60,179 nt of DNA from Chitinophagaceae bacterium (lineage in GTDB: Bacteria; Bacteroidota; Bacteroidia; Chitinophagales; UBA10324): contig CANJII010000022.1 of NCBI GenBank assembly GCA_947474435.1, forward strand, positions 1 to 60,179, given 5' to 3'. Shown one piece after another: positions 1 through 60,179 of this stretch (positions are counted from its first letter, which is position 1; each line of letters starts with the position of its first letter). A program made the position numbers and the translations under genes. The notes under the pieces are model-generated. The model worked only from the letters and a program-made list of their open reading frames with translations. It had not been told where the DNA came from and searched no databases.

Positions 1-1
1 C

Positions 2-2524
2 TTAACAGTAAGCGGAGGTACAGCAGGTTATTCATATGACTGGAGCAATGGAGCAACTACCGAAGATTTATCAGGTGTTTCTGCGGGTACTTATTCATTA
101 ACAGTTACTGATGCTAATAATTGTACTTCTACAGTCAATGTAAATATCAACAATACATTAGGCGCGATATTATCAGAAACACATTTAAATATTTTGTGTA
201 ATGGAAATAATACCGGAAGTATTAATCTATCTGTTTCAGGTGGAACAGTTCCTTATATTTATTCATGGAGTAATGGCTCAACTACTCAGGATATCAATTC
301 ATTAACAGCCGGAACTTATTCGGTAACGGTTACTGATAATAATAATTGCCAGTCAATACTCTCAATAAATATTTCAGAACCACCTGCATTAACTTTAACT
401 GAAACACATGTAAATGTTTTGTGTAATGGAGGTAATTCGGGAAGTATTGATTTATCAGTAACCGGAGGAACCACACCATACGCATTTGTATGGAGCAATG
501 GTGGAACAACAGAAGATTTAACAGGCTTAAACAATACGGTTTATAGCGTAACGGTTACAGATTTCAACGGATGTACTGCAGTGGGCTCAACTGTAATTGC
601 TGAACCAGACATTTTAATGATAATGGACACTGTGGTAAACAATGTCAGTTGTTTTGGATTTATAGATGGTGGAATTGATATCACCATAATGGGAGGTACA
701 GCAATATTTTCGTACGAATGGTCAAATGGAGCAACCACTGAAGACTTAAATCTTATCAGTGGAAATATTTATTATGTAACCGTAACCGATGCAAACAATT
801 GTGCGGTAGTAGGTTCATTTAATTTAAATGAACCGTTACAGTTGACTTCCACAATCAGTATCACCGATTCTATTTTGTGTTCCGAAATTGATTCTGCATC
901 AATTAATTTAACAGTATCTGATGGAACTCCTTCTTATAATTATAATTGGAGCAGCGGAGCAATCACTGAAGATTTATTAAATGTGGCAGCCGGAATTTAT
1001 ACTGTAACAATAACTGATGACAATGGATGTACAATCACATCTACTATTAGTGTCACACAACCGGCGACATTAGTTGCAACCGGATCTCAATTGCTGTCTG
1101 TTGTTTGCAATGGAAACGCAACAGGAGAAGCCGCAGTTGCTGCAACAGGCGGAACTGTTCCATACACATTCAGCTGGTCAACCTCTTCAGTCAACGATAC
1201 AATAACTGGGTTGTTAGCTGCTACCTATTTCGTAACCGTAACAGATTCACACGGATGCACTGATTCAACAAGTATAATCATCACACAACCGCTTGCATTG
1301 GATGTAACATTAAATTCTGTTACTAATGTTAATTGTCAGAATTTATTAAGTGGTGCAATTGATATAAATGTAATTGGCGGAATAACTGCATACAACTATA
1401 ATTGGAGTAACAGTTCAACTACTCAGGATTTAACAGGAATAGGATCAGAAACTTATTTTGTAACTGTAACAGATGCAAACGGATGCCAAGACACACTTTC
1501 AATTATTGTAAATCCGGCAATCAGCGTAAGTGTAAGCATTTCTGCCGATGATACCATATCATGTAATAATGGAAACAACGGACAATTAACAGCTGCTGTA
1601 TTAAGCGGAGGAACAGGACCATTTAATTTCTTGTGGTCAAATAGCGACACCACTCAAACGATTTCAAATCTTTCTGCCGGAACCTATTCTGTTACAGTTA
1701 CTAATTCGTTCGGATGCACTTATGTAGCCACCTATCAACTTGTAAATCCAATAATACCTGATTTCAGCAGTGGTGATACAACTGAAGTATGCGGAAACAA
1801 TGGAACACTTAACGGAACATTACCAAATGGATACACAGGAACATGGACATTGGAAAATGGAACAGGTAGTATTGACAACCCAAACCTGCCTGTAACAGCA
1901 GTAACCGGTCTTGGAAATACCGATAATTTATTTGTGTGGACTATCACAAATGGAACATGCAGCTATACCGATACAGCTACATTTCTAATAACCATTTTAA
2001 TTGCTGATGCAGGCAGCGATCAGTCAAACTGCGACAGTATGAATATTCAATTGAGCGGAAGTGTGTCTTCTGGTGCAGGAGTTTGGAGCAGCCCCGACAA
2101 TGGAATTGCATTCACGAATGAAACCGATCCATCTTCTTTAACAACAGGATTAACTGTTGGACAAAATATTATAATTTGGACTGTGACTTTTGGAAACTGT
2201 ATCGAGATTGATACCTTAATCATTACAGTAAAAGCACCTGAAGATTGTGATACCGATTCACTGCAAATGGCAACCGGCTTTTCACCAAATGGAGATGGAG
2301 CAAATGATTACTTCTTGATTCATGGATTGATACATTATTCAGAAAATAATTTCAGCGTATTTAATCGTTGGGGCAATGTTGTTTATAAGAAGAAAAATTA
2401 CAACAACGAGTGGGATGGAACCAATAACAATGGCGATAAATTACCTGACGCAACTTACTTTGTAGTATTCGAAGCACCTAACCTGGTAAAGCCACTTTCT
2501 GGTTATGTAGATATGAGAAGGTAA
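2..2524 (+). CDS. SprB-repeat adhesin with T9SS type B C-terminal domain (5' end outside window)
   Basis: The reading frame is open from base 2, so the gene begins left of the window. The first methionine, at base 194, is internal. The visible 840 residues hold about eight consecutive repeats of roughly 75 residues. Each starts near a Cys, carries GGT.PY.Y.WSNG.TT.DL, then a TYSVTVTD.NGC strand, and the first visible copy is partial. This is the SprB repeat of Bacteroidota gliding and adhesion proteins. Two PKD/Ig-like stretches follow. The last ~90 residues contain FSPNGDGANDYF, FNRWGNVVY and WDGTNNNG, the hallmark of the gliding-motility-associated CHU_C (type B) sorting domain exported by T9SS. 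Role inferred: cell-surface or secreted adhesin. The family is certain; substrate and total length are unknown. Confidence 0.93.
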   Translation, partial: LTVSGGTAGYSYDWSNGATTEDLSGVSAGTYSLTVTDANNCTSTVNVNINNTLGAILSETHLNILCNGNNTGSINLSVSGGTVPYIYSWSNGSTTQDINSLTAGTYSVTVTDNNNCQSILSINISEPPALTLTETHVNVLCNGGNSGSIDLSVTGGTTPYAFVWSNGGTTEDLTGLNNTVYSVTVTDFNGCTAVGSTVIAEPDILMIMDTVVNNVSCFGFIDGGIDITIMGGTAIFSYEWSNGATTEDLNLISGNIYYVTVTDANNCAVVGSFNLNEPLQLTSTISITDSILCSEIDSASINLTVSDGTPSYNYNWSSGAITEDLLNVAAGIYTVTITDDNGCTITSTISVTQPATLVATGSQLLSVVCNGNATGEAAVAATGGTVPYTFSWSTSSVNDTITGLLAATYFVTVTDSHGCTDSTSIIITQPLALDVTLNSVTNVNCQNLLSGAIDINVIGGITAYNYNWSNSSTTQDLTGIGSETYFVTVTDANGCQDTLSIIVNPAISVSVSISADDTISCNNGNNGQLTAAVLSGGTGPFNFLWSNSDTTQTISNLSAGTYSVTVTNSFGCTYVATYQLVNPIIPDFSSGDTTEVCGNNGTLNGTLPNGYTGTWTLENGTGSIDNPNLPVTAVTGLGNTDNLFVWTITNGTCSYTDTATFLITILIADAGSDQSNCDSMNIQLSGSVSSGAGVWSSPDNGIAFTNETDPSSLTTGLTVGQNIIIWTVTFGNCIEIDTLIITVKAPEDCDTDSLQMATGFSPNGDGANDYFLIHGLIHYSENNFSVFNRWGNVVYKKKNYNNEWDGTNNNGDKLPDATYFVVFEAPNLVKPLSGYVDMRR

Positions 2525-2880
2525 AATGCAACACGAATAATATTTAAATTTTTATTGAAGTTTTTTTGCACTACTATTTTGCAAAAGAATCAATAATAAA
2601 TTAAAGTTTTTTCTATATTTTATTTCGCAATTGTTTATTGATTTTTCTTAATTTCATTTTTTCAAATGGATGTTTCTTGATTGTGCCTTTTCGAATCGCA
2701 CAATACGATTTGAAGAAAAAAATATTACCAATAAAAACTGTTAGGATAAGCTTGTTGAAGAAACATTCCTGATCTCAAATCGGAAAGACTCACCAATAAA
2801 TCACAAACCAATTTCAGAAGTGGCCTAATATATTTTCATATGAACTTATTGCGATTAAATTTGCGCCTCCTTAAAAAAAT
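2525..2880. other. Gene-free AT-rich spacer
   Basis: This 356-base spacer between the adhesin and tRNA-Leu has many T and A runs and stop codons in all frames. A weak imperfect hairpin (TTGTGC near 2683 with GCACAA near 2698) is present without a convincing T tract. The only other recognisable element is the -7 promoter box before the tRNA. Confidence 0.5.
2856..2863 (+). promoter_or_regulatory. -7 promoter box for tRNA-Leu
   Basis: TAAATTTG matches the Bacteroidota -7 consensus TAnnTTTG and ends 17 bases before the tRNA 5' end. No TTG is present at the expected -33 distance. Confidence 0.6.
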
Positions 2881-2962
2881 GCCCGGGTGGCGAAATTGGC
2901 AGACGCACCATCTTGAGGGGGTGGCGCCGTAAGGTGTGCGAGTTCGAATCTCGTCCCGGGCA
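2881..2962 (+). tRNA. tRNA-Leu (anticodon GAG)
   Basis: The acceptor strand GCCCGGG (2881-2887) pairs with CCCGGGC (2955-2961), followed by discriminator A. The anticodon stem CCATC/GGTGG encloses loop TTGAGGG, so the anticodon is GAG (Leu, CUY codons). A long variable arm typical of class II tRNAs and the T-loop TTCGAAT are visible. CCA is not encoded. The gene stands alone. Confidence 0.96.
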
Positions 2963-3093
2963 CTCACTGAATACTGTTCAGTTATTGGTTGATTACATAT
3001 ATTCAAGTTGCTATTTTATCAGTTTCTATCTTATGAAATTTTGCAATAACCTTTTTAAAATGATATCGTTAAGAAGGGCAAATATTTTTAGTC

Positions 3094-3534
3094 ATGAAAA
3101 AAAACTACACTTTTTCCGCCTTTTTAATTTTAATGCTTGCAGGTTTTTCAGGTTTTTCTCAAATCACACCTTCAAAGGATAATGTTGGATACAGAACAGT
3201 TAATCACGAAGCCCGTGCAGTCGGAATTAATACACAAAAAAAAATAAAGTCGAAAGTAAGGATGATGAAGGAAGCAGATTTTACGCTTTACTCATTTCCG
3301 GGAAAAGGAACTAACTATATATCAGTTGATGATGCTTTGCCAAATTCGCCAATAAAGGTAGTGGCATATGATGTATCAGGTAAATTGATTTTTATAAAAG
3401 AATTAGTATCCAATCCATATGGTCAGTTAATTGTAAATATTGACCCGATGAAAAGTTTTATACCGGGTACAGCCTTTGTTGCCGCACTTTATAACAATCA
3501 GGCCTACTATGAAACAATGACTTTAAATAAATAG
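3094..3534 (+). CDS. Small secreted protein with sorting-domain-like C-terminus
   Basis: 146 residues. The N-terminus has a Lys-rich start, a hydrophobic core and a GFSQ cleavage region, so it is an exported protein. Residues ~65-146 follow a strand pattern reminiscent of T9SS type A sorting domains (IKVVAYDVSGKLIFIKEL, later YYETMTLNK), but the NP.A/V and F.V..P.P landmarks are degenerate. A purine-rich AAGAAGGG lies about 12 bases before the ATG. No enzyme motif is visible. It may be a minimal secreted cargo or a remnant of a larger one; function unknown. Confidence 0.7.
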   Translation: MKKNYTFSAFLILMLAGFSGFSQITPSKDNVGYRTVNHEARAVGINTQKKIKSKVRMMKEADFTLYSFPGKGTNYISVDDALPNSPIKVVAYDVSGKLIFIKELVSNPYGQLIVNIDPMKSFIPGTAFVAALYNNQAYYETMTLNK

Positions 3535-3714
3535 AAAAATAAATTGGTTTTGATTTGGTTAAGCCATTGATTCTTGAATGAGAATTGGTGGCTTTTTTAT
3601 TTAGAGCAACTTCAATTAAACGAGGATATTCATAGTATAAAAAAAATACTTTTTAAAAGAGTTGATTTTTATACTTTTAGCCTTTGAAAACAAACTTCAA
3701 ACAAAACAAAAACC

Positions 3715-4620
3715 ATGAAAAGAATTTTTCTTACTGCAATTGCAGTTACATTCTTAATTAATGTAAAATCATTTGCTCAAATCATCCCAAATTCAGGATT
3801 TGAAAATTGGACAGTAGTTACAAGTTATTCTGAGCCTGATGGTTGGATGTCAGGAAATCAAGGATCAACTGGATTGGGTTTAGGTGCAGGAGTCAATGAA
3901 TCATCTGATTCTTATGCTGGAACCAGTGCAATGGAATTAAAAAGTGTTGGCACTGCTTTTAATTTTCCGGGTTTGGCAGTATCAGGAACATTAACTTCTA
4001 CAGGCCTTGGTTCAGTAACTTTTGGTGGAGGATTTTCTTGGGCTACCCGTTCACAAAAACTATCAGGATATTATAAATATACAGCTGGTAATGGTATTGA
4101 TTCAGCTTTGGTAAAAGTAATTCTGTTTAAAAGAAATGGTGCAAATAGAGATACAATTGCGGTTGCAACAAAAGGATTAGGAGGATCTACTTCTTATATT
4201 TTGTTTGATGCTATGTTTGTTTATAAGGATTTCAGTACAAACCCTGATTCTGCTCTGATAATTATTCAAGCATCTAAAAATTTATTGGCGGCACAAGCAG
4301 GATCAATAATGTTAGTTGATGATCTTTTTTTTACAGGCTCAGTTCCTGCCGGAGTTAACAATGTTTCTTTAGTAAATATTACTATTAGTTCATATCCGAA
4401 TCCAGCAACCGAACAAATCAATTTTTCGATTTCAAATATCAGCAATGTTAAAACTTTGAATGTTTTTGATATTCTTGGCAAGAAAGTAAAATCGATTGAA
4501 ATTACCTCAGGCCAATTTGCAGTTTCAACTGAAGGTTTAAATAATAGTTTATATTTCTACCAGGTAGCTGACAAAAACAATAATGTAATTTCTACCGGCA
4601 AATTCAGCGTTAAGAAATAA
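3715..4620 (+). CDS. T9SS type A sorting domain protein, secreted, function unknown
   Basis: 301 residues with a signal peptide (first ~21 residues, ending SFAQ). After it comes PNSGFENW, a motif common at the start of carbohydrate-binding-like jelly-roll domains of secreted Bacteroidota proteins. The middle (~25-215) has a Gly/Ser/Thr-rich beta pattern. The last ~75 residues form a canonical T9SS type A sorting domain: SYPNPATEQINF, a VFDILGKKV strand, a GLNNSLYFYQV turn and a final GKFSVKK. It should be exported by T9SS and released or surface-anchored. There is no catalytic motif; adhesion or glycan binding is only a guess. Confidence 0.88.
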   Translation: MKRIFLTAIAVTFLINVKSFAQIIPNSGFENWTVVTSYSEPDGWMSGNQGSTGLGLGAGVNESSDSYAGTSAMELKSVGTAFNFPGLAVSGTLTSTGLGSVTFGGGFSWATRSQKLSGYYKYTAGNGIDSALVKVILFKRNGANRDTIAVATKGLGGSTSYILFDAMFVYKDFSTNPDSALIIIQASKNLLAAQAGSIMLVDDLFFTGSVPAGVNNVSLVNITISSYPNPATEQINFSISNISNVKTLNVFDILGKKVKSIEITSGQFAVSTEGLNNSLYFYQVADKNNNVISTGKFSVKK

Positions 4621-4641
4621 TTTTTAAAAAATATATTTTTC

Positions 4642-4670
4642 AAACCCTATCAGGAAACTGATAGGGTTTT
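4642..4670. terminator. Bidirectional hairpin between convergent genes
   Basis: A 12-bp perfect stem, AAACCCTATCAG (4642-4653) with CTGATAGGGTTT (4658-4669), has a GAAA tetraloop and is followed on the + strand by T-rich sequence. It lies between the ends of the sorting-domain gene and the TamB-like gene, so it can serve both strands. Confidence 0.9.
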
Positions 4671-7600
4671 TTATTTTTTCTTATTGATCCTTGTTTTTTT
4701 CTTATCCCTTTCAGACCGAAATAGTTCTCCGAATTTATTAAAATCTTTGCGGAACGAAAGCGCAACGCCATAAGTATCGCGGTTCCTTTCTTCAATTACA
4801 TCATACTGACTTCGACTGAATGCCTGCGCAACAAAGCGACCATCTGGAGTAATTTTATATTCCAATGTAAAATCAGACAGGTAAGCATTGCTTTGTTTAC
4901 TTGAAGTTGTACTGTTCACATCATAATTTCCTCCAACATCAATTGAAACACGATCATGAAAAAAAGATTTTGTTAACACCAATTGAAGCTCACTTCTTTT
5001 TGCATACAAATCAGTTGTTGTTCCGCTTGTATTGGGTAATCCACTGCTGCCATTGTTGTAATTCAAATCAACACCAATATTAAATTTATTTTGCGATGCC
5101 CAGTAGCTGAATTGATTGGATAAAAATTCACTCACACTTGTTGTTACACCGCTTGATACTAAACCACCAGTATTAGCATCAGGAGGAAGAAAGCGGTTGA
5201 TCATCAGCAATCCAAAAACTTGCTTGTTCAATTCATTTTCATCAGCGCGAATTTCACTTAATTTTCTTGAAGTAAATGAATTGGAACTCGTAGCGTTTTT
5301 TGGTTCGCGAATATCAAATGCAATATTTGGAGTTAACAAAGAACCGGTTAATCGCATTGAAACATCAACCGGAATTTTTTTTTCAATGTCTTTTTTATCT
5401 GCTTCGGATAGTTGATCAATTGAAACCAAATCGGCAAACGAAACACGACTTAATGAATAAATAGCATTGATGTCGATTTGCGCCTGATACGGATCGCCGT
5501 TCCATGAGATGGAACTTCCTTTTTCAATGATGAATTTTTTGTTGAAGAAATTTTGCAATGTGAAATTGTAATCACCTTTTTCAATCACATAATTTCCATA
5601 CATGTTAAAGTTGCCATCCATATCTATTTCTAAACGAACATTTCCATTTCCTGTTCCTGAAATAATATCGCCGGCTTTCTGATCAAAAATAATATTGACT
5701 TTAGCTAACGGATTTAAGGTGAGATCAAAATTTAATTTCAGTATGCTGCTGCTTTCAGCAATTTTATTCTGAACAAGTTTCACCGTATCGTTTCTGCTTA
5801 CAAATCTTATGAATGAATTTCCGGAAACAGATGCATCATCTGAAACCGGAATTGATATCTCAGTACCTTGCTTTGATGTTAAAGTCGCGCTCATATCAAG
5901 CGCATCAATACTTCCATTGATTAGCAATGTTCCTCCTGCATAAGCAGTTCCGTAAAACGCTGTGTTATCAAATTGATTTGTATTGAGTAAATGAAAATTC
6001 TTTGTGGTTAAATGGAGTTTTAATTTAAAATCAGACAGGTATTGATGGGTGATTTCTCCACCGGCCAAAGCTGAATTTCCTTTGTCGTCGTAAATGGTAA
6101 ACTCTCCAAGATCAATTTTGTTTTCATATAATTTCACCGTTTCTCCGCTGAAACTATATGATGTACCGAGGTAATTAATTTTTGTTGTGGCAGAAGGAAT
6201 TACCAACGAGCCCGATAGCTTCGGTTTATCTGTTGTGCCCGCAATAAATACCTGTCCAGCCACTTTTCCTTCAACAGCAGAAATATAATCGCCTAAATAT
6301 TTTCCAAGTATTGGTAATTCGCATTTTACAATTTCAAATTTGAAGTTGATGGAGTCTGAATTAATTCCGGGAGCATAAATTCCCTTTAACTCAATGTCGT
6401 ATAAATCGTCTTTCACTTTTGCCTCAATGTTCATTTGATCTTTTGCAGGATCATAATCAACTATGGCAATTACTTTATCGGCACTGTCACCATTGAATCC
6501 GAATTGCAATGCAGTTAAATTTGCACTGTATCGGGGTTCGTCAAAAAGGTTCATAATATTTGCATATCCGGTTACTTTCCCTTTAACCTGATTGTTATTA
6601 AACATAAACAGATTGTAAAAATCTTCGATCTGCAAATTGTTGAATGCAAGTTTTATATCAGAAGTATCGCCAACATTCAAATTCTGAACACTTATAGTCT
6701 GGTCTTCATGAATCAGTTCTGTATTGCTGAATTGCAATGATTTATTGCCAATCAGAATTTCATTCCCTGATTTGAAATTCCAATTTTGCCCGTTCAACAA
6801 AAGTGATGAAGGCAAAAAGTTTACATGAATCTTTTCGTTGGCACCAAATGCTTTTGCCACTAAATCAATTTTATATTTTCCGGAAACATCATTTGCTTTT
6901 ATGTTAAATAAAACCTTGTCGTTTTCCAATGATGCAGAAACAAATGGATCTAAAATTTTTAAGCTATCGTTAACCTGCAAAAAATTTGAAGTAAGAGAAA
7001 GACTTAACATATTCTCGTTTGTTTCTCCGATTAAAACCAAATCGCGTGAAAATGTTTTTCCATATTTTATATAAGGAATTACACCATCAAAAATTATTTC
7101 GTTACTGGAGTTATCGAAATGCCCGTTGATGGTTGTATTTGATAAACCTTCAATTCCATTCAGAAAAAAATTATTGAAATCTTTCATTTCATTTAACCGA
7201 ATTGCAAAATCAAAATTTTGTGATGAAGGTGATTCACCAAGATCGGTTGGAAAGGAGGGTAAGTATTTTTTTATAGCATCTACAATTGCATCAGGTAATT
7301 CAGGTAAATTAAACTGACCATTAACATCTACCGAAAGAATATCAGATCGCAATTCTAATTTTTTTTGATTGCCGCCAATTTCATTCACTGAAAACGACAG
7401 GTTCTTTATTTTGTAGGTATCAGTTTCGTCACTGATTATTGTTTGAGTGGCAGTAATAATTCCAGTTCCGGTTAATGGATTTTGCCCTTTTAAATTTATA
7501 TTCAGATTAGATGAAAAAGTAAGTGGTCGCGATATCAATCCCAGCTTATCCAGATTTGCATTTTTTATTTCTGCATAAAAATCATAGTCAGGAATGCTAT

Positions 7601-9389
7601 CCTGCAAATCAACTTTACCCTGAAAATCAAACTGAATATTCGGATCGTCGATAACTAATTTGCCATTAAATATTTTTGAATCCAGAATACCGTTTACTGA
7701 AATATTGTGATAAGCATATCCTAGTACTTCAAACTTATCAATTTGCGAAACAAGTTTTGTGTTTAAATCTTTCAACATAAATCCGGAACCGGATATCGTG
7801 GTTGAAAAACTTATCTTACCTAAAGTGCTGTCGAGCTGAAATATTTTACCAATAGCAAAATTGGAAGTTGATACTGAACCACTGTAAGTTGGAATTCCTT
7901 TATTCAGTTTCATGTTCAAATCGGTTTGAACCATGCCTTCATCAGTATTGATTAACATATTCCCCACAAAATCATTTAAGAATCCGGTTACATTTCCTTT
8001 TAATGAAATGGTTCCTGCACGGGTTAATTCTTTTGGAAGAATGATATCGGGATAAATAATTTTTAAGTCAGCGGCCGATGAAATTCCTTCATCTAATTGC
8101 AAATCGAAAAACATTCCGTCGACCGATGGAAGACCTTGGATGGTGCCCTTTCCTTTTATTACAGTTTGGTTGGCTGCTTTTACATACAGGTTTTTCATTT
8201 TCAGGTTGTCAACTGTGCCATTAAATTTTCCAGACACTTCCATGGGGTCCATCATTTTTTTTAGTTCAGTTGAAAAACAAGCTAAGTCAGAAAGTGCGAG
8301 GTGACTGTTTTTAAAATCAGCTTTCATATACACTGAAGAAATAAAATCATAAAATGCAGGGAAGTTGAAATAGTTAAATTCAATGCGTTCTTTTATTTCA
8401 GTGCGTGGAAGTTGAAGCAGTAAATCGGTTAGGATTGATTCATTGGGAGTAACCCTTGCATTGGCTGTTAACTTCACAATTTCCAATCCACTTTGTTCAC
8501 GAGTACTTAAATTTTTTATGAATCCGGTAATGGTATCCATCAATATTTTTCCATTCTCAATATCAAAATTGATTTTGCTGAAATCCATGTGATTAAGATC
8601 AAACAAAGTGGTATCATGAACCCGGTTTTCTTTTTCATAAATAAAACGCCCGTTAGTAATTTGAAATTTATCGGCGAGCAACACAAATGATTTTGTATTG
8701 ATATGATAAATGTTCGTGTCGTTTTCAGTAGTCGTTTTTGATTTTATTTTCGGAAATGAATCATACAAGGTCGTGATTTCAATAAGCGGTTGATTCAGAA
8801 TTATTTTCTTCAAATCAAGAACCGGTTCATCTAAACTCAACTTGTTAAATTCAACTATTAATTCCGGAACATGAACGGTTACATCAACAGCAGGTTCATC
8901 GCGATAAGTAAAACTGATTTTCTTAAAATGAACAGTTCCGATTTTTAAAAATGGATTCTTGCTGATGGAGGTAGTAGTGTCGTTTGATGCAAACGCATCA
9001 GCAATATATTGATAATTAAAATCCGAATCATCACGACCTCTGAATAAACGCACCCTTGCATTTTCTAAAGTCAAATCTTTTATTTCAAAATTCTGATTGA
9101 GTAATTCAAACACACCCAATCGTGCTTCCAGGTTTCCAGCATATAAAATAGTATCGCGCGTTTTATCTTCAATTAAAATTTCTTTCAGTACGGCAGTTGT
9201 AAAAAACTGAATGTTCACGCTTTTAACACTCACTTTAGTTTGTAGTTTGTTCGATAAGTAATCAGAAACCTTGTGAACCAGGTAAGTTTGAACTCCGGGT
9301 TGTTGAATCAGAATATATAAAATGCCGAACAGCAACAGCAGTGAGATGAGTACCCACAATAATATTTTAGCTATTCGTTTTAAAATCAC
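4671..9389 (-). CDS. TamB-like translocation and assembly module protein (DUF490)
   Basis: 1572 residues. One membrane segment (residues ~5-28) anchors a very long periplasmic beta-rich region. Early AsmA-like landmarks (residues ~30-110, VQTYLVHKVSDYLSNKL, LEARLGVFELL) and a C-terminal DUF490 region (~1100-1530, with ITHQYLSDFKLKL, LTGSLLTPNIAFDI, FLSNQFSYW) identify a TamB/AsmA-family bridge protein. This family helps move lipids or assemble outer-membrane proteins. The length fits Bacteroidota TamB. The start is GTG at 9389: a stop lies two codons upstream and no ATG precedes the membrane segment. It is divergent from tsaD. Confidence 0.92.
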   Translation of the reverse strand: MILKRIAKILLWVLISLLLLFGILYILIQQPGVQTYLVHKVSDYLSNKLQTKVSVKSVNIQFFTTAVLKEILIEDKTRDTILYAGNLEARLGVFELLNQNFEIKDLTLENARVRLFRGRDDSDFNYQYIADAFASNDTTTSISKNPFLKIGTVHFKKISFTYRDEPAVDVTVHVPELIVEFNKLSLDEPVLDLKKIILNQPLIEITTLYDSFPKIKSKTTTENDTNIYHINTKSFVLLADKFQITNGRFIYEKENRVHDTTLFDLNHMDFSKINFDIENGKILMDTITGFIKNLSTREQSGLEIVKLTANARVTPNESILTDLLLQLPRTEIKERIEFNYFNFPAFYDFISSVYMKADFKNSHLALSDLACFSTELKKMMDPMEVSGKFNGTVDNLKMKNLYVKAANQTVIKGKGTIQGLPSVDGMFFDLQLDEGISSAADLKIIYPDIILPKELTRAGTISLKGNVTGFLNDFVGNMLINTDEGMVQTDLNMKLNKGIPTYSGSVSTSNFAIGKIFQLDSTLGKISFSTTISGSGFMLKDLNTKLVSQIDKFEVLGYAYHNISVNGILDSKIFNGKLVIDDPNIQFDFQGKVDLQDSIPDYDFYAEIKNANLDKLGLISRPLTFSSNLNINLKGQNPLTGTGIITATQTIISDETDTYKIKNLSFSVNEIGGNQKKLELRSDILSVDVNGQFNLPELPDAIVDAIKKYLPSFPTDLGESPSSQNFDFAIRLNEMKDFNNFFLNGIEGLSNTTINGHFDNSSNEIIFDGVIPYIKYGKTFSRDLVLIGETNENMLSLSLTSNFLQVNDSLKILDPFVSASLENDKVLFNIKANDVSGKYKIDLVAKAFGANEKIHVNFLPSSLLLNGQNWNFKSGNEILIGNKSLQFSNTELIHEDQTISVQNLNVGDTSDIKLAFNNLQIEDFYNLFMFNNNQVKGKVTGYANIMNLFDEPRYSANLTALQFGFNGDSADKVIAIVDYDPAKDQMNIEAKVKDDLYDIELKGIYAPGINSDSINFKFEIVKCELPILGKYLGDYISAVEGKVAGQVFIAGTTDKPKLSGSLVIPSATTKINYLGTSYSFSGETVKLYENKIDLGEFTIYDDKGNSALAGGEITHQYLSDFKLKLHLTTKNFHLLNTNQFDNTAFYGTAYAGGTLLINGSIDALDMSATLTSKQGTEISIPVSDDASVSGNSFIRFVSRNDTVKLVQNKIAESSSILKLNFDLTLNPLAKVNIIFDQKAGDIISGTGNGNVRLEIDMDGNFNMYGNYVIEKGDYNFTLQNFFNKKFIIEKGSSISWNGDPYQAQIDINAIYSLSRVSFADLVSIDQLSEADKKDIEKKIPVDVSMRLTGSLLTPNIAFDIREPKNATSSNSFTSRKLSEIRADENELNKQVFGLLMINRFLPPDANTGGLVSSGVTTSVSEFLSNQFSYWASQNKFNIGVDLNYNNGSSGLPNTSGTTTDLYAKRSELQLVLTKSFFHDRVSIDVGGNYDVNSTTSSKQSNAYLSDFTLEYKITPDGRFVAQAFSRSQYDVIEERNRDTYGVALSFRKDFNKFGELFRSERDKKKTRINKKK

Positions 9390-9493
9390 TTTTTAGTTGA
9401 GATGAAATTTTATTCTGAAAGTTTAACTGCAACTTTAGATTTACAGCGCGGATAAATTTAGATTGAAAAAAGTAAAATCAACAAAACATTCAC

Positions 9494-10510
9494 TTGTCAG
9501 TTACCATTCTTGCCATTGAATCCTCGTGCGACGAAACTTCGTGTGCTGTTATGCACGACGAAATTTTGTTATCAAACATTATTGCCGGACAAGATGTGCA
9601 TCAGCAATACGGGGGAGTAATTCCGGAACTGGCTTCGCGGGCACACCAACAAAACATTGTACCTGTTGTCGCTACTGCATTAAAGCAAGCAGGTGTTGAA
9701 CGAAAGAATATTTCTGCTATTGCATTTACCGAAGGACCGGGATTAATAGGCGCTTTGTTAGTTGGAAGTTCTTTTGCAAAAGGATTGTCGCTTGCATTAA
9801 ACATTCCGCTCATTGCTGTAAACCACATGCAGGCTCATGTGCTGGCGCATTTTATTGGAGAACCAAGACCTCAATTTCCATTTTTGTGTTTAACAGTTTC
9901 GGGTGGACACACACAAATTGTTTTAGTCAAAGATTTTTTGCAAATGGAAGTTATTGGCGAAACGTACGACGATGCAGCAGGTGAAGCATTTGATAAATCA
10001 GCAAAATTGTTGGGCCTACCTTATCCGGGAGGACCCATGATTGACAAATTAGCGCGAGAAGGAAATGCGGAGCGATTTAAATTTCCGGAACCGAAAGTTG
10101 ATGGATACGATTTTAGTTTTTCAGGATTGAAAACATCAATACTTTATTTTCTTCGGGATGAAAAAAGGAAGAATGAAAATTTTGCTAACGAAAACCTCAA
10201 TGATATTTGTGCTTCTATTCAAAGCAGAATTGTTTCCATACTGCTTCACAAATTAGAAAGGGCAGCAAGTGATTTGAAAATAAATCATATTGCCATTGCA
10301 GGCGGAGTTTCAGCAAATAGTTTTTTAAGAAATCAATTGGTGGAATATGGAAAGAAGAATAACTGGAAAACTTTCATTCCAAAATTTGAATATTGTACTG
10401 ACAATGCCGCGATGATTGCAATGGGTGGTCATTATAAATTTTTAAGAGGGGAATTTGAAAATCAATCGGTGATTCCGAAGGCAAGACTTCCAATTACAGC
10501 TCATCTTTAA
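9494..10510 (+). CDS. tsaD: tRNA N6-adenosine threonylcarbamoyltransferase TsaD
   Basis: 338 residues, the normal length for TsaD (ASKHA fold). It transfers threonylcarbamoyl from TC-AMP to A37 of ANN-decoding tRNAs to make t6A. ILAIESSCDET opens the protein, EGPGLIGALLVG lies at ~80-91, and the metal ligands form HMQAH (H111, H115). AIAGGVSANSFLR and FEYCTDNAAMIA are further family blocks. The start is TTG at 9494: an in-frame stop (9473-9475) lies upstream and no ATG fits the conserved N-terminus. It is followed after 30 bases by a thioesterase gene on the same strand. Confidence 0.97.
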   Translation: MSVTILAIESSCDETSCAVMHDEILLSNIIAGQDVHQQYGGVIPELASRAHQQNIVPVVATALKQAGVERKNISAIAFTEGPGLIGALLVGSSFAKGLSLALNIPLIAVNHMQAHVLAHFIGEPRPQFPFLCLTVSGGHTQIVLVKDFLQMEVIGETYDDAAGEAFDKSAKLLGLPYPGGPMIDKLAREGNAERFKFPEPKVDGYDFSFSGLKTSILYFLRDEKRKNENFANENLNDICASIQSRIVSILLHKLERAASDLKINHIAIAGGVSANSFLRNQLVEYGKKNNWKTFIPKFEYCTDNAAMIAMGGHYKFLRGEFENQSVIPKARLPITAHL

Positions 10511-10540
10511 TTTTTACATTTTAATTTTTAATTTGAATAA

Positions 10541-10963
10541 ATGGCTCGGATAAAAATAGAATTACCATCTCATTTTCATTTCAAAACAGAAATCCCTATT
10601 CGTGTTACCGAAATAAATTATGGTGGACATTTAGGCAACGATTCAATGCTCTCAATTATTCAGGAAGCAAGAGTTCGGTTTTTGAATTCGATTGGAAGCA
10701 CTGAATTAAATTTTTTTGGAGTGGCAATGATTATGAGTGATGTGGCGGTTGTTTATAAAAGCGAAGGATTTTATGGTGAAGTATTAAAAGTTGAAATTGT
10801 TGTTGCGGAAATTTCAAGAGTGGGATTTGAATTATTGTATAAAATTTCTGAATCAAAAACCAATCGCGAAGTTGCAATTGCAAAAACAGGAATGGTTTCA
10901 TTTGATTATATTAATCGGAAAGTTGTGTCGGTACCTGATGAATTCAAAAAATTATTTTTATAA
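10541..10963 (+). CDS. Acyl-CoA thioesterase, hotdog fold (4HBT/FadM-like)
   Basis: 140 residues, typical for a single hotdog domain. RVTEINYGGHLGNDSMLSI corresponds to the 4HBT catalytic helix region, with the usual Asp-type position replaced by Asn in GGHLGND. FGVAMIMSDVAVVYKS and the later TGMVSFDY strands fit the sheet. The family hydrolyses acyl-CoA or acyl-ACP thioesters in the cytoplasm; the substrate cannot be read from sequence. Its stop codon is immediately followed by the ATG of the SDR gene, so the two are almost certainly co-transcribed. Confidence 0.85.
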   Translation: MARIKIELPSHFHFKTEIPIRVTEINYGGHLGNDSMLSIIQEARVRFLNSIGSTELNFFGVAMIMSDVAVVYKSEGFYGEVLKVEIVVAEISRVGFELLYKISESKTNREVAIAKTGMVSFDYINRKVVSVPDEFKKLFL

Positions 10964-11650
10964 ATGGAATTGAAAAATAAAGTTTCAGTAGTTACTGGTG
11001 TCAGTAGAGGAATTGGAAAAGCTTGTGTTGAAGCATTGTTGAAGCAAGGAGTTAAAGTAGCAGGTTGGGGATTACGAAAACCGGAATTCACTCATCCTGA
11101 TTTTCATTTTATTCATTGCAATGTAAAAGACCCGTCAGCAGTTGAATCTGCTTTAGCGGACACAATTGAAAAATTTTCCACTGTAAATATTTTAATAAAC
11201 AATGCAGGGCTTGGATATTTTGGAAAGATTGAAGAAATGTCGTTGGAGCTATGGCATGAAATGTTCGCTGTAAATGTTCACGGAGTTTTTTATTGTCTGA
11301 AGAATGTGATTCCTATAATGCGCAAACAAAAATCAGGGCACATCATCAACATCAGTTCCATTGCAGGTAATACTTCTGTTGTTGAAGGTTCAGGATATTC
11401 TGCAACTAAGGCTGCGGTGAAAGCAATTACACATTCCATTTATCGCGAAGTTCGCAGTGATAATATAAAGGTGACCGCCATTTATCCGGGTTCAACCAAC
11501 ACGGATTTCTTCCATAATTTTCCAAATTCAATGAGAGCAGAAGATATGATTGATCCCAAAGATATTGCTGACAGCATTATTCATTTACTTCAAACACCCG
11601 ATGATTTTTTACCTCTTGATTTTGAAGTAAGAACGATGCGGGCGAAATAA
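10964..11650 (+). CDS. SDR family NAD(P)-dependent oxidoreductase
   Basis: 228 residues, classical short-chain dehydrogenase/reductase. TGVSRGIG (11-18) is the nucleotide-binding Gly motif, NNAG is at 79-82, and the catalytic set is Ser131/132, Tyr145, Lys149 (YSATK). It lacks part of the usual C-terminal extension, fitting the shorter 3-ketoacyl-ACP-reductase-like or sepiapterin-reductase-like SDRs. The start abuts the thioesterase stop with zero spacing. The pairing suggests acyl-chain metabolism, but the substrate is not determinable. Confidence 0.9.
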   Translation: MELKNKVSVVTGVSRGIGKACVEALLKQGVKVAGWGLRKPEFTHPDFHFIHCNVKDPSAVESALADTIEKFSTVNILINNAGLGYFGKIEEMSLELWHEMFAVNVHGVFYCLKNVIPIMRKQKSGHIINISSIAGNTSVVEGSGYSATKAAVKAITHSIYREVRSDNIKVTAIYPGSTNTDFFHNFPNSMRAEDMIDPKDIADSIIHLLQTPDDFLPLDFEVRTMRAK

Positions 11651-11717
11651 ATATTTTGAAAACATAAGCGGTTGCAAGTTCAAAAAGTTGTATCCTTTTC
11701 TCTTTAAGTTCCATTTC

Positions 11718-11725
11718 TATATTTG
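11718..11725 (+). promoter_or_regulatory. -7 promoter box for pdhB
   Basis: TATATTTG, a perfect TAnnTTTG, ends 22 bases before the pdhB ATG. The nearest upstream TTG (11688-11690) is 27 bases away, longer than usual, so only the -7 half is well supported. Confidence 0.6.
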
Positions 11726-11747
11726 CCACCCCCAATAAATTATAATT

Positions 11748-12731
11748 ATGTCAATAAGAAAAATTGCAATTCGTCAAGCGCTTCGTGAAGCAATGAATGA
11801 AGAAATGCGTCGTGATCCGAATGTGTTTTTAATGGGAGAGGAGGTTGCCGAATACAATGGCGCTTACAAAGTAAGTCAGGGAATGTTGGAAGAGTTTGGT
11901 GATAAGCGGGTGATAGACACACCGATTTCTGAATTAGGCTTTGCAGGCATTGCAGTTGGTGCAGCCATGAATGGCACACGACCAATTGTTGAATTCATGA
12001 CATGGAATTTTGCTGTACTTGCTTTTGATCAGATTGTAAATAGTGCTGCAAAAATGTTAAGCATGACCGGCGGACAATTTAATTGCCCCATTGTCTTTCG
12101 CGGACCAAGTGCGTCAGCCGGACAATTAGGTGCGCAACACTCACAGGCTTTTGAAAGCTGGATGGCGAATGTTCCGGGGTTAAAAGTTATTTCAGTTTCA
12201 AATGCATATGATGCAAAAGGTTTATTGAAATCAGCTATCAGAGATAATGATCCGGTTTGTTTTTTTGAATCAGAAGTCAGTTATGGCGAATTAGGTGATG
12301 TGCCCGAAGAAGAATATTTAATTCCGATTGGTTTAGCAAATGTGGTGCGCGAAGGAAAAGATGTTACCATCGTTTCGTTTAATAAAATGATGAAGGTTGC
12401 AATAGCTGCTGCTGGTGAATTAGCAATGGAAGGAATAGAAGCCGAGGTGATTGATTTAAGAACAATACGCCCGCTCGATCACGATACCATTATCAAGTCA
12501 GTGATGAAAACAAATCGTCTGGTTATATTAGAAGAAGCATGGCCGTTCGGCAGTGTGTGTACTGAAATTACTTATTGTGTGCAGAAAGAGGCGTTTGATT
12601 TTTTAGATGCACCAATCAGAAGAGTTACAACTCAAGATGTTTCACTTGGTTATGCGCCAACATTTGTTGATGCATTTATGCCCAATGTTTCAAAACTTAT
12701 TTCTGCTGTGAAAGAAGTAATGTATCGGTAG
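11748..12731 (+). CDS. pdhB: Pyruvate dehydrogenase E1 component, beta subunit
   Basis: 327 residues, standard for the beta subunit of heterotetrameric E1. It combines with an E1-alpha to decarboxylate pyruvate on thiamine diphosphate and acetylate the E2 lipoyl arm. GEEVAEYNGAYKVSQGM, DTPISELGFAGIAVGAA, and the transketolase C-terminal block EAEVIDLRTIRPLD are diagnostic. A branched-chain 2-oxoacid E1-beta is the main alternative, but the sequence reads as the PdhB type. E1-alpha is not adjacent. The gene has its own promoter box and terminator, so it looks monocistronic. Confidence 0.94.
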   Translation: MSIRKIAIRQALREAMNEEMRRDPNVFLMGEEVAEYNGAYKVSQGMLEEFGDKRVIDTPISELGFAGIAVGAAMNGTRPIVEFMTWNFAVLAFDQIVNSAAKMLSMTGGQFNCPIVFRGPSASAGQLGAQHSQAFESWMANVPGLKVISVSNAYDAKGLLKSAIRDNDPVCFFESEVSYGELGDVPEEEYLIPIGLANVVREGKDVTIVSFNKMMKVAIAAAGELAMEGIEAEVIDLRTIRPLDHDTIIKSVMKTNRLVILEEAWPFGSVCTEITYCVQKEAFDFLDAPIRRVTTQDVSLGYAPTFVDAFMPNVSKLISAVKEVMYR

Positions 12732-12760
12732 AAAATTGTTTCTCTGAAAATGAAAAAAAG

Positions 12761-12790
12761 AAAGGCTCCGATAAAATCAGAGCCTTTTTC
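12761..12790 (+). terminator. Rho-independent terminator after pdhB
   Basis: AAAGGCTC (12761-12768) pairs with GAGCCTTT (12780-12787), with an inner GAT/ATC extension across a single mismatch, then a short T run. It also lies just beyond the end of the minus-strand protease gene. Confidence 0.85.
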
Positions 12791-12814
12791 ATTCTAACCT
12801 TAGCTTTTTATTTT

Positions 12815-14308
12815 CTAAAGACCAAAAGCATAAAAGTATTGACCGGGTACATCAGGATAAGTTCCTTCAATCATTACTCCTCCTTTTTTATTTTCTAAAA
12901 TATTTTTTAAATCTGCAACACTTGTAATTTGTTTGTTGTCGACTTTTGTAATAATAAATCCTTCACGAATGTCAGTATATCTGGCAAGTTTTCCATCAAC
13001 AATTTTTAAAACTTTTGCGCCGCCGGATAGGCCTAAAGTTTTTTTATCGTTTGAAGATAATTCTCCAAACTGTGCTCCAAGAAGTGTGAACGATGCAGTT
13101 GATTGCTCATCCATATTCATTGTTCCTTCTCTGTTTTTTAAAATAACACTTGCAATTTTTTCGGTTCCGTTTCGTGAATATGAAACAGTTATTTTATCAC
13201 CGGGATGATAATTTGCAACCTGTTCTTGCAATGAGGGAACTGTATTTACTTCCATGCCATTTATTCGTGTTACGATATCACCGACTTTTAATCCAGCTTC
13301 TTCGGCAGCGCTTCCCTGATAAATGGTATCTATATAAACTCCTTTCGAATTTTCAATTCCTTTTGCTTTGGCTAAATCAGCATTTATTTCAGCTATACCA
13401 ACACCGAGGTAACCACGCTGCACAGTTCCGAATTTCATAATATCACTTACAACTTTGCGAACAATATTTACTGGTATTGCAAATGAATAACCGGCAAAAG
13501 TTCCGGTGGGAGTGGCAATAGCACTATTGATTCCAACTAATTCACCTTCCGGATTTACCAATGCACCTCCGCTGTTTCCTGGATTAACTGCTGCATCAGT
13601 TTGAATAAAACTTTCTATTACCCCTTTGTTTTCGGTATCTTTTAAGATATTAATATTTCTTCCTTTGGCGCTAACTATACCTGCGGTTACTGTTGATTCT
13701 AAGTTAAAAGGATTTCCAACAGCCAACACCCATTGACCAACTTTTACAGAATCAGAATTTCCGAAAATAATGAATGGAAGATTTTTCTCATCAATTTTAA
13801 TCACCGCTAAATCAGTTGAAGGATCGGTACCAACCACTGTGGCTTCGAACTCAGTTTTATCAGATAAAATAACTACTAATTTATCACCATTCTCAACCAC
13901 ATGATTATTAGTTACAATATAACCGTCATCAGAAATTATTACTCCCGAACCCGATGATTCGCGCGGCTGATTGTGGTATGGATCAGCATAACCCCAATTA
14001 AACTGATCGCCAAAAAAATCGCGAAATGGATCGTTACTATATCCACGGTTTGAAACGGGTTTTGGGGTGTAGGTAGTTCTTATATGAACAACAGCGGGAG
14101 TGGTCATTGCAGCCGCAAAAGTGAAATCAAGATTCCCAGGAACCCCGATCTGAGAATTGGTTAAACGGGCAAACCTTGCAGCGTTTTGCTGATTATTAAA
14201 ATGGGTAGAAGGATTAAAATTGCCATTAAAATAATTAATGGCTGCAACAGTAATCACTGAACTTATTACGGCTGTTAAAATGGTGGAACTGAATTTTTTG
14301 ATGTTCAT
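12815..14308 (-). CDS. Do-type periplasmic serine protease (DegP/DegQ/HtrA family)
   Basis: 497 residues from the ATG at 14308. A signal or anchor helix occupies ~8-26. The trypsin-like domain carries His136 (TNNHVV), Asp166 (TDLAVI) and Ser246 (NPGNSGGAL). Two PDZ domains follow (~290-380 and ~400-490). It should degrade or refold damaged envelope proteins as an oligomer. A start at 14398 would add 30 residues that do not resemble a signal peptide, so the internal ATG is preferred. It lies divergent from dapF. Confidence 0.94.
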   Translation of the reverse strand: MNIKKFSSTILTAVISSVITVAAINYFNGNFNPSTHFNNQQNAARFARLTNSQIGVPGNLDFTFAAAMTTPAVVHIRTTYTPKPVSNRGYSNDPFRDFFGDQFNWGYADPYHNQPRESSGSGVIISDDGYIVTNNHVVENGDKLVVILSDKTEFEATVVGTDPSTDLAVIKIDEKNLPFIIFGNSDSVKVGQWVLAVGNPFNLESTVTAGIVSAKGRNINILKDTENKGVIESFIQTDAAVNPGNSGGALVNPEGELVGINSAIATPTGTFAGYSFAIPVNIVRKVVSDIMKFGTVQRGYLGVGIAEINADLAKAKGIENSKGVYIDTIYQGSAAEEAGLKVGDIVTRINGMEVNTVPSLQEQVANYHPGDKITVSYSRNGTEKIASVILKNREGTMNMDEQSTASFTLLGAQFGELSSNDKKTLGLSGGAKVLKIVDGKLARYTDIREGFIITKVDNKQITSVADLKNILENKKGGVMIEGTYPDVPGQYFYAFGL

Positions 14309-14477
14309 TTTTAAAAATGATTTATGTTTTTGATGACTGAATTTTGTGAAATTTGCATTTGCATTTTTACAAATTATATGCCGATGAACGAAAAGCATTT
14401 AATTTTTATTTTATAGAAATGAAAATTAATTGTAGCATTTGTTTACTCATCTAATTAATTTAAGAACTAACTAATGT

Positions 14478-14485
14478 CAAATTTA
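14478..14485 (-). promoter_or_regulatory. Possible -7 box for the Do protease
   Basis: On the minus strand this reads TAAATTTG. It lies about 170 bases before the preferred start, with a TTG 21 bases further upstream inside dapF. Position and motif fit, but one 8-mer in AT-rich DNA is weak evidence. Confidence 0.4.
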
Positions 14486-14489
14486 CAGC

Positions 14490-15278
14490 ATGAAAATAAA
14501 TTTTGTCAAGTACCAGGGAGCCGGAAATGATTTTATTCTGTTTAATGGTAAAACCATTTCCGAATTGAAAGGTTCAACCATTAAAAATATTTGCGATCAG
14601 CACTTTGGAATTGGTGCTGATGGATTAATTGTATTAAAGGAATGCCCAACTGCTGATTATGAAATGGCTTATTACAATGCTGATGGAAATCTTGGCAGTA
14701 TGTGCGGGAATGGTGCAAGATGTGCGGCGGTTTTTGCTTTCGATCAACAAATTGTAGATTCAAACATCATGAATTTTAAAGCTTCTGACGGAATGCACAC
14801 AGCTATTGTGTTCCCTGATGGATTAGTTAAAGTAAGTATGACTGATGTAAGGAGTTGGACATTTTCCGGTGATGATTTTATTATTGATACCGGATCGCCA
14901 CACTACATTAAACAGGTTGTTGGATTGGATGAATTAGATGTGAAAACTGAAGGAAAAAAAATAAGAAACAATAATGAATTTAAGGAGCATGGAATTAATG
15001 TGAATTTTGTAGAAGAGAAAAATAATCAGTTATTCATGCGCACATACGAGCGTGGTGTGGAAGACGAAACACTTGCTTGCGGAACAGGAACAGTTGCTGT
15101 AGCCATTTGCAGCCGAATAAAAAATTGTAACCCCATACACGGAAAATTTGAAGTACCAGTCAATGCTCTTGGCGGAAATTTAAAAGTGATAGGTGAATTT
15201 GCAGAAGGAATTTTCAGGAACATTTATTTGATTGGTCCTGCACAAAAAGTATTCGAAGGAACAATTGAAATAGTATAA
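14490..15278 (+). CDS. dapF: Diaminopimelate epimerase
   Basis: 262 residues, normal length. It interconverts LL- and meso-diaminopimelate for lysine and peptidoglycan synthesis. The two catalytic cysteines are both present: Cys72 in GSMCGNGARC and Cys197 in ETLACGTGT. The N-terminal KYQGAGNDFI is characteristic. It is not in an operon with other lysine genes. It starts 91 bases from the divergent promoter region of the Do protease. Confidence 0.97.
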   Translation: MKINFVKYQGAGNDFILFNGKTISELKGSTIKNICDQHFGIGADGLIVLKECPTADYEMAYYNADGNLGSMCGNGARCAAVFAFDQQIVDSNIMNFKASDGMHTAIVFPDGLVKVSMTDVRSWTFSGDDFIIDTGSPHYIKQVVGLDELDVKTEGKKIRNNNEFKEHGINVNFVEEKNNQLFMRTYERGVEDETLACGTGTVAVAICSRIKNCNPIHGKFEVPVNALGGNLKVIGEFAEGIFRNIYLIGPAQKVFEGTIEIV

Positions 15279-15480
15279 AATTTTACCTAAGATATTATAA
15301 AAACAAAAACCGCCCTTTCAAATTTGAATAAACGGCTCTTGAAGTCCAAAACTATTTCCCCAATAAAAATGAAAAGATAGATTGATTAACGACAGTCGTT
15401 CGCTTAATATTATATAAGGTGAATATTATTTGTTAGGTCAATCTGTTTTCTCCGTTTCGAAATATTTATTAATGATAAAA

Positions 15481-15666
15481 TTATTCATTGGTGTTAAGCG
15501 CATCCTTATTAGCACCTAACGATTCAATTTTTTTATAACCATACGGGCAATGTGTGCATCCATTGGTACAACAGTAGCCTCGTTTCAAATGATATTTTTC
15601 GGTAAATACCAATAATCCGGATTCATTAAAATAATAATCTTCGTTGTTTGTGTCTGTTGTTTCCAA
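15481..15666 (-). CDS. Small Cys-rich DUF5522-type protein
   Basis: 61 residues. The core DYYFNESGLLVFTEKYHLKR is followed by GYCCTNGCTHCPYGYKK, the conserved Cys-rich block of the Bacteroidota DUF5522 family. The four cysteines (CC, C, CP) look like a metal or Fe-S site; function is unknown. The start must be TTG at 15666, because a TAG precedes it directly and no in-frame ATG exists before the conserved core. It is divergent from the HYC_CC_PP-like gene, with 74 bases between starts. Confidence 0.75.
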   Translation of the reverse strand: METTDTNNEDYYFNESGLLVFTEKYHLKRGYCCTNGCTHCPYGYKKIESLGANKDALNTNE

Positions 15667-15703
15667 CTATAAAAAGTTTAATGAGGAAAACCTGTTAATG
15701 GTA

Positions 15704-15736
15704 TTTGCTGTTCTCGGCAAGATTAGCTTAAATTTG
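15704..15736 (+). promoter_or_regulatory. Promoter of the metal operon
   Basis: TTTG (15704-15707), a 21-base spacer, then TAAATTTG (15729-15736): both halves of the Bacteroidota promoter. The -7 box ends only 4 bases before the GTG start of the next gene, implying a leaderless or nearly leaderless message. Confidence 0.65.
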
Positions 15737-15740
15737 GGCC

Positions 15741-16094
15741 GTGATAAAAAGAATTTTAACAATTTTCTTTCTGTTTATTTTTACTGTTGCCACCACAGGT
15801 GTCATAATTACATCAAACAATTGCGATATACGCAAATGTAAAACCGAATCAAATTGTTGCAGCAATGAAAAGGCGGATTGTTGCACTTCAGTTTCTGTAT
15901 TCTTAAAATTGAATAATGATTTTCGTTCAACAGAAAATCAGAAAATAAAATTTTCATCTCCTGAGATTTCATTTCTGATAACAAGAGCTATTTTCTCTGC
16001 GGTAAATTTTGTTTCAGTAAAAAATAAAATTAAAGACACATCACAGTCTCTGTTATTAGGCGAACTTTCATATTTGCAGACCTACAGAATCTGA
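15741..16094 (+). CDS. HYC_CC_PP-like secreted Cys-rich protein
   Basis: 117 residues starting at GTG (15741). A signal-type hydrophobic helix (~3-22) is followed by cysteine pairs in NNCDIRKCK, SNCC and ADCC, then VFLKLNNDF, the arrangement of the HYC_CC_PP family found near metal-related TonB receptors. The family's usual HYC is NNC here. It is the first gene of an apparent operon with a TonB-dependent receptor (76 bases downstream) and a heavy-metal-binding protein. Inferred role: periplasmic metal (perhaps copper) binding or sensing. The exact function is undescribed. Confidence 0.7.
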   Translation: MIKRILTIFFLFIFTVATTGVIITSNNCDIRKCKTESNCCSNEKADCCTSVSVFLKLNNDFRSTENQKIKFSSPEISFLITRAIFSAVNFVSVKNKIKDTSQSLLLGELSYLQTYRI

Positions 16095-16170
16095 TTTGTA
16101 AATTCTATCCACTTCATAATATAGTGGAGATAGCCATTGGGGCTTTTCTGTTTATTCACAAAATAATTTT

Positions 16171-18363
16171 ATGAGAAAATTAATCATTGAGTTTATTTTT
16201 TTAATAAGTGTTTTTTCCAAAATACAAGCACAACCAATAACCGGCACAGTTGCCGAAACTGATGTCGAAGGAAAAGAAATTCCAATCATTGGCGCTAATG
16301 TTTTCTTTCTAGGAACAAATAATGGAACCATTTCAGATGCGAACGGTAAATTTCAATTAATAAAATCATCGACATCAGGAAGCAAGATTGTAGCTTCCTA
16401 CATTGGTTATGTAAATGATACTATAAATGCTGATGGAACAGATTTAAAAATAATTCTGGCAAAATCTGTAACACTGAATGATGTGATAGTGAATGGCCAG
16501 AAATCAGATTCATATATCAGTTCGCTTAATCCGCTGAAAACTGAAGTTCTGACTTCAACAGAATTAAGAAAGAATGCATGCTGCAACCTAGCTGAAAGTT
16601 TTGAATCGAACCCAACGGTTGATGTATCTTTTACAGATGCAGTTACCGGTGCAAAAAAAATTCAGATGCTTGGCTTGTCAGGAATTTATGTGCAGACTAT
16701 GACAGATGTATTGCCAACTATTCGGGGTTTGTCAATTAATAATGGAATGAATTGGATTCCTGGTCCTTGGGTTGAATCCATTCAGTTGAATAAAGGAACC
16801 GGTAGTGTGGCAAATGGATTTGAATCCATTACAGGGCAAATAAATGTGGAACTAAAAAAACCGGAGACTGCTGAGCGTTTTTTCATAAACATGTATGGAA
16901 GTTCCGAAGAAAGAGGAGAACTGAATTTGCAATTTGCACACAAGTTCAATAAAAAATTAAGTACACTTTTATTGGCAAGCGGAAGTCAGATGAAAAATGC
17001 ACAGGATAAAAACGGCGATACTTTTATGGACCAACCCGACTACCAGCAATTGCAGTTAATGAACCGCTGGAAGTTTTTAGCAGGCAAGCACATTGAAGGA
17101 ATGTTTGGTGCAAAGTGGGTTTATGATTCACGAAACGGAGGTCAGATGCCAGATCACTTACACAATGGAGGAATAGCATACCAAACCCATATGGATGTAA
17201 ATCGGCAGGAAGCATTTATCAAAACCAGTTTAAATCCCAATAAAATTTATCAAAGCCTTGGGTTACAGTTGTCAGGAATCAATCACGAACAGAAAGGGTT
17301 TTTCGGATTGAAAAATTATTCGGGTAACGAGCAAACGCTTTATGCAAATCTGATCTGGCAATCCATCATCGGAAATACAAAACACAATTATCGTTTGGGA
17401 GGCACTTTTTTGGCCGATCATACCTCCGAAGTTTTCGACACCATTTATACAGGATATAAAAACAATATCCCCGGAGCGTTTTTCGAATACACTTATGATG
17501 ATTTGAAAAATTTTTCTGCAGTGTTAGGCTTGCGAACCGATTATGTGAATCAGACAATCAATTTAACTCCGCGTTTGCATATCAGGTATGCAGTAACCAA
17601 AAGTGCAACTTTAAGAATGTCGGCTGGAAGAGGATTCAGGGCGGTGAATTTGTTTGCTGAAAATCCTGCAATTATGGCAACTTCAAGAACAATAATATTT
17701 ACAGAAAAACTTAATTTGGAAAGTGCATGGAACGGAGGATTAAATTTCACCAGAAGTTTTTACATAAAAAACAGAGAGGCCACATTAAGTTTTGATTTAT
17801 ATCGAACTCAATTCGTCAATCAGGTAGTACTCGATTATGATCAGTCTCCGCAATTTATTTATGTGAGCAATTTGCATGGTCAATCCTTTGCCAATAGTTT
17901 TCAGGCTGCTTTCAATTTCTTTCTCATTGAAAAATTAGAAATCAGGTTGGCTTACAAATTCAATGATGTGCAGCAAACATTAAATAAACAACTGTTGCAA
18001 AAACCTTTAACACCCAGGCACCGTGCTTTGTTTAATGCTGCGTATGCATTAAAAAATCACTGGAAGTTTGATGCCACAGTTCAATGGGTAGGAGAACAAC
18101 GGCTACCTTCCACCTTAAATAATCCCGAGGAGTTCCAATTGCCACAGCAATCTCCATCGTATTTCAGAGTACTCGGGCAAATTACCTACATTAAGCACAG
18201 GTGGGAATTTTATATTGGTGGTGAAAACCTCAATGATTTCCGACAGAAGAATGCCATCATCAGCGCTGATGAACCTTTTGGACCATATTTTGATTCGTCA
18301 TTGGTGTGGGGGCCATTAACAGGAAGAATGGTATACACAGGAATCAGATTTACTTTAAAATAA
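16171..18363 (+). CDS. TonB-dependent receptor, metal-associated type
   Basis: 730 residues: signal peptide ending near residue 20 (SKIQAQ), a carboxypeptidase-regulatory-like beta domain (~22-100), plug (~120-230) and a 22-strand barrel ending GIRFTLK. The plug has an unusual Cys pair (KNACCNLAESFE) followed by VDVSFTDAVTGAKKIQMLGL, a signature I associate with receptors encoded beside HMA-domain proteins. It should use TonB energy to import a chelated metal or similar ligand across the outer membrane. It sits between two Cys-rich exported proteins, which supports a metal substrate, but the metal is not known. Confidence 0.9.
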   Translation: MRKLIIEFIFLISVFSKIQAQPITGTVAETDVEGKEIPIIGANVFFLGTNNGTISDANGKFQLIKSSTSGSKIVASYIGYVNDTINADGTDLKIILAKSVTLNDVIVNGQKSDSYISSLNPLKTEVLTSTELRKNACCNLAESFESNPTVDVSFTDAVTGAKKIQMLGLSGIYVQTMTDVLPTIRGLSINNGMNWIPGPWVESIQLNKGTGSVANGFESITGQINVELKKPETAERFFINMYGSSEERGELNLQFAHKFNKKLSTLLLASGSQMKNAQDKNGDTFMDQPDYQQLQLMNRWKFLAGKHIEGMFGAKWVYDSRNGGQMPDHLHNGGIAYQTHMDVNRQEAFIKTSLNPNKIYQSLGLQLSGINHEQKGFFGLKNYSGNEQTLYANLIWQSIIGNTKHNYRLGGTFLADHTSEVFDTIYTGYKNNIPGAFFEYTYDDLKNFSAVLGLRTDYVNQTINLTPRLHIRYAVTKSATLRMSAGRGFRAVNLFAENPAIMATSRTIIFTEKLNLESAWNGGLNFTRSFYIKNREATLSFDLYRTQFVNQVVLDYDQSPQFIYVSNLHGQSFANSFQAAFNFFLIEKLEIRLAYKFNDVQQTLNKQLLQKPLTPRHRALFNAAYALKNHWKFDATVQWVGEQRLPSTLNNPEEFQLPQQSPSYFRVLGQITYIKHRWEFYIGGENLNDFRQKNAIISADEPFGPYFDSSLVWGPLTGRMVYTGIRFTLK

Positions 18364-18432
18364 AACTTAATTTCAATTAAAATTCAAATCAAAATGAAAT
18401 CACAATTTTTAAAAACCAATAAAAAAATAATC

Positions 18433-18792
18433 ATGAACAAAAACAAATTCATCATCATTGCTTTTTTGTTTGCAGGATTTGCAAGCATAATAACCAGCAA
18501 ATCTTTTGCAGTAGCTGCAGGAGGTAAAGAGAAAGCCGTCATTCAAACCTCATCACAATGTGGCGAATGCAAGGAACGCATTGAGGCTTCATTGAATAAG
18601 TTGGATGGAATAAAATCATTGGATTTAAATCTCGACAACAAAAAATTAACAGTTGTATTTGATCCGTCGAAAGTCACGCTGGCCCAAATTAAAACTGCGG
18701 TAAGCAACACCGGTTACGATGCTGATGATGTGAAGGCCAATGAAGAAGCTTATAACAATCTGCCAAAGTGTTGCCAGAAAGGCGGTCACTAA
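18433..18792 (+). CDS. Secreted heavy-metal-associated (HMA) domain protein
   Basis: 119 residues from the ATG at 18433; an upstream in-frame ATG at 18394 would give 132 but an overly long n-region. The signal peptide ends near SKSFA. The HMA fold follows: SQCGECKERIEASLNKL holds the metal-binding CxxC, and the beta strand KKLTVVFDPSKV and GYDADDV complete the ferredoxin-like fold. A terminal CCQKGGH adds further thiols and a His. Unlike cytosolic copper chaperones it is exported, so it probably hands metal to, or scavenges it from, the adjacent receptor system. Confidence 0.87.
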   Translation: MNKNKFIIIAFLFAGFASIITSKSFAVAAGGKEKAVIQTSSQCGECKERIEASLNKLDGIKSLDLNLDNKKLTVVFDPSKVTLAQIKTAVSNTGYDADDVKANEEAYNNLPKCCQKGGH

Positions 18793-18835
18793 TAGTAATT
18801 GTACTGTTTTGGTTAAAGGTGAATAGTCTTAAAAT

Positions 18836-18870
18836 AAAAAAGTCCTCTGAAATTTCAGAGGACTTTTTTT
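18836..18870. terminator. Bidirectional terminator between the metal operon and rplS
   Basis: The perfect stem AGTCCTCTGAAA/TTTCAGAGGACT (18841-18864) is flanked by an A run on the left and a T run on the right, so it can terminate both the + operon and the minus-strand rplS. Confidence 0.93.
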
Positions 18871-18890
18871 TATGAATAGTGTTCAATTGT

Positions 18891-19262
18891 TTATGCTTTT
18901 GCAGCCTCGCCTGTCAGTACCATTTTTTCTTTGATACGGGCTTTTTTACCTTTCAAATCTCTCAGGTAATAAATACGGGCGCGGCGAACTTTACCTTTTT
19001 TATTTACTTCAATGCTTTCAATGTTTGGTGAATAAAAAGGGAAAACACGGTCAACACCCACACCTGAAGCAATTTTGCGCACAGTGAAAGTAGCTGTTTC
19101 GCCATGACCTTTTTTCTGAATCACATCGCCACGGAATGCCTGGATTCTTTCCTTTACTCCTTCAATGATTTTATAATTTACAGTGATGTTATCACCGGCC
19201 TTAAAATCGGGGAATGTTTTTTTGGGGGTTAATTGTTCGTGAACAAATTTTATGGCGTCCAT
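18891..19262 (-). CDS. rplS: 50S ribosomal protein L19
   Basis: 123 residues, normal for L19, which sits at the 30S/50S interface. [47 protein letters not shown] and [19 protein letters not shown] are the conserved blocks. No trmD or rpsP is adjacent, unlike in Proteobacteria. A TATATTTG promoter box lies 29 bases upstream, so it is transcribed on its own. Confidence 0.98.
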
Positions 19263-19291
19263 TGCTATTGCTGGTTTTAAAAATTGAGGCG

Positions 19292-19299
19292 CAAATATA
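19292..19299 (-). promoter_or_regulatory. -7 promoter box for rplS
   Basis: Minus strand TATATTTG, a perfect consensus match, 29 bases before the rplS start. No clear TTG at -33. Confidence 0.6.
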
Positions 19300-19387
19300 G
19301 AATTATGAACGGAAATAGGAAATCTAACTTTAATAATAAATCATCAGTTGATGTTGGTAAATCAAGTATTAGAACATTTAGAAAAAA

Positions 19388-20356
19388 TCAATTCTCAATC
19401 AACCCTCTTCCTTCTTTTTTCAGCAGACCTTGTTCTTTTAATTCCTTCATTATTTTATCGAGAATGCCATTGATAAACTCACCGCTTTTGGGAGTGCTGT
19501 AGTTCTTGGCAATATCTATGTACTCGTTCATAGTTGCTTTGATAGGAATATTAGGGAAGTATAATAATTCGGCGAGCGCCATTTTCATCAGCATCAAATC
19601 TATTTGTGCCAATCGTTCTTTATCCCAGTTTTCTAATTTGGGTGTAATTAAACTCCCGAGATATTCTTCGTTATAATAAACTCGGTTTAATAATTCATTA
19701 GAAAACTCATGTTCTTCGTTCATGCTTTCCGGAAATTTGATGAACTTTTCGTTTCCCTTTACAATTTCCTTTTCAACCTGCGTGGCAATTTTATCAATCA
19801 ATAACACCAATTGATTTTCAATAATTGTTGCATCATCATTCCAGGTAGTAAACGAATCTTCAACATGCTGCGTGAACAATTCGCTCAGCAATAAAACTTT
19901 GCGATACAGATAAAGAATCAATCGCTTGTCTTCTTCAATTGGAGGATTCTCTACCTGAATATAATTTTTGTAAGCAGAAGTATCTTCCAACGCTTTAAAC
20001 CAGGTGCGGAAATAATCTGTATCGGGAAGGTAGGTTAACTTCTGTTCACGGATTATTCGCTTGAAGTTTTCATCCAATACTAATTTCTGTATAATAGGAT
20101 TGTGAAAAATGCGGACAGAAACTTTTTTGTCGGCCTCGGTTGGTAAATGTTTTGACGATTTATGACCTGCGTCTTCTACTGAATACTCAGCAGTCTTTTC
20201 AATAAGGTATAAATTATAAATGAGCAGCCGGAACGAATTATTTATCCGTTCGCGTAATGATTTTTCTAAAGTGGTAAACGGAATATCAGGACTTTGTTCA
20301 TGCGTGTAAAGCACCTGCATCACCTTTATCCGAACATTTCTTCTGCTTAACAACAT
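19388..20356 (-). CDS. nusB: Transcription antitermination factor NusB (long Bacteroidota form)
   Basis: 322 residues, about twice the length of E. coli NusB. The start MLLSRRNVRIKVMQVLYTHE matches Bacteroidota NusB. The NusB helical domain proper is in the C-terminal half (~210-305), with AQIDLMLMKMALAELL, IPIKATMNEYIDIAKNY and GEFINGILDKI. With NusE it binds boxA RNA for rRNA antitermination. The central ~70-200 region is a lineage-specific insertion. It follows the leucine dehydrogenase gene by 57 bases on the same strand and may share its promoter. Confidence 0.93.
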   Translation of the reverse strand: MLLSRRNVRIKVMQVLYTHEQSPDIPFTTLEKSLRERINNSFRLLIYNLYLIEKTAEYSVEDAGHKSSKHLPTEADKKVSVRIFHNPIIQKLVLDENFKRIIREQKLTYLPDTDYFRTWFKALEDTSAYKNYIQVENPPIEEDKRLILYLYRKVLLLSELFTQHVEDSFTTWNDDATIIENQLVLLIDKIATQVEKEIVKGNEKFIKFPESMNEEHEFSNELLNRVYYNEEYLGSLITPKLENWDKERLAQIDLMLMKMALAELLYFPNIPIKATMNEYIDIAKNYSTPKSGEFINGILDKIMKELKEQGLLKKEGRGLIEN

Positions 20357-20413
20357 GTTTCAATAATTAAAAAGAACTTAAAAAATACTTACCTGAAAAA
20401 TTAATTTCTGTTA

Positions 20414-21520
20414 TCAGAGTCGTGCATTCAAAGAAGCAATATCTTTCAATCGTGCATTGGCCATTTGCATGGCGGCTTGCTGTGTAGTGATGTTGCTTGC
20501 TTTAGCTATACTGAAAATTTCCAGCAGTCTTTCGTAAATCCGCTCGGTCTGACTCATTACTCTTTCGCGATTGTAACCTTCCAATTCACCCGATACATTT
20601 ATTAATCCTCCGGCATTAATAACAAAATCAGGAGCGTATAAAATCCCTTTTTCAATTAACAGATTACCATGCACCACTTCATCTGCCAATTGATTGTTAG
20701 CAGCACCAGCCACAATGTTGCATTTCAGTCTTTCAATATTATCATCATTCAAAGTGGCCCCGAGAGCGCAAGGAGCATATATATCCATGTCCACATCATA
20801 CACTGCATCAGGTTCAACACCAGCTACTTTGTAAGTTTTAATCATGTATTGAATCCGGTCGGCATGAATATCAGTAACTGTCACTTTTGCTCCTGCTTCA
20901 ACAAGGTGCTTCACTAAAACCTCACCCACATGACCTGTACCTTGAACCATTACTTTCTTCCCGCTCAAATCATCATTGCCATACATTTCTTTTACTGATG
21001 CTTTCACGCCAAGAAAAGTTCCGTATGCAGTAACAGGAGAGGGGTCTCCACTGCCACCCATGTTTTCAGGAATACCTGTTACATGTTCAGTTTCCAGACT
21101 AATCCATTCCATGTCGCGGGTGCTGGTTCCAACATCTTCAGCAGTAATATATTTTCCACCCAAACTCTCGATAAATTTTCCGTAACGGCGCATCATGGCT
21201 TCCGATTTATCGGTGCGCGAATTACCAATGATAACAGCCTTGCCACCCCCAAGATTTAATCCGGCAGCAGCAGCTTTAAAAGTCATACCACGACTGAGTC
21301 GAAGCACATCATTGATGGCTTCGGCTTCGTTGTTATAATTCCAGAAACGGGTTCCGCCAAGTGCAGGGCCAAGAACTGTATTATGAATGGCGACAATTGA
21401 TTTTAAACCGCTTGCCTTGTCGTTAAAGAAAACAACCTGTTCATGGTCGTATCCGCTTATCTGTTCAAAAATTCCGGGAGATTGAATAGCTGCTTCCACT
21501 TTACTTTTTACCACTGTCAT
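20414..21520 (-). CDS. Leucine dehydrogenase-type Glu/Leu/Phe/Val dehydrogenase
   Basis: 368 residues, typical for leucine dehydrogenase. Substrate-domain lysines are Lys82 (RGMTFKAA) and Lys94 (GGGK). The Rossmann motif GTGHVG is at 194-199. TAEDVGTST and INAGGLINVSGE are further family blocks. The enzyme deaminates branched-chain amino acids to 2-oxoacids with NAD+, feeding branched fatty acid synthesis or catabolism. Valine or phenylalanine dehydrogenase are possible alternatives. A full two-part promoter lies upstream. Confidence 0.92.
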   Translation of the reverse strand: MTVVKSKVEAAIQSPGIFEQISGYDHEQVVFFNDKASGLKSIVAIHNTVLGPALGGTRFWNYNNEAEAINDVLRLSRGMTFKAAAAGLNLGGGKAVIIGNSRTDKSEAMMRRYGKFIESLGGKYITAEDVGTSTRDMEWISLETEHVTGIPENMGGSGDPSPVTAYGTFLGVKASVKEMYGNDDLSGKKVMVQGTGHVGEVLVKHLVEAGAKVTVTDIHADRIQYMIKTYKVAGVEPDAVYDVDMDIYAPCALGATLNDDNIERLKCNIVAGAANNQLADEVVHGNLLIEKGILYAPDFVINAGGLINVSGELEGYNRERVMSQTERIYERLLEIFSIAKASNITTQQAAMQMANARLKDIASLNARL

Positions 21521-21569
21521 GCAGTCTGATTTTTTTGTTTAGAATTGTCCCGCCAAAGGCGAAGGGTGG

Positions 21570-21599
21570 CAAATCTATGTTTATTTTCCAAGTTGCAAA
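21570..21599 (-). promoter_or_regulatory. Promoter of leucine dehydrogenase
   Basis: Read on the minus strand: TTTG (21599-21596), an 18-base spacer, then TAGATTTG (21577-21570). Both elements and the spacing match the Bacteroidota consensus. It lies 49 bases upstream of the ATG. Confidence 0.75.
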
Positions 21600-21614
21600 A
21601 AGTAAGGGAACGAA

Positions 21615-23396
21615 GTGAAAAATTTAATCAGCCTTAACAAGTATTTCTGGAAATACAGATGGCGGTTAGGTTTGGGCGTCGTTTTTATTTTTTTCAGTAA
21701 TCTGTTTGCGGTTTTGTCGCCCGAAGTTGTGAGATATGCAATTGATTTCACCATCAGTCAGGTGAAGTTTGCATCACTATTGAATGGTTTTAAATTATCG
21801 GGGGCTTTTGGTTCAATCCTTACAAAAAGCATCGTAGCATTTTCTGTAATCATTTTTGCCTTTGCATTATTGAGAGGTTTGTTTTTATTTTTTATGCGTC
21901 AAACATTGATTGTAATGTCTAGGTACATAGAGTATGACCAAAAGAATGAATTGTACAATCATTACCAACGACTTGACCAATCATTTTATAAAGAGAATAA
22001 TACAGGTGATTTAATGTCGAGAATTACTGAAGATGTGTCGCGAGTGCGTAATTATACCGGACCTGCTATTATGTACATCATCAATACAGTCATTCTATTT
22101 GCAATGGTATCTTACACCATGTATCGTGTGAATGGTGAACTGACTTTATATGCATTAGCACCACTTCCGGTTTTAGCAGGTTGTATTTTTTTTGTGAACA
22201 GTATTATTGAAAGAAGAAGTGAAGCAATACAATCGCAACTGAGTGCGCTCACCACCGCAGCTCAGGAAACTTATTCGGGTATAAGAGTGATTAAAGCTTA
22301 TGTACAAGAACGGATGGCAGAAAAATATTTTAACGACGAAAGTATTGAATACAAGAAACGGCAATTGAAACTTGCGCGGGTAGAATCATTTTTCTTTCCA
22401 ACCATTTTTATGTTGGTTGGATTCAGCACAATCTCAGTAGTTTTTATTGGTGGAAATAAAGTGATGAACGGACAAATTACTCCCGGAAACATCGCAGAGT
22501 TTTTCATGTACATCAACATGCTCACATGGCCAATTGCTTCAATGGGTTGGGTGATGGCTTTGATTCAACGCGCATCGGCTTCGCAAAAAAGACTGGATGA
22601 ATTTCTTTCCATTCAACCGAAAATTATAAACCCGAATACTGATAAGCATGAGATTAGAGGTGATGTGGAGTTTCACAATGTTTCTTTCACTTATAACAAT
22701 ACCGGAATTACTGCATTGAAAAATATTTCTTTCCATTTAAAAACAGGAGAGAAGATGGCAGTGATTGGAAGAACCGGTGCAGGAAAAACAACCATCGCAA
22801 ATTTATTTACACGGGTGTTTGATGTGAGTGAAGGAAGTGTTTTGCTGGATGGAATTGATATCCGTTCCATCAACTTACATGAACTGCGCGAACAGGTAGG
22901 AGTGGTGCCGCAGGATGTTTTACTTTTTTCTGATACTGTAACTAATAATATTTCATTCGAAAATGATACAGTTGATGAAATACTCACCGTTGAATTTGCC
23001 AATCGTGCAGCAATTGGTGATGAGATTCAGAGATTACAGCACGGATATAATACAATGGTTGGTGAAAGAGGAGTGATGTTATCAGGCGGACAGAAGCAAC
23101 GGATATCCATTGCACGAGCATTAATAAAAAACCCATCGGTGTTAGTGTTAGATGATTGTTTATCGGCAGTGGATGCAAGAACAGAAAATAAAATTCTGCA
23201 GCAGTTCAATGAAGTGCTGAAAGAAAAAACGGCAATTGTAATTACACATCGCATTTTTACATTAATACAATTTGATAAAATCATTGTGTTGGATAAAGGA
23301 AAAATTGCCGAAGAAGGAACACACGACCAATTGATTTCGCGAAAAAGTTTGTACTACCAGCTTTTCGAATTACAACAGTCAGAAGAAAATAACTGA
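21615..23396 (+). CDS. ABC transporter, fused permease/ATPase (type IV exporter)
   Basis: 593 residues: six-helix transmembrane domain (~15-320), then a nucleotide-binding domain. Walker A GRTGAGKT is at 385-392, the signature LSGGQ at 489-493, and Walker B VLVLDD at 509-514. The catalytic Glu after Walker B is Asp514 (DDCLSAVD), as in the degenerate half of YheI/BmrC-like heterodimeric exporters; no partner gene is adjacent. The start is GTG at 21615 with AAGGGA about 7 bases upstream, a rare Shine-Dalgarno-like site here. Likely lipid or drug export. Confidence 0.93.
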   Translation: MKNLISLNKYFWKYRWRLGLGVVFIFFSNLFAVLSPEVVRYAIDFTISQVKFASLLNGFKLSGAFGSILTKSIVAFSVIIFAFALLRGLFLFFMRQTLIVMSRYIEYDQKNELYNHYQRLDQSFYKENNTGDLMSRITEDVSRVRNYTGPAIMYIINTVILFAMVSYTMYRVNGELTLYALAPLPVLAGCIFFVNSIIERRSEAIQSQLSALTTAAQETYSGIRVIKAYVQERMAEKYFNDESIEYKKRQLKLARVESFFFPTIFMLVGFSTISVVFIGGNKVMNGQITPGNIAEFFMYINMLTWPIASMGWVMALIQRASASQKRLDEFLSIQPKIINPNTDKHEIRGDVEFHNVSFTYNNTGITALKNISFHLKTGEKMAVIGRTGAGKTTIANLFTRVFDVSEGSVLLDGIDIRSINLHELREQVGVVPQDVLLFSDTVTNNISFENDTVDEILTVEFANRAAIGDEIQRLQHGYNTMVGERGVMLSGGQKQRISIARALIKNPSVLVLDDCLSAVDARTENKILQQFNEVLKEKTAIVITHRIFTLIQFDKIIVLDKGKIAEEGTHDQLISRKSLYYQLFELQQSEENN

Positions 23397-23403
23397 TAAT
23401 GTT

Positions 23404-23432
23404 TTGGCGGATAACCGAAAAATCTATATTTG
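23404..23432 (+). promoter_or_regulatory. Promoter of the PUR-family gene
   Basis: TTG (23404-23406), an 18-base spacer, then TATATTTG (23425-23432). Both halves are ideal. The box overlaps the spacer right after the ABC exporter and lies 45 bases before the GTG start. Confidence 0.82.
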
Positions 23433-23477
23433 CGAAGAACATAACTGAATATTAAATCACTTACTAAAAGAAATCAA

Positions 23478-24020
23478 GTGGAAGAAAACAATTTTAAAGG
23501 ACAGCGAGAGGAGCCGGTTTACACCATTAAAATGAGAGCCGGACGCAGGCGCACTTATTTTTTAGATGTAAGAGAAACAAAAGGCAATGACTTTTACATA
23601 ACTATTACTGAGAGCAAGAAGCGCCAGGATGGTGGATACGATCGTCATAAAATTTATTTGTATAAGGAAGACTTCAACAAATTTATGGAGTCGATGAACG
23701 ATGTGGTGAATCATGTGAAGACCGTGCGCATGCCCGAGTATGATTATGATGAGTTCACAAAAAAACAGGAAGAATATGACCGCATGAGAGCTGAACAGGC
23801 ACTCAATCCTCCAATGGAAGATAATGGTTATTCATCAGATGGAAATTCATCGTCAAACAATGATGAAGAAAATTCCGGTCGGATAATTGAAAACTCAACT
23901 TCAGGAAACATCAATGCAGGCAATGCAAATGATGATGTAAAGCTTCATGAAGAAAAGCCAACTGAAACTAATAAATCTTCATCAGCACCTACAGGCAATG
24001 ATGATGATTTGAAATGGTAA
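23478..24020 (+). CDS. PUR-family DNA/RNA-binding protein (DUF3276)
   Basis: 180 residues beginning at GTG (23478). Residues ~10-85 form the DUF3276/PUR-alpha-like whirly domain: VYTIKMRAGRRRTYFLDV, DFYITITESKKR, KIYLYKEDFNKFMESM. The tail (~110-180) is low-complexity, rich in Asn, Ser, Asp and Glu, and likely disordered. PUR proteins bind single-stranded nucleic acid; the bacterial role is unsettled. Flanked by a strong promoter and a terminator, so it is a single-gene unit. Confidence 0.88.
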   Translation: MEENNFKGQREEPVYTIKMRAGRRRTYFLDVRETKGNDFYITITESKKRQDGGYDRHKIYLYKEDFNKFMESMNDVVNHVKTVRMPEYDYDEFTKKQEEYDRMRAEQALNPPMEDNGYSSDGNSSSNNDEENSGRIIENSTSGNINAGNANDDVKLHEEKPTETNKSSSAPTGNDDDLKW

Positions 24021-24042
24021 ATAGATTTTTATAGAAAAATTC

Positions 24043-24076
24043 AAAGCCATCTTGTTTTACAGGATGGCTTTTTTAT
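24043..24076 (+). terminator. Rho-independent terminator after the PUR-family gene
   Basis: AAAGCCATC (24043-24051) pairs with GATGGCTTT (24063-24071), followed by a T run. Confidence 0.88.
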
Positions 24077-24113
24077 TCATTATAATCTGTATTGAATAAA
24101 TGGGAATAAAATT

Positions 24114-24599
24114 TTATTGCTTTGTATAGATCTCTTCGTCCTTACTATAGAAATAGCTATTGTTCATATTGGCGATAATATATTTTTTCAATTCATCGCT
24201 TGAGGCAAATTCTTCATCAATGTTTTCGGTTAATTCTTTCAATATTATTATTCCATCTCCCTTTATTTCCATACGATAGAGATAATAATCTTCCGGAGGC
24301 GCATCGCTGCCATTATCATTATAAATATTGAAAAAACTCACATTATTTATCAATGAAATAAATCCAAAGTATTTTTCATCTTCTGAGCCTTTGCTTCGTT
24401 TAATAATTGAATATATGAATTCATCCTTAGCTTCAATTTTATACTTGTTGTCTTCGCTGCTGTTGCTTTTCCAAGTGCCAATTAATTTCTGATCAATTTT
24501 TACTGAAGGAATATCAATTGATACAGAAGTTTGATAAGGACAGCCCCAAAAAGTTACAGCAATTGTTATAAGAAGGAGAAAAGAAAAAATGTTTTTCAT
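24114..24599 (-). CDS. Small lipoprotein, function unknown
   Basis: 161 residues. A hydrophobic signal is followed by a lipobox ending at Cys20 (VTFWGC), so this is probably a lipidated envelope protein. The body (LIGTWKSNSSEDNKYKI, FIYSIIKRSKG, YYLYRMEIKGDGIIILKEL) has the beta pattern of lipocalin-like or META-like small domains common in Bacteroidota lipoproteins, but I do not recognise a named family. It is preceded by a possible TATTTTTG box. Confidence 0.75.
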   Translation of the reverse strand: MKNIFSFLLLITIAVTFWGCPYQTSVSIDIPSVKIDQKLIGTWKSNSSEDNKYKIEAKDEFIYSIIKRSKGSEDEKYFGFISLINNVSFFNIYNDNGSDAPPEDYYLYRMEIKGDGIIILKELTENIDEEFASSDELKKYIIANMNNSYFYSKDEEIYTKQ

Positions 24600-24651
24600 A
24601 AATTTTATTTATTAAAGTAAAAAAAGGTCTTTCGGTTTAATTAAGTACAGT

Positions 24652-24659
24652 CAAAAATA
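24652..24659 (-). promoter_or_regulatory. Possible -7 box for the lipoprotein gene
   Basis: Minus strand TATTTTTG, 52 bases before the ATG. Consensus match, no -33 partner seen. Confidence 0.45.
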
Positions 24660-24724
24660 GTAATGTATATATACGATTTTAATAAAAATTTTATTGCATC
24701 AATCCGTTTGAATTTTATTATCCT

Positions 24725-25944
24725 TCATTCATTTAAAAATGTAATCCGTGTTGTATAAAGATCTTCAACGGAGGTGGCAAAATGAAAGTAACCATTTAAA
24801 ATATTTTGTGCAGCATCGTAATTCAAATTGCTGAACCAGTATTTTATTTCGTTTGATTTTATTTCAGAACTGAAATTAATTCGTGCAGGAATCTGAATTG
24901 AAAAATTATTCCCCTGAAAAATAATTTCTGATTTTTTTTTATAGGAGAAATAAGCGAATCAGGAATACTGATATTTTTTAATTCTTCCGGTTCAAATTTC
25001 CCATACACAAGATGCTCAACATTTATTTCGAGGGTTGAAAAATAGCCGGTATCATTTTTCACTACAAAAGGAATGGCAATGCTTCCTGTCACCGGATTTT
25101 TACTCCAGTTTTTCATTCGCTTACTGCTTTCATGAAACAAGCCAACCAACCATGTTTTGTTTTTGGATGAATCTTCAGGAGTGGCCTTTAACCACCAGAC
25201 CCATTCGTAAGGATGCAACTCCGGATGGCAACTGTGATTACAATCCAAACAGGTAACACCATAAAATCCCATTGAAGGGAATTGCACCTGAAAATTCAAG
25301 TGATCTTTTAAACCCATTCCATTAGGTAGCGTAGGATAAAATTTTTCGTTTAACTGTGTTCGGAATTCTTTGGGAGGAGTGAGCTCGCAATGCAAACGAT
25401 ATTGAGTAATGTCAATATTATTTGTGTCGCGCACAAATGGGGGAAGCGAATAATCTTTTAAATAAGTTCCTCGGCGATAATCCTGCCGGCCAATTGATTT
25501 TTGCAAATCATATGATTCAAACTGACGCAACAGATACTTGCGCAAATGAAAATTTAAATCAAAATTGATATCGTACTCAGTAAATTTTTCATGACTGCTT
25601 TTTGTGTTTCGTGTAACCGTGCCTACAAATTTTTGCTTTGACATACTTTCTGCGCGCCAATTGTATCCACCTAATACATGCATCAGCCAGCCAACTGTAA
25701 AAATGCTGAGGTGCGTTTTTCTTTTTTCAATTGTTGAATCAAGCAACACCGGATTCACAAGGTCAATTATTCTTTCGTTAATGGTATCGTTTGCAGCTAT
25801 TATATAATTCCGCAGTAATAAATGCTTGAAACTTTCATTTACGGGATGAAATTCATAAATTTTATAAATTGTTTGTCCAAAGCAAATTTTATTGCATAGA
25901 AATAGAAATGTTAATGAAATAATTAATTGAAATATTAATTTCAT
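24725..25944 (-). CDS. Secreted protein of unknown function, frame broken at an A9 tract
   Basis: The true start is the ATG at 25944, which gives a signal peptide (MKLIFQLIISLTFLFL, cleavage near CFGQ). A longer upstream extension runs into ubiX and is not coding-like. As written, the frame stops at 24859 after a short junk-like tail. At the A9 tract (24932-24940) one extra A switches into a frame with 68 more sense codons, ending at TGA 24725-24727. That tail is coding-like (RINFSSEIKSNEIKYWFSN, then TSVEDLYTTRITFLNE). The restored protein is about 406 residues. A Cys/His/Trp block (CLDCNHSCHPELHPYEWVWW) suggests a metal site. Family not recognised. Confidence 0.72.
24932..24940 (-). other. 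Homopolymer A9 frameshift site
   Basis: On the coding (minus) strand CCTAT is followed by nine A and then TCAG. Ten (or seven) A would join the upstream frame to the 68-codon downstream frame. It could be a sequencing or assembly indel, a real mutation, or a slippage site. Confidence 0.8.
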
Positions 25945-26073
25945 TGTCAATAGTAAAAAGAATTTCTGATTGCTTGAACGAAAAGCAATCATAATAGGAT
26001 GTTGAATTTTGATTTTGAAATTAGTTTTTGGGAATAATAAAATCCGGAACAAAAAAGCATTAATACTTAACCC

Positions 26074-26081
26074 TATTTTTG
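26074..26081 (+). promoter_or_regulatory. -7 promoter box for ubiX
   Basis: TATTTTTG ends 7 bases before the ubiX ATG, implying a near-leaderless transcript. No TTG at -33. Confidence 0.5.
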
Positions 26082-26088
26082 TCGTACC

Positions 26089-26646
26089 ATGAGAAAGAAA
26101 AAAATTATTGTTGCAATAACAGGTGCCAGCGGCAGTATTTACGCGAAAGTGCTGTTGAATAAACTTACGAAACTGAATGAAAATATTGAGACTATAGGGG
26201 TGGTGATGAGTGAAAATGCAAAAACCGTATGGCAGCACGAATTGAGCAATAACGATTATGAAAATTTTAATTTTTATGGCAAAAATGATTTCATGGCTCC
26301 GTTTGCAAGTGGTTCAGCCAAATACGAAACCATGATTGTTTGTCCATGTTCAATGGGCACAATAGGAAGAATAGCTGCGGGAACATCGGACGATTTAATA
26401 ACCCGTGCTGCTGATGTGATTTTAAAAGAAAGGCGAAAATTAATTTTGGTAGTAAGAGACACACCATACAATTTGATACATCTCCGTAACATGCAAACTA
26501 TAACCGAAGCGGGTGGAATTATTTGTCCGGCATCGCCTTCATTTTATTCAAAGCCTCAATCTTTTGAAGAATTAGCCGCTACAGTTGTTGATCGTGTTCT
26601 TGATTTGTGTGAATTACCGGTCACCACTTTCAGGTGGAACGAATAA
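26089..26646 (+). CDS. ubiX: UbiX-family flavin prenyltransferase
   Basis: 185 residues, normal for UbiX. VAITGASGSIYAK places the FMN-binding GASG at 12-15. SMGTIGRIAAGTSDDLITRAADV and LILVVRDTPYN are the prenyl-FMN-forming signature blocks. It makes prenylated FMN for a UbiD-type decarboxylase, which is not in the window; in Bacteroidota it usually serves menaquinone or aromatic-acid decarboxylation. Its stop codon directly abuts the stop of the convergent choice-of-anchor gene. Confidence 0.95.
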   Translation: MRKKKIIVAITGASGSIYAKVLLNKLTKLNENIETIGVVMSENAKTVWQHELSNNDYENFNFYGKNDFMAPFASGSAKYETMIVCPCSMGTIGRIAAGTSDDLITRAADVILKERRKLILVVRDTPYNLIHLRNMQTITEAGGIICPASPSFYSKPQSFEELAATVVDRVLDLCELPVTTFRWNE

Positions 26647-27651
26647 CTACTGAACAATCAATTTACTGACAGAATAATTTTCTGCAGAAACAGATTCAAC
26701 AATGTAAACTCCTGATGAAAAATCATCAGTTGAAACCTGAAGATATTTTTCTGTTGTAGAATATTCGTGAACTAAATCACCGGTCAAATTAAGTATGCGA
26801 ACCTGATTCAAGGGTTGTAAAGAAGTAATGGTAAAACGATCGGATGCAGGGTTCGGGAAGACTTTGAATGAAGTATTGTCAATTGCTTTTACTGCATTTG
26901 CACTTCCTCCGTTACTTCTGAAACTAAATGCTTCAAGAAAAACGCCACTATCAAAAACAAAATCGCTCGCATCCGCAATAGCAATTTTAAAATGATACGA
27001 AGAACCCGGAATCACAACAGCAAATGCAGTCAAGTTAAGTGTGAATCCATCCAGTGCAATATAAACTCCAGGTGGGTTTTCATTATCATAAAAATAAGCT
27101 GAGTTGTTTGTTGCATTTACATTGTTAATCGCAACAGGTATGCCACCGGGAATTGCCGCAACATTCTGCACCCCTGAAATTCCGGGGCCTGAAAGAAGTA
27201 TTGCAAAGACATCGTTAAAAGGTGTTCCGACAAATTCAGGATATTCCTCAGAGCCAAATGCAAAATTAAATTCAAGTGTATCACCTGTAGGTATGCAATC
27301 GAATTCTAAAACACATGCATCATAGGTTACGGTTCCACAAAGTGCTGATAAATCAGAATCACCGGGAGTATTATTTGCAGTTGCTAAAAAAGCCGTGCTT
27401 GAATCGGCCAAAGCATTTGCATTTCCGGTACTTATAACTACCCCATTAGTAATTGACAATTCTGACGAACCATTGAAATGCCCATATGCCTGACTGTTGC
27501 AATTGATTGTCAGGTTTGAAATACTTACCCCTAAACCTTCTAATAGTGTTGTCATTGCAGTATCACTCAATCCTGTTTGAATGGTTAATTGAGCATTTGA
27601 AAATTCGAAACACAGAAGAAATGAAATAAGAAGTGTGAGTTTTGTTTTCAT
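26647..27651 (-). CDS. Choice-of-anchor L protein with T9SS type A sorting domain
   Basis: 334 residues: signal peptide (to about residue 20, FSNAQ), then a choice-of-anchor L domain. Its core is LEFDCIPTGDTLEFNFAFG, followed by SEEYPEFVGTPFNDVFAILLSG. The last ~75 residues form a type A sorting domain (VFPNPASDRFTI, VRILNLTGDLV, GVYIVE, KLIVQ). It should be exported by T9SS to the cell surface; choice-of-anchor L proteins are typically large adhesin-like proteins and this is a short one. No catalytic motif seen. Confidence 0.92.
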   Translation of the reverse strand: MKTKLTLLISFLLCFEFSNAQLTIQTGLSDTAMTTLLEGLGVSISNLTINCNSQAYGHFNGSSELSITNGVVISTGNANALADSSTAFLATANNTPGDSDLSALCGTVTYDACVLEFDCIPTGDTLEFNFAFGSEEYPEFVGTPFNDVFAILLSGPGISGVQNVAAIPGGIPVAINNVNATNNSAYFYDNENPPGVYIALDGFTLNLTAFAVVIPGSSYHFKIAIADASDFVFDSGVFLEAFSFRSNGGSANAVKAIDNTSFKVFPNPASDRFTITSLQPLNQVRILNLTGDLVHEYSTTEKYLQVSTDDFSSGVYIVESVSAENYSVSKLIVQ

Positions 27652-27670
27652 CTTATAAATTTTTATTTTA

Positions 27671-27678
27671 CAAATGTA
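27671..27678 (-). promoter_or_regulatory. -7 promoter box for the choice-of-anchor L gene
   Basis: Minus strand TACATTTG, ending 19 bases before the ATG. No -33 TTG at normal spacing. Confidence 0.55.
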
Positions 27679-27699
27679 ACGGGAATTAATTTCTTTCTG

Positions 27700-28602
27700 C
27701 TAAGCTTCAACCAACTCTTTTATCCGAACCAAAATTGGATTCCAACCTTCGCCATTGTTATATGATTCCTTGTATCTGCGTTCGCCATCGGCAACAGTGT
27801 TGTAATCACCCTGAGTAACATTTAAAATTGATTGCCCGTTTTGTTCAGTTAATTCATAAGTTACTGTTAAATAATTTTCAGGAATATCTTTTATTGAAGT
27901 ATTGTTTGGGTCAAATACTGAATATGACAAATGTTTTCCTGATTCAATTTTCAAAATGTTCCCTTTAACAAAAATCATATTCTTCCCTTCGTATTCTGCT
28001 TGCCATAATAAAGTGCTCCCGACTTTCCAATCCGAAACAGTTTCGCAACCGAACATGTATTTTTTTGTTTGTTCAGGATTTGTTAAGGCCTCCCACACTT
28101 TTGTTGCAGGTGCATTGATGGTGATTGTGTTTTTTAGGAGTAGTGGTTCTTTCATTTCCTTTTTTTTAATAGTATTCCAATTTTCAAATGTCATTTCAAA
28201 TTTAATTTCTCCATTCTTTAAAAGACCAAGATTTTTCCATCCGCATTTTGTGTAAAAAATTTCTGCGCGAGTTGCAGGTGATGTTCCCAGCCAAACAGTT
28301 TTTTCAGTTTTGCTGAAATACCATTTCATCATCAGGTTGTGCAGTTTCTTTCCAATTCCATTCTGGCTCCATTCTGGTTGAACAAACAAGGCCCAAATAT
28401 TATTTTCTAATAAATCAACTATTGAAAATCCGACAACCTTTTGTTCCACTTCGCATACCCAGCCTTTTCCTCTGGCTGTTAAAAAATTTTCACAGTCAGC
28501 ATCGGTTACTAATGAGGGATTTGATAAAACATTTTCTTTTACCGAATGTCGAACAATCTGAATTTGTTCAATGTCTTCAATTTTCGCTTCTCTGAAAATC
28601 AT
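27700..28602 (-). CDS. GNAT acetyltransferase fused to an SRPBCC (AHSA1-like) domain
   Basis: 300 residues. Residues 1-~145 are a GNAT acetyltransferase: KVVGFSIVDLLENNIWALFV, then the acetyl-CoA loop QNGIGKKLH and a TSPATRAEIFYTKCGWK C-terminal block. Residues ~155-300 are an SRPBCC/AHSA1 domain (ITINAPATKVWEALTNPEQ, SDWKVGSTLLWQ, GEGWNPILVRIKEL). They meet at KKKEMKEP, encoded by an A8 tract (28160-28167). One A fewer would end the GNAT at a TGA overlapping the ATG at 28155 as ATGA. So this may be a real fusion or two genes joined by a homopolymer error. Substrates unknown. Confidence 0.85.
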   Translation of the reverse strand: MIFREAKIEDIEQIQIVRHSVKENVLSNPSLVTDADCENFLTARGKGWVCEVEQKVVGFSIVDLLENNIWALFVQPEWSQNGIGKKLHNLMMKWYFSKTEKTVWLGTSPATRAEIFYTKCGWKNLGLLKNGEIKFEMTFENWNTIKKKEMKEPLLLKNTITINAPATKVWEALTNPEQTKKYMFGCETVSDWKVGSTLLWQAEYEGKNMIFVKGNILKIESGKHLSYSVFDPNNTSIKDIPENYLTVTYELTEQNGQSILNVTQGDYNTVADGERRYKESYNNGEGWNPILVRIKELVEA

Positions 28603-28626
28603 AATGAAATTATAGAATCACAAAAG

Positions 28627-29799
28627 TTAAGATTCAATTTTTTCCTGGTATTTTTTTCCGGCATACAAATCATAACCAAATAATTTGCAATCAATCTGCG
28701 CATTCATAAACCTGATTTTGCGTTTTGGTTTTAGTCCTATGAATTTTGCTGCTTCTAAATTTCCGGTGAAAACAAATCCTTTATAACCACTGCATTTTCG
28801 TTTCATAAAGTTGCCAATGGTTTTATATAATTCAATCAGTTCATCATCTCCACCACCCATTCTGTCACCATAAGGTGGATTCATTATTACTACTCCTTTC
28901 TCATCCGGAACAGGGGTATCTTCAACAGCACATTCAACAAAATCAATGAACTCGCTGACACCTGCGGCTTCTGCATTCAGCTTCGCATCACGAATAGCAT
29001 CGGGATGAATATCACTTGCAATGATTTTAAAATCAATGTGGCTTTTTGAATTTAATGTGTTTTCATTATCCAACTCGCGATAAAATTCTTCTTCATTGTA
29101 ATCTTTAAAATGCTGGAACGAAAATTCTTTTCTTAAATATCCTGGGTAACGATTCAACGCCATTAGTGCCGCTTCAATGGCAAATGTTCCACTGCCACAC
29201 ATAGGGTTTACAAAAGTTGAATTCATGTCCCATTCAGTTGCCATAATAACTCCCGCGGCTAAGTTTTCTTGCATCGGTGCAGCGAACGGATATTTTCGAT
29301 AACCTCTTTTGTTCAACGAAACACCCGAAGTATCCAAGTAAAGTGATACATCATTGTTATCCCAGAACACAAACACAACTGCACCGGTGCGTTCGCTTCC
29401 ACTATCAGGACGATAGCCAAACTTGCGACGGAAACGGTCAACAATTGCATCCTTGCATTTCAGATTAGTGTAAAGAGTAGTATTGATAGTTCCATTGCGT
29501 GTGAATGAGGTTACCGCAAATTGTTCATCCTTGCGCAAATAATTTTCCCATGGAACTTCTGATACTTTATTGAACAACTCATTGGCATCAGCAGCTTTTA
29601 CTTTCTTAATCATCCATAAAACTTTACTCGCGCTGCGCAAAAAATAATTCAATCGAATGCAATCATTCATTGTTCCTTTTATTTCCACTCCATTCGGATG
29701 TTCCCATGTGATGGTGTAGCCGAGTGCTTGCACTTCAGCTTTTAAATACGGAGTAACATAAAGCGGACAATTGATAAGTATGATGGACGGTTGTTGCAT
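28627..29799 (-). CDS. THUMP-domain class I rRNA N2-guanine methyltransferase (RlmL/UPF0020-like)
   Basis: 390 residues. The N-terminal ~160 residues form a ferredoxin-like plus THUMP RNA-binding region. The methyltransferase domain carries PMCGSGT (199-205) for S-adenosylmethionine and NPPY (307-310), the N-methyltransferase catalytic motif. This is the length of the N-terminal half of E. coli RlmL, which makes m2G2445 in 23S rRNA; the RlmK part is absent, as is common outside Gammaproteobacteria. It precedes the GNAT-SRPBCC gene by 24 bases, likely one transcript. Confidence 0.9.
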   Translation of the reverse strand: MQQPSIILINCPLYVTPYLKAEVQALGYTITWEHPNGVEIKGTMNDCIRLNYFLRSASKVLWMIKKVKAADANELFNKVSEVPWENYLRKDEQFAVTSFTRNGTINTTLYTNLKCKDAIVDRFRRKFGYRPDSGSERTGAVVFVFWDNNDVSLYLDTSGVSLNKRGYRKYPFAAPMQENLAAGVIMATEWDMNSTFVNPMCGSGTFAIEAALMALNRYPGYLRKEFSFQHFKDYNEEEFYRELDNENTLNSKSHIDFKIIASDIHPDAIRDAKLNAEAAGVSEFIDFVECAVEDTPVPDEKGVVIMNPPYGDRMGGGDDELIELYKTIGNFMKRKCSGYKGFVFTGNLEAAKFIGLKPKRKIRFMNAQIDCKLFGYDLYAGKKYQEKIES

Positions 29800-29863
29800 G
29801 TGCGGCGAAAGTAAGCGGTTGCGGTTTAACGATATAAATTCACTGCAAAATATATTGCCGCAG

Positions 29864-30457
29864 CTACTTCATTCTTCTATGAATCAATTTTTCAACCCGC
29901 GATAAATACTTATTCCGTTGCTGTTCGTTAATAAAAGGAACCGACCACAACTGAACAATTTTACACTTGAAAAGATTGAAACAAAAACTAAGAAAACCCA
30001 ATAGAAACCGATACTTTACTGCATTCACATACAAAATCTTTACAGGCAATGCCGGAGCACCATGAGTAATAATTGCCAACACTTTTTTTTCTTTCAATAG
30101 CGGAACCGGAATTCCATACTTACCGATAATTTGTTTGAAGCGATAAGCAAAACCCGGAACAAATGTTTTATCAATGAACCCTTCCAGAATTGCAGGTGCG
30201 CGAAACCACCAAACGGGGAAAATGAAAATGATGTGAGTGGATGCAGAAATTAATTGTTGATGTTTTTTTATTTCATCAGTTACTTTTCCATTCAATTCAT
30301 TAAGCGATAAAACCGGATTGTAATTCTCTTTATACAAATCAATCAACTGATAGGAAATATTTCTGGTAATCAGAGTTGAAATCACTTTGTCTTTTACTGC
30401 TGAATTAAAACTCTCAGGATTCGGATGCGCATAAATAATCAGAAAATTTTTAGACAT
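29864..30457 (-). CDS. NAD(P)H dehydrogenase (quinone), flavodoxin-like fold
   Basis: 197 residues from the ATG at 30457; a start three codons earlier (30466) is possible. IIYAHPNPESFN opens the flavodoxin-like fold. IFIFPVWWFRAPAILEGFIDKTF and the GFAYRF segment are the FMN/quinone-site signature of the NQO1/MdaB/KefG family. It probably performs two-electron quinone reduction in the cytoplasm, protecting against redox cycling. No K+ antiporter (KefC) is adjacent, so a KefG-type ancillary role is unlikely. It is divergent from the flavoprotein gene. Confidence 0.87.
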   Translation of the reverse strand: MSKNFLIIYAHPNPESFNSAVKDKVISTLITRNISYQLIDLYKENYNPVLSLNELNGKVTDEIKKHQQLISASTHIIFIFPVWWFRAPAILEGFIDKTFVPGFAYRFKQIIGKYGIPVPLLKEKKVLAIITHGAPALPVKILYVNAVKYRFLLGFLSFCFNLFKCKIVQLWSVPFINEQQRNKYLSRVEKLIHRRMK

Positions 30458-30528
30458 CAGTATCAATGTTATTCAGCAAAGTAAAAGAATGATAAACAGA
30501 AATAGTTAAAACACTTATCACACAATTT

Positions 30529-30536
30529 TACATTTG
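30529..30536 (+). promoter_or_regulatory. -7 promoter box that decides the flavoprotein start
   Basis: TACATTTG matches TAnnTTTG. It overlaps an upstream in-frame TTG (30534), so that TTG cannot be the start of a message made here. The ATG at 30552, 15 bases on, is preferred. Confidence 0.6.
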
Positions 30537-30551
30537 TCGGAATTGAAAGAA

Positions 30552-31787
30552 ATGATTGCTAAAAAACTAATTGTGATCGGCGGAGGTGCAGCAGGATTTT
30601 TTTGTGCGGTAAATGCTGCGCGAATGAATCCTTTATTGAAAGTAATTATTGTTGAGAAGGGTGGAAGTGTTTTGCAAAAAGTAAAAGTGAGCGGAGGCGG
30701 ACGATGCAATGTCACGCATGCGTGTTTTGATATTGATGAAATGGCAAAATGTTATCCGCGTGGTGAGCGATTTGTGCGGAAGTCTTTTCATCAGTTTTTT
30801 ACAACCGATACGATTGAATGGTTTGAAAGCAGGGGAGTGGCTTTGAAAACCGAAGACGATGGAAGAATGTTTCCGCAATCAAACAGCTCGCAAACAATTA
30901 TTGATTGCCTGTTGAAGGAAATAAATGATTATAAAGTTGAGTTACAACTTTATCATTCAGTAGAAAAAATTGAGTCGCTTGAAAATGGTTTCGATATAAG
31001 TTTTAAGAATGGAGAAATTATTCATTCAGATTTTTTACTAATTGCCTGCGGAGGTTTTCAAAAATTAAATCAGTTTGGTTGGTTAAAGAATCTGAATTTG
31101 AAAATCGAAACTCCGGTTCCTTCCTTATTTACTTTCAATTTTCCAAAGCATCCGTTAAATAATCTGATGGGCATAGCTGCTCCGAGTGCATCCATAAAAA
31201 TTGCCGGAACAAAACTTTCATCTGAAGGACCAATACTCATTACTCATTGGGGATTGAGTGGTCCGGCTGTGTTAAGATTATCAGCATTTGCGGCAAGAGA
31301 TTTAGAAAAGTTGAATTATAAATTTTCAGTTATTATAAACTGGTGTTCTGAATTCAATGAGCAAACTTTTGTAAAACAGATTTACGAACAACGAAAATTG
31401 TTTCCGGCAAAGAAACCTTCGAATGGAAATTTCACCGGACTTGCTTCTCGGCTTTGGGAGTTCATGTTATCCCAATCCGGAATTGATGATTCTAAAAAGT
31501 GGAGCGATTTAACAAGCACATCAATTAATAAACTCGCAAAGAATTGTTGTGCGTATGAAATGCAGGCAGAGGGAAAAACAACTTTCAAAGAAGAGTTTGT
31601 TAGCGCTGGAGGTATTGCATTAAGTGAAGTAGACGCAAACACGATGATGAGTAAAAAATATCCCGGATTATATTTTGGCGGAGAAATTTTAGATGTGGAT
31701 GGAATAACCGGAGGATATAATTTCCAGCATGCATGGACAAGCGGATTTGTTGCAGCAAAAAGTATAGTGAAGCAAAGTGTTGAATAA
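30552..31787 (+). CDS. HI0933/YhiN-family FAD-dependent oxidoreductase
   Basis: 411 residues. The N-terminal FAD dinucleotide site is LIVIGGGAAG (GGGAAG at 10-15). VKVSGGGRCNVTHA, DDGRMFPQSNSSQTIIDCL and the C-terminal GLYFGGEILDVDGITGGYNFQHAW are the diagnostic HI0933 blocks, including the second FAD-contacting GG loop. Related proteins (BaiN-like) reduce substrates such as bile-acid or fatty-acid derivatives, but for most members the substrate is unknown. Confidence 0.92.
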   Translation: MIAKKLIVIGGGAAGFFCAVNAARMNPLLKVIIVEKGGSVLQKVKVSGGGRCNVTHACFDIDEMAKCYPRGERFVRKSFHQFFTTDTIEWFESRGVALKTEDDGRMFPQSNSSQTIIDCLLKEINDYKVELQLYHSVEKIESLENGFDISFKNGEIIHSDFLLIACGGFQKLNQFGWLKNLNLKIETPVPSLFTFNFPKHPLNNLMGIAAPSASIKIAGTKLSSEGPILITHWGLSGPAVLRLSAFAARDLEKLNYKFSVIINWCSEFNEQTFVKQIYEQRKLFPAKKPSNGNFTGLASRLWEFMLSQSGIDDSKKWSDLTSTSINKLAKNCCAYEMQAEGKTTFKEEFVSAGGIALSEVDANTMMSKKYPGLYFGGEILDVDGITGGYNFQHAWTSGFVAAKSIVKQSVE

Positions 31788-31926
31788 TTTATTCAACTTC
31801 TATTTCTCAATAAACTTTCTAATACTAAAAGACTTAGTAAGTTTTCCAACAGATAATTACTTTCATAAGAATCATATTTCTCTAATATTCATTTTACCAT
31901 ACATTCGCTCTACTTAAAAATCACAC

Positions 31927-33192
31927 ATGAATAAATTTCTTTTCACATTACTCTCCATTTTCACAATTCACCTTTCATTATTCACCAACAATTCTGCCGC
32001 GCAAAACCGCCATGACAAAGCAACCTACAAAGAATACAAAGCCGGCTATTACCAAAATACAATTATGCGTGGCATCACAGATGAGTCGGAGAAAAAAGCT
32101 CCACCCAAAATGCAGAAGTATTTTAAAATGGACCCCACCGGTTTAGATGTTCCTACATCTCCTTCGCAATTCACTTCTGTGTTTCGCAACACACCAATAT
32201 CTCAGGGAAACACCGGAACCTGCTGGAGTTTTTCTACCACCTCTTATTACGAAACTGAAATCAATCGCCTGACCAAGCAAAATATTTCACTCTCGCAATT
32301 GTTTACTGTGTACTGGGAATATGTGCAGAAGGCAAAAGGATTTGTTGATACGCGCGGCGAAAGCAATTTCGATGAAGGCAGCGAAGCCAATGCGGTAAAA
32401 AGAGTATATAAAGAATATGGTTGTGTGCCTTACGAAGATTTTCCGGGATACACCGGCGATGTGAAAATTTATAATCACACAACAATGATGACCGAAATGA
32501 AAACCTATTTGAAAAGTGTGAAAGAATCAAACGCATGGAATGAAGATGAAATAATAGCAACCATTAAATCTATTTTGAATCACTACATCGGCACACCGCC
32601 AACAAGTGTTACCTGGCAGAAAAAAGTTTACACTCCAAAAGATTTTCTATCGCAAGTATGTAAGCTGAACATGGATGATTATGTTGATGTGATTTCGCTG
32701 ATGGAAAAACCATACTACACCCAAATGGAATACAAAGTGGCTGATAATTGGTGGCACGACAGCACTTACTACAATGTACCGCTCGATACTTTCATGGCAA
32801 TTATCAAGAGAGGAATTCGCGCCGGTTACAGCATAACTGTTGGTGGAGATGTGAGCGAACCCGGTTATAATATGAACAATGTGTGCATGATTCCATCATT
32901 CGATTGTCCGTCAGAATTTATTGATGAAAATGCTCGTCAATTCCGTTTCAATAACGGAACAACAACCGATGATCATGGTTTGCACCTGGTTGGTTACCTA
33001 CAAAAGAATGGAAAGGATTGGTACCTGATAAAAGATTCAGGTTCGGGTTCTCGCAATGTTGGCGAAGGCAATGAAAGTTTCGGTTACTATTATTTCGATG
33101 AAGATTATGTGAAATTGAAAATGGTTGACATCACCATTCATAAAGATGTAATTAAAAATCTCTGGAATCAGTTTCCGACTCACAGAGGATAA
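31927..33192 (+). CDS. C1 (papain/bleomycin-hydrolase-like) peptidase, secreted
   Basis: 421 residues with a signal peptide (to ~Ala25, NNSAAQ). Gln93 and Cys99 sit in SQGNTGTCWSFS, the papain-fold oxyanion and nucleophile motif. His350 is in DDHGLHLVGY. The third catalytic position, Asn in papain, reads as Asp370 in LIKDSGSG. The central ~120-330 region is longer than in papain, as in bleomycin hydrolase/aminopeptidase C. The protein should be periplasmic or lipid-free exported. A long AT-rich leader without a recognised promoter precedes it. Substrate unknown. Confidence 0.9.
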   Translation: MNKFLFTLLSIFTIHLSLFTNNSAAQNRHDKATYKEYKAGYYQNTIMRGITDESEKKAPPKMQKYFKMDPTGLDVPTSPSQFTSVFRNTPISQGNTGTCWSFSTTSYYETEINRLTKQNISLSQLFTVYWEYVQKAKGFVDTRGESNFDEGSEANAVKRVYKEYGCVPYEDFPGYTGDVKIYNHTTMMTEMKTYLKSVKESNAWNEDEIIATIKSILNHYIGTPPTSVTWQKKVYTPKDFLSQVCKLNMDDYVDVISLMEKPYYTQMEYKVADNWWHDSTYYNVPLDTFMAIIKRGIRAGYSITVGGDVSEPGYNMNNVCMIPSFDCPSEFIDENARQFRFNNGTTTDDHGLHLVGYLQKNGKDWYLIKDSGSGSRNVGEGNESFGYYYFDEDYVKLKMVDITIHKDVIKNLWNQFPTHRG

Positions 33193-33276
33193 TTATGTTT
33201 TTATTTTTTAGAACTTGAGAGTAACAGTTCTGCGTTTTAGTTTTTAGCAAAAGGTTGAAATTGATTTTTTGGCAGA

Positions 33277-35589
33277 ATGAAAAATAGCATTGAAAGAAAT
33301 GGGTTACAGATTTTAGTTGAATCGGTTCGCGTCCGCACGAACCGATTTTTTTTTATTCCAATTTCTAAATTATGTCTCAGCAGGGTTACTGTATTCAGAT
33401 GGAACACTCCGGAACTCAAGTCGGAGACCCTGCGTTTATTACCCTCCGCTTTTATAGCCTCGGTTCGTGTCCTCACGAACCGAAAAATATTCATACAATT
33501 ATTTTGCTGTTTGTTTTTAATTCAAATAAATATTTCATCAGCACAGGATTTATCAAAACAAATTGACAGTGTAAAAATTACTATCAGCAAAATGACTGCT
33601 GACACTTTAAAAGTGAAAGCACTGAACGATGCTGCATGGAATTTTAAAACCAAGGATGCAAAACTTTCAAAGCAGTTCAGCAGTGAAGCATATGCTCTTG
33701 CTCTAAAACTGAATTACCTTATCGGACAAATTGAAGCGCTTAATCTCACCGGAAATGTCAACGATAACCAAGGCGATTATCCATTGGCTTTGAGTAATTA
33801 TAGAAAAGCGCTACTGCTGGCAAATCAATCAAAAGCAAAAAAAAATATTGCAGGTTTAACTAACAACATCGGTTTGGTTTTCGAACACATTGGCGAAACC
33901 GATTCTGCGTTGGGTTACTATCAGAAAGCATTAGTGCTGAAAAAAGAAATCGGAAACAAGGCATCCATTGCATCTACACTTAACAACATTGGCAATTCAT
34001 ACTGGGTAAAAAGTAATTACAACAAAGCACTCGAGTTTCATTTTCAATCGTTAAAAATTAAGGAGGAACTTGACGATAAAAAAATGATGGCTTCGAGTTA
34101 TCACAACATCGCAAATATTTATCTCGATATGCGATTGTATAATCTTTCAATGCAATACGAAAATAAATCAATTGCCATCCGACTAACTATTGATGATTTT
34201 TGGGGGTTAGGCACCAGCTACAACACGCTTGCACTTGTTTTATACAATCAAAAAATATATGCAAATGCCATTGCTGCATTTAATAAGGCAATTGAATATT
34301 CAAGCCGTGTGGAAGACTCAGTAAACCTTGGTAAAATATTCAGTGGTTTATCATCGTGTTATTTTCAAATGAAAAATATTGAGCAGGCACTCGCATTTGA
34401 ACTCAAAGCAGTTGAGATTCAAAAATCACATTCCGATATTAAAGGACTGAGCGTTTCATATAATCATTTAGGAAAAATTTATCTTGAACAGCATAAATCA
34501 AAGGAAGCGAGGTATTGGTATCGTCAATCAGTTTTAATCGGAAAGAAACTTGATAACAAAAAAGTAATTGCCGAATCACTCGAAGGAATTTCTGATACCT
34601 ATTTGAAAGAAAACCGATTGGATAGTGCTTTGTTTTTTCTTCGAAGTTTTGCTATGATGAAAGATAGTGTGATTGACGAATCGCGCATAAAAGAAATTGC
34701 AGGTTTGCAAATCCGATACGAAACAGAAGTGAAACAACGAGAAATTGATAGTTTGAATCTGCAAAAAGCAAGAAACAACGAGCAATTGCTTTCAGCAGCT
34801 ATTGAAGTGCAGCATCGAAATTATTTATTGCTTGCTTCTTTCATTCTTCTGGTAGTTGGTGGCATTGCATTTCAACTCTACCGAAAAAATCAAAAAACAA
34901 AACTCGCTTCTGAAAAAGCAAAAGCAATTTTGGAAACTGAAATCTCAGAACGAAACAGAATAGCGCGCGACATGCACGATGAGTTGGGTTCCGGACTTTC
35001 TAAAATTTCAATTGCCCAACAATTTGCCAAAGAAAACACAGGAGATAAAAAAATCCTGAACGAAAATCTTTCCTCAATCGGAAAAGCAACAACAGAGTTA
35101 GTGGCAAGCATGGGCGATTTAATCTGGAGTTTAAATACAGATGACAACACACTTGATGCTTTACTTGCACGCATTCGCAGTCATGCAAGTGATTATCTGG
35201 ATGAAGCCGGAGTCAATTATGAAATAAATATTCAGCATGATTTACCAAATCATAATTTGTATAAAGAGTGTCGCCACCATTTGTATCTCACTTTCAAAGA
35301 AGCACTAAACAATGCGGTTAAATATTCCGGCGCTACACTTATAACAATAACCGTTACACTAAAAGAGGATGTCACTCAGAGCTTGTCGAAGAGTTTTCAA
35401 ATCACCATCACTGATAACGGAAATGGATTTTCTGTTGAAGAAAAACTGCGAAAAGGAAATGGACTTCAAAACATGCAGCAACGAATGCAAGCCATCAACG
35501 GAAAAATAAATATCAAATCGGGCATAGGAAACGGAACTTCAATTGAATTGACGGTAAGTGAAAATAAATTGTTCAATACAGCCGTTTAA
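33277..35589 (+). CDS. TPR-containing sensor histidine kinase (HisKA_3 type); start uncertain
   Basis: Only one ATG (33277) is in frame before the body, but residues 1-69 are translated repeat DNA. A normal signal peptide (KIFIQLFCCLFLIQ, ISSAQ) begins directly after, so the native start was probably lost or is non-standard near 33484. Numbered from 33277: TPR repeats (~95-440), coiled coil (~455-505), one transmembrane helix (~514-533), HisKA_3 with the phospho-acceptor His567 (RDMHDELGSGLSK), and HATPase (NNAVKYSG, DNGNGF). The partner response regulator follows 141 bases later. This kinase type is common in Bacteroidota; its signal is unknown. Confidence 0.88.
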   Translation: MKNSIERNGLQILVESVRVRTNRFFFIPISKLCLSRVTVFRWNTPELKSETLRLLPSAFIASVRVLTNRKIFIQLFCCLFLIQINISSAQDLSKQIDSVKITISKMTADTLKVKALNDAAWNFKTKDAKLSKQFSSEAYALALKLNYLIGQIEALNLTGNVNDNQGDYPLALSNYRKALLLANQSKAKKNIAGLTNNIGLVFEHIGETDSALGYYQKALVLKKEIGNKASIASTLNNIGNSYWVKSNYNKALEFHFQSLKIKEELDDKKMMASSYHNIANIYLDMRLYNLSMQYENKSIAIRLTIDDFWGLGTSYNTLALVLYNQKIYANAIAAFNKAIEYSSRVEDSVNLGKIFSGLSSCYFQMKNIEQALAFELKAVEIQKSHSDIKGLSVSYNHLGKIYLEQHKSKEARYWYRQSVLIGKKLDNKKVIAESLEGISDTYLKENRLDSALFFLRSFAMMKDSVIDESRIKEIAGLQIRYETEVKQREIDSLNLQKARNNEQLLSAAIEVQHRNYLLLASFILLVVGGIAFQLYRKNQKTKLASEKAKAILETEISERNRIARDMHDELGSGLSKISIAQQFAKENTGDKKILNENLSSIGKATTELVASMGDLIWSLNTDDNTLDALLARIRSHASDYLDEAGVNYEINIQHDLPNHNLYKECRHHLYLTFKEALNNAVKYSGATLITITVTLKEDVTQSLSKSFQITITDNGNGFSVEEKLRKGNGLQNMQQRMQAINGKINIKSGIGNGTSIELTVSENKLFNTAV
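33320..33354. terminator. Hairpin with T tract; left arm of a repeat pair
   Basis: The 10-bp perfect stem AATCGGTTCG (33320-33329)/CGAACCGATT (33338-33347) is followed by T's. It can terminate the C1 peptidase transcript. It is nearly identical to the hairpin at 33460-33483. Confidence 0.75.
33320..33483. repeat. Palindrome-bounded ~164-bp element at the 5' end of the kinase gene
   Basis: Two near-identical hairpins bound the element. Each has the stem TCGGTTCG/CGAACCGA and a loop based on GTCC, at 33322-33345 and 33460-33483. Nested inverted repeats lie between them: GCAGGGT (33380-33386) with ACCCTGC (33427-33433), and CTCCG (33407-33411) with CGGAG (33422-33426). The right hairpin ends exactly where the kinase signal peptide begins. 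It looks like a MITE-like or REP-like mobile repeat; no transposase is present. Confidence 0.6.
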
Positions 35590-35601
35590 TTTTTATCAAA
35601 T

Positions 35602-35632
35602 AAAAAACTTTGCGTCTCTGCGCCGGCGTTTA
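35602..35632. repeat. Intergenic TTTGCGTCTCTGCG-type repeat, copy 1
   Basis: Between the kinase and regulator genes there is an ACTTTGCGTCTCTGCG motif followed by GGCGTTTA. It matches the copy at 38935-38970 and is related to a third at 59117-59153. Such short GCGTCT-rich spacers recur in Bacteroidota intergenic DNA. Confidence 0.6.
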
Positions 35633-35730
35633 TCCCGATGGAGTCGGGTCGGTAATAATTTTATTTCAATTAATCAATATCACATGAAAGTGTTAGAAGC
35701 AAGAAACTCCACTACAACTAATTTCGCACC

Positions 35731-36357
35731 ATGAGTATCAACATCGCCGTTCTGGAAGATAACAACAGCATTCGTGCTTCGCTTATTTCAACTATTGACG
35801 GACACGAACATTTTTTTTGTGTGGCCGATTTCGATAATCCAAACGATGCAGTTCGCCATTTACCTGAACTGAAACCCGATGTGGTGCTCGTTGATATTCA
35901 CATGCCCGGTGGCAGTGGAATTGAAGCAATACGACAACTAAAAAAAATTATTCCGAAAACACAGTTTATCATCTTCAGTGTGTTTGAAGACAACGAAAAT
36001 ATTTTCGATGCACTCACAGCAGGAGCAACCGGCTACCTCACCAAAAGTTCTTCGCCTGAAAAAATTATTGAAGCAATACAGGATGCACACAACGGTGGCT
36101 CACCCATGAGCAGCAGCATTGCCCGGAAAGTGGTTTCAACTTTTCAAACAAAAAAAGTGACCGAAAAATCAATTGAAACTTTAACCGCACGCGAACACGA
36201 AATATTAAATCACCTCGCAAAAGGGTTTCGTTATAAAGAAATCGCAGCAAAAATGTTCATCAGCATTGAAACTGTTCGCACACATATTCGCAACATATAC
36301 GAGAAGCTGCAAGTGAGTTCACGAACCGATGCACTGAATAAAGTTTTCGGAAAATAA
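35731..36357 (+). CDS. NarL/FixJ-type response regulator
   Basis: 208 residues. The receiver domain (~1-125) has the acidic pocket Glu9-Asp10, phospho-acceptor Asp55 (VLVDIHMPGG) and Lys105 (GYLTKSS). The C-terminal LuxR-type HTH (~145-205) has LTAREHEILNHLAKGF, YKEIAAKMFISIETVRTHI and NIYEKLQV. It is the cognate regulator of the upstream TPR histidine kinase by position and family pairing. Targets cannot be read from the sequence. Confidence 0.95.
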   Translation: MSINIAVLEDNNSIRASLISTIDGHEHFFCVADFDNPNDAVRHLPELKPDVVLVDIHMPGGSGIEAIRQLKKIIPKTQFIIFSVFEDNENIFDALTAGATGYLTKSSSPEKIIEAIQDAHNGGSPMSSSIARKVVSTFQTKKVTEKSIETLTAREHEILNHLAKGFRYKEIAAKMFISIETVRTHIRNIYEKLQVSSRTDALNKVFGK

Positions 36358-36493
36358 TTTTTAAGTATGGATTATTTTAAATTTTCTGAAGCGTTAAACT
36401 TCATTTTATTTCTCTCTACTGGTATTACATAGAATAGCACTGATTACTGTTAACTGCATACTGACTACTGGCATTACTACTAAAGTGGTATTT

Positions 36494-36517
36494 CCTACCC
36501 ACATGCACCACGGTAGG
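36494..36517. other. Imperfect palindrome upstream of the propeller gene
   Basis: CCTACC (36494-36499) and GGTAGG (36512-36517) enclose a loop containing CACATGCACC. The same 10-mer is in the loop region of the palindrome at 38382-38403 beyond the same gene. Just upstream is ACTG-rich low-complexity DNA (about 36440-36470). Confidence 0.5.
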
Positions 36518-36545
36518 TTTGCTCCCACAAAAAACTTACAGTGTC

Positions 36546-38276
36546 ATGAAAAACAAATTACTACTCACGCTGCTTTGCTTCCTCACAGTTGGAACCATGC
36601 AGATTTCAGCTCAGAACTTCGAGCAGGTTTACAAAGTTTCATTCCCCTTCAAACCCGGCAACAAAACCTCCAGCGACGACCGTAACTTCGTTTACGGTGC
36701 CTGCGAAAAATCACTTGCCATGCTCGATGGCAACACCGGCAAATTGCTTTGGCAATATGATATTCTTAAATCAACCGGAAAAAAAGTAATGGACTACAAC
36801 CGCTATGTCCGTCAGTTGAACATTGCTTTTCTCTATTCCAAGAGCAACAAAAAAGAACCTTCACTAAAAGTTTGTATTGATGGTGTAACAGGTATGGAAC
36901 TATGGCGCACCACCGAACTCGGTACCGAATATGAATTTCAGGATGGAATAAAATACGGAATGGATTACGACAAAAAATATTTCACAGTTACAGTGAACGA
37001 TGTGGATATGGATGTAGATGTTATGACAGGAAAAATTCTGAGCAAGGATGCTATTGCTGCTATTAAAACAAAAACAAAGCAACCACTCGACCTCAACAAT
37101 TTATTTGGCATGGGATACCGGTATGCTGATATTGCTTTCGATGATGCGCACACCATGATGCTCTCACTTGATTACAAAGGAATCACTAATATGAAAAAAA
37201 TTCGCTTGTCTGCTTCTGATTATAACACCGGAGCTGATAAATGGGAAGTCAATTTCGACGGAACTGTTATTTCTCCTATCTGTAAAGATTATCTCGATGG
37301 ATTAATTTATGATGATGATATGATTGGAATGGAAGTGAATGGCAATTATGCTTTTGTTATTTACGAAGGCATTGCATGCATTGATATCCGCACTGGTAAA
37401 TTGGTTTGGGAAAAGAAACTGGATAATGCAGATGCCTCGGCAGGGCTGCGCGCAAAACAAGTGCTTGGAATATCTGCCGTGCCGTTAATTACAAAGGATG
37501 CTGTTTATATTGTTGACTTAAGCAGTGGCGAAAACAACCTGAAAAAAATTGACATTGCTACAGGTAATGTTATCTGGAAATCAGATAAAATAGATAATGA
37601 TTCTCGCGTTCCTCAGTTGGAACTTTCAGGAAATGTTTTACTTGCTCGTTTTGGTGGTTTGCTGGAAGAACAGATTTATGTTCCGGGTACAAGTGGAAAT
37701 CCGGATGTATATAAAAGAAAATTTGATTGGGCAGGTGATGGTGGTGTGAGAGGTTACGATGCAGCAACGGGAAAAATTATATGGGATACCAAATCAATTC
37801 TGAAGAGTGATAAGTTCGACCGCACAACTGCTATGATTGTTGAAGGTGCGAATGTTTATTTCAGCAGCGATAATATTTTTTACAAGGTGGATGTTGCCAC
37901 CGGTAAAGCCGCTTACACAATTGATGTAGCTCTTTTCAAAGTTGGAAAGATGGCAGGATTTGTACTTTATAAAAACAAACTCATCATCTCGTGCGACGAA
38001 GGCATAGCAGCCCTCGATCCTTCAAATGGAAATAAATTTTATGCAACCAACACTGGAAATAATTATGGCAACGAATTAGTAAGCAATACTAATGTTCTGG
38101 TATGGACCGGCTCTAAAGAAGATGACTGGGATGCCTTTGCATTAGTTGACATAAACACCGGAACAATACTCGGGAAAATGAAAAGTACCCCCTACCCATA
38201 CTTCGATGAATCAGGAAACTCATTCATCAAATTCGATGGCGATGAAGTGATGCGCTTTAAAGCAGCAGGGAAATAA
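36546..38276 (+). CDS. PQQ-binding-like beta-propeller repeat protein, secreted
   Basis: 576 residues from the ATG at 36546, the start that gives a proper signal peptide (MKNKLLLTLLCFLTVG, ISAQ); an upstream ATG at 36519 would place nine residues before it. The body has repeated PQQ-like blades: AMLDGNTGKLLWQYD, CIDIRTGKLVWEKKL, KIDIATGNVIWKSD, GYDAATGKIIWDT, KVDVATGKAAYT and VDINTGTILGK. There is no T9SS sorting tail, so it is periplasmic or outer-membrane associated. BamB-like scaffolding or sugar binding are possible. Function unassigned. Confidence 0.88.
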   Translation: MKNKLLLTLLCFLTVGTMQISAQNFEQVYKVSFPFKPGNKTSSDDRNFVYGACEKSLAMLDGNTGKLLWQYDILKSTGKKVMDYNRYVRQLNIAFLYSKSNKKEPSLKVCIDGVTGMELWRTTELGTEYEFQDGIKYGMDYDKKYFTVTVNDVDMDVDVMTGKILSKDAIAAIKTKTKQPLDLNNLFGMGYRYADIAFDDAHTMMLSLDYKGITNMKKIRLSASDYNTGADKWEVNFDGTVISPICKDYLDGLIYDDDMIGMEVNGNYAFVIYEGIACIDIRTGKLVWEKKLDNADASAGLRAKQVLGISAVPLITKDAVYIVDLSSGENNLKKIDIATGNVIWKSDKIDNDSRVPQLELSGNVLLARFGGLLEEQIYVPGTSGNPDVYKRKFDWAGDGGVRGYDAATGKIIWDTKSILKSDKFDRTTAMIVEGANVYFSSDNIFYKVDVATGKAAYTIDVALFKVGKMAGFVLYKNKLIISCDEGIAALDPSNGNKFYATNTGNNYGNELVSNTNVLVWTGSKEDDWDAFALVDINTGTILGKMKSTPYPYFDESGNSFIKFDGDEVMRFKAAGK

Positions 38277-38381
38277 ATTTGAATCAATTACAGTTGAAAA
38301 GATCTGTTCATTGAAGTTGACTAAACTCAACTGATAAAAGAAAAATGACTGACACTGTAAATTCATTCATTCATGATGCAG

Positions 38382-38403
38382 CTCCGGTGCACATGCACCG
38401 GAG
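38382..38403. terminator. Perfect palindrome after the propeller gene
   Basis: CTCCGGTGCA (38382-38391) and TGCACCGGAG (38394-38403) are exact complements around CA. There is only a weak T stretch after it, so a terminator or a protein-binding palindrome are both possible. Confidence 0.55.
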
Positions 38404-38441
38404 TTCTTCATGCTTTTAAATATTCATAAAATAACTTCATC

Positions 38442-38933
38442 ATGAAAAAGATAAATCAACTGTTACACTTCACAATCATTTTATCTTTTGCATTAATGAT
38501 TGCATCCTGCAACAAAGACAAAGAATTTAAAAACTACTATGGCAAAAGCGGCATCTGGGAAATAAATGAATTAAAAGTTGATTACTTAAGTGATAGCACA
38601 GGAGTGGTTATTGACTCTTCAAAAACATACAGCAACTGCGGCATGTTTATTTTTTATAATTCCGATATTGGTGCATTGCGCCAGGCTTTTCTAGGTCAGG
38701 TTGGAATAACAACTTACACCGAAAATCATTTGGGCATTGCGTGGTATCCTGAAAATGGGAAAATGAATTTCACACTTAGTACTGCAACAACACCAATCAG
38801 AACTTACACCATCAGTGGAAAAGGCACAACGCAAACATGGACTTACACCGGAAGAAATAATTCAATGCTTCCCGGCAATACGCAATTTGTAAATGAAACC
38901 ATAACTGTTAACAGAATTTCTACGAAAAAATAA
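38442..38933 (+). CDS. Small lipoprotein, function unknown
   Basis: 163 residues. The lipobox LMIASC puts the lipidated Cys at residue 23, followed by charged NKDKE. The body (IWEINELKVDYLSD, GMFIFYN, MNFTLSTATT, TWTYTGRN) resembles the lipocalin-like small lipoproteins frequent in Bacteroidota but no named family is certain. It begins 39 bases after the palindrome at 38382-38403, and 58 bases separate it from the outer-membrane barrel gene. Confidence 0.78.
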   Translation: MKKINQLLHFTIILSFALMIASCNKDKEFKNYYGKSGIWEINELKVDYLSDSTGVVIDSSKTYSNCGMFIFYNSDIGALRQAFLGQVGITTYTENHLGIAWYPENGKMNFTLSTATTPIRTYTISGKGTTQTWTYTGRNNSMLPGNTQFVNETITVNRISTKK

Positions 38934-38934
38934 A

Positions 38935-38970
38935 TAAAAAACTCTGCGTCTCTGCACCTCTGCGTTTAAG
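38935..38970. repeat. Intergenic CTCTGCGTCTCTGC-type repeat, copy 2
   Basis: CTCTGCGTCTCTGCACCTCTGCGTTTAAG, written here in parts: CTCTGCGTC, TCTGCACC, TCTGCGTTTAAG. It shares the AAAAACT..TGCGTCTCTGC core with the copy at 35602-35632. Confidence 0.6.
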
Positions 38971-38991
38971 ACTCCCTCTAAAAACTCCTTT

Positions 38992-39702
38992 ATGAAAAAA
39001 ATAATCTTCATTTTATTTCTATCATTCATTTCATATTCATCTGTACAAGCACAGGGATATTTTGAAATGGGTTATCGTTTCGGTCATTTGAAATGCGATA
39101 ACCTGAACAGAAGTGTTTATGTCTATAACTACACGCGCAAGTGGCTTGATACAAAAATGGATTATTTCGGAAATCATGGCAAAGGAATTTCAGTTGCGTA
39201 TGGTCAGCAGTTTGATTTGTTCGGATGGGAAATGGGCTTTTCCAACTTTCATGAAAAACACATTGCTCATGGACTTGAACCAACAACGGGGCAAGTTGCT
39301 TATCGTCAAATCAGTTATTTTAATTATGGTTTGTACTTAGGAATTCCGGTTCGGCTCATTAATAAAGAAAATCTGGAAATAAATTTTGCTCCATCATTTG
39401 ATATGTCATTTGATAATATCAATCTTGAATACACGCATGATGCTGCACTGAAAACTTTTGATGAAAGTGTGAAAGCAACTTCAGAAGGAAAGTTGGGTGC
39501 AACAATGGCACTTGCCATAAAATTATTTCCTGTCAGGTGGTTTGGAATTGATTTGAAACCATTTGCTTCATTCAACTTTCACAAGTTAGATGTGGAAGGA
39601 GTTCAATATGAATTACAAGGAGCATCGGCTGCTGTTTTACCAGATTCTTTTTTCTCTTATGGTTTAAATCTCAATGTCACTTTTGCGCACAGGGATTATT
39701 AA
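38992..39702 (+). CDS. Outer-membrane beta-barrel-like protein
   Basis: 236 residues with a signal peptide (cleavage near VQAQG). Alternating aromatic-rich strands follow (GYFEMGYRFGH, GISVAYGQQFDLFGWEMGF, YFNYGLYLGIPVRL, SYGLNLNVTFAHRDY), ending in an aromatic residue as in outer-membrane barrels. The size fits an 8-10 strand porin-like or OmpA-like barrel. It probably shares a transcript with the lipoprotein gene upstream. No specific function is visible. Confidence 0.72.
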   Translation: MKKIIFILFLSFISYSSVQAQGYFEMGYRFGHLKCDNLNRSVYVYNYTRKWLDTKMDYFGNHGKGISVAYGQQFDLFGWEMGFSNFHEKHIAHGLEPTTGQVAYRQISYFNYGLYLGIPVRLINKENLEINFAPSFDMSFDNINLEYTHDAALKTFDESVKATSEGKLGATMALAIKLFPVRWFGIDLKPFASFNFHKLDVEGVQYELQGASAAVLPDSFFSYGLNLNVTFAHRDY

Positions 39703-39868
39703 TATAAATATTTTTAAAAGCTGATAACCTTAATTATTTAAAACTTCAATCCAAATTATTTCTGGTTTTTGGGAAGTATTGGAAAATTATTTATTTCCTA
39801 ACATAAACACTTTCTTTATTAGGAAGTTTTTTTTCTTTTCTTTATACCCTTCAAAAAAAAATGATTTC

Positions 39869-40513
39869 ATGAATTTAAATTTTCTCCGGTTTTTTATTCC
39901 TACCGACCGCAAATTTTTTCCATTGTTTGAAAGAGCTGCTTCAAATTTAGAAATAGGAGGGCAGCTTATTTATCAGTTAATGTGTACTAACAACAAGGAG
40001 GAAAGAAGTAAACTGATTCGCACTATAGAAGACATTGAACACAACGGCGATGAAATAACGCATGAAATATTTCAAGAACTATCGAAGAATTTTATCACTC
40101 CTTTTGATAGAGAAGATATCCATCGTTTAGTAAGCGCTATTGATGATGTGCTCGATTACATTCATGGTTCAGCAAAACGAATTGAGTTATATAAAATTGA
40201 AGTATTTACTCCTGATTTAATAAAGCTTGCTGAATTATTGCAACAGCAAACATCAGAACTGCGATTGGCTGTTTTTGAATTGCGCAATATGGGAAACATG
40301 CGCGATATAACTGCCGCGCTTGTTCGTGTGAATAGTATTGAAAACCACGCCGATGATATTTTTGATCGTGCCGTTGCCGGTTTGTTCGAAAACGAAACCA
40401 ATGCCATTGAACTGATAAAAATGAAGGAAGTATTATCAGCACTGGAAACTGCAACCGATATGTGTGAAGATGCTGCCAATGTTATTGAATCCATTGTTGT
40501 GAAAATGGCTTAA
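39869..40513 (+). CDS. DUF47-family PhoU-like protein
   Basis: 214 residues from the ATG at 39869; an earlier ATG at 39779 lies in T-rich non-coding-like sequence. Two four-helix PhoU-like bundles: LFERAASNLEIGGQLI, EDIEHNGDEITHEIFQEL, FDREDIHRLVSAIDDVLDYI and ENHADDIFDRAV hold the acidic metal-binding patterns. These proteins sit beside PiT carriers and are thought to regulate or assist phosphate transport. The PiT gene follows after 29 bases. Confidence 0.93.
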   Translation: MNLNFLRFFIPTDRKFFPLFERAASNLEIGGQLIYQLMCTNNKEERSKLIRTIEDIEHNGDEITHEIFQELSKNFITPFDREDIHRLVSAIDDVLDYIHGSAKRIELYKIEVFTPDLIKLAELLQQQTSELRLAVFELRNMGNMRDITAALVRVNSIENHADDIFDRAVAGLFENETNAIELIKMKEVLSALETATDMCEDAANVIESIVVKMA

Positions 40514-40542
40514 TCTATTCTTTCAACAATCATAACCGATTC

Positions 40543-41532
40543 ATGACTTTTCTAATTCTTGTAATTGTACTTGCACTCATTTTTGATTTCATTAATGGAT
40601 TTCATGATGCTGCAAATTCCATTGCCACTGTAGTTTCTACCAAAGTTCTTTCACCATTAACAGCAGTGTTGTGGGCGGCGATGTTCAATTTTATTGCTTA
40701 TTGGATTTTTGAATTGAAAGTTGCCGATACAGTTTCCAAAACTGTAAAGCCTGAGTTTGTAACATTAACAGTTGTGTGTGCCGGATTGATAGCAGCCATT
40801 ATATGGAATTTATTTACCTGGTGGAGAGGAATTCCATCATCATCATCACATACATTAATAGGAGGATTTGCAGGAGCAGGTATTGCAGCAGCAGGTGGTT
40901 TTGGGTGTATTGAATACGATAAAGTAATGCCCACTATTTATTTTATTGTGCTGGCTCCGGTTGTCGGAATGATACTGAGTTATATTATTTCTGTAATTAC
41001 TCTTCATATTGTAAAACATTCAAGTCCAAGCAAAGTCGATAAAAGATTTAGACGATTACAGTTGCTGTCATCAGCTGCATACAGTCTTGGTCATGGTGGA
41101 AACGATGCACAAAAAGTAATGGGCATTATTGCCGCAGCCATGATGGCAAATGGAATGATTGAAGATACTAAGCATATACCAGGGTGGGTGCCTTTAGCAT
41201 GTTATTCAGCCATTGCTTTAGGAACTTTATCAGGCGGATGGCGGATAGTTAAAACGATGGGGCAAAAAATTACAAAGCTTTCACCATTCGAAGGTTTTGC
41301 TGCCGAAACTGCCGGTGCAATAACATTATTCGGAACGCAGCATTTTAAAATTCCGGTTTCAACAACCCACACTATCACAGGCTCCATAGTAGGAGTTGGA
41401 TTAACAAAAAGAATTTCTGCTGTTCGATGGGGAGTTACCCTGCAATTAATATGGGCTTGGGTTTTAACTATTCCGGTTTCGGCGGCTCTTGCTGCAATAA
41501 TCTTTTATATTCTTCATAAATTAATCGACTGA
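40543..41532 (+). CDS. PiT-family inorganic phosphate transporter
   Basis: 329 residues, about ten transmembrane helices. The two inverted signature motifs are FDFINGFHDAANSIATVVST (near the N-terminus) and GHGGNDAQKVMGIIAAAM (middle), with WRGIPSSSSHTLIGG and HFKIPVSTTHTITGSIVG as the paired helical hairpins. It co-transports phosphate, probably as a metal complex, with H+ or Na+. The adjacent PhoU-like gene forms an operon with it. Confidence 0.96.
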   Translation: MTFLILVIVLALIFDFINGFHDAANSIATVVSTKVLSPLTAVLWAAMFNFIAYWIFELKVADTVSKTVKPEFVTLTVVCAGLIAAIIWNLFTWWRGIPSSSSHTLIGGFAGAGIAAAGGFGCIEYDKVMPTIYFIVLAPVVGMILSYIISVITLHIVKHSSPSKVDKRFRRLQLLSSAAYSLGHGGNDAQKVMGIIAAAMMANGMIEDTKHIPGWVPLACYSAIALGTLSGGWRIVKTMGQKITKLSPFEGFAAETAGAITLFGTQHFKIPVSTTHTITGSIVGVGLTKRISAVRWGVTLQLIWAWVLTIPVSAALAAIIFYILHKLID

Positions 41533-41597
41533 TTTAATCTCACTTTTTAGTTTTGTTCTTACTGTAACTTTTTACAATAAGAAATCGCTTTACGCGC

Positions 41598-44057
41598 ATG
41601 AATAAAATTTACTTTTCCTGCATTAGTTTTTTAATTCTGAATGCGTTTGCATTTCTTTCGGATCATACGATTTATGCAATTGATAAAAAATCGTATTCAA
41701 CAATTCATACTTCTATCGTTCCAAAAATTGACGGCAACCTTGATGATGAATGCTGGAAAAAAAGTAATTCAGTCAGCGATTTTATTACCTACCTGCCTCA
41801 GTTTGGAAAACAACCAACACATAAAACTGAAGTAAAAGTTATTTACGATGATGATGCCATTTACATCAGTGCAAAAATGTTTGATGATCATCCTGAAAAT
41901 ATCGGAAGAAGTTTAACGCTACGCGATCAGGGAATGGATCAGGATTATTTTCTCGCCGGTTTTGACACCTATCTCGATGGACAAAGTGCTTATCGTTTTC
42001 GAGTAACAGCATCCAATGTGCAAACTGACGAACGGATAAAAAATGATGAGTTGGATGAAAACTGGGATGCTGTATGGGATTCAAAAACAAAAATTGATGC
42101 AGATGGTTGGAGCATAGAAATAAAAGTTCCATACTCTGCCATCCGCTTTCCGAATAAACCGGTGCAGGAATGGGGATTGCAGTTTAACCGGTACATAAAA
42201 CGGAGTGGGGAGTTTGTAATCTGGAGTCCTGTTGATCCAAAGCAATCAGGAATTGTGTCGCAATGGGGTTTGCTGAAGGGAATTGAAAACATTCATCCAC
42301 CTTTCCGCCTTTCGCTTACTCCCTACATTGCAACTTATTATGATCGCTCACCTGTAGGATTTAATCCAACAGAATATAACAACTCATACAGTTACAATGG
42401 TGGAATGGATTTGAAACTTGGTATCAACGAAGGTTTTACACTTGATGCCACTTTGATTCCTGATTTCGGACAGGTGCAATCTGATAATACTGTATTGAAT
42501 CTTTCACCTTTCGAAATTCAATACGATGAGAAGCGACCATTTTTTACCGAAGGAACAGACTTGTTTCAGATTGGTGAAATATTTTATTCGAGGAGAATAG
42601 GAGGGATGCCCGAAAATTTTTATAAGCCTTATAGTGAATTGTTAGATGGAGAAAAAATAATTTCAAATCCTGCACAGGCTCAATTGTACAATGCAACAAA
42701 AATTTCGGGCCGCACAAAAACAGGTTTAGGAATAGGTGTTTTAAATGCAGTGCAGGCTCCATCCTATGCAGAAATTGAAAATGTAAATGAAGGAACAAAA
42801 CGAAAAATTCAAACAGGTGTGCTCACTAATTACAATGTGCTAGTGTTCAATCAAACTTTAAAAAATAATTCTGAAATCAGTTTTATCAATACCAATGTTA
42901 TTCGAGATGCAAACGCGCGTGATGCCAATGTGAGTGCAATTGATTTTACCCTGAAGGACAAAAAAAATAATTATGGATTTTATGGAAAGGGAAAATACTC
43001 CCACCTGTTTGATACTTCGTTAAATGATTCACTGGCTCAGGGCGCTGCTTATTTTTTGGGTGTTTCTAAAATCAGCGGCAAGTTCCGTTTTGATATTTTT
43101 GAAAAAGGTATTACTCCATTTTACAATTCAAATGATTTAGGTATAAACGGCCAGACAGATTTGATGCAACATTTTATAGGAATAAAATATGTTGAGAACG
43201 ATCAGCACGGAAGTATTTTAAACTGGAACTGGTACTGGGGAAACAATTACAGCAACAAATATTCAAGCGGCAATTATTATGATTTCAATATTAATACCGG
43301 TGTAGAATTCACCACTAAAAAATTCTGGTCATACTCTACATACATTCAATCAAAACCTTTCTGGTACTATGATTATTACGAACCCAGAGTAGATGGAAAA
43401 AAATTCCGTCATGCTCCATGGGTTTACATTAACCAAAGTATAACTACTGATTATCGTAAACCATTTACACTTACTGCATCTGTTGAGTGGGCTGAATCGC
43501 CACAGCCAAAAGATCCTTTGGTTGGTGCAGGATTAAATCCTCAGTGGCAGGCCACTAACTGGTTAAATCTTGGTATTTCAATTAACTACACTTTTGATCA
43601 CAGCAACTGGGGCTTTGTTTCTTATATAGATACAGCTGACCTTGTAATAATGGGGCGAAGAGATTCGCGCAATGTTTCGAATGATTTTTACATGCAACTG
43701 TTATTCACTCCCCACATGAATCTATCGGTACACGCACGCCACTACTGGACTGAAGTAAAGTACATGCAATTTTATAATCTGGAAGATGATGGTAATGTGA
43801 GTGAATCAAACTTCACGGGTAACTATGATATAAATTTTAATGCATGGAATGTTGATGTGGTGTATGCGTGGCAGTTTGCCCCTGGCAGTTTTTTCAATTT
43901 AATTTGGAAAGCGAATTCTTTGAACGAAGACCAGAAAATCACACACAAGTATTTCGATAATTTTCAAAACACATTAAAACTTCCTTCGGGAAATACCATT
44001 GCTCTGAAAATGATTTACTACCTCGATTATCAGATTATTAAGAAAGTATTCAGTTAA
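41598..44057 (+). CDS. DUF5916 outer-membrane protein with CBM9-like N-terminus
   Basis: 819 residues. A signal peptide precedes a CBM9-type carbohydrate-binding-like domain (~40-240: IVPKIDGNLDDECWKK, VKVIYDDDAIYISAKM, WSIEIKVPYSAIRF). Beyond it is DUF5916 (~245-819): LGINEGFTLDATLIPDFGQV, EKRPFFTEGTDLF, then barrel-like strands. Family members are outer-membrane proteins of unknown role, often near hydrolases or phosphate/carbon genes. It lies 65 bases after the PiT gene and may be co-transcribed. Confidence 0.92.
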   Translation: MNKIYFSCISFLILNAFAFLSDHTIYAIDKKSYSTIHTSIVPKIDGNLDDECWKKSNSVSDFITYLPQFGKQPTHKTEVKVIYDDDAIYISAKMFDDHPENIGRSLTLRDQGMDQDYFLAGFDTYLDGQSAYRFRVTASNVQTDERIKNDELDENWDAVWDSKTKIDADGWSIEIKVPYSAIRFPNKPVQEWGLQFNRYIKRSGEFVIWSPVDPKQSGIVSQWGLLKGIENIHPPFRLSLTPYIATYYDRSPVGFNPTEYNNSYSYNGGMDLKLGINEGFTLDATLIPDFGQVQSDNTVLNLSPFEIQYDEKRPFFTEGTDLFQIGEIFYSRRIGGMPENFYKPYSELLDGEKIISNPAQAQLYNATKISGRTKTGLGIGVLNAVQAPSYAEIENVNEGTKRKIQTGVLTNYNVLVFNQTLKNNSEISFINTNVIRDANARDANVSAIDFTLKDKKNNYGFYGKGKYSHLFDTSLNDSLAQGAAYFLGVSKISGKFRFDIFEKGITPFYNSNDLGINGQTDLMQHFIGIKYVENDQHGSILNWNWYWGNNYSNKYSSGNYYDFNINTGVEFTTKKFWSYSTYIQSKPFWYYDYYEPRVDGKKFRHAPWVYINQSITTDYRKPFTLTASVEWAESPQPKDPLVGAGLNPQWQATNWLNLGISINYTFDHSNWGFVSYIDTADLVIMGRRDSRNVSNDFYMQLLFTPHMNLSVHARHYWTEVKYMQFYNLEDDGNVSESNFTGNYDINFNAWNVDVVYAWQFAPGSFFNLIWKANSLNEDQKITHKYFDNFQNTLKLPSGNTIALKMIYYLDYQIIKKVFS

Positions 44058-44287
44058 TAAATTAGCTCCATAAAATGTTAGGCATGTTTGTATTCTATTA
44101 ATATTTGTTTGATATTTTTTCGAAAATATTTTTGAGATCCTTTATTTATTTCATAGCTGGTTTTTTGAAATAATAATAAAATTATTTTCGCAAGAATTAT
44201 TATTGCAAAGATTATATATGTATGCTGATGAATGAGTGAGAAATTTAATTTGCATTAGAAAAATAAACCTGAAGATAAAAATACAAA

Positions 44288-45118
44288 ATGTCGCTATTCA
44301 TCTCTTCACTCAACTCAGGCAGTAACGGAAACTGTTATTATGCTGGTAATGAAAGTGAAGCCATACTGGTTGATATTGGATTATCGTGTAAAGAAATTGA
44401 AGCACGGATGAAACGATTGAAACTGCCCATTGAAAATATAAAAGCAATTTTTATTTCGCACGAACATGTTGATCACATTCGAGGTGCGGCACAACTCAGC
44501 AAAAAATATTTTTTACCTGTTTATATCAAGCCTCGCACCTACAAACATTCAGGTATTCATCTCGACAGAGCATTCGTTCATAATTTCAACACGAACGAAA
44601 AAATAAAAATCGGCAACCTGACTGTTACACCTTTTGATAAACATCACGATGCACAAGATCCTGTAAGTTTTATTATAGAACACAAAGGCATTAAAGCCGG
44701 AGTGATTACTGACATTGGTATTGCCTGTAAAACAGTGATTCATTATTTTAAACAGTGCCACGCATGCTTTCTCGAAAGCAATTACGATGAACACCTATTA
44801 CTCAATGGCCCGTATCCACTACGATTGAAGCAACGAATCAGCGGAGGTAAGGGGCATATATCCAACGCACAGGCACTTGATTTATTTATCAAACACAGAC
44901 CAGGGTACATGAGCCATCTTGTGTTATCTCATCTTTCGAAAAATAATAATCATCCGGATATTGTACAAAAACTTTTTGATCAGCATGCCGATGAAGTAAA
45001 AATAGTAGTGGCTTCACGCGATGAAGAATCACTAGTTTATGAAATCATGCATAACATAAAAAGCGAAATCATTCCGCTTGTTGTGAAAAAGGAAATGGTG
45101 CAGCTGAATTTGTTTTAG
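44288..45118 (+). CDS. MBL-fold metallo-hydrolase (YycJ/WalJ-like)
   Basis: 276 residues. The dinuclear zinc site is HEHVDH (His58, His60, Asp62, His63), and FLESNYDEHLL with LVLSHLSKNNNHP are further YycJ-type blocks. The family is linked to DNA end processing or cell-wall signalling; in Firmicutes it lies with WalKR. Here there is no such operon. Upstream 230 bases are AT-rich with no recognisable promoter. Confidence 0.92.
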   Translation: MSLFISSLNSGSNGNCYYAGNESEAILVDIGLSCKEIEARMKRLKLPIENIKAIFISHEHVDHIRGAAQLSKKYFLPVYIKPRTYKHSGIHLDRAFVHNFNTNEKIKIGNLTVTPFDKHHDAQDPVSFIIEHKGIKAGVITDIGIACKTVIHYFKQCHACFLESNYDEHLLLNGPYPLRLKQRISGGKGHISNAQALDLFIKHRPGYMSHLVLSHLSKNNNHPDIVQKLFDQHADEVKIVVASRDEESLVYEIMHNIKSEIIPLVVKKEMVQLNLF

Positions 45119-45182
45119 TTTTTATTTTAGTTATTGTAATTAAAAATTATTTTCGATTGTAAATATTTTATACTGTAGACAA

Positions 45183-45797
45183 ATGAGTGAATCAAATCCC
45201 AACTCCCGGCTCGAAGCTTTTTGTGATGGCGTGTTTGCCATTGCGCTCACGCTGTTGATTATAGATATAAAAATTCCATCGAGTGTTGAAATTAACAGCA
45301 CACATGATTTCTGGATGGCGCTTTGGAAAATTGTTCCTTCAATGGTTGCCTTTGTTTTGAGTTTCATTATTATTCTTATCACCTGGGTAAATCATCACGA
45401 AAGTTTAAAACTTGTAAATAAATCGTCTCCTTACTTTTTGTATTCAAATGGCCTTTTGCTTTTAACAGTAGTTTTTATTCCGTTTCCTACCTCGCTGATT
45501 GGAGAATACATTTTAACTGACCATGCAGCTCCAGCTGTTTTTTTTTATAATGCAATTATTGTCGCACAAAGCGTTGCATGGGTTTTATTAAGTGGAGCAG
45601 CAATTAAAAACAAATTAGCTAAAAGTGAAAAAGCTAATTCGCTTATACATTCCAACCGCCGTAACGGATATTATTCCATTCTTATTTATTCACTACTTGC
45701 AATTCTTGCTTTCTGGTTTCCGTTGGCGGTTGCTTTAATTACAACCTGCACTTGGATTTTCTGGCTGGTATTGGGAATAAACATGAAACACAAATAA
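45183..45797 (+). CDS. TMEM175-family (DUF1211) membrane protein, K+ channel-like
   Basis: 204 residues, about six transmembrane helices. The signature at residues 9-27 is RLEAFCDGVFAIALTLLII, the family's RxxxFSDGVFAI motif with Ser replaced by Cys14. Bacterial TMEM175 proteins form tetrameric K+-selective channels. HDFWMALWKIVPSMVAF and ITWVNHHESL fit helices 2-3. It is followed after 19 bases by a SnoaL-like gene. Channel function is inferred from the family. Confidence 0.85.
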   Translation: MSESNPNSRLEAFCDGVFAIALTLLIIDIKIPSSVEINSTHDFWMALWKIVPSMVAFVLSFIIILITWVNHHESLKLVNKSSPYFLYSNGLLLLTVVFIPFPTSLIGEYILTDHAAPAVFFYNAIIVAQSVAWVLLSGAAIKNKLAKSEKANSLIHSNRRNGYYSILIYSLLAILAFWFPLAVALITTCTWIFWLVLGINMKHK

Positions 45798-45816
45798 AAG
45801 AAGTGTACCAGTAACC

Positions 45817-46173
45817 ATGAATGAATTGGAAAAAATTGCAAACGAATGGTTTGATGCGTTTAACATGCACGATATTGAAAAACTGCTGGCATTGTATGAT
45901 GAAAACGCAGAGCATTATAGCCCGAAACTGAAAGCACATCATCCTGAAACAAATGGATTAATAAAGGGCAAGCAAGCTTTGAGAAATTGGTGGACAGACG
46001 CTTTTAAGCGACTACCACAATTGCATTATGAGTTGTTACAACTCACTGCAAATAGCGAACAGGTTTTTATGGAATACATTCGAAGTACACCAGAAGAAGC
46101 CGACTTAAGAGTTGGCGAAGTATTAATTATCCAAAATAAAAAAATTATTGCTTCACGGGTTTATCATTCGTGA
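45817..46173 (+). CDS. SnoaL-like/NTF2-fold protein
   Basis: 118 residues, the usual size. WFDAFNMHDIEKLLALYDENAEH is the first helix-strand of the NTF2-like cone fold, with GKQALRNWWTDAFKRLP and RSTPEEADLRVGEVLII following. Such proteins are small ligand-binding domains or isomerases of varied function; no catalytic set is assignable. It lies 19 bases before the MOSC gene and after the TMEM175 gene, so all three may share a transcript. Confidence 0.82.
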   Translation: MNELEKIANEWFDAFNMHDIEKLLALYDENAEHYSPKLKAHHPETNGLIKGKQALRNWWTDAFKRLPQLHYELLQLTANSEQVFMEYIRSTPEEADLRVGEVLIIQNKKIIASRVYHS

Positions 46174-46192
46174 TTTTTTTATAAAATGATTA

Positions 46193-47011
46193 ATGATGGA
46201 GCCGAAACCTGTTTTAAGTCGCATTACAATTTATCCGATAAAATCATTGGATGGAATTGATTTAGAAAAAGCTGAGATCTCTAGCGGCGGTTGTCTGTTG
46301 CATGATCGGGAGTTTGCAATCAGTGATGAGAAAGGAAATTTTATTATTGGCAAAACAAATCCCCTTGTTCACATGCTGCGAACTTCATTTGATTTAGAAA
46401 ACGAGACAGTTTCATTTCGTTTGCCAGATGAAGAAAGCTGGAATCTATTTCATCTTCAAAAAGAAAAATCAAAAATACAATCATACCTATCTCATTATTT
46501 TGGTGTTCGTGTAGTGCTTAATCAAAACAAAACCGGCCGCTTTATGGACATTCCGGATATTGCAGGAGTAACAGTTCTTTCTACTGCAAGTTTAGAATCT
46601 GTTTCTGAATGGTATGAAAATATTGGGTTGCCTGAAACCAGAAAACGATTCCGAGCAACATTAGAAATTATGGGTGTCCAAGCATTTTGGGAAGATCGTT
46701 TATTTTCTACTGAAGGCCGTGGTATTGAATTTAAAGTTGGTGATGTAACAATAATTGGAATGAGCCCGCGCGAAAGATGTGTTGTTCCAACCAGAAATCC
46801 TGAAACCGGAGTTATTACATCTGGTTTTGCAAAATCATTTGCTAAATATCGAAACAAAAATCTCCCTCATTGGTCAACATTAAATAACTACAGGCACCAT
46901 TATTATCTTACTGTAAATTGTTATATTCCTGAAACAGAAACAGGAAAACTTATTGAAACAGGAAGTGCAGTTGAAATTATTGGCGAGAAATATTTTTATG
47001 CCCCTTCTTAA
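46193..47011 (+). CDS. MOSC domain-containing protein (MOSC_N beta-barrel plus MOSC)
   Basis: 272 residues; two adjacent ATG codons (46193, 46196) are possible starts. ITIYPIKSLDGIDLEKAEI is the MOSC_N barrel. The MOSC core has FWEDRLFSTEGRGIEFKVGD and MSPRERCVVPTRNPETG, a form of the Mo-cofactor sulfurtransferase C-terminal fold with a conserved Cys (RCVVPTRNP). Related proteins (mARC, YcbX) bind molybdenum cofactor and reduce N-hydroxylated compounds. No partner reductase is adjacent. The 3' end directly meets an MBL pseudogene. Confidence 0.9.
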   Translation: MMEPKPVLSRITIYPIKSLDGIDLEKAEISSGGCLLHDREFAISDEKGNFIIGKTNPLVHMLRTSFDLENETVSFRLPDEESWNLFHLQKEKSKIQSYLSHYFGVRVVLNQNKTGRFMDIPDIAGVTVLSTASLESVSEWYENIGLPETRKRFRATLEIMGVQAFWEDRLFSTEGRGIEFKVGDVTIIGMSPRERCVVPTRNPETGVITSGFAKSFAKYRNKNLPHWSTLNNYRHHYYLTVNCYIPETETGKLIETGSAVEIIGEKYFYAPS

Positions 47012-47305
47012 TTGTGAGGCTTTTAATTCTGATTTGATGTTGCACGATGTACAATACTCATCTTCACAATATTTTAAAAAACGGGTTGAGGATACAGTAG
47101 TTTGGGTGATGCAAAAATGATTGCAGAACTGGCTGGAGTAAAACATTTTTTACTTGCTCTTCACGATCCGCAACATACCAATGCACATCTCAATCAATTA
47201 TTTTATGAATTAAAGTCAGGATATAATTATCCATTCAAATACGACATCACTGCAGAAGCAATGAACACTGAATTGCCTTTATTTTTTCATATCAATAAAA
47301 ATTAG
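47010..47305 (+). pseudogene. Remnant of an MBL-fold metallo-hydrolase (C-terminal part)
   Basis: From 47010 the frame reads NCEAFNSDLMLHDVQYSS then QYFKK, like the ADLLIHDAQYT segment of MBL hydrolases. At an A6 tract (47076-47081) one more A would lead into TG, a TGA at 47087-47089 where Trp is expected, then GYSSLGDAKMIAELAGVKHF and LLALHDPQHTNAHL, matching the GWGHSS..DA..LA..AGVK..L.HHDP tail of that family. The N-terminal zinc-binding half is absent. So this is a decayed gene, fused by deletion to the 3' end of the MOSC gene. Not likely translated. Confidence 0.8.
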
Positions 47306-47365
47306 TAGGATATACAATTGAAAGCAATAAAAGAATTGCTTTGCAGATCTTCAAATAATATTAAA

Positions 47366-48391
47366 ATGGAAATCGGAATCGACAGTTTTGCTGCTGCAAA
47401 ATTAAATGAGAATAAAAGCAAGGTAATTAACAGTGAGCAATCCATATTCGAATTGCTTGAAAGAATTGAGCAAGCCGATAAAATGGGTCTCAATGTTTTC
47501 GGAATCGGTGAACATCATCGCAAAGAATTTTTAGACTCGGCACCTACACTTATTCTGGCAGCTGCCGCTGCCAGAACAAAAAATATTTTACTTACAAGTG
47601 CAGTAACAGTTTTGAGCGCAGCAGACCCTGTTCGGGTTTTTCAAAACTTTGCCACACTTGATTTAATATCGAAAGGCAGAGCTGAAATGGTAGTGGGACG
47701 AGGTTCATTTACTGAAGCGTTTCCATTATTCGGATTAAACCTTCACGACTATGATGAATTGTTTATTGAAAAACTAAATCTTCTTTTAACCATTTGTGAC
47801 AACGAAGTGGTTAGTTGGGCTGGACAATTTCGTGCACCGCTACACAACCAAGCAATTTATCCGCGCCCCATTCAGCATCCATTTCCCATTTGGTTGGGAG
47901 TAGGCGGAACACCAGAATCTTTTGCTCGCGCAGGGTCACTTGGTTTGCCTTTAATGGTGGCAATTATAGGAGGAGAAACACATCGCTTTCGTCCATTGAT
48001 TGATTTGTATAGAGAGGCAGGTAAACGAGCAGGATTTAAAAATGAAGAATTAAAAGTTGGCCTGCATTCGCTCGGATATGTTGCAGATTCAACTGAACAA
48101 GCAGTAGCAGAATATTATCCCGGATATGCAGAAACTTTTACGCGAATAGGAAGAGAGAGAGGATGGCCGCCCGTTTCGCGTGCAAGATTTGATTCGCAAA
48201 ATGGATTATTGGGTGCCTTGTGTGTTGGCGGCCCGGAAGAAATTGCCGAAAAAATAATGCGCCACAGTGAAGCGCTTGGTGGAATTTCAAGATTCAGTTT
48301 CCAAATGGATAATGCTGATATACCACACAACAAACTAATGCGGGCAATTGAGTTGATTGGAACTCGTGTGTCACCTTTAATCAACAAGTAG
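47366..48391 (+). CDS. LLM class flavin-dependent oxidoreductase (luciferase-like)
   Basis: 341 residues from the ATG at 47366; a TTG start at 47318 would add 16 non-conserved residues. GIDSFAAAKLN, IEQADKMGLNVFGIGEHHRKE and FATLDLISKGRAEMVVGRGSF are luciferase-like TIM-barrel blocks, with PIWLGVGGTPESFARAGSLGLPL following. It is a class I alkanal-monooxygenase-like protein of the LLM superfamily, probably using FMNH2 or F420-free flavin. Substrate unknown. It ends at a bidirectional terminator. Confidence 0.93.
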   Translation: MEIGIDSFAAAKLNENKSKVINSEQSIFELLERIEQADKMGLNVFGIGEHHRKEFLDSAPTLILAAAAARTKNILLTSAVTVLSAADPVRVFQNFATLDLISKGRAEMVVGRGSFTEAFPLFGLNLHDYDELFIEKLNLLLTICDNEVVSWAGQFRAPLHNQAIYPRPIQHPFPIWLGVGGTPESFARAGSLGLPLMVAIIGGETHRFRPLIDLYREAGKRAGFKNEELKVGLHSLGYVADSTEQAVAEYYPGYAETFTRIGRERGWPPVSRARFDSQNGLLGALCVGGPEEIAEKIMRHSEALGGISRFSFQMDNADIPHNKLMRAIELIGTRVSPLINK

Positions 48392-48430
48392 TTTATAGAG
48401 AAAAATAAATTCAGAAAACATTTTAAAAAT

Positions 48431-48463
48431 AAAAAAGCAGGGAACAATTTCCCTGCTTTTTTT
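48431..48463. terminator. Bidirectional terminator
   Basis: GCAGGGAA (48437-48444) and TTCCCTGC (48449-48456), flanked by six A's left and seven T's right, between the convergent LLM and DUF1761 genes. Confidence 0.93.
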
Positions 48464-48484
48464 AAAAAGCGAAGTTTATTTTAA

Positions 48485-48916
48485 TCAAACCATGTAGGCG
48501 AGAATCATTGCTACTAAAAAGAGAGATGCTAAATGATATCCTGTATTAATAAAAAAGAGCGTCCACGATTTTTTCTCCCAAACAGTTCCACCTAATTCCC
48601 CCGGCAAGTAAAATCCGAGCCAGGTAAATACAGCAGCCATGCAGGCATTTTGCGTAGCCGACATTTCAGCAGTGCCGGGTACAAAAGTCCATGCGGCCAT
48701 GTTGTGAGCAAATACATACGCCATCAGAAAATTTCCGACTATCATAAAAATCATTCCCTTCATCATTACCGAAGAAGCGGGTTTCATATTCGGGTCGTAA
48801 CCCATTTCCTTTCCCCACACTTTTCCAAAGAGCGGAGTGTACCAGATGAATCCGAGTACAAAATTTGCCACCACCGCAATTGCGACAGCCAGCATGTTGA
48901 TGTGCATTTCATTCAT
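48485..48916 (-). CDS. DUF1761 membrane protein
   Basis: 143 residues with four predicted transmembrane helices. VLGFIWYTPLFGKVWGKEMG, the MMKGMIFMIVGNFLMAYVFA helix and WEKKSWTLFFINTGYHLAS are DUF1761 blocks. Function unknown; the family is widespread in Bacteroidota and Proteobacteria. It is transcribed alone, opposite the LLM gene. Confidence 0.9.
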   Translation of the reverse strand: MNEMHINMLAVAIAVVANFVLGFIWYTPLFGKVWGKEMGYDPNMKPASSVMMKGMIFMIVGNFLMAYVFAHNMAAWTFVPGTAEMSATQNACMAAVFTWLGFYLPGELGGTVWEKKSWTLFFINTGYHLASLFLVAMILAYMV

Positions 48917-49094
48917 TGTAAAATATTTTTTAACGGGTGATTAATGCTACCAATATAAAATCAGAAATTAAATTTCATTCCTCCTCATTTTGCACACAAC
49001 ATATTTTATTGTCTTGATTTATTTACCACCTGAAAGAAATCTATTCATTTAAATTTGAAACAGAAAATAAAATCCATCAATCAAAAAAACTTCG

Positions 49095-49293
49095 ATGCCC
49101 CATTTTGTATTTGATTGTTCTGAAGATATCTTGTGGATGAAAGCAGGTGAAGAAATTCTGAAGGCTGTTCATTTTATTGCTGAATCAACAGGCTAATTTA
49201 AACACGGAAATATAAAAGTCCGATGTACCAGTGCTCTCAATAAACAACCGCGAATTTGAAAAGACAACTAATTGCAACAGGATGATGGTGTAA
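49095..49293 (+). pseudogene. Decayed 5-carboxymethyl-2-hydroxymuconate Delta-isomerase-like gene
   Basis: From the ATG at 49095 the frame reads MPHFVFDCSEDILWMKAG then EEILKAVHFIAESTG, a stop (TAA 49194-49196, probably Leu), then FKHGNIKVRC. This is the N-terminus of the CHMI/HpaF fold with the catalytic Pro. After a junction in another frame it reads LSINNREFEKTTNCNRMMV and stops at 49291-49293, the C-terminal motif of the same family (EFEKATYCN-like). About half the ~115-residue protein between is missing. So: one nonsense change plus an internal deletion with frameshift. CHMI acts in aromatic degradation; nothing related is nearby. Confidence 0.8.
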
Positions 49294-49370
49294 TTTTTTT
49301 TATATTATTTGTTTAATTATGATATTTATAACAATTTCAGATTTTTAAAAAAAATAAAGTCAATAATCAA

Positions 49371-49691
49371 TTAATCAGCAACAGTCAGTATTAAAATAAC
49401 AATGTGCTTTTCTGAAGCCTTTTTACTTTCCACTGTTTTTTTATTCTCTGGTGAGAGATGATTTTCAACTGAAAATAGTTTTTGAAGTTCTCTAATAAAA
49501 GTTGAGATGTTTTCAGTTGCAATTTCACAGGTGAATTTTAATTGTGAAATTTTTTGCTTTTTGTAATTAAGTAATCTTCCATTTCGATTTATTATTTGCT
49601 CACATAAATTAATAGCCTTCCGTTTATTTTTCGTCTCCAACGAACTGATCGATATTATCCATTCATAGGATTCATTTGTTTCCTGCTCCAT
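49371..49691 (-). CDS. Small protein of unknown family
   Basis: 106 residues, no signal peptide or membrane helix. The pattern YEWIISISSLETKNKRK, helix, LKFTCEIATENISTFIRELQ suggests beta-alpha-beta-beta-alpha, perhaps ferredoxin-like as in DUF4349-type or signal-domain folds. This is inference only. The C-terminus KKASEKHIVILILTVAD is Lys-rich then hydrophobic. I do not recognise it; coding potential is moderate. Confidence 0.5.
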   Translation of the reverse strand: MEQETNESYEWIISISSLETKNKRKAINLCEQIINRNGRLLNYKKQKISQLKFTCEIATENISTFIRELQKLFSVENHLSPENKKTVESKKASEKHIVILILTVAD

Positions 49692-49777
49692 TTTTTTTAA
49701 AAATATTTTTTTTGGTTAGAAATTATCTGTACTTCAAAATGCTTAATTAAATCATTGAAAAATTTAATTTATTAAAA

Positions 49778-51148
49778 TCAAAACTCAATCAGTTTCACCT
49801 TATTTCTCATGAGATATTGTCGAATGATTTGTTGGGTATCCCGATTGTCGTTGTAATGATTTATTGTATCTACCAATTCTTCCCAAACTGAAATTGATTG
49901 CTGCTCATCCAGGTATCCAAACCCTTTGTAACGGCCTTCTTCCAAACACACGACAGCTTTCTCACCATGTGTTCTTCCCGCTTCAACAATTGCAAGATTC
50001 TGTTTTGTTTCGTTGCCAAAATATTTTATAGCTTTTTGCACTCGCTTGTTATATGCATCGGGCAATTCCTTTCCAATACATGCCCCGTTGCATTGATGAA
50101 CCGAGTGATAAAAACAAGCACCTTCGGTTTCATATAAGCCTGTTAATTTCTGACATAAGCGATAATTTTCCAATACATGCTGCATCAATGCTTTTGCTTC
50201 TTTTAGTGAAGCGCTTGTTACAATTACATCTTTATCGCCAACATCAATTGCCTCAGACGATAAGCATAAATATCCTTCATTATTTTTTTTCACACATATT
50301 CCATAATTAAACCGGGCTCTCTTAAGCGCACGGTTAAAAAACGGCTGATGTTTTTTTATTTCTTCTGATTCCAATAGCAGTGCGACCAGTTCGCTTCCTG
50401 TTAAGTTGAATGAAACATCGGCTATCATCCGCTTCATCATTGCTGCCTTCTTCGAATTTTTTCCATCGAGGTGCTGCATTACTCTCGGACGAATGCTGTT
50501 GCTTTTCCCTATGTATATGATATGACCATCTTCATTATGCAAATAATAGACACCAGTTGATTCGGGCAGTTCATCTAATTTTTCTTTATTCAGTTTCGGA
50601 TGCAATCCGCTGAATGCAAATCGCGATGGAGAAACTCTTGACTCTATGTAATCTTTGTTTATGCCATACAGCATTTCAAATAACCGTGCAGTAGCAACTG
50701 CATCACCGGTAGCTCTGTGTCGGTCATTCACTTTTATTCCTACTGAAGTGCAAAGATTTCCTAAACTGTAAGAAGTTTTACCAGGAATTAAGGCGCGACT
50801 TAGCCGCACAGTACATAACTGATTTCTTTTAAAATTATATCCAAGTTGACCAAACTCGCTTCGGATAAAATTATAATCGAATGCTACATTGTGTGCGACG
50901 AAAGTATTTCCTTCAGTCATTTCAATAATCCGTTTGGCAATATCACAAAAGCGAGGGGCATCTTTTACCATGTCATCACTAATTCCGGTTAGTCGGGTAA
51001 TATTCCATGGAATACTTCTTTCCGGGTTTATTAATGTGCTGAATTCATCTATTACCTTAAAACCATCATGAACAATCACAGCAATCTCCGTAATGCGGTG
51101 ATAAGGTGCATTTCCTCCTGTGGTTTCTATGTCGATGATGGAATACAA
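49778..51148 (-). CDS. DnaQ-like exonuclease fused to a GIY-YIG nuclease domain
   Basis: 456 residues. Residues 1-165 are a DEDDh exonuclease: Asp6 and Glu8 (IIDIETTG), Asp91 (HNVAFDYNF), His144 and Asp149 (HRATGDAVAT). Residues ~195-275 are a UvrC/Cho-type GIY-YIG domain (TGVYYLHNEDGHIIYIGKSN, with Tyr201, Tyr212, Gly214, Arg220). The C-terminal ~280-456 has a few Cys (HQCNGACIGK). The start must be TTG at 51148, because a TAA lies two codons upstream and no in-frame ATG exists. Likely a DNA-repair nuclease working on excised lesions. Confidence 0.93.
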   Translation of the reverse strand: MYSIIDIETTGGNAPYHRITEIAVIVHDGFKVIDEFSTLINPERSIPWNITRLTGISDDMVKDAPRFCDIAKRIIEMTEGNTFVAHNVAFDYNFIRSEFGQLGYNFKRNQLCTVRLSRALIPGKTSYSLGNLCTSVGIKVNDRHRATGDAVATARLFEMLYGINKDYIESRVSPSRFAFSGLHPKLNKEKLDELPESTGVYYLHNEDGHIIYIGKSNSIRPRVMQHLDGKNSKKAAMMKRMIADVSFNLTGSELVALLLESEEIKKHQPFFNRALKRARFNYGICVKKNNEGYLCLSSEAIDVGDKDVIVTSASLKEAKALMQHVLENYRLCQKLTGLYETEGACFYHSVHQCNGACIGKELPDAYNKRVQKAIKYFGNETKQNLAIVEAGRTHGEKAVVCLEEGRYKGFGYLDEQQSISVWEELVDTINHYNDNRDTQQIIRQYLMRNKVKLIEF

Positions 51149-51258
51149 TTCTTAAAGTGATAAGTGAAAGGGGCGAGTGAAGGTGATTATCTGTAGCGCA
51201 AGTTATTCAATGATATACTTACTACTATCGGTCATTATCCACACCACTGACCAATAAA

Positions 51259-53010
51259 TTATTTACATAAATCGCGAACAGCGTTAGGTGCAATGTTGTG
51301 GCCGAGTTGGGCGGCCTTTCTTAAATCGTTGCATGCTTCGCCTTTTCGTCCGAGGTTGTAATAAACAATTCCGCGATTGTAATACGGGTCGGCGAAATTC
51401 ACATCGAATTCAATTGCCTTTGTGTAATCTTCCAATGCTCCGTTGTTATCGCCCATAGTGGAGCGAACACTTCCACGGTTACTATACGCAGTCGCAAATT
51501 TCGGATCAATGCTCAGTGCTTTGTTCAGGTACTTCATGGCTGTATCGTTATAAACGCGTTGCTGATTTTTATTCTGCAAACCTTGTTGCCAGAAAATTAA
51601 ACCAATGTTGCTCCAGGTATCAGAATTATCGGGACTTAAACTTAACGAGTGCTTGTAATCTTTCATGGCTTTATCTAACTCACCTGCTTGTTTGAATAAA
51701 ACACCACGATTGTTGTAGGCAAGTGCTACTTCATTTCCCTTATTAATTACATCGCTCCAGAGCGTCATACCATCTTTCCATACTTGTGCTCGTTGGTAAG
51801 TCATGAAACTATAAGTCGCGGTCATCACTACTAACAATACAGTTGCAATGGTTTTGTAAGAAATGTTTTTATACATTTCATAAAGAGCATATGCAAACAA
51901 TAGAAATAATCCGATCGAAGGAATGTAACTGTACCGATCAGCAATAACAGCACCTCCAACAGGTAGCAATTGCAACACCAATGCAACAGTGATTGCATAA
52001 AAACCAATGCTGAAAAAAACTTTGTTTGTTTTTTTGAATGAATAAAAAACACCTGCAATCATTGCCAGAAAAATTACCGGATAGCCATAAAAAACAGAAG
52101 GAATGCTCTCGCCGGTTTTTGCAGGATACGGATAATAGGCGCTGAGATTTATGGGAATAAATATTTTAAAAATGTAAGTAACGAAACCGTAACAGGCAAA
52201 AACTATCCGCTGCGGAAAACTGAATACTGCATCTTGTATAGCACCTAAATCCTGTTGGGCTCTGATGGCAACAATTCCAAATATGATGGATAGAATGAAG
52301 AATGGAATTTTTTCAATAAAAACTTTTGCGTCCATTTTTCTTCCCATAAAATAATCAACCAACAGCAAAACAATGGTAAGCGAAACTCCAACACCTTTTG
52401 AAAACAATGAACACAAAAAGAAAAGTAAACTGAAAACAAAATATTTACTGTTTAAATCATTCTTCAGATATTTTAAATACCAGAATAAGGAGGTTAGAAA
52501 GAAGCAGGTGTACATTAAATCTTTCAACTCACTCACCCAAGCCACAGATTCAACATGTATGGGATGAACGCCGAATAACAAACTCACAACAACAGCAATT
52601 TCAAAAACACCAGTGATTTCAACTATCACAAATAATACGAGAGCAGTATTTATTAAATGTATAATGAGATTGACAGTGTGGTAGGCTGTTGGGTCTAACT
52701 GAACGACTGAATAAATCCATGTATAAACCATCATGACCAGCGGATGATAATTTCCCATCCAATAAGAAGTGAACAAAACTTTTAAATCAAAATGACGAAT
52801 CATCTGATTGTTTTCGACATATCGATCATCATCAAGATTTACAAAACCATTGGTGAGGGCTGGCCAGTATGAAATTAAAGTGAGCGCTAAAATTCCGGCT
52901 AATGCATACCATAGTTTTTTGTTTGAAGCAAAATTATTTTGCTTCTGTTTTGATTTTTGCTTTGCTGAATCAGCTACTTGGTTTGGATTAATCTTTTTCT
53001 TTTTGCTCAT
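51259..53010 (-). CDS. PMT-like polytopic membrane protein with TPR tail, copy A
   Basis: 583 residues. After a Lys-rich N-terminus come ~10-11 membrane helices. An early acidic loop (GFVNLDDDRYVENNQMIRHF) and WMGNYHPLVMMVY resemble the catalytic loops of TMTC/PMT-like O-mannosyltransferases (GT-C fold). The C-terminal ~425-575 holds TPR repeats (AYNNRGVLFKQAGELDKAM, AYSNRGSVRSTMGDNNGALE, YYNRGIVYYNLGRKGEAC). It should transfer a sugar from a lipid carrier to exported proteins; T9SS cargoes are O-glycosylated in Bacteroidota. Its neighbour is a paralog. Confidence 0.88.
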   Translation of the reverse strand: MSKKKKINPNQVADSAKQKSKQKQNNFASNKKLWYALAGILALTLISYWPALTNGFVNLDDDRYVENNQMIRHFDLKVLFTSYWMGNYHPLVMMVYTWIYSVVQLDPTAYHTVNLIIHLINTALVLFVIVEITGVFEIAVVVSLLFGVHPIHVESVAWVSELKDLMYTCFFLTSLFWYLKYLKNDLNSKYFVFSLLFFLCSLFSKGVGVSLTIVLLLVDYFMGRKMDAKVFIEKIPFFILSIIFGIVAIRAQQDLGAIQDAVFSFPQRIVFACYGFVTYIFKIFIPINLSAYYPYPAKTGESIPSVFYGYPVIFLAMIAGVFYSFKKTNKVFFSIGFYAITVALVLQLLPVGGAVIADRYSYIPSIGLFLLFAYALYEMYKNISYKTIATVLLVVMTATYSFMTYQRAQVWKDGMTLWSDVINKGNEVALAYNNRGVLFKQAGELDKAMKDYKHSLSLSPDNSDTWSNIGLIFWQQGLQNKNQQRVYNDTAMKYLNKALSIDPKFATAYSNRGSVRSTMGDNNGALEDYTKAIEFDVNFADPYYNRGIVYYNLGRKGEACNDLRKAAQLGHNIAPNAVRDLCK

Positions 53011-53062
53011 CAGAATTTATAAAAGTAAAATTGGTTGAACGAACATAAATAATGTGCGTGTT

Positions 53063-54877
53063 TTATTTACATACTTCACGCATTGAGTTTTCAGCATTTT
53101 TATCGCCGAGTGCAGCGGCTTGTTTAAAATCGTTGCAGGCTTCACCTATCCGGTTCAGTTTTATGTAAACAAGTGCACGGTTGTTGTAAGCAATTGCCAG
53201 TGATGGATTCAATGAAATTGCATTGCTGTATTCGGCAAGCGCGTCATTGAATTTTGAATTCACAGCATAAATATTTGCAATGTTGATGTGTGCCTCGGCA
53301 ATGTTCGGATCAATTTTTATTGTTTCAAAAAAATCAGCGCTTGCTTTATCGTAATCACCGGTTGTATAGTATAAAACTCCCCGATTGTAGTAGGCTTTAG
53401 CATTTGTTTGTTCCAATTGTATAACCCGGTTGAAATCATTCAATGCTTTGTCATATTTTTTTAATGCAAGGTTCAGATTTCCGCGATTGGTGAAAGCCTC
53501 TTTGTAATTTGGAGAGAGAGCAATGGCTTTGTTAAAATCGCTTTCGGCTTTTTCAAGGTCGCCCTCGTTTTGATAAATGAGTCCGCGATTACCATAAGCA
53601 ATTGGTACTTCTCCTGCTGAGAGCATATCGTTGTATAATGCCAAACTGTTTTTCCAAACCAATGTGCGCTTGTATGCAACATAACTGTAACCCACTGCCA
53701 TTGCAATAAACAATGCAATTCCGACCAACTTGAATTTATAACTGCGATACAAATAGTTTAACGCTGTGGCAACCAACAGAAATAAACCAATGGAAGGTAT
53801 GTACGAATACCGATCGGCCATCACAGCACTGCCAACCGGAATGAGTTGAAGCACCAGAATTATTGTGGCAATAAAAAACCCAACTGCAAAAATTACAAGC
53901 CTTGTTTTTCTGATTGAAAAAATTGCCAGCACTGTTAAAGCAACCATTAAAAAAACATTGAAGTAATAAACAGCTGATATGCTTTCACCCGCAATAAACG
54001 GATACAGGTAGTAGGCACTTAACTGATATGGAACAACCAGCAGAATAATGTAATTGATAAAACCATACGCTGCAATAAGCATTCTTTCGAATCCGGTGTA
54101 ACTTAAATCGGGAATGGCGCCAGTTGATTGTTGCGCTTTTATGGCAATGATGCCAAACACAACAGAGAGTATTAAAAAAGGAATTTTTTCAAGAATTGTT
54201 TTGGTGGTAAATTTTCTTTTGAAATAAAAATCGACCAGAATAATTACTACTGAAAGCGATGCACCCATGCCTTTTGAAAAGAGTGAACACAAGAAGAAAA
54301 ACAAGCTTAACAAAAAATATTTTTTAAATGCCGGCTGCTTCGCATACTTCATGTAGCACAGCAGCGAAAACATAAAGAATGCTGCATACATCAGATCTTT
54401 CAGTTCGCTGACCCAAGCTACTGATTCAACATGCATGGGATGAATGCCAAAGAACAAACTCACAATCACTGCAATTTCAAAAACTCCGGTCAACTCAATA
54501 ATTAAAAACAAAACCACTGAAGTGTTAATCAAGTGAATGAGCAGGCAGATAAAGTGATAAGCAAAAGGACTCTCTTTTGCAAAAGAATAAATTGCTGAAT
54601 AGAGCAGCATTACAAACGGATGGTAATTTCCCATCCAGTAAGTGGTAAATAAATTTTTAAAATTAAATTGATGAATGAGTGAATTATTTAAAACATACTC
54701 CGAATCATCGAGCGAAACGAAATCATTTTTTAACGATTGCCAGTAAATGGCAAAGCAAGTAAGCAGTATACCGGCTAATACAATTCCGGCTTTGTTACCT
54801 GATAATTCATTTTGATGATTCTGTTTCTTTACTGAACCGGGCAACTGCTGAAGCTCCTTTTTTTTCTTTTTGCTCAC
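53063..54877 (-). CDS. PMT-like polytopic membrane protein with TPR tail, copy B
   Basis: 604 residues, GTG start at 54877. It is collinear with copy A: LDDSEYVLNNSLIHQFNFKN, YWMGNYHPFVMLLYSAIYS, HPMHVESVAWVSELKDLMYA, DRYSYIPSIGLFLLVATALN. The TPR tail (~420-590) is one or two repeats longer than in copy A. The two genes are 52 bases apart, a tandem duplication that has diverged strongly, so they may have different acceptor or donor specificities. Same GT-C inference as copy A; no known glycosyltransferase partner is adjacent. Confidence 0.88.
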   Translation of the reverse strand: MSKKKKKELQQLPGSVKKQNHQNELSGNKAGIVLAGILLTCFAIYWQSLKNDFVSLDDSEYVLNNSLIHQFNFKNLFTTYWMGNYHPFVMLLYSAIYSFAKESPFAYHFICLLIHLINTSVVLFLIIELTGVFEIAVIVSLFFGIHPMHVESVAWVSELKDLMYAAFFMFSLLCYMKYAKQPAFKKYFLLSLFFFLCSLFSKGMGASLSVVIILVDFYFKRKFTTKTILEKIPFLILSVVFGIIAIKAQQSTGAIPDLSYTGFERMLIAAYGFINYIILLVVPYQLSAYYLYPFIAGESISAVYYFNVFLMVALTVLAIFSIRKTRLVIFAVGFFIATIILVLQLIPVGSAVMADRYSYIPSIGLFLLVATALNYLYRSYKFKLVGIALFIAMAVGYSYVAYKRTLVWKNSLALYNDMLSAGEVPIAYGNRGLIYQNEGDLEKAESDFNKAIALSPNYKEAFTNRGNLNLALKKYDKALNDFNRVIQLEQTNAKAYYNRGVLYYTTGDYDKASADFFETIKIDPNIAEAHINIANIYAVNSKFNDALAEYSNAISLNPSLAIAYNNRALVYIKLNRIGEACNDFKQAAALGDKNAENSMREVCK

Positions 54878-55203
54878 GGCAATAAAACTACTTGCGAAAT
54901 GTTAAGTGTAAAATTTGGAGTTAAATAATTATTCACGGTTATGATTTTGTTTACAGAGGAAGAAATAAGAGCGTTGAAAAATTCTGCTTTTGTGCTTTCA
55001 ATTTCATTCAGGTATTCATTCTATATAACAACTGCATTAATTTGATGTAAGGGTTCGCAGTACTTGCTGGATAACTGGTTAAAGTTTGTGCCGGTAAAAT
55101 TGATAAATTGATAATTGATAGTGGATAGAAAAAATATTGTCATCACAAAAAGTCGTGTTGGTAAAAACACCACACACGGGCTTGGGTTGTTTATATTTGT
55201 TAA
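54878..55203. other. Gene-free spacer after PMT-TPR copy B
   Basis: About 326 bases of AT-rich DNA with stops in all frames. It holds a TATATTTG box near its right end (55192-55199) and an ACACCACACACGGG stretch, but no gene-like frame. The T9SS tail remnant begins just after it. Confidence 0.5.
55192..55199 (+). promoter_or_regulatory. -7 promoter box before the tail remnant
   Basis: TATATTTG ends 4 bases before the ATG of a 49-codon frame (55204). The same transcript would reach the propeller gene at 55360 after a 150-base leader. Confidence 0.5.
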
Positions 55204-55353
55204 ATGTTTAAAAGATCGAACACCAACAAAAGCCAACTAAGAAAGGGAAATTCAAGCATTGACATTAAGCATCAATTACCTGATGGTATTTACTTAATTT
55301 CTATCGTTACATCACAAGTCAATTTAAATTCATCAATAATTATTCAAAAGTAG
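55204..55353 (+). pseudogene. Orphan T9SS sorting-signal tail (duplicated 3' end)
   Basis: A 49-codon frame whose last ~39 residues read QLRKGNSSIDIKHQLPDGIY then LISIVTSQVN, ending SSIIIQK. They match the end of the next gene's product, LSKGNSNIDIKHQLPDGIY then LVSLVTTQAR, ending STIVVQKQ. DNA similarity is also evident. There is no signal peptide, so it cannot be exported as it stands. It is probably the 3' remnant of a tandem-duplicated cargo gene, though translation of the short frame cannot be excluded because a promoter box lies just upstream. Confidence 0.72.
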
Positions 55354-55359
55354 AAAGCA

Positions 55360-56751
55360 ATGAAAAAAATTCTTTTGCTCCTTATCTTTCATTTTTCACT
55401 TTTCATTTTTCATTCCAATGCTCAGCAATACTGGCACAGAGTAAAAGGAGGTTGCGGGCAAGCTGGCGCAGGTGATGCAGTTATTTCATTGGTAGTAGAT
55501 TCAACCAACAACTTGCTCTATGCAGGAGGAAATTTTAATACAATTGACAATTCTATAGGATGTGATGCAATTGGAAGTTGGGATGGAAATAACTGGTCAA
55601 CCAATACAAGCTTTAATTCAAATCCGTCAACAAAGAGAATAATATTTTTTCAAAACATGTTATTTATTTCTTCTTCAACACAAAATGATGGAGGTATTTT
55701 TTATAATACTGGAGGCAGCAACTGGCAGAATTTAGCAAATATGAATAGCCAGGTGCAATGCCTGTGTATTTACCACAACAAACTCTATGTAGGTGGGGAT
55801 TTCACAACTGTGAATGGCATGTCAGCAAGTTTTATTGCCTGTTATGATGGCACTAACTGGAATACACTTGGCAGTGGCATTTGGTGTACCCAATTCCCAG
55901 GTCATGTTACTGCCATGTGTGTGTGGAATGATAAACTGATAGCAGGTGGTTCATTCGACAAGGCAGGCGGGTTAACCGTTCACAGTGTTGCCGCATGGAA
56001 CGATACTACTTGGAGTGATGTGGGGTGGGGGGTAGTTGATTCAGGTGCTACAAATGTTGCTGATGTTTATGCACTGTGTGTTCATGATAGTGATTTGATC
56101 GTGGGTGGTACAATAAGCCATGCAGATGGATTACCAGTGAACAACATTTGCCGCTTCAATGGTAGCAATTGGTTTGCATTAGGGGCGGGGGTTGATGCAA
56201 ATGTTTATTCGCTGCTTTCATTTAAAGGTAAATTAAATGTTGGTGGAGAGTTTGAAATCGCTGGCGGCATTAGTGCAAGTCGTTTTGCATATTGGAACGA
56301 TACCACTTGGGCAACTACTTATGGCGGCGGGGTATTTAATAGTGTTTTTGCTATGGCAGTTTATGACTCGGTATTATATATTGGCGGTTTATTCGGTTAC
56401 ATTGGAAATGTAAATTGCAATCACATTGCTGCCTTGTATGATTACCCTGATTCATCTGTTTCAATAAATGAAGTTGAAAGTTCAGTTGAAAGTGATGCAT
56501 CCATATTATGTTACCCCAACCCATCGGAAGATAAATTCAATATTGAAGTAAAAAATATTCAAATGGATTGCGAAGCCATTCTCTCAATCACTGATTTGCT
56601 GGGGAAGAAATTATTAGAGAAAAGTATTAGTTTAAGCAAGGGCAATTCAAACATTGACATTAAGCATCAGTTGCCTGATGGTATTTATTTAGTTTCACTT
56701 GTTACTACTCAAGCCAGATTACATTCAACAATTGTTGTTCAAAAGCAATAA
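55360..56751 (+). CDS. Secreted beta-propeller protein with T9SS type A sorting domain
   Basis: 463 residues: signal peptide (to ~residue 21, FHSNAQ), then repeats of about 45 residues with a WDG.NW, LYAGGNF, GGDF/GGSF pattern (for example KLYVGGDFTTVNGMSASFI, DLIVGGTISHADGLPVNNI, YIGGLFGYIGNVNCNHIA). This is a kelch-like or Rax2-like propeller. The last ~85 residues are a type A sorting domain (CYPNPSEDKFNIEV, SITDLLGKKLLEKS, LPDGIYLVSLV, STIVVQKQ). Cell-surface cargo of T9SS. Its tail exists in a second, broken copy directly upstream. Confidence 0.9.
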   Translation: MKKILLLLIFHFSLFIFHSNAQQYWHRVKGGCGQAGAGDAVISLVVDSTNNLLYAGGNFNTIDNSIGCDAIGSWDGNNWSTNTSFNSNPSTKRIIFFQNMLFISSSTQNDGGIFYNTGGSNWQNLANMNSQVQCLCIYHNKLYVGGDFTTVNGMSASFIACYDGTNWNTLGSGIWCTQFPGHVTAMCVWNDKLIAGGSFDKAGGLTVHSVAAWNDTTWSDVGWGVVDSGATNVADVYALCVHDSDLIVGGTISHADGLPVNNICRFNGSNWFALGAGVDANVYSLLSFKGKLNVGGEFEIAGGISASRFAYWNDTTWATTYGGGVFNSVFAMAVYDSVLYIGGLFGYIGNVNCNHIAALYDYPDSSVSINEVESSVESDASILCYPNPSEDKFNIEVKNIQMDCEAILSITDLLGKKLLEKSISLSKGNSNIDIKHQLPDGIYLVSLVTTQARLHSTIVVQKQ

Positions 56752-56772
56752 CCTGTAATGCAGTGCAAAATT

Positions 56773-58911
56773 TTACTTCATCATATCCATCATTACCTGC
56801 GAAGCTTCGTTCAGGTAAATATCTTTCTTCAGGTATTTTAATAGTTCCTTGTTGCGGGCAATGTAGGTGGAGTCGCTTTCTATTCTGGTAAGATCAACAG
56901 TTAAATTAGAAATATCTAAACCGGTTAATGTTTTTTCCAATTCATCGTATTTTTTCTTTTCTTCTTTTTGTAGCGTTTGTTCAGCCCGGTACTTATCAAT
57001 ATTAAGCGATACCTGTGTTGCATCTCTATCCTTTTTTAATTCAACTGATTCTTCTTCAATTAATGTAAAAGCCTTTTGTTCGTTTACTCTTTTTTCGCTG
57101 TTGGTTTTTAATTTCTCAATATTAAAACTCTCCTTGCTTTTTGTTATTGGAGTTGGTTTTATTTCGTCCCATTGCAGCGGAAAATCTTCCTGCTTTTCAC
57201 CGTATTTAATTTTGCTGTAGGCATCAGGCAAAATAATATCGGGCGTAACGCCACGCAATTGTGTGGATGCGCCACTCACGCGATAAAATTTCTGCATGGT
57301 AATTTTTACTGAGCCGAGTGGTTTCATGGTGTTGTATGTAGTATTCACCATATCATCCATGTTGTACATGCGCTGTACAGTTCCTTTTCCGAATGAAGTA
57401 GTGCTGCCTATAATTACACCGCGGTTATAATCCTGAACAGCAGCGGCCAGAATTTCTGAAGCTGAGGCGCTGTTCTCATTTACCATTACTTCAAATGGTC
57501 CATCATAAGTTACGCTTGGATCTTTGTCGGAGTAAAGAGTTGGATTTGCATCGCGACCTTTCACCTGCACCACTGGACCTTGCGGTATAAATAGTCCCAT
57601 CATTTCCACAACACTTTCCAATGAGCCACCACCGTTGTCGCGCAAATCGAGTATTACACCTTTTGCTCCTGCGGTTTTTAATTTTTCCAGTTCAGTTTTT
57701 ATATCGTCGGCACAATCGCGACCACCGCCACCACTGAAGTCGGCATAAAATCCGGGAAGTCTGATGTAGCCTATTTTCTTTTCGTTGTTAATGATGAACG
57801 ATTGCGCGTAAGTATCTTCCAGCACTATCACATCGCGAATGAGAGTGATGACTTCGAAAGTTGCATCTGGTTTTTTAACAGTCAATCGAACTTCAGTTCC
57901 TTTTTTTCCTCTGATCAACTGAATGGCTTTGTCTAATCTCATTTCTGAAACATCAACCGGTTCGGCTGCACCTTGCGCCACTTTTACAATAATGTCTCCT
58001 GGTTTTAATCTTCCATCGCGATAGGAGGGACTCCCTGGAACAATACTGCTTACTTTTATTTCATCGTCTTTCTGTTGCAACTGTGCTCCGATTCCTTCGA
58101 GCTTTCCACTCATGGCTATATCGAAATTTGCTTTATCGGCAGGCGGAAAAAATTCGGTATGCGGATCCTGCACATTGGCGAAACAACCTACATACAAATT
58201 GAAACGATCAGTGCGGTCTAACTCTCCTAAATTTTTAAAAGCATCGTCAGTACTCTTCAATACTTTTTTACGCGCTTCTTTCTCCAAATCTTCATCTGTT
58301 TTTTTTCCGGCAGCGGAGGTGTCATCTTTTGCCTTTGCTTTGTCTCTGGCTTCTAACATATCGTTATAACGAACCAGTGTTTGATACTTTACTGATTTGC
58401 GCCATGCATCTTTTAATTCGGTTGCATTTTTTGCATATTGAATTTTATCGCCATCGGTTTCAATTGTTTCGTCTTCTTTAAAACTGAATTGCTGTTCGAG
58501 ATACGATGCATAATAAGTTTTGGCCTCGGCAAATCGCTTTTCGTAAATGGTGTTTGCTTTGTCAAAAAATTCAAGTGAAGCATCATTCAGCTGATCGTCA
58601 ATTTTTTCTTTGTACCTGCTTAGTTCATCAATATCAGATTGAAGGAAAAATTTTTTGCTGTTGTCCATTCTTTTCAGAAACAAATCGAATACGCGAACCG
58701 AAAATTTATCATCCACATTCTGCGGATTGAAATGCTGCGTTTGTATTCCCTGCATCACAACTTCCATTATCAACTGCTCCTTGGTTAGCTCGGCGGGTTT
58801 GCGTGTTAGTTTGTACGAAGCAAAAACACCAAGCACCAATAACATGGTTGCAACAAAAATTAATTGTGACCTGCGCATTTTATGGAAGAGATTAATTAAG
58901 GTTTGGTTCAT
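56773..58911 (-). CDS. prc: Carboxy-terminal processing protease (Tsp/Prc, family S41)
   Basis: 712 residues. A signal/anchor helix (~15-33), an N-terminal helical domain, a PDZ domain (~255-345: GIGAQLQQKDDEIKVSSIVPG), the S41 catalytic core and a C-terminal DUF3340-like helical region (~585-705). The Ser/Lys dyad is Ser483 (within SASASEILAAA) and Lys509 (SFGKGTV), with Asp494 between, paralleling E. coli Prc. It degrades or trims periplasmic proteins from the C-terminus. A -7 box ends 4 bases before the ATG. Confidence 0.95.
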   Translation of the reverse strand: MNQTLINLFHKMRRSQLIFVATMLLVLGVFASYKLTRKPAELTKEQLIMEVVMQGIQTQHFNPQNVDDKFSVRVFDLFLKRMDNSKKFFLQSDIDELSRYKEKIDDQLNDASLEFFDKANTIYEKRFAEAKTYYASYLEQQFSFKEDETIETDGDKIQYAKNATELKDAWRKSVKYQTLVRYNDMLEARDKAKAKDDTSAAGKKTDEDLEKEARKKVLKSTDDAFKNLGELDRTDRFNLYVGCFANVQDPHTEFFPPADKANFDIAMSGKLEGIGAQLQQKDDEIKVSSIVPGSPSYRDGRLKPGDIIVKVAQGAAEPVDVSEMRLDKAIQLIRGKKGTEVRLTVKKPDATFEVITLIRDVIVLEDTYAQSFIINNEKKIGYIRLPGFYADFSGGGGRDCADDIKTELEKLKTAGAKGVILDLRDNGGGSLESVVEMMGLFIPQGPVVQVKGRDANPTLYSDKDPSVTYDGPFEVMVNENSASASEILAAAVQDYNRGVIIGSTTSFGKGTVQRMYNMDDMVNTTYNTMKPLGSVKITMQKFYRVSGASTQLRGVTPDIILPDAYSKIKYGEKQEDFPLQWDEIKPTPITKSKESFNIEKLKTNSEKRVNEQKAFTLIEEESVELKKDRDATQVSLNIDKYRAEQTLQKEEKKKYDELEKTLTGLDISNLTVDLTRIESDSTYIARNKELLKYLKKDIYLNEASQVMMDMMK

Positions 58912-58915
58912 GTGG

Positions 58916-58923
58916 CAAATATA
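58916..58923 (-). promoter_or_regulatory. -7 promoter box for the S41 protease
   Basis: Minus strand TATATTTG, ending 4 bases before the ATG at 58911. This would give a leaderless or near-leaderless message. No -33 TTG at normal distance. Confidence 0.5.
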
Positions 58924-59116
58924 TGTGCTGATGATTTTCTTTCTGTTGTAAATGAATTAACAACACAAGAACGAAAAAAGAATAAATTGTTGTGCCGGAA
59001 ATTTTAATAATGAATTATTATTCAGTTAGCATATTTAGTTTTAATTATTCACCCAAAGAACGCTAAGGAGCAAATCAAAATAAAAAAATGAACTATATTA
59101 AAATTAGTGAAAATGT

Positions 59117-59153
59117 CTTTGAGTCTTTGCTTCTTATTTTGCTTTGCGTGAAA
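59117..59153. repeat. Intergenic TTTGAGTCTTTGC / TTTGCGTG repeat, copy 3
   Basis: TTTGAGTCTTTGCTTC followed by GCTTTGCGTGAAA. It is a degenerate relative of the copies at 35602 and 38935, here between the S41 protease and Mrp genes. CACCCAAAGAACGCTAAGGA at 59050-59069 reads as a further copy on the opposite strand. Confidence 0.45.
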
Positions 59154-59186
59154 ATAAATTGCAAGAAAATAAATCGCGTGAAAACA

Positions 59187-60179
59187 CTAATTCATTTTCA
59201 CCACTTCGGTAACCGGAATACTTGCATTGCGAATAGCAACCTGTCGTGCAACTTGATCGGAAAGGTCGGAAAAAATATTTCCGACAATGGAATTTTGATT
59301 TAAGACCGCAGGGACTCCTGAATCGCCACCTTCGCGGATGCTTTGCACAATGGGAACCTCGCCAAGGAATGGCACATTGTATTGATGAGCGAGTTTGTGT
59401 CCGCCACCCTTACCGAAAATGTAATATTTATTTTCAGGCAATTCAGCAGGAGTGAAGTAGGCCATGTTTTCAATTACGCCAAGAACAGGAACATTGATTG
59501 GTAATATGCTGAACATGCCGATTGCTTTTCGTGCATCAGCGAGCGCCACATCTTGCGGAGTGGTTACAATTACTACTCCGGTGAGCGGAACCAATTGCAC
59601 CAATGTTAATTGGATATCGCCTGTGCCGGGAGGAAGATCGATAACGAGGTAATCTAAATCGCCCCACTCGGCATCGGTCATGAACTGGCGAAGGGCAGAT
59701 GAAACCATTGGGCCACGCCACACTACTGCCTGTTCTTCATCAATTAATAATCCGATTGAGAGTGCTTTGATTCCGTAAGTTTCAATCGGCTGCATTAAAT
59801 GCTTTCCGTTTTCTTCCCGTACTCGTGGTCGCTCTCCTTTAATGTTGAGCATGATTGGAATACTTGGACCATAAATATCGGCATCAATGATTCCGACCTT
59901 CGAACCTTTTTTTGCTAAACCAAGTGCAAGATTAACTGCTACTGTTGATTTGCCAACTCCGCCTTTACCGGAAGCAACTGCAATAATGTTTTTTACTCCT
60001 GCGAGAATATTATCGCGATCGCGCAGTGTAGTGACTTTTGCATCCATCACAATATTAACTTCGGCCTGGTGAGAGACTAAAGCATGAATGGCATCAATGC
60101 AGTTTTTCTTTATTAATTCTTTGAGCGGACAAGCAGGAGTGGTGAGTGTAACGATGAATGAAATTTTATTTTCATCAAC
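59187..60179 (-). CDS. Mrp/ApbC-family iron-sulfur carrier ATPase (5' end outside window)
   Basis: Read on the minus strand, the frame is open to the window's right edge, so the true start lies beyond it. The GTG at 60050 is internal, because 43 more codons upstream encode a MIP18/DUF59 segment (VTLTTPACPLKELI). The P-loop ASGKGGVGKST, the IIDADIYGPSIP switch, LVIDLPPGTGD and ENMAYFTPAELPENKYYIFG are diagnostic for the Bacteroidota Mrp form. It delivers Fe-S clusters to apoproteins. 330 residues are visible of an expected ~360-370. Confidence 0.96.
   Translation of the reverse strand, partial: VDENKISFIVTLTTPACPLKELIKKNCIDAIHALVSHQAEVNIVMDAKVTTLRDRDNILAGVKNIIAVASGKGGVGKSTVAVNLALGLAKKGSKVGIIDADIYGPSIPIMLNIKGERPRVREENGKHLMQPIETYGIKALSIGLLIDEEQAVVWRGPMVSSALRQFMTDAEWGDLDYLVIDLPPGTGDIQLTLVQLVPLTGVVIVTTPQDVALADARKAIGMFSILPINVPVLGVIENMAYFTPAELPENKYYIFGKGGGHKLAHQYNVPFLGEVPIVQSIREGGDSGVPAVLNQNSIVGNIFSDLSDQVARQVAIRNASIPVTEVVKMN

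Follow-up and report, generated by a model that had tools for sequence, protein, structure and literature searches.

The locus raises the question of how a sensor kinase is translated when palindromic repeats stand between its first start codon and its signal peptide, and what these repeats are. The window, the whole stretch of 60,179 nucleotides analysed here (contig CANJII010000022.1 of a Chitinophagaceae bacterium), contains on the + strand the open frame of a TPR histidine kinase (33277-35589; Pfam TPR_12, HisKA_3 and HATPase_c), which has 770 residues if ATG 33277 is the start. It is preceded by a gene for a C1-type peptidase of 421 residues (31927-33192, + strand; Pfam Peptidase_C1_2, 2e-13), which has an ortholog at G005:C37, and followed by a NarL/LuxR-type response regulator (35731-36357, + strand; Pfam Response_reg and GerE), its likely partner, which is kept beside the kinase in G002. 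Here G000 denotes the window's own genome, G001-G005 are congeners, G018 is a further genome of the comparison, and L numbers are fetched loci. Between ATG 33277 and the remaining part of the signal peptide (KIFIQLFCCLFLIQINISSAQ, 33484-33546, + strand) a hairpin A, a palindrome B and again A follow each other. The left A copy (33322-33345, + strand) is followed by nine T, the B copy (33373-33437) reads AAACGCAGGGT..ACCCTGCTGAGACA on the minus strand, and the right A copy (33457-33485, + strand) is complete (GCCTCGG...CCGAAA) and abuts the signal peptide. The initial annotation had correctly seen two near-identical hairpins with a nested inverted repeat between them (33322-33345 and 33460-33483 are 92% identical and 138 bp apart). 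We propose, with a probability of roughly 0.7, that three REP-like insertions of two families have accumulated at the 5' end of the kinase gene, the most likely outcome being that the frame has been kept open and that the start is now ATG 33277.

In the window alone the hairpins would not be conspicuous, because a looser 18-mer finds two of them and 15 of 100 shuffles equal that, which is not beyond chance. Their significance therefore comes from the genome scale. The pattern that the initial annotation had proposed to look for (TCGGTTCG-N8-CGAACCGA, at most one mismatch) has 13 matches in the genome of 3.52 Mb compared to none for the reversed control, and the inner 20-mer GGTTCGTG-N4-CACGAACC is found at 19 places versus one with up to two mismatches and at 29 versus five with up to three, the weakest of which include chance matches. 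Family A (GCCTCGGTTCGTGTCCYCACGAACCGAAA) thus has about 19 copies in G000. It was found in all six genus genomes compared and in 37 of the 298 genomes of the order, for which the reversed pattern gave three places in one genome. Sixteen aligned copies, a selection of those found, have the consensus GCCTCGGTTCGTGTCCNCACGAACCGAAA, which is free of stop codons in all three forward frames. The GCC head is present in 15 and the GAAA tail in 14 of these; the left window copy has neither, and C3:120657 lacks the tail. The foot is GCCTC/GAGGC, and a guide tetranucleotide of the GTAG type is absent. At some sites a second, inverted hairpin of the CGGCGCGTGTCCTCACGCGCCG type extends the repeat to a unit of about 60 bp, for example at C26:40996-41046 and C3:110571-110621. 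A REPIN consists of two REPs in inverted orientation, and these two sites have such inverted pairs, while both window copies, judged by their loops, point the same way.

We consider it very probable that A represents REP-like insertions of a RAYT-linked family, because in G004 it flanks a RAYT-like gene. At G004:C41 (L115), copies at 1695 and 1884 (+) and at 2512 (-) are inverted around an ORF at 1952-2503, the right copy being only a few bases past the stop codon, and the right window copy differs from these flanking copies in one loop base. The ORF encodes 183 residues with the motifs MPNHIHL, WQRDP, and YIHNNP. RAYT subclass 2.6 of the Bacteroidetes is described with NH[LIV]H, WQ, YIH[QN]NP, about 179 residues and an SS motif (PMC6006769, table of subclasses), and by motif the ORF can be assigned to it with all these features (NHIH, WQR, YIHNNP, 183 residues, SSA at position 161). 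At L139 the sequence is THLH. Five A-type ORFs match Pfam Y1_Tnp with E-values of 0.0012-0.069, all below the Pfam cut-off. A RAYT-type ORF stands beside A-like copies in 5 of 39 scanned loci, G004 included, nearly all of these loci having been fetched around A copies. Fourteen further loci were inspected at RAYT relatives, two of which, in G000 and G005, are decayed; nine have GTGTCNNCAC-core hairpins (counted if at least three pairs extend beyond the core), most with lineage-specific stems, and five have none. A close RAYT (E <= 1e-48, a cut picked after viewing the list) is encoded by 27 of the 298 genomes, and 16 of these 27 also have A, compared to 37 of 298 overall, while 11 have no A by the search pattern. 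The corresponding hypergeometric P of 6e-10 by genome, or 2e-9 with the window's genus removed, is only indicative since the genomes are related. In G147 (C2:1409049-1409826, L137) a RAYT-like gene is directly preceded by ten A-like hairpins, whose stem is GGTTGGTG or resembles it closely and many of which are 57 bp apart.

In G000 itself, an assembly of 98 pieces, the best of four matches to the A-type RAYT (C14:37622-38008) is a decayed relative without the HxH motif, with 36% identity across residues 47-175; no such hairpin was found beside it. Nor was a RAYT adjoining A found in G000 at the seven Y1_Tnp places, around which six loci were fetched, the only A-like match in these six being one weak A2-like match near C83. 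Because the best RAYT match is decayed, A is probably not mobile through its own RAYT in G000. In G005 a decayed A-type RAYT stands between two A copies just upstream of the peptidase ortholog (C37:12074-12398; L117 and L189); in the window the A copies are found just downstream of the peptidase gene.

The nested inverted repeat between the window hairpins, which is real as initially annotated, is a copy of the second dispersed family, B. Its long form occurs at three further places of G000 (C2, C13, and C26), and elsewhere there is a short form, which lacks the inner arm. Two RAYT-like genes of G000, at C11 and C86, have B-type copies on their flanks, and the Pfam match of these genes is again below the cut-off. 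The flanking copies have the same stem and tail as the window B but a different loop, and the assignment of B to a RAYT-linked REP-like family, although still probable, is therefore somewhat weaker than that of A. Just 3' of the RAYT-like gene at C86, three units of the B tail (ACCCTGCTGGGACA) follow each other every 19 bp (2505-2556, L087), and a fourth is found at 2619. At G000:C83 (L051, 987-1304 and 2171-2785) two copies of another repeat, which reads MSAGKPA...MQRR, flank an IS200-like Y1 gene and perhaps represent a third REP family. A further repeat-like sequence of the TTCGACAAGCTC..GTGACA type, which we take to be a spread repeat, was seen in a signal-peptide region (L105, 238-1734) and near a B copy (flank of L038).

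Copies of A are not restricted to intergenic DNA. In the fetched loci of G000, with the window left out and up to five mismatches allowed, 13 of 22 A-type hairpins are located within ORFs of at least 90 residues and nine outside. ORFs are no evidence of genes, and therefore species were compared. A hydrophobic protein of 507-546 residues (no Pfam match over the cut-off) contains one A hairpin in G004, two in G002, three in G005, and four in G000, the forms being 79-84% identical to that of G004. One A site is common to all four species, though degenerate in G002, and the other sites are empty in G004. The adenine deaminase has 28 additional residues in G000 and 23 in G005, placed between its two Pfam domains, and none in G001-G004 and G018, as judged from ten loci, of which L205 is a partial ORF and L209, L210, and L214 were missed by the motif and are uncounted. 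Here, as at other sites, the insert is an inverted hairpin pair (GCCTCGG...AAATTTTCG..CGCG...CCGAGGC). The closest parallel to the kinase is a secreted-type protein of G004 (C8), which starts with MKFLRSLFFL, continues with an in-frame A unit and then with EKILNSLFFLFIISFFCSPLFAQ. In five congeners the ATG is conserved and the signal peptide uninterrupted (two begin with MKILKSLFFLF, the other three similarly). In the G000 ortholog A stands upstream of the ATG instead. Start codon and frame were kept in G004. The site is also the only one with a duplicated flank (MKFLRSLFFL / EKILNSLFFL), which is too little for a rule of target-site duplication. The species comparison shows that A has entered these three proteins in frame, in the manner of Rickettsia palindromic elements (RPEs). 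Further frames containing A (a metallo-beta-lactamase-like protein at C72, a sulfatase-like one at C3:110571, a GWxTD protein at C7, and a VWA protein at C13) are not counted here, because the comparison covered other proteins. For B, one copy (C26:10509-10575, L023) reads in frame through a diaminopimelate-decarboxylase-like protein and another (C26:43841-43871, L043) through the C-terminal part of a 544-codon frame resembling a secreted-protein sorting domain, so that B may enter proteins in frame like A. In a more distant genome, an A-like hairpin was observed in an mnmE frame within the match to the MnmE helical domain (G246:C163, L147, 24-1445).

The closest relative of the kinase found is a 701-residue ortholog in G002 (L058/L185; JAHEZG010000099.1), which is 78-79% identical, free of the repeat and starts with MNFPEIKINNLFLVV. 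A scan of genome contigs for orthologs gave three loci, of which L185 is close and the other two are remote. The part of the window frame supported by this ortholog begins near 33484. From the methionine to AQ, the signal peptide has 28 residues in G002 and 21 are left in the window, so that about seven including the methionine are missing beside the repeat (manual count). The comparison with orthologs proposed for finding the native start yielded this repeat-free form but did not locate the ancestral start, since the 5' DNA of the window and that of G002 align without clear homology on the left side of the composite. DNA homology to G005 ends at 33195, just past the peptidase gene, homology to G002 starts at 33541, and in G005 the peptidase gene is directly followed by two genes (PhoU-like and phosphate-transporter-like, named by reading the sequence) whose window counterparts stand after 39779. 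The block between these neighbours, 33193-39779 with the kinase, the response regulator and three further ORFs, is absent there. The A-B-A cluster therefore lies on a synteny breakpoint, which belongs to a block of some 6.5 kb.

Several explanations without REP insertions were considered. The composite could be a single MITE or an IS remnant with the two hairpins as its terminal inverted repeats, a view suggested by the near-identical palindromes about 140 bp apart and by one other pair in G000, at C72, with a spacing of 137 bp. However, the C72 pair is part of an ORF that matches the metallo-beta-lactamase fold, and it encloses a different sequence. Each family has dispersed copies of its own, and what lies inside the composite is a family distinct from A, linked to RAYTs of its own. 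The complete composite was seen once among the 45 matches listed, where no other place in G000 spans more than 69 of its 201 bases. Such a unit is very improbable, and because no second full-length copy bounded by terminal inverted repeats occurs in G000 among these matches we rejected it. Of the MITE/REP-like element in the initial annotation, the mobile REP-like repeat is thus retained, as two A copies around a B copy and not as one MITE. We also regard it as quite improbable that the hairpins are ordinary regulatory structures of no mobile origin, which would serve the upstream gene as terminator and the kinase as attenuator. The left hairpin (33319-33348) does have a G+C-rich stem and a T tail and is predicted to be terminator-like, in agreement with the earlier suggestion, and the 264-nt leader folds strongly (z -5.6; none of 200 shuffles as good). 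The whole window gave no Rfam match at gathering scores, and a search for TAnnTTTG, a Bacteroidetes promoter motif, gave no match. Against a purely regulatory role, on the + strand the right copy carries an A tail, conservation extends past the stem to the head (15/16 GCC) and the tail (14/16 GAAA), and A copies are found inside proteins and flanking RAYT genes. A native origin of the 69-residue extension, as coding sequence belonging to this kinase subfamily, has practically no likelihood, although the frame is open: the closest ortholog, 79% identical, does not have it, and dispersed repeats, present elsewhere in the genome, make up more than half of it.

The serious competitor to translation from ATG 33277 is that the insertion severed the kinase from its start, so that the gene is either silent or uses a non-AUG start (CTG 33430 or ATA/ATT) or leaderless or reinitiated translation beside the signal peptide. 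We consider this possible but would not expect it. The first ATG of the frame is at 33277, four codons past an in-frame stop, and from there to the signal peptide the frame contains no further ATG and no GTG or TTG, as initially annotated; the leader holds one CTG (33430) and several ATT/ATA codons, and a TTG (33511) falls inside the signal peptide. Loss of the start would agree with this gap and with the missing residues at the signal peptide, methionine included. In addition, the left hairpin with its nine T may stop transcripts carrying ATG 33277, which speaks against a long transcript arriving from upstream, and many N-terminal REPs are described as extragenic and often as annotation artefacts (PMC3733652, section on intragenic repeats). 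On the other side, the rest of the frame, 700 codons, is intact with 78-79% identity to G002, the response regulator has been retained, ATG 33277 opens the same frame, and in the signal-peptide case of G004 the ATG has been retained. The open frame of 770 codons is itself weak evidence for translation: the leader is open by chance in 10% of the trials with fixed repeats and shuffled spacers, and in 2% if everything is shuffled. Weighing these points, we give translation from ATG 33277 with a REP-encoded N-terminus close to an even chance, and hold it to be somewhat likelier than loss of the start. The "false" N-terminus of the initial annotation is not the default reading of the kinase extension, because in G004 the element stands, in frame, after an ATG that five orthologs conserve and before the remainder of the signal peptide.

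Under the reading that we prefer, insertion of REPs with translation from ATG 33277, A goes with a RAYT of the Bacteroidota type, a single-strand Y1 transposase, and B with a second RAYT-like type. The repeats would have been copied in as single-stranded hairpins, presumably by the activity of these RAYTs. ATG 33277 would serve as start 207 nt before the signal peptide, with the frame kept, and the extension of MKNSIERNGLQILVE, SVRVRTNR... and ...SVRVLTNRK would be translated. The basic stretch VRVLTNRK might then act as the n-region of the kinase signal peptide.

Several known systems resemble these repeats in part. The A-type RAYT corresponds to RAYT/TnpA-REP subclass 2.6 (RAYT group 5) in its motifs, its length of about 180 residues, the serine motif past the tyrosine motif, a REP foot without GT[AG]G, and dispersed copies, a likeness drawn from RAYT motifs and the description given there and not from REP sequences (PMC6006769, subclass descriptions). 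REPs of this subclass are called 'atypical', being without GT[AG]G, and the HuH-Y distance has a median of 82, compared to 76 for the A-type RAYT and 84 for the B-adjoining genes (same source, summary values). The decay of the best match to the cognate RAYT in G000 is a difference from these systems. RPEs are, like A, palindromes that occur in frame within a variety of unrelated proteins, N-termini included (Ogata 2000, 2002, as cited in PMC10969869 and PMC3733652). They are reported to carry the CGTC tag or, in PMC10969869, to be about 150 bp long, whereas A has 29 bp (about 60 bp as a pair), ends with GCC and shows linkage to a RAYT. GTAG- and CGTC-tagged REPs, the latter also reported from Bacteroidetes, share with A and B that they are short palindromes, form dimers and occur in some ORFs, with N-terminal cases discussed (PMC3733652, survey sections), but the ends of A and B carry neither tag. 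For CGTC-tagged repeats, including some RPEs, the same sections mention only few and fortuitous associations with transposase genes. The inverted pairs of A in the adenine deaminase and at other sites resemble REPINs (PMC3116915), but their two halves have different stems, and the window copies have the same direction. Di Nocera and colleagues have described intragenic REPs, with N-terminal cases often being annotation errors, and proteins of R. conorii with an N-terminal RPE-1 are expressed (PMC3733652, the passages concerned). Because of these descriptions, the kind of phenomenon is already known. The RepRanger paper tabulates REPs in Bacteroidota (PMC12306157), and in the open-access literature searched we did not find family A, its use in proteins of Chitinophagales or the series of species.

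For the annotation of these genomes this means that gene starts beside such repeats cannot be judged by sequence alone. If ATG 33277 is used, mobile DNA would encode part of the export signal of this sensor kinase. As a tentative generalisation, a RAYT-linked REP may act in this genus of Chitinophagales as a protein-coding palindrome, which enters in frame, varies in copy number between sister species and, at signal peptides, provides a new basic n-region with the old start far upstream. The habit of coding for protein is here linked to a RAYT, and the congeners show the empty and the filled state of the adenine deaminase as well as one to four copies in another gene. Therefore, the tolerance of bacteria for mobile DNA inside their proteins would become directly testable in this genus.
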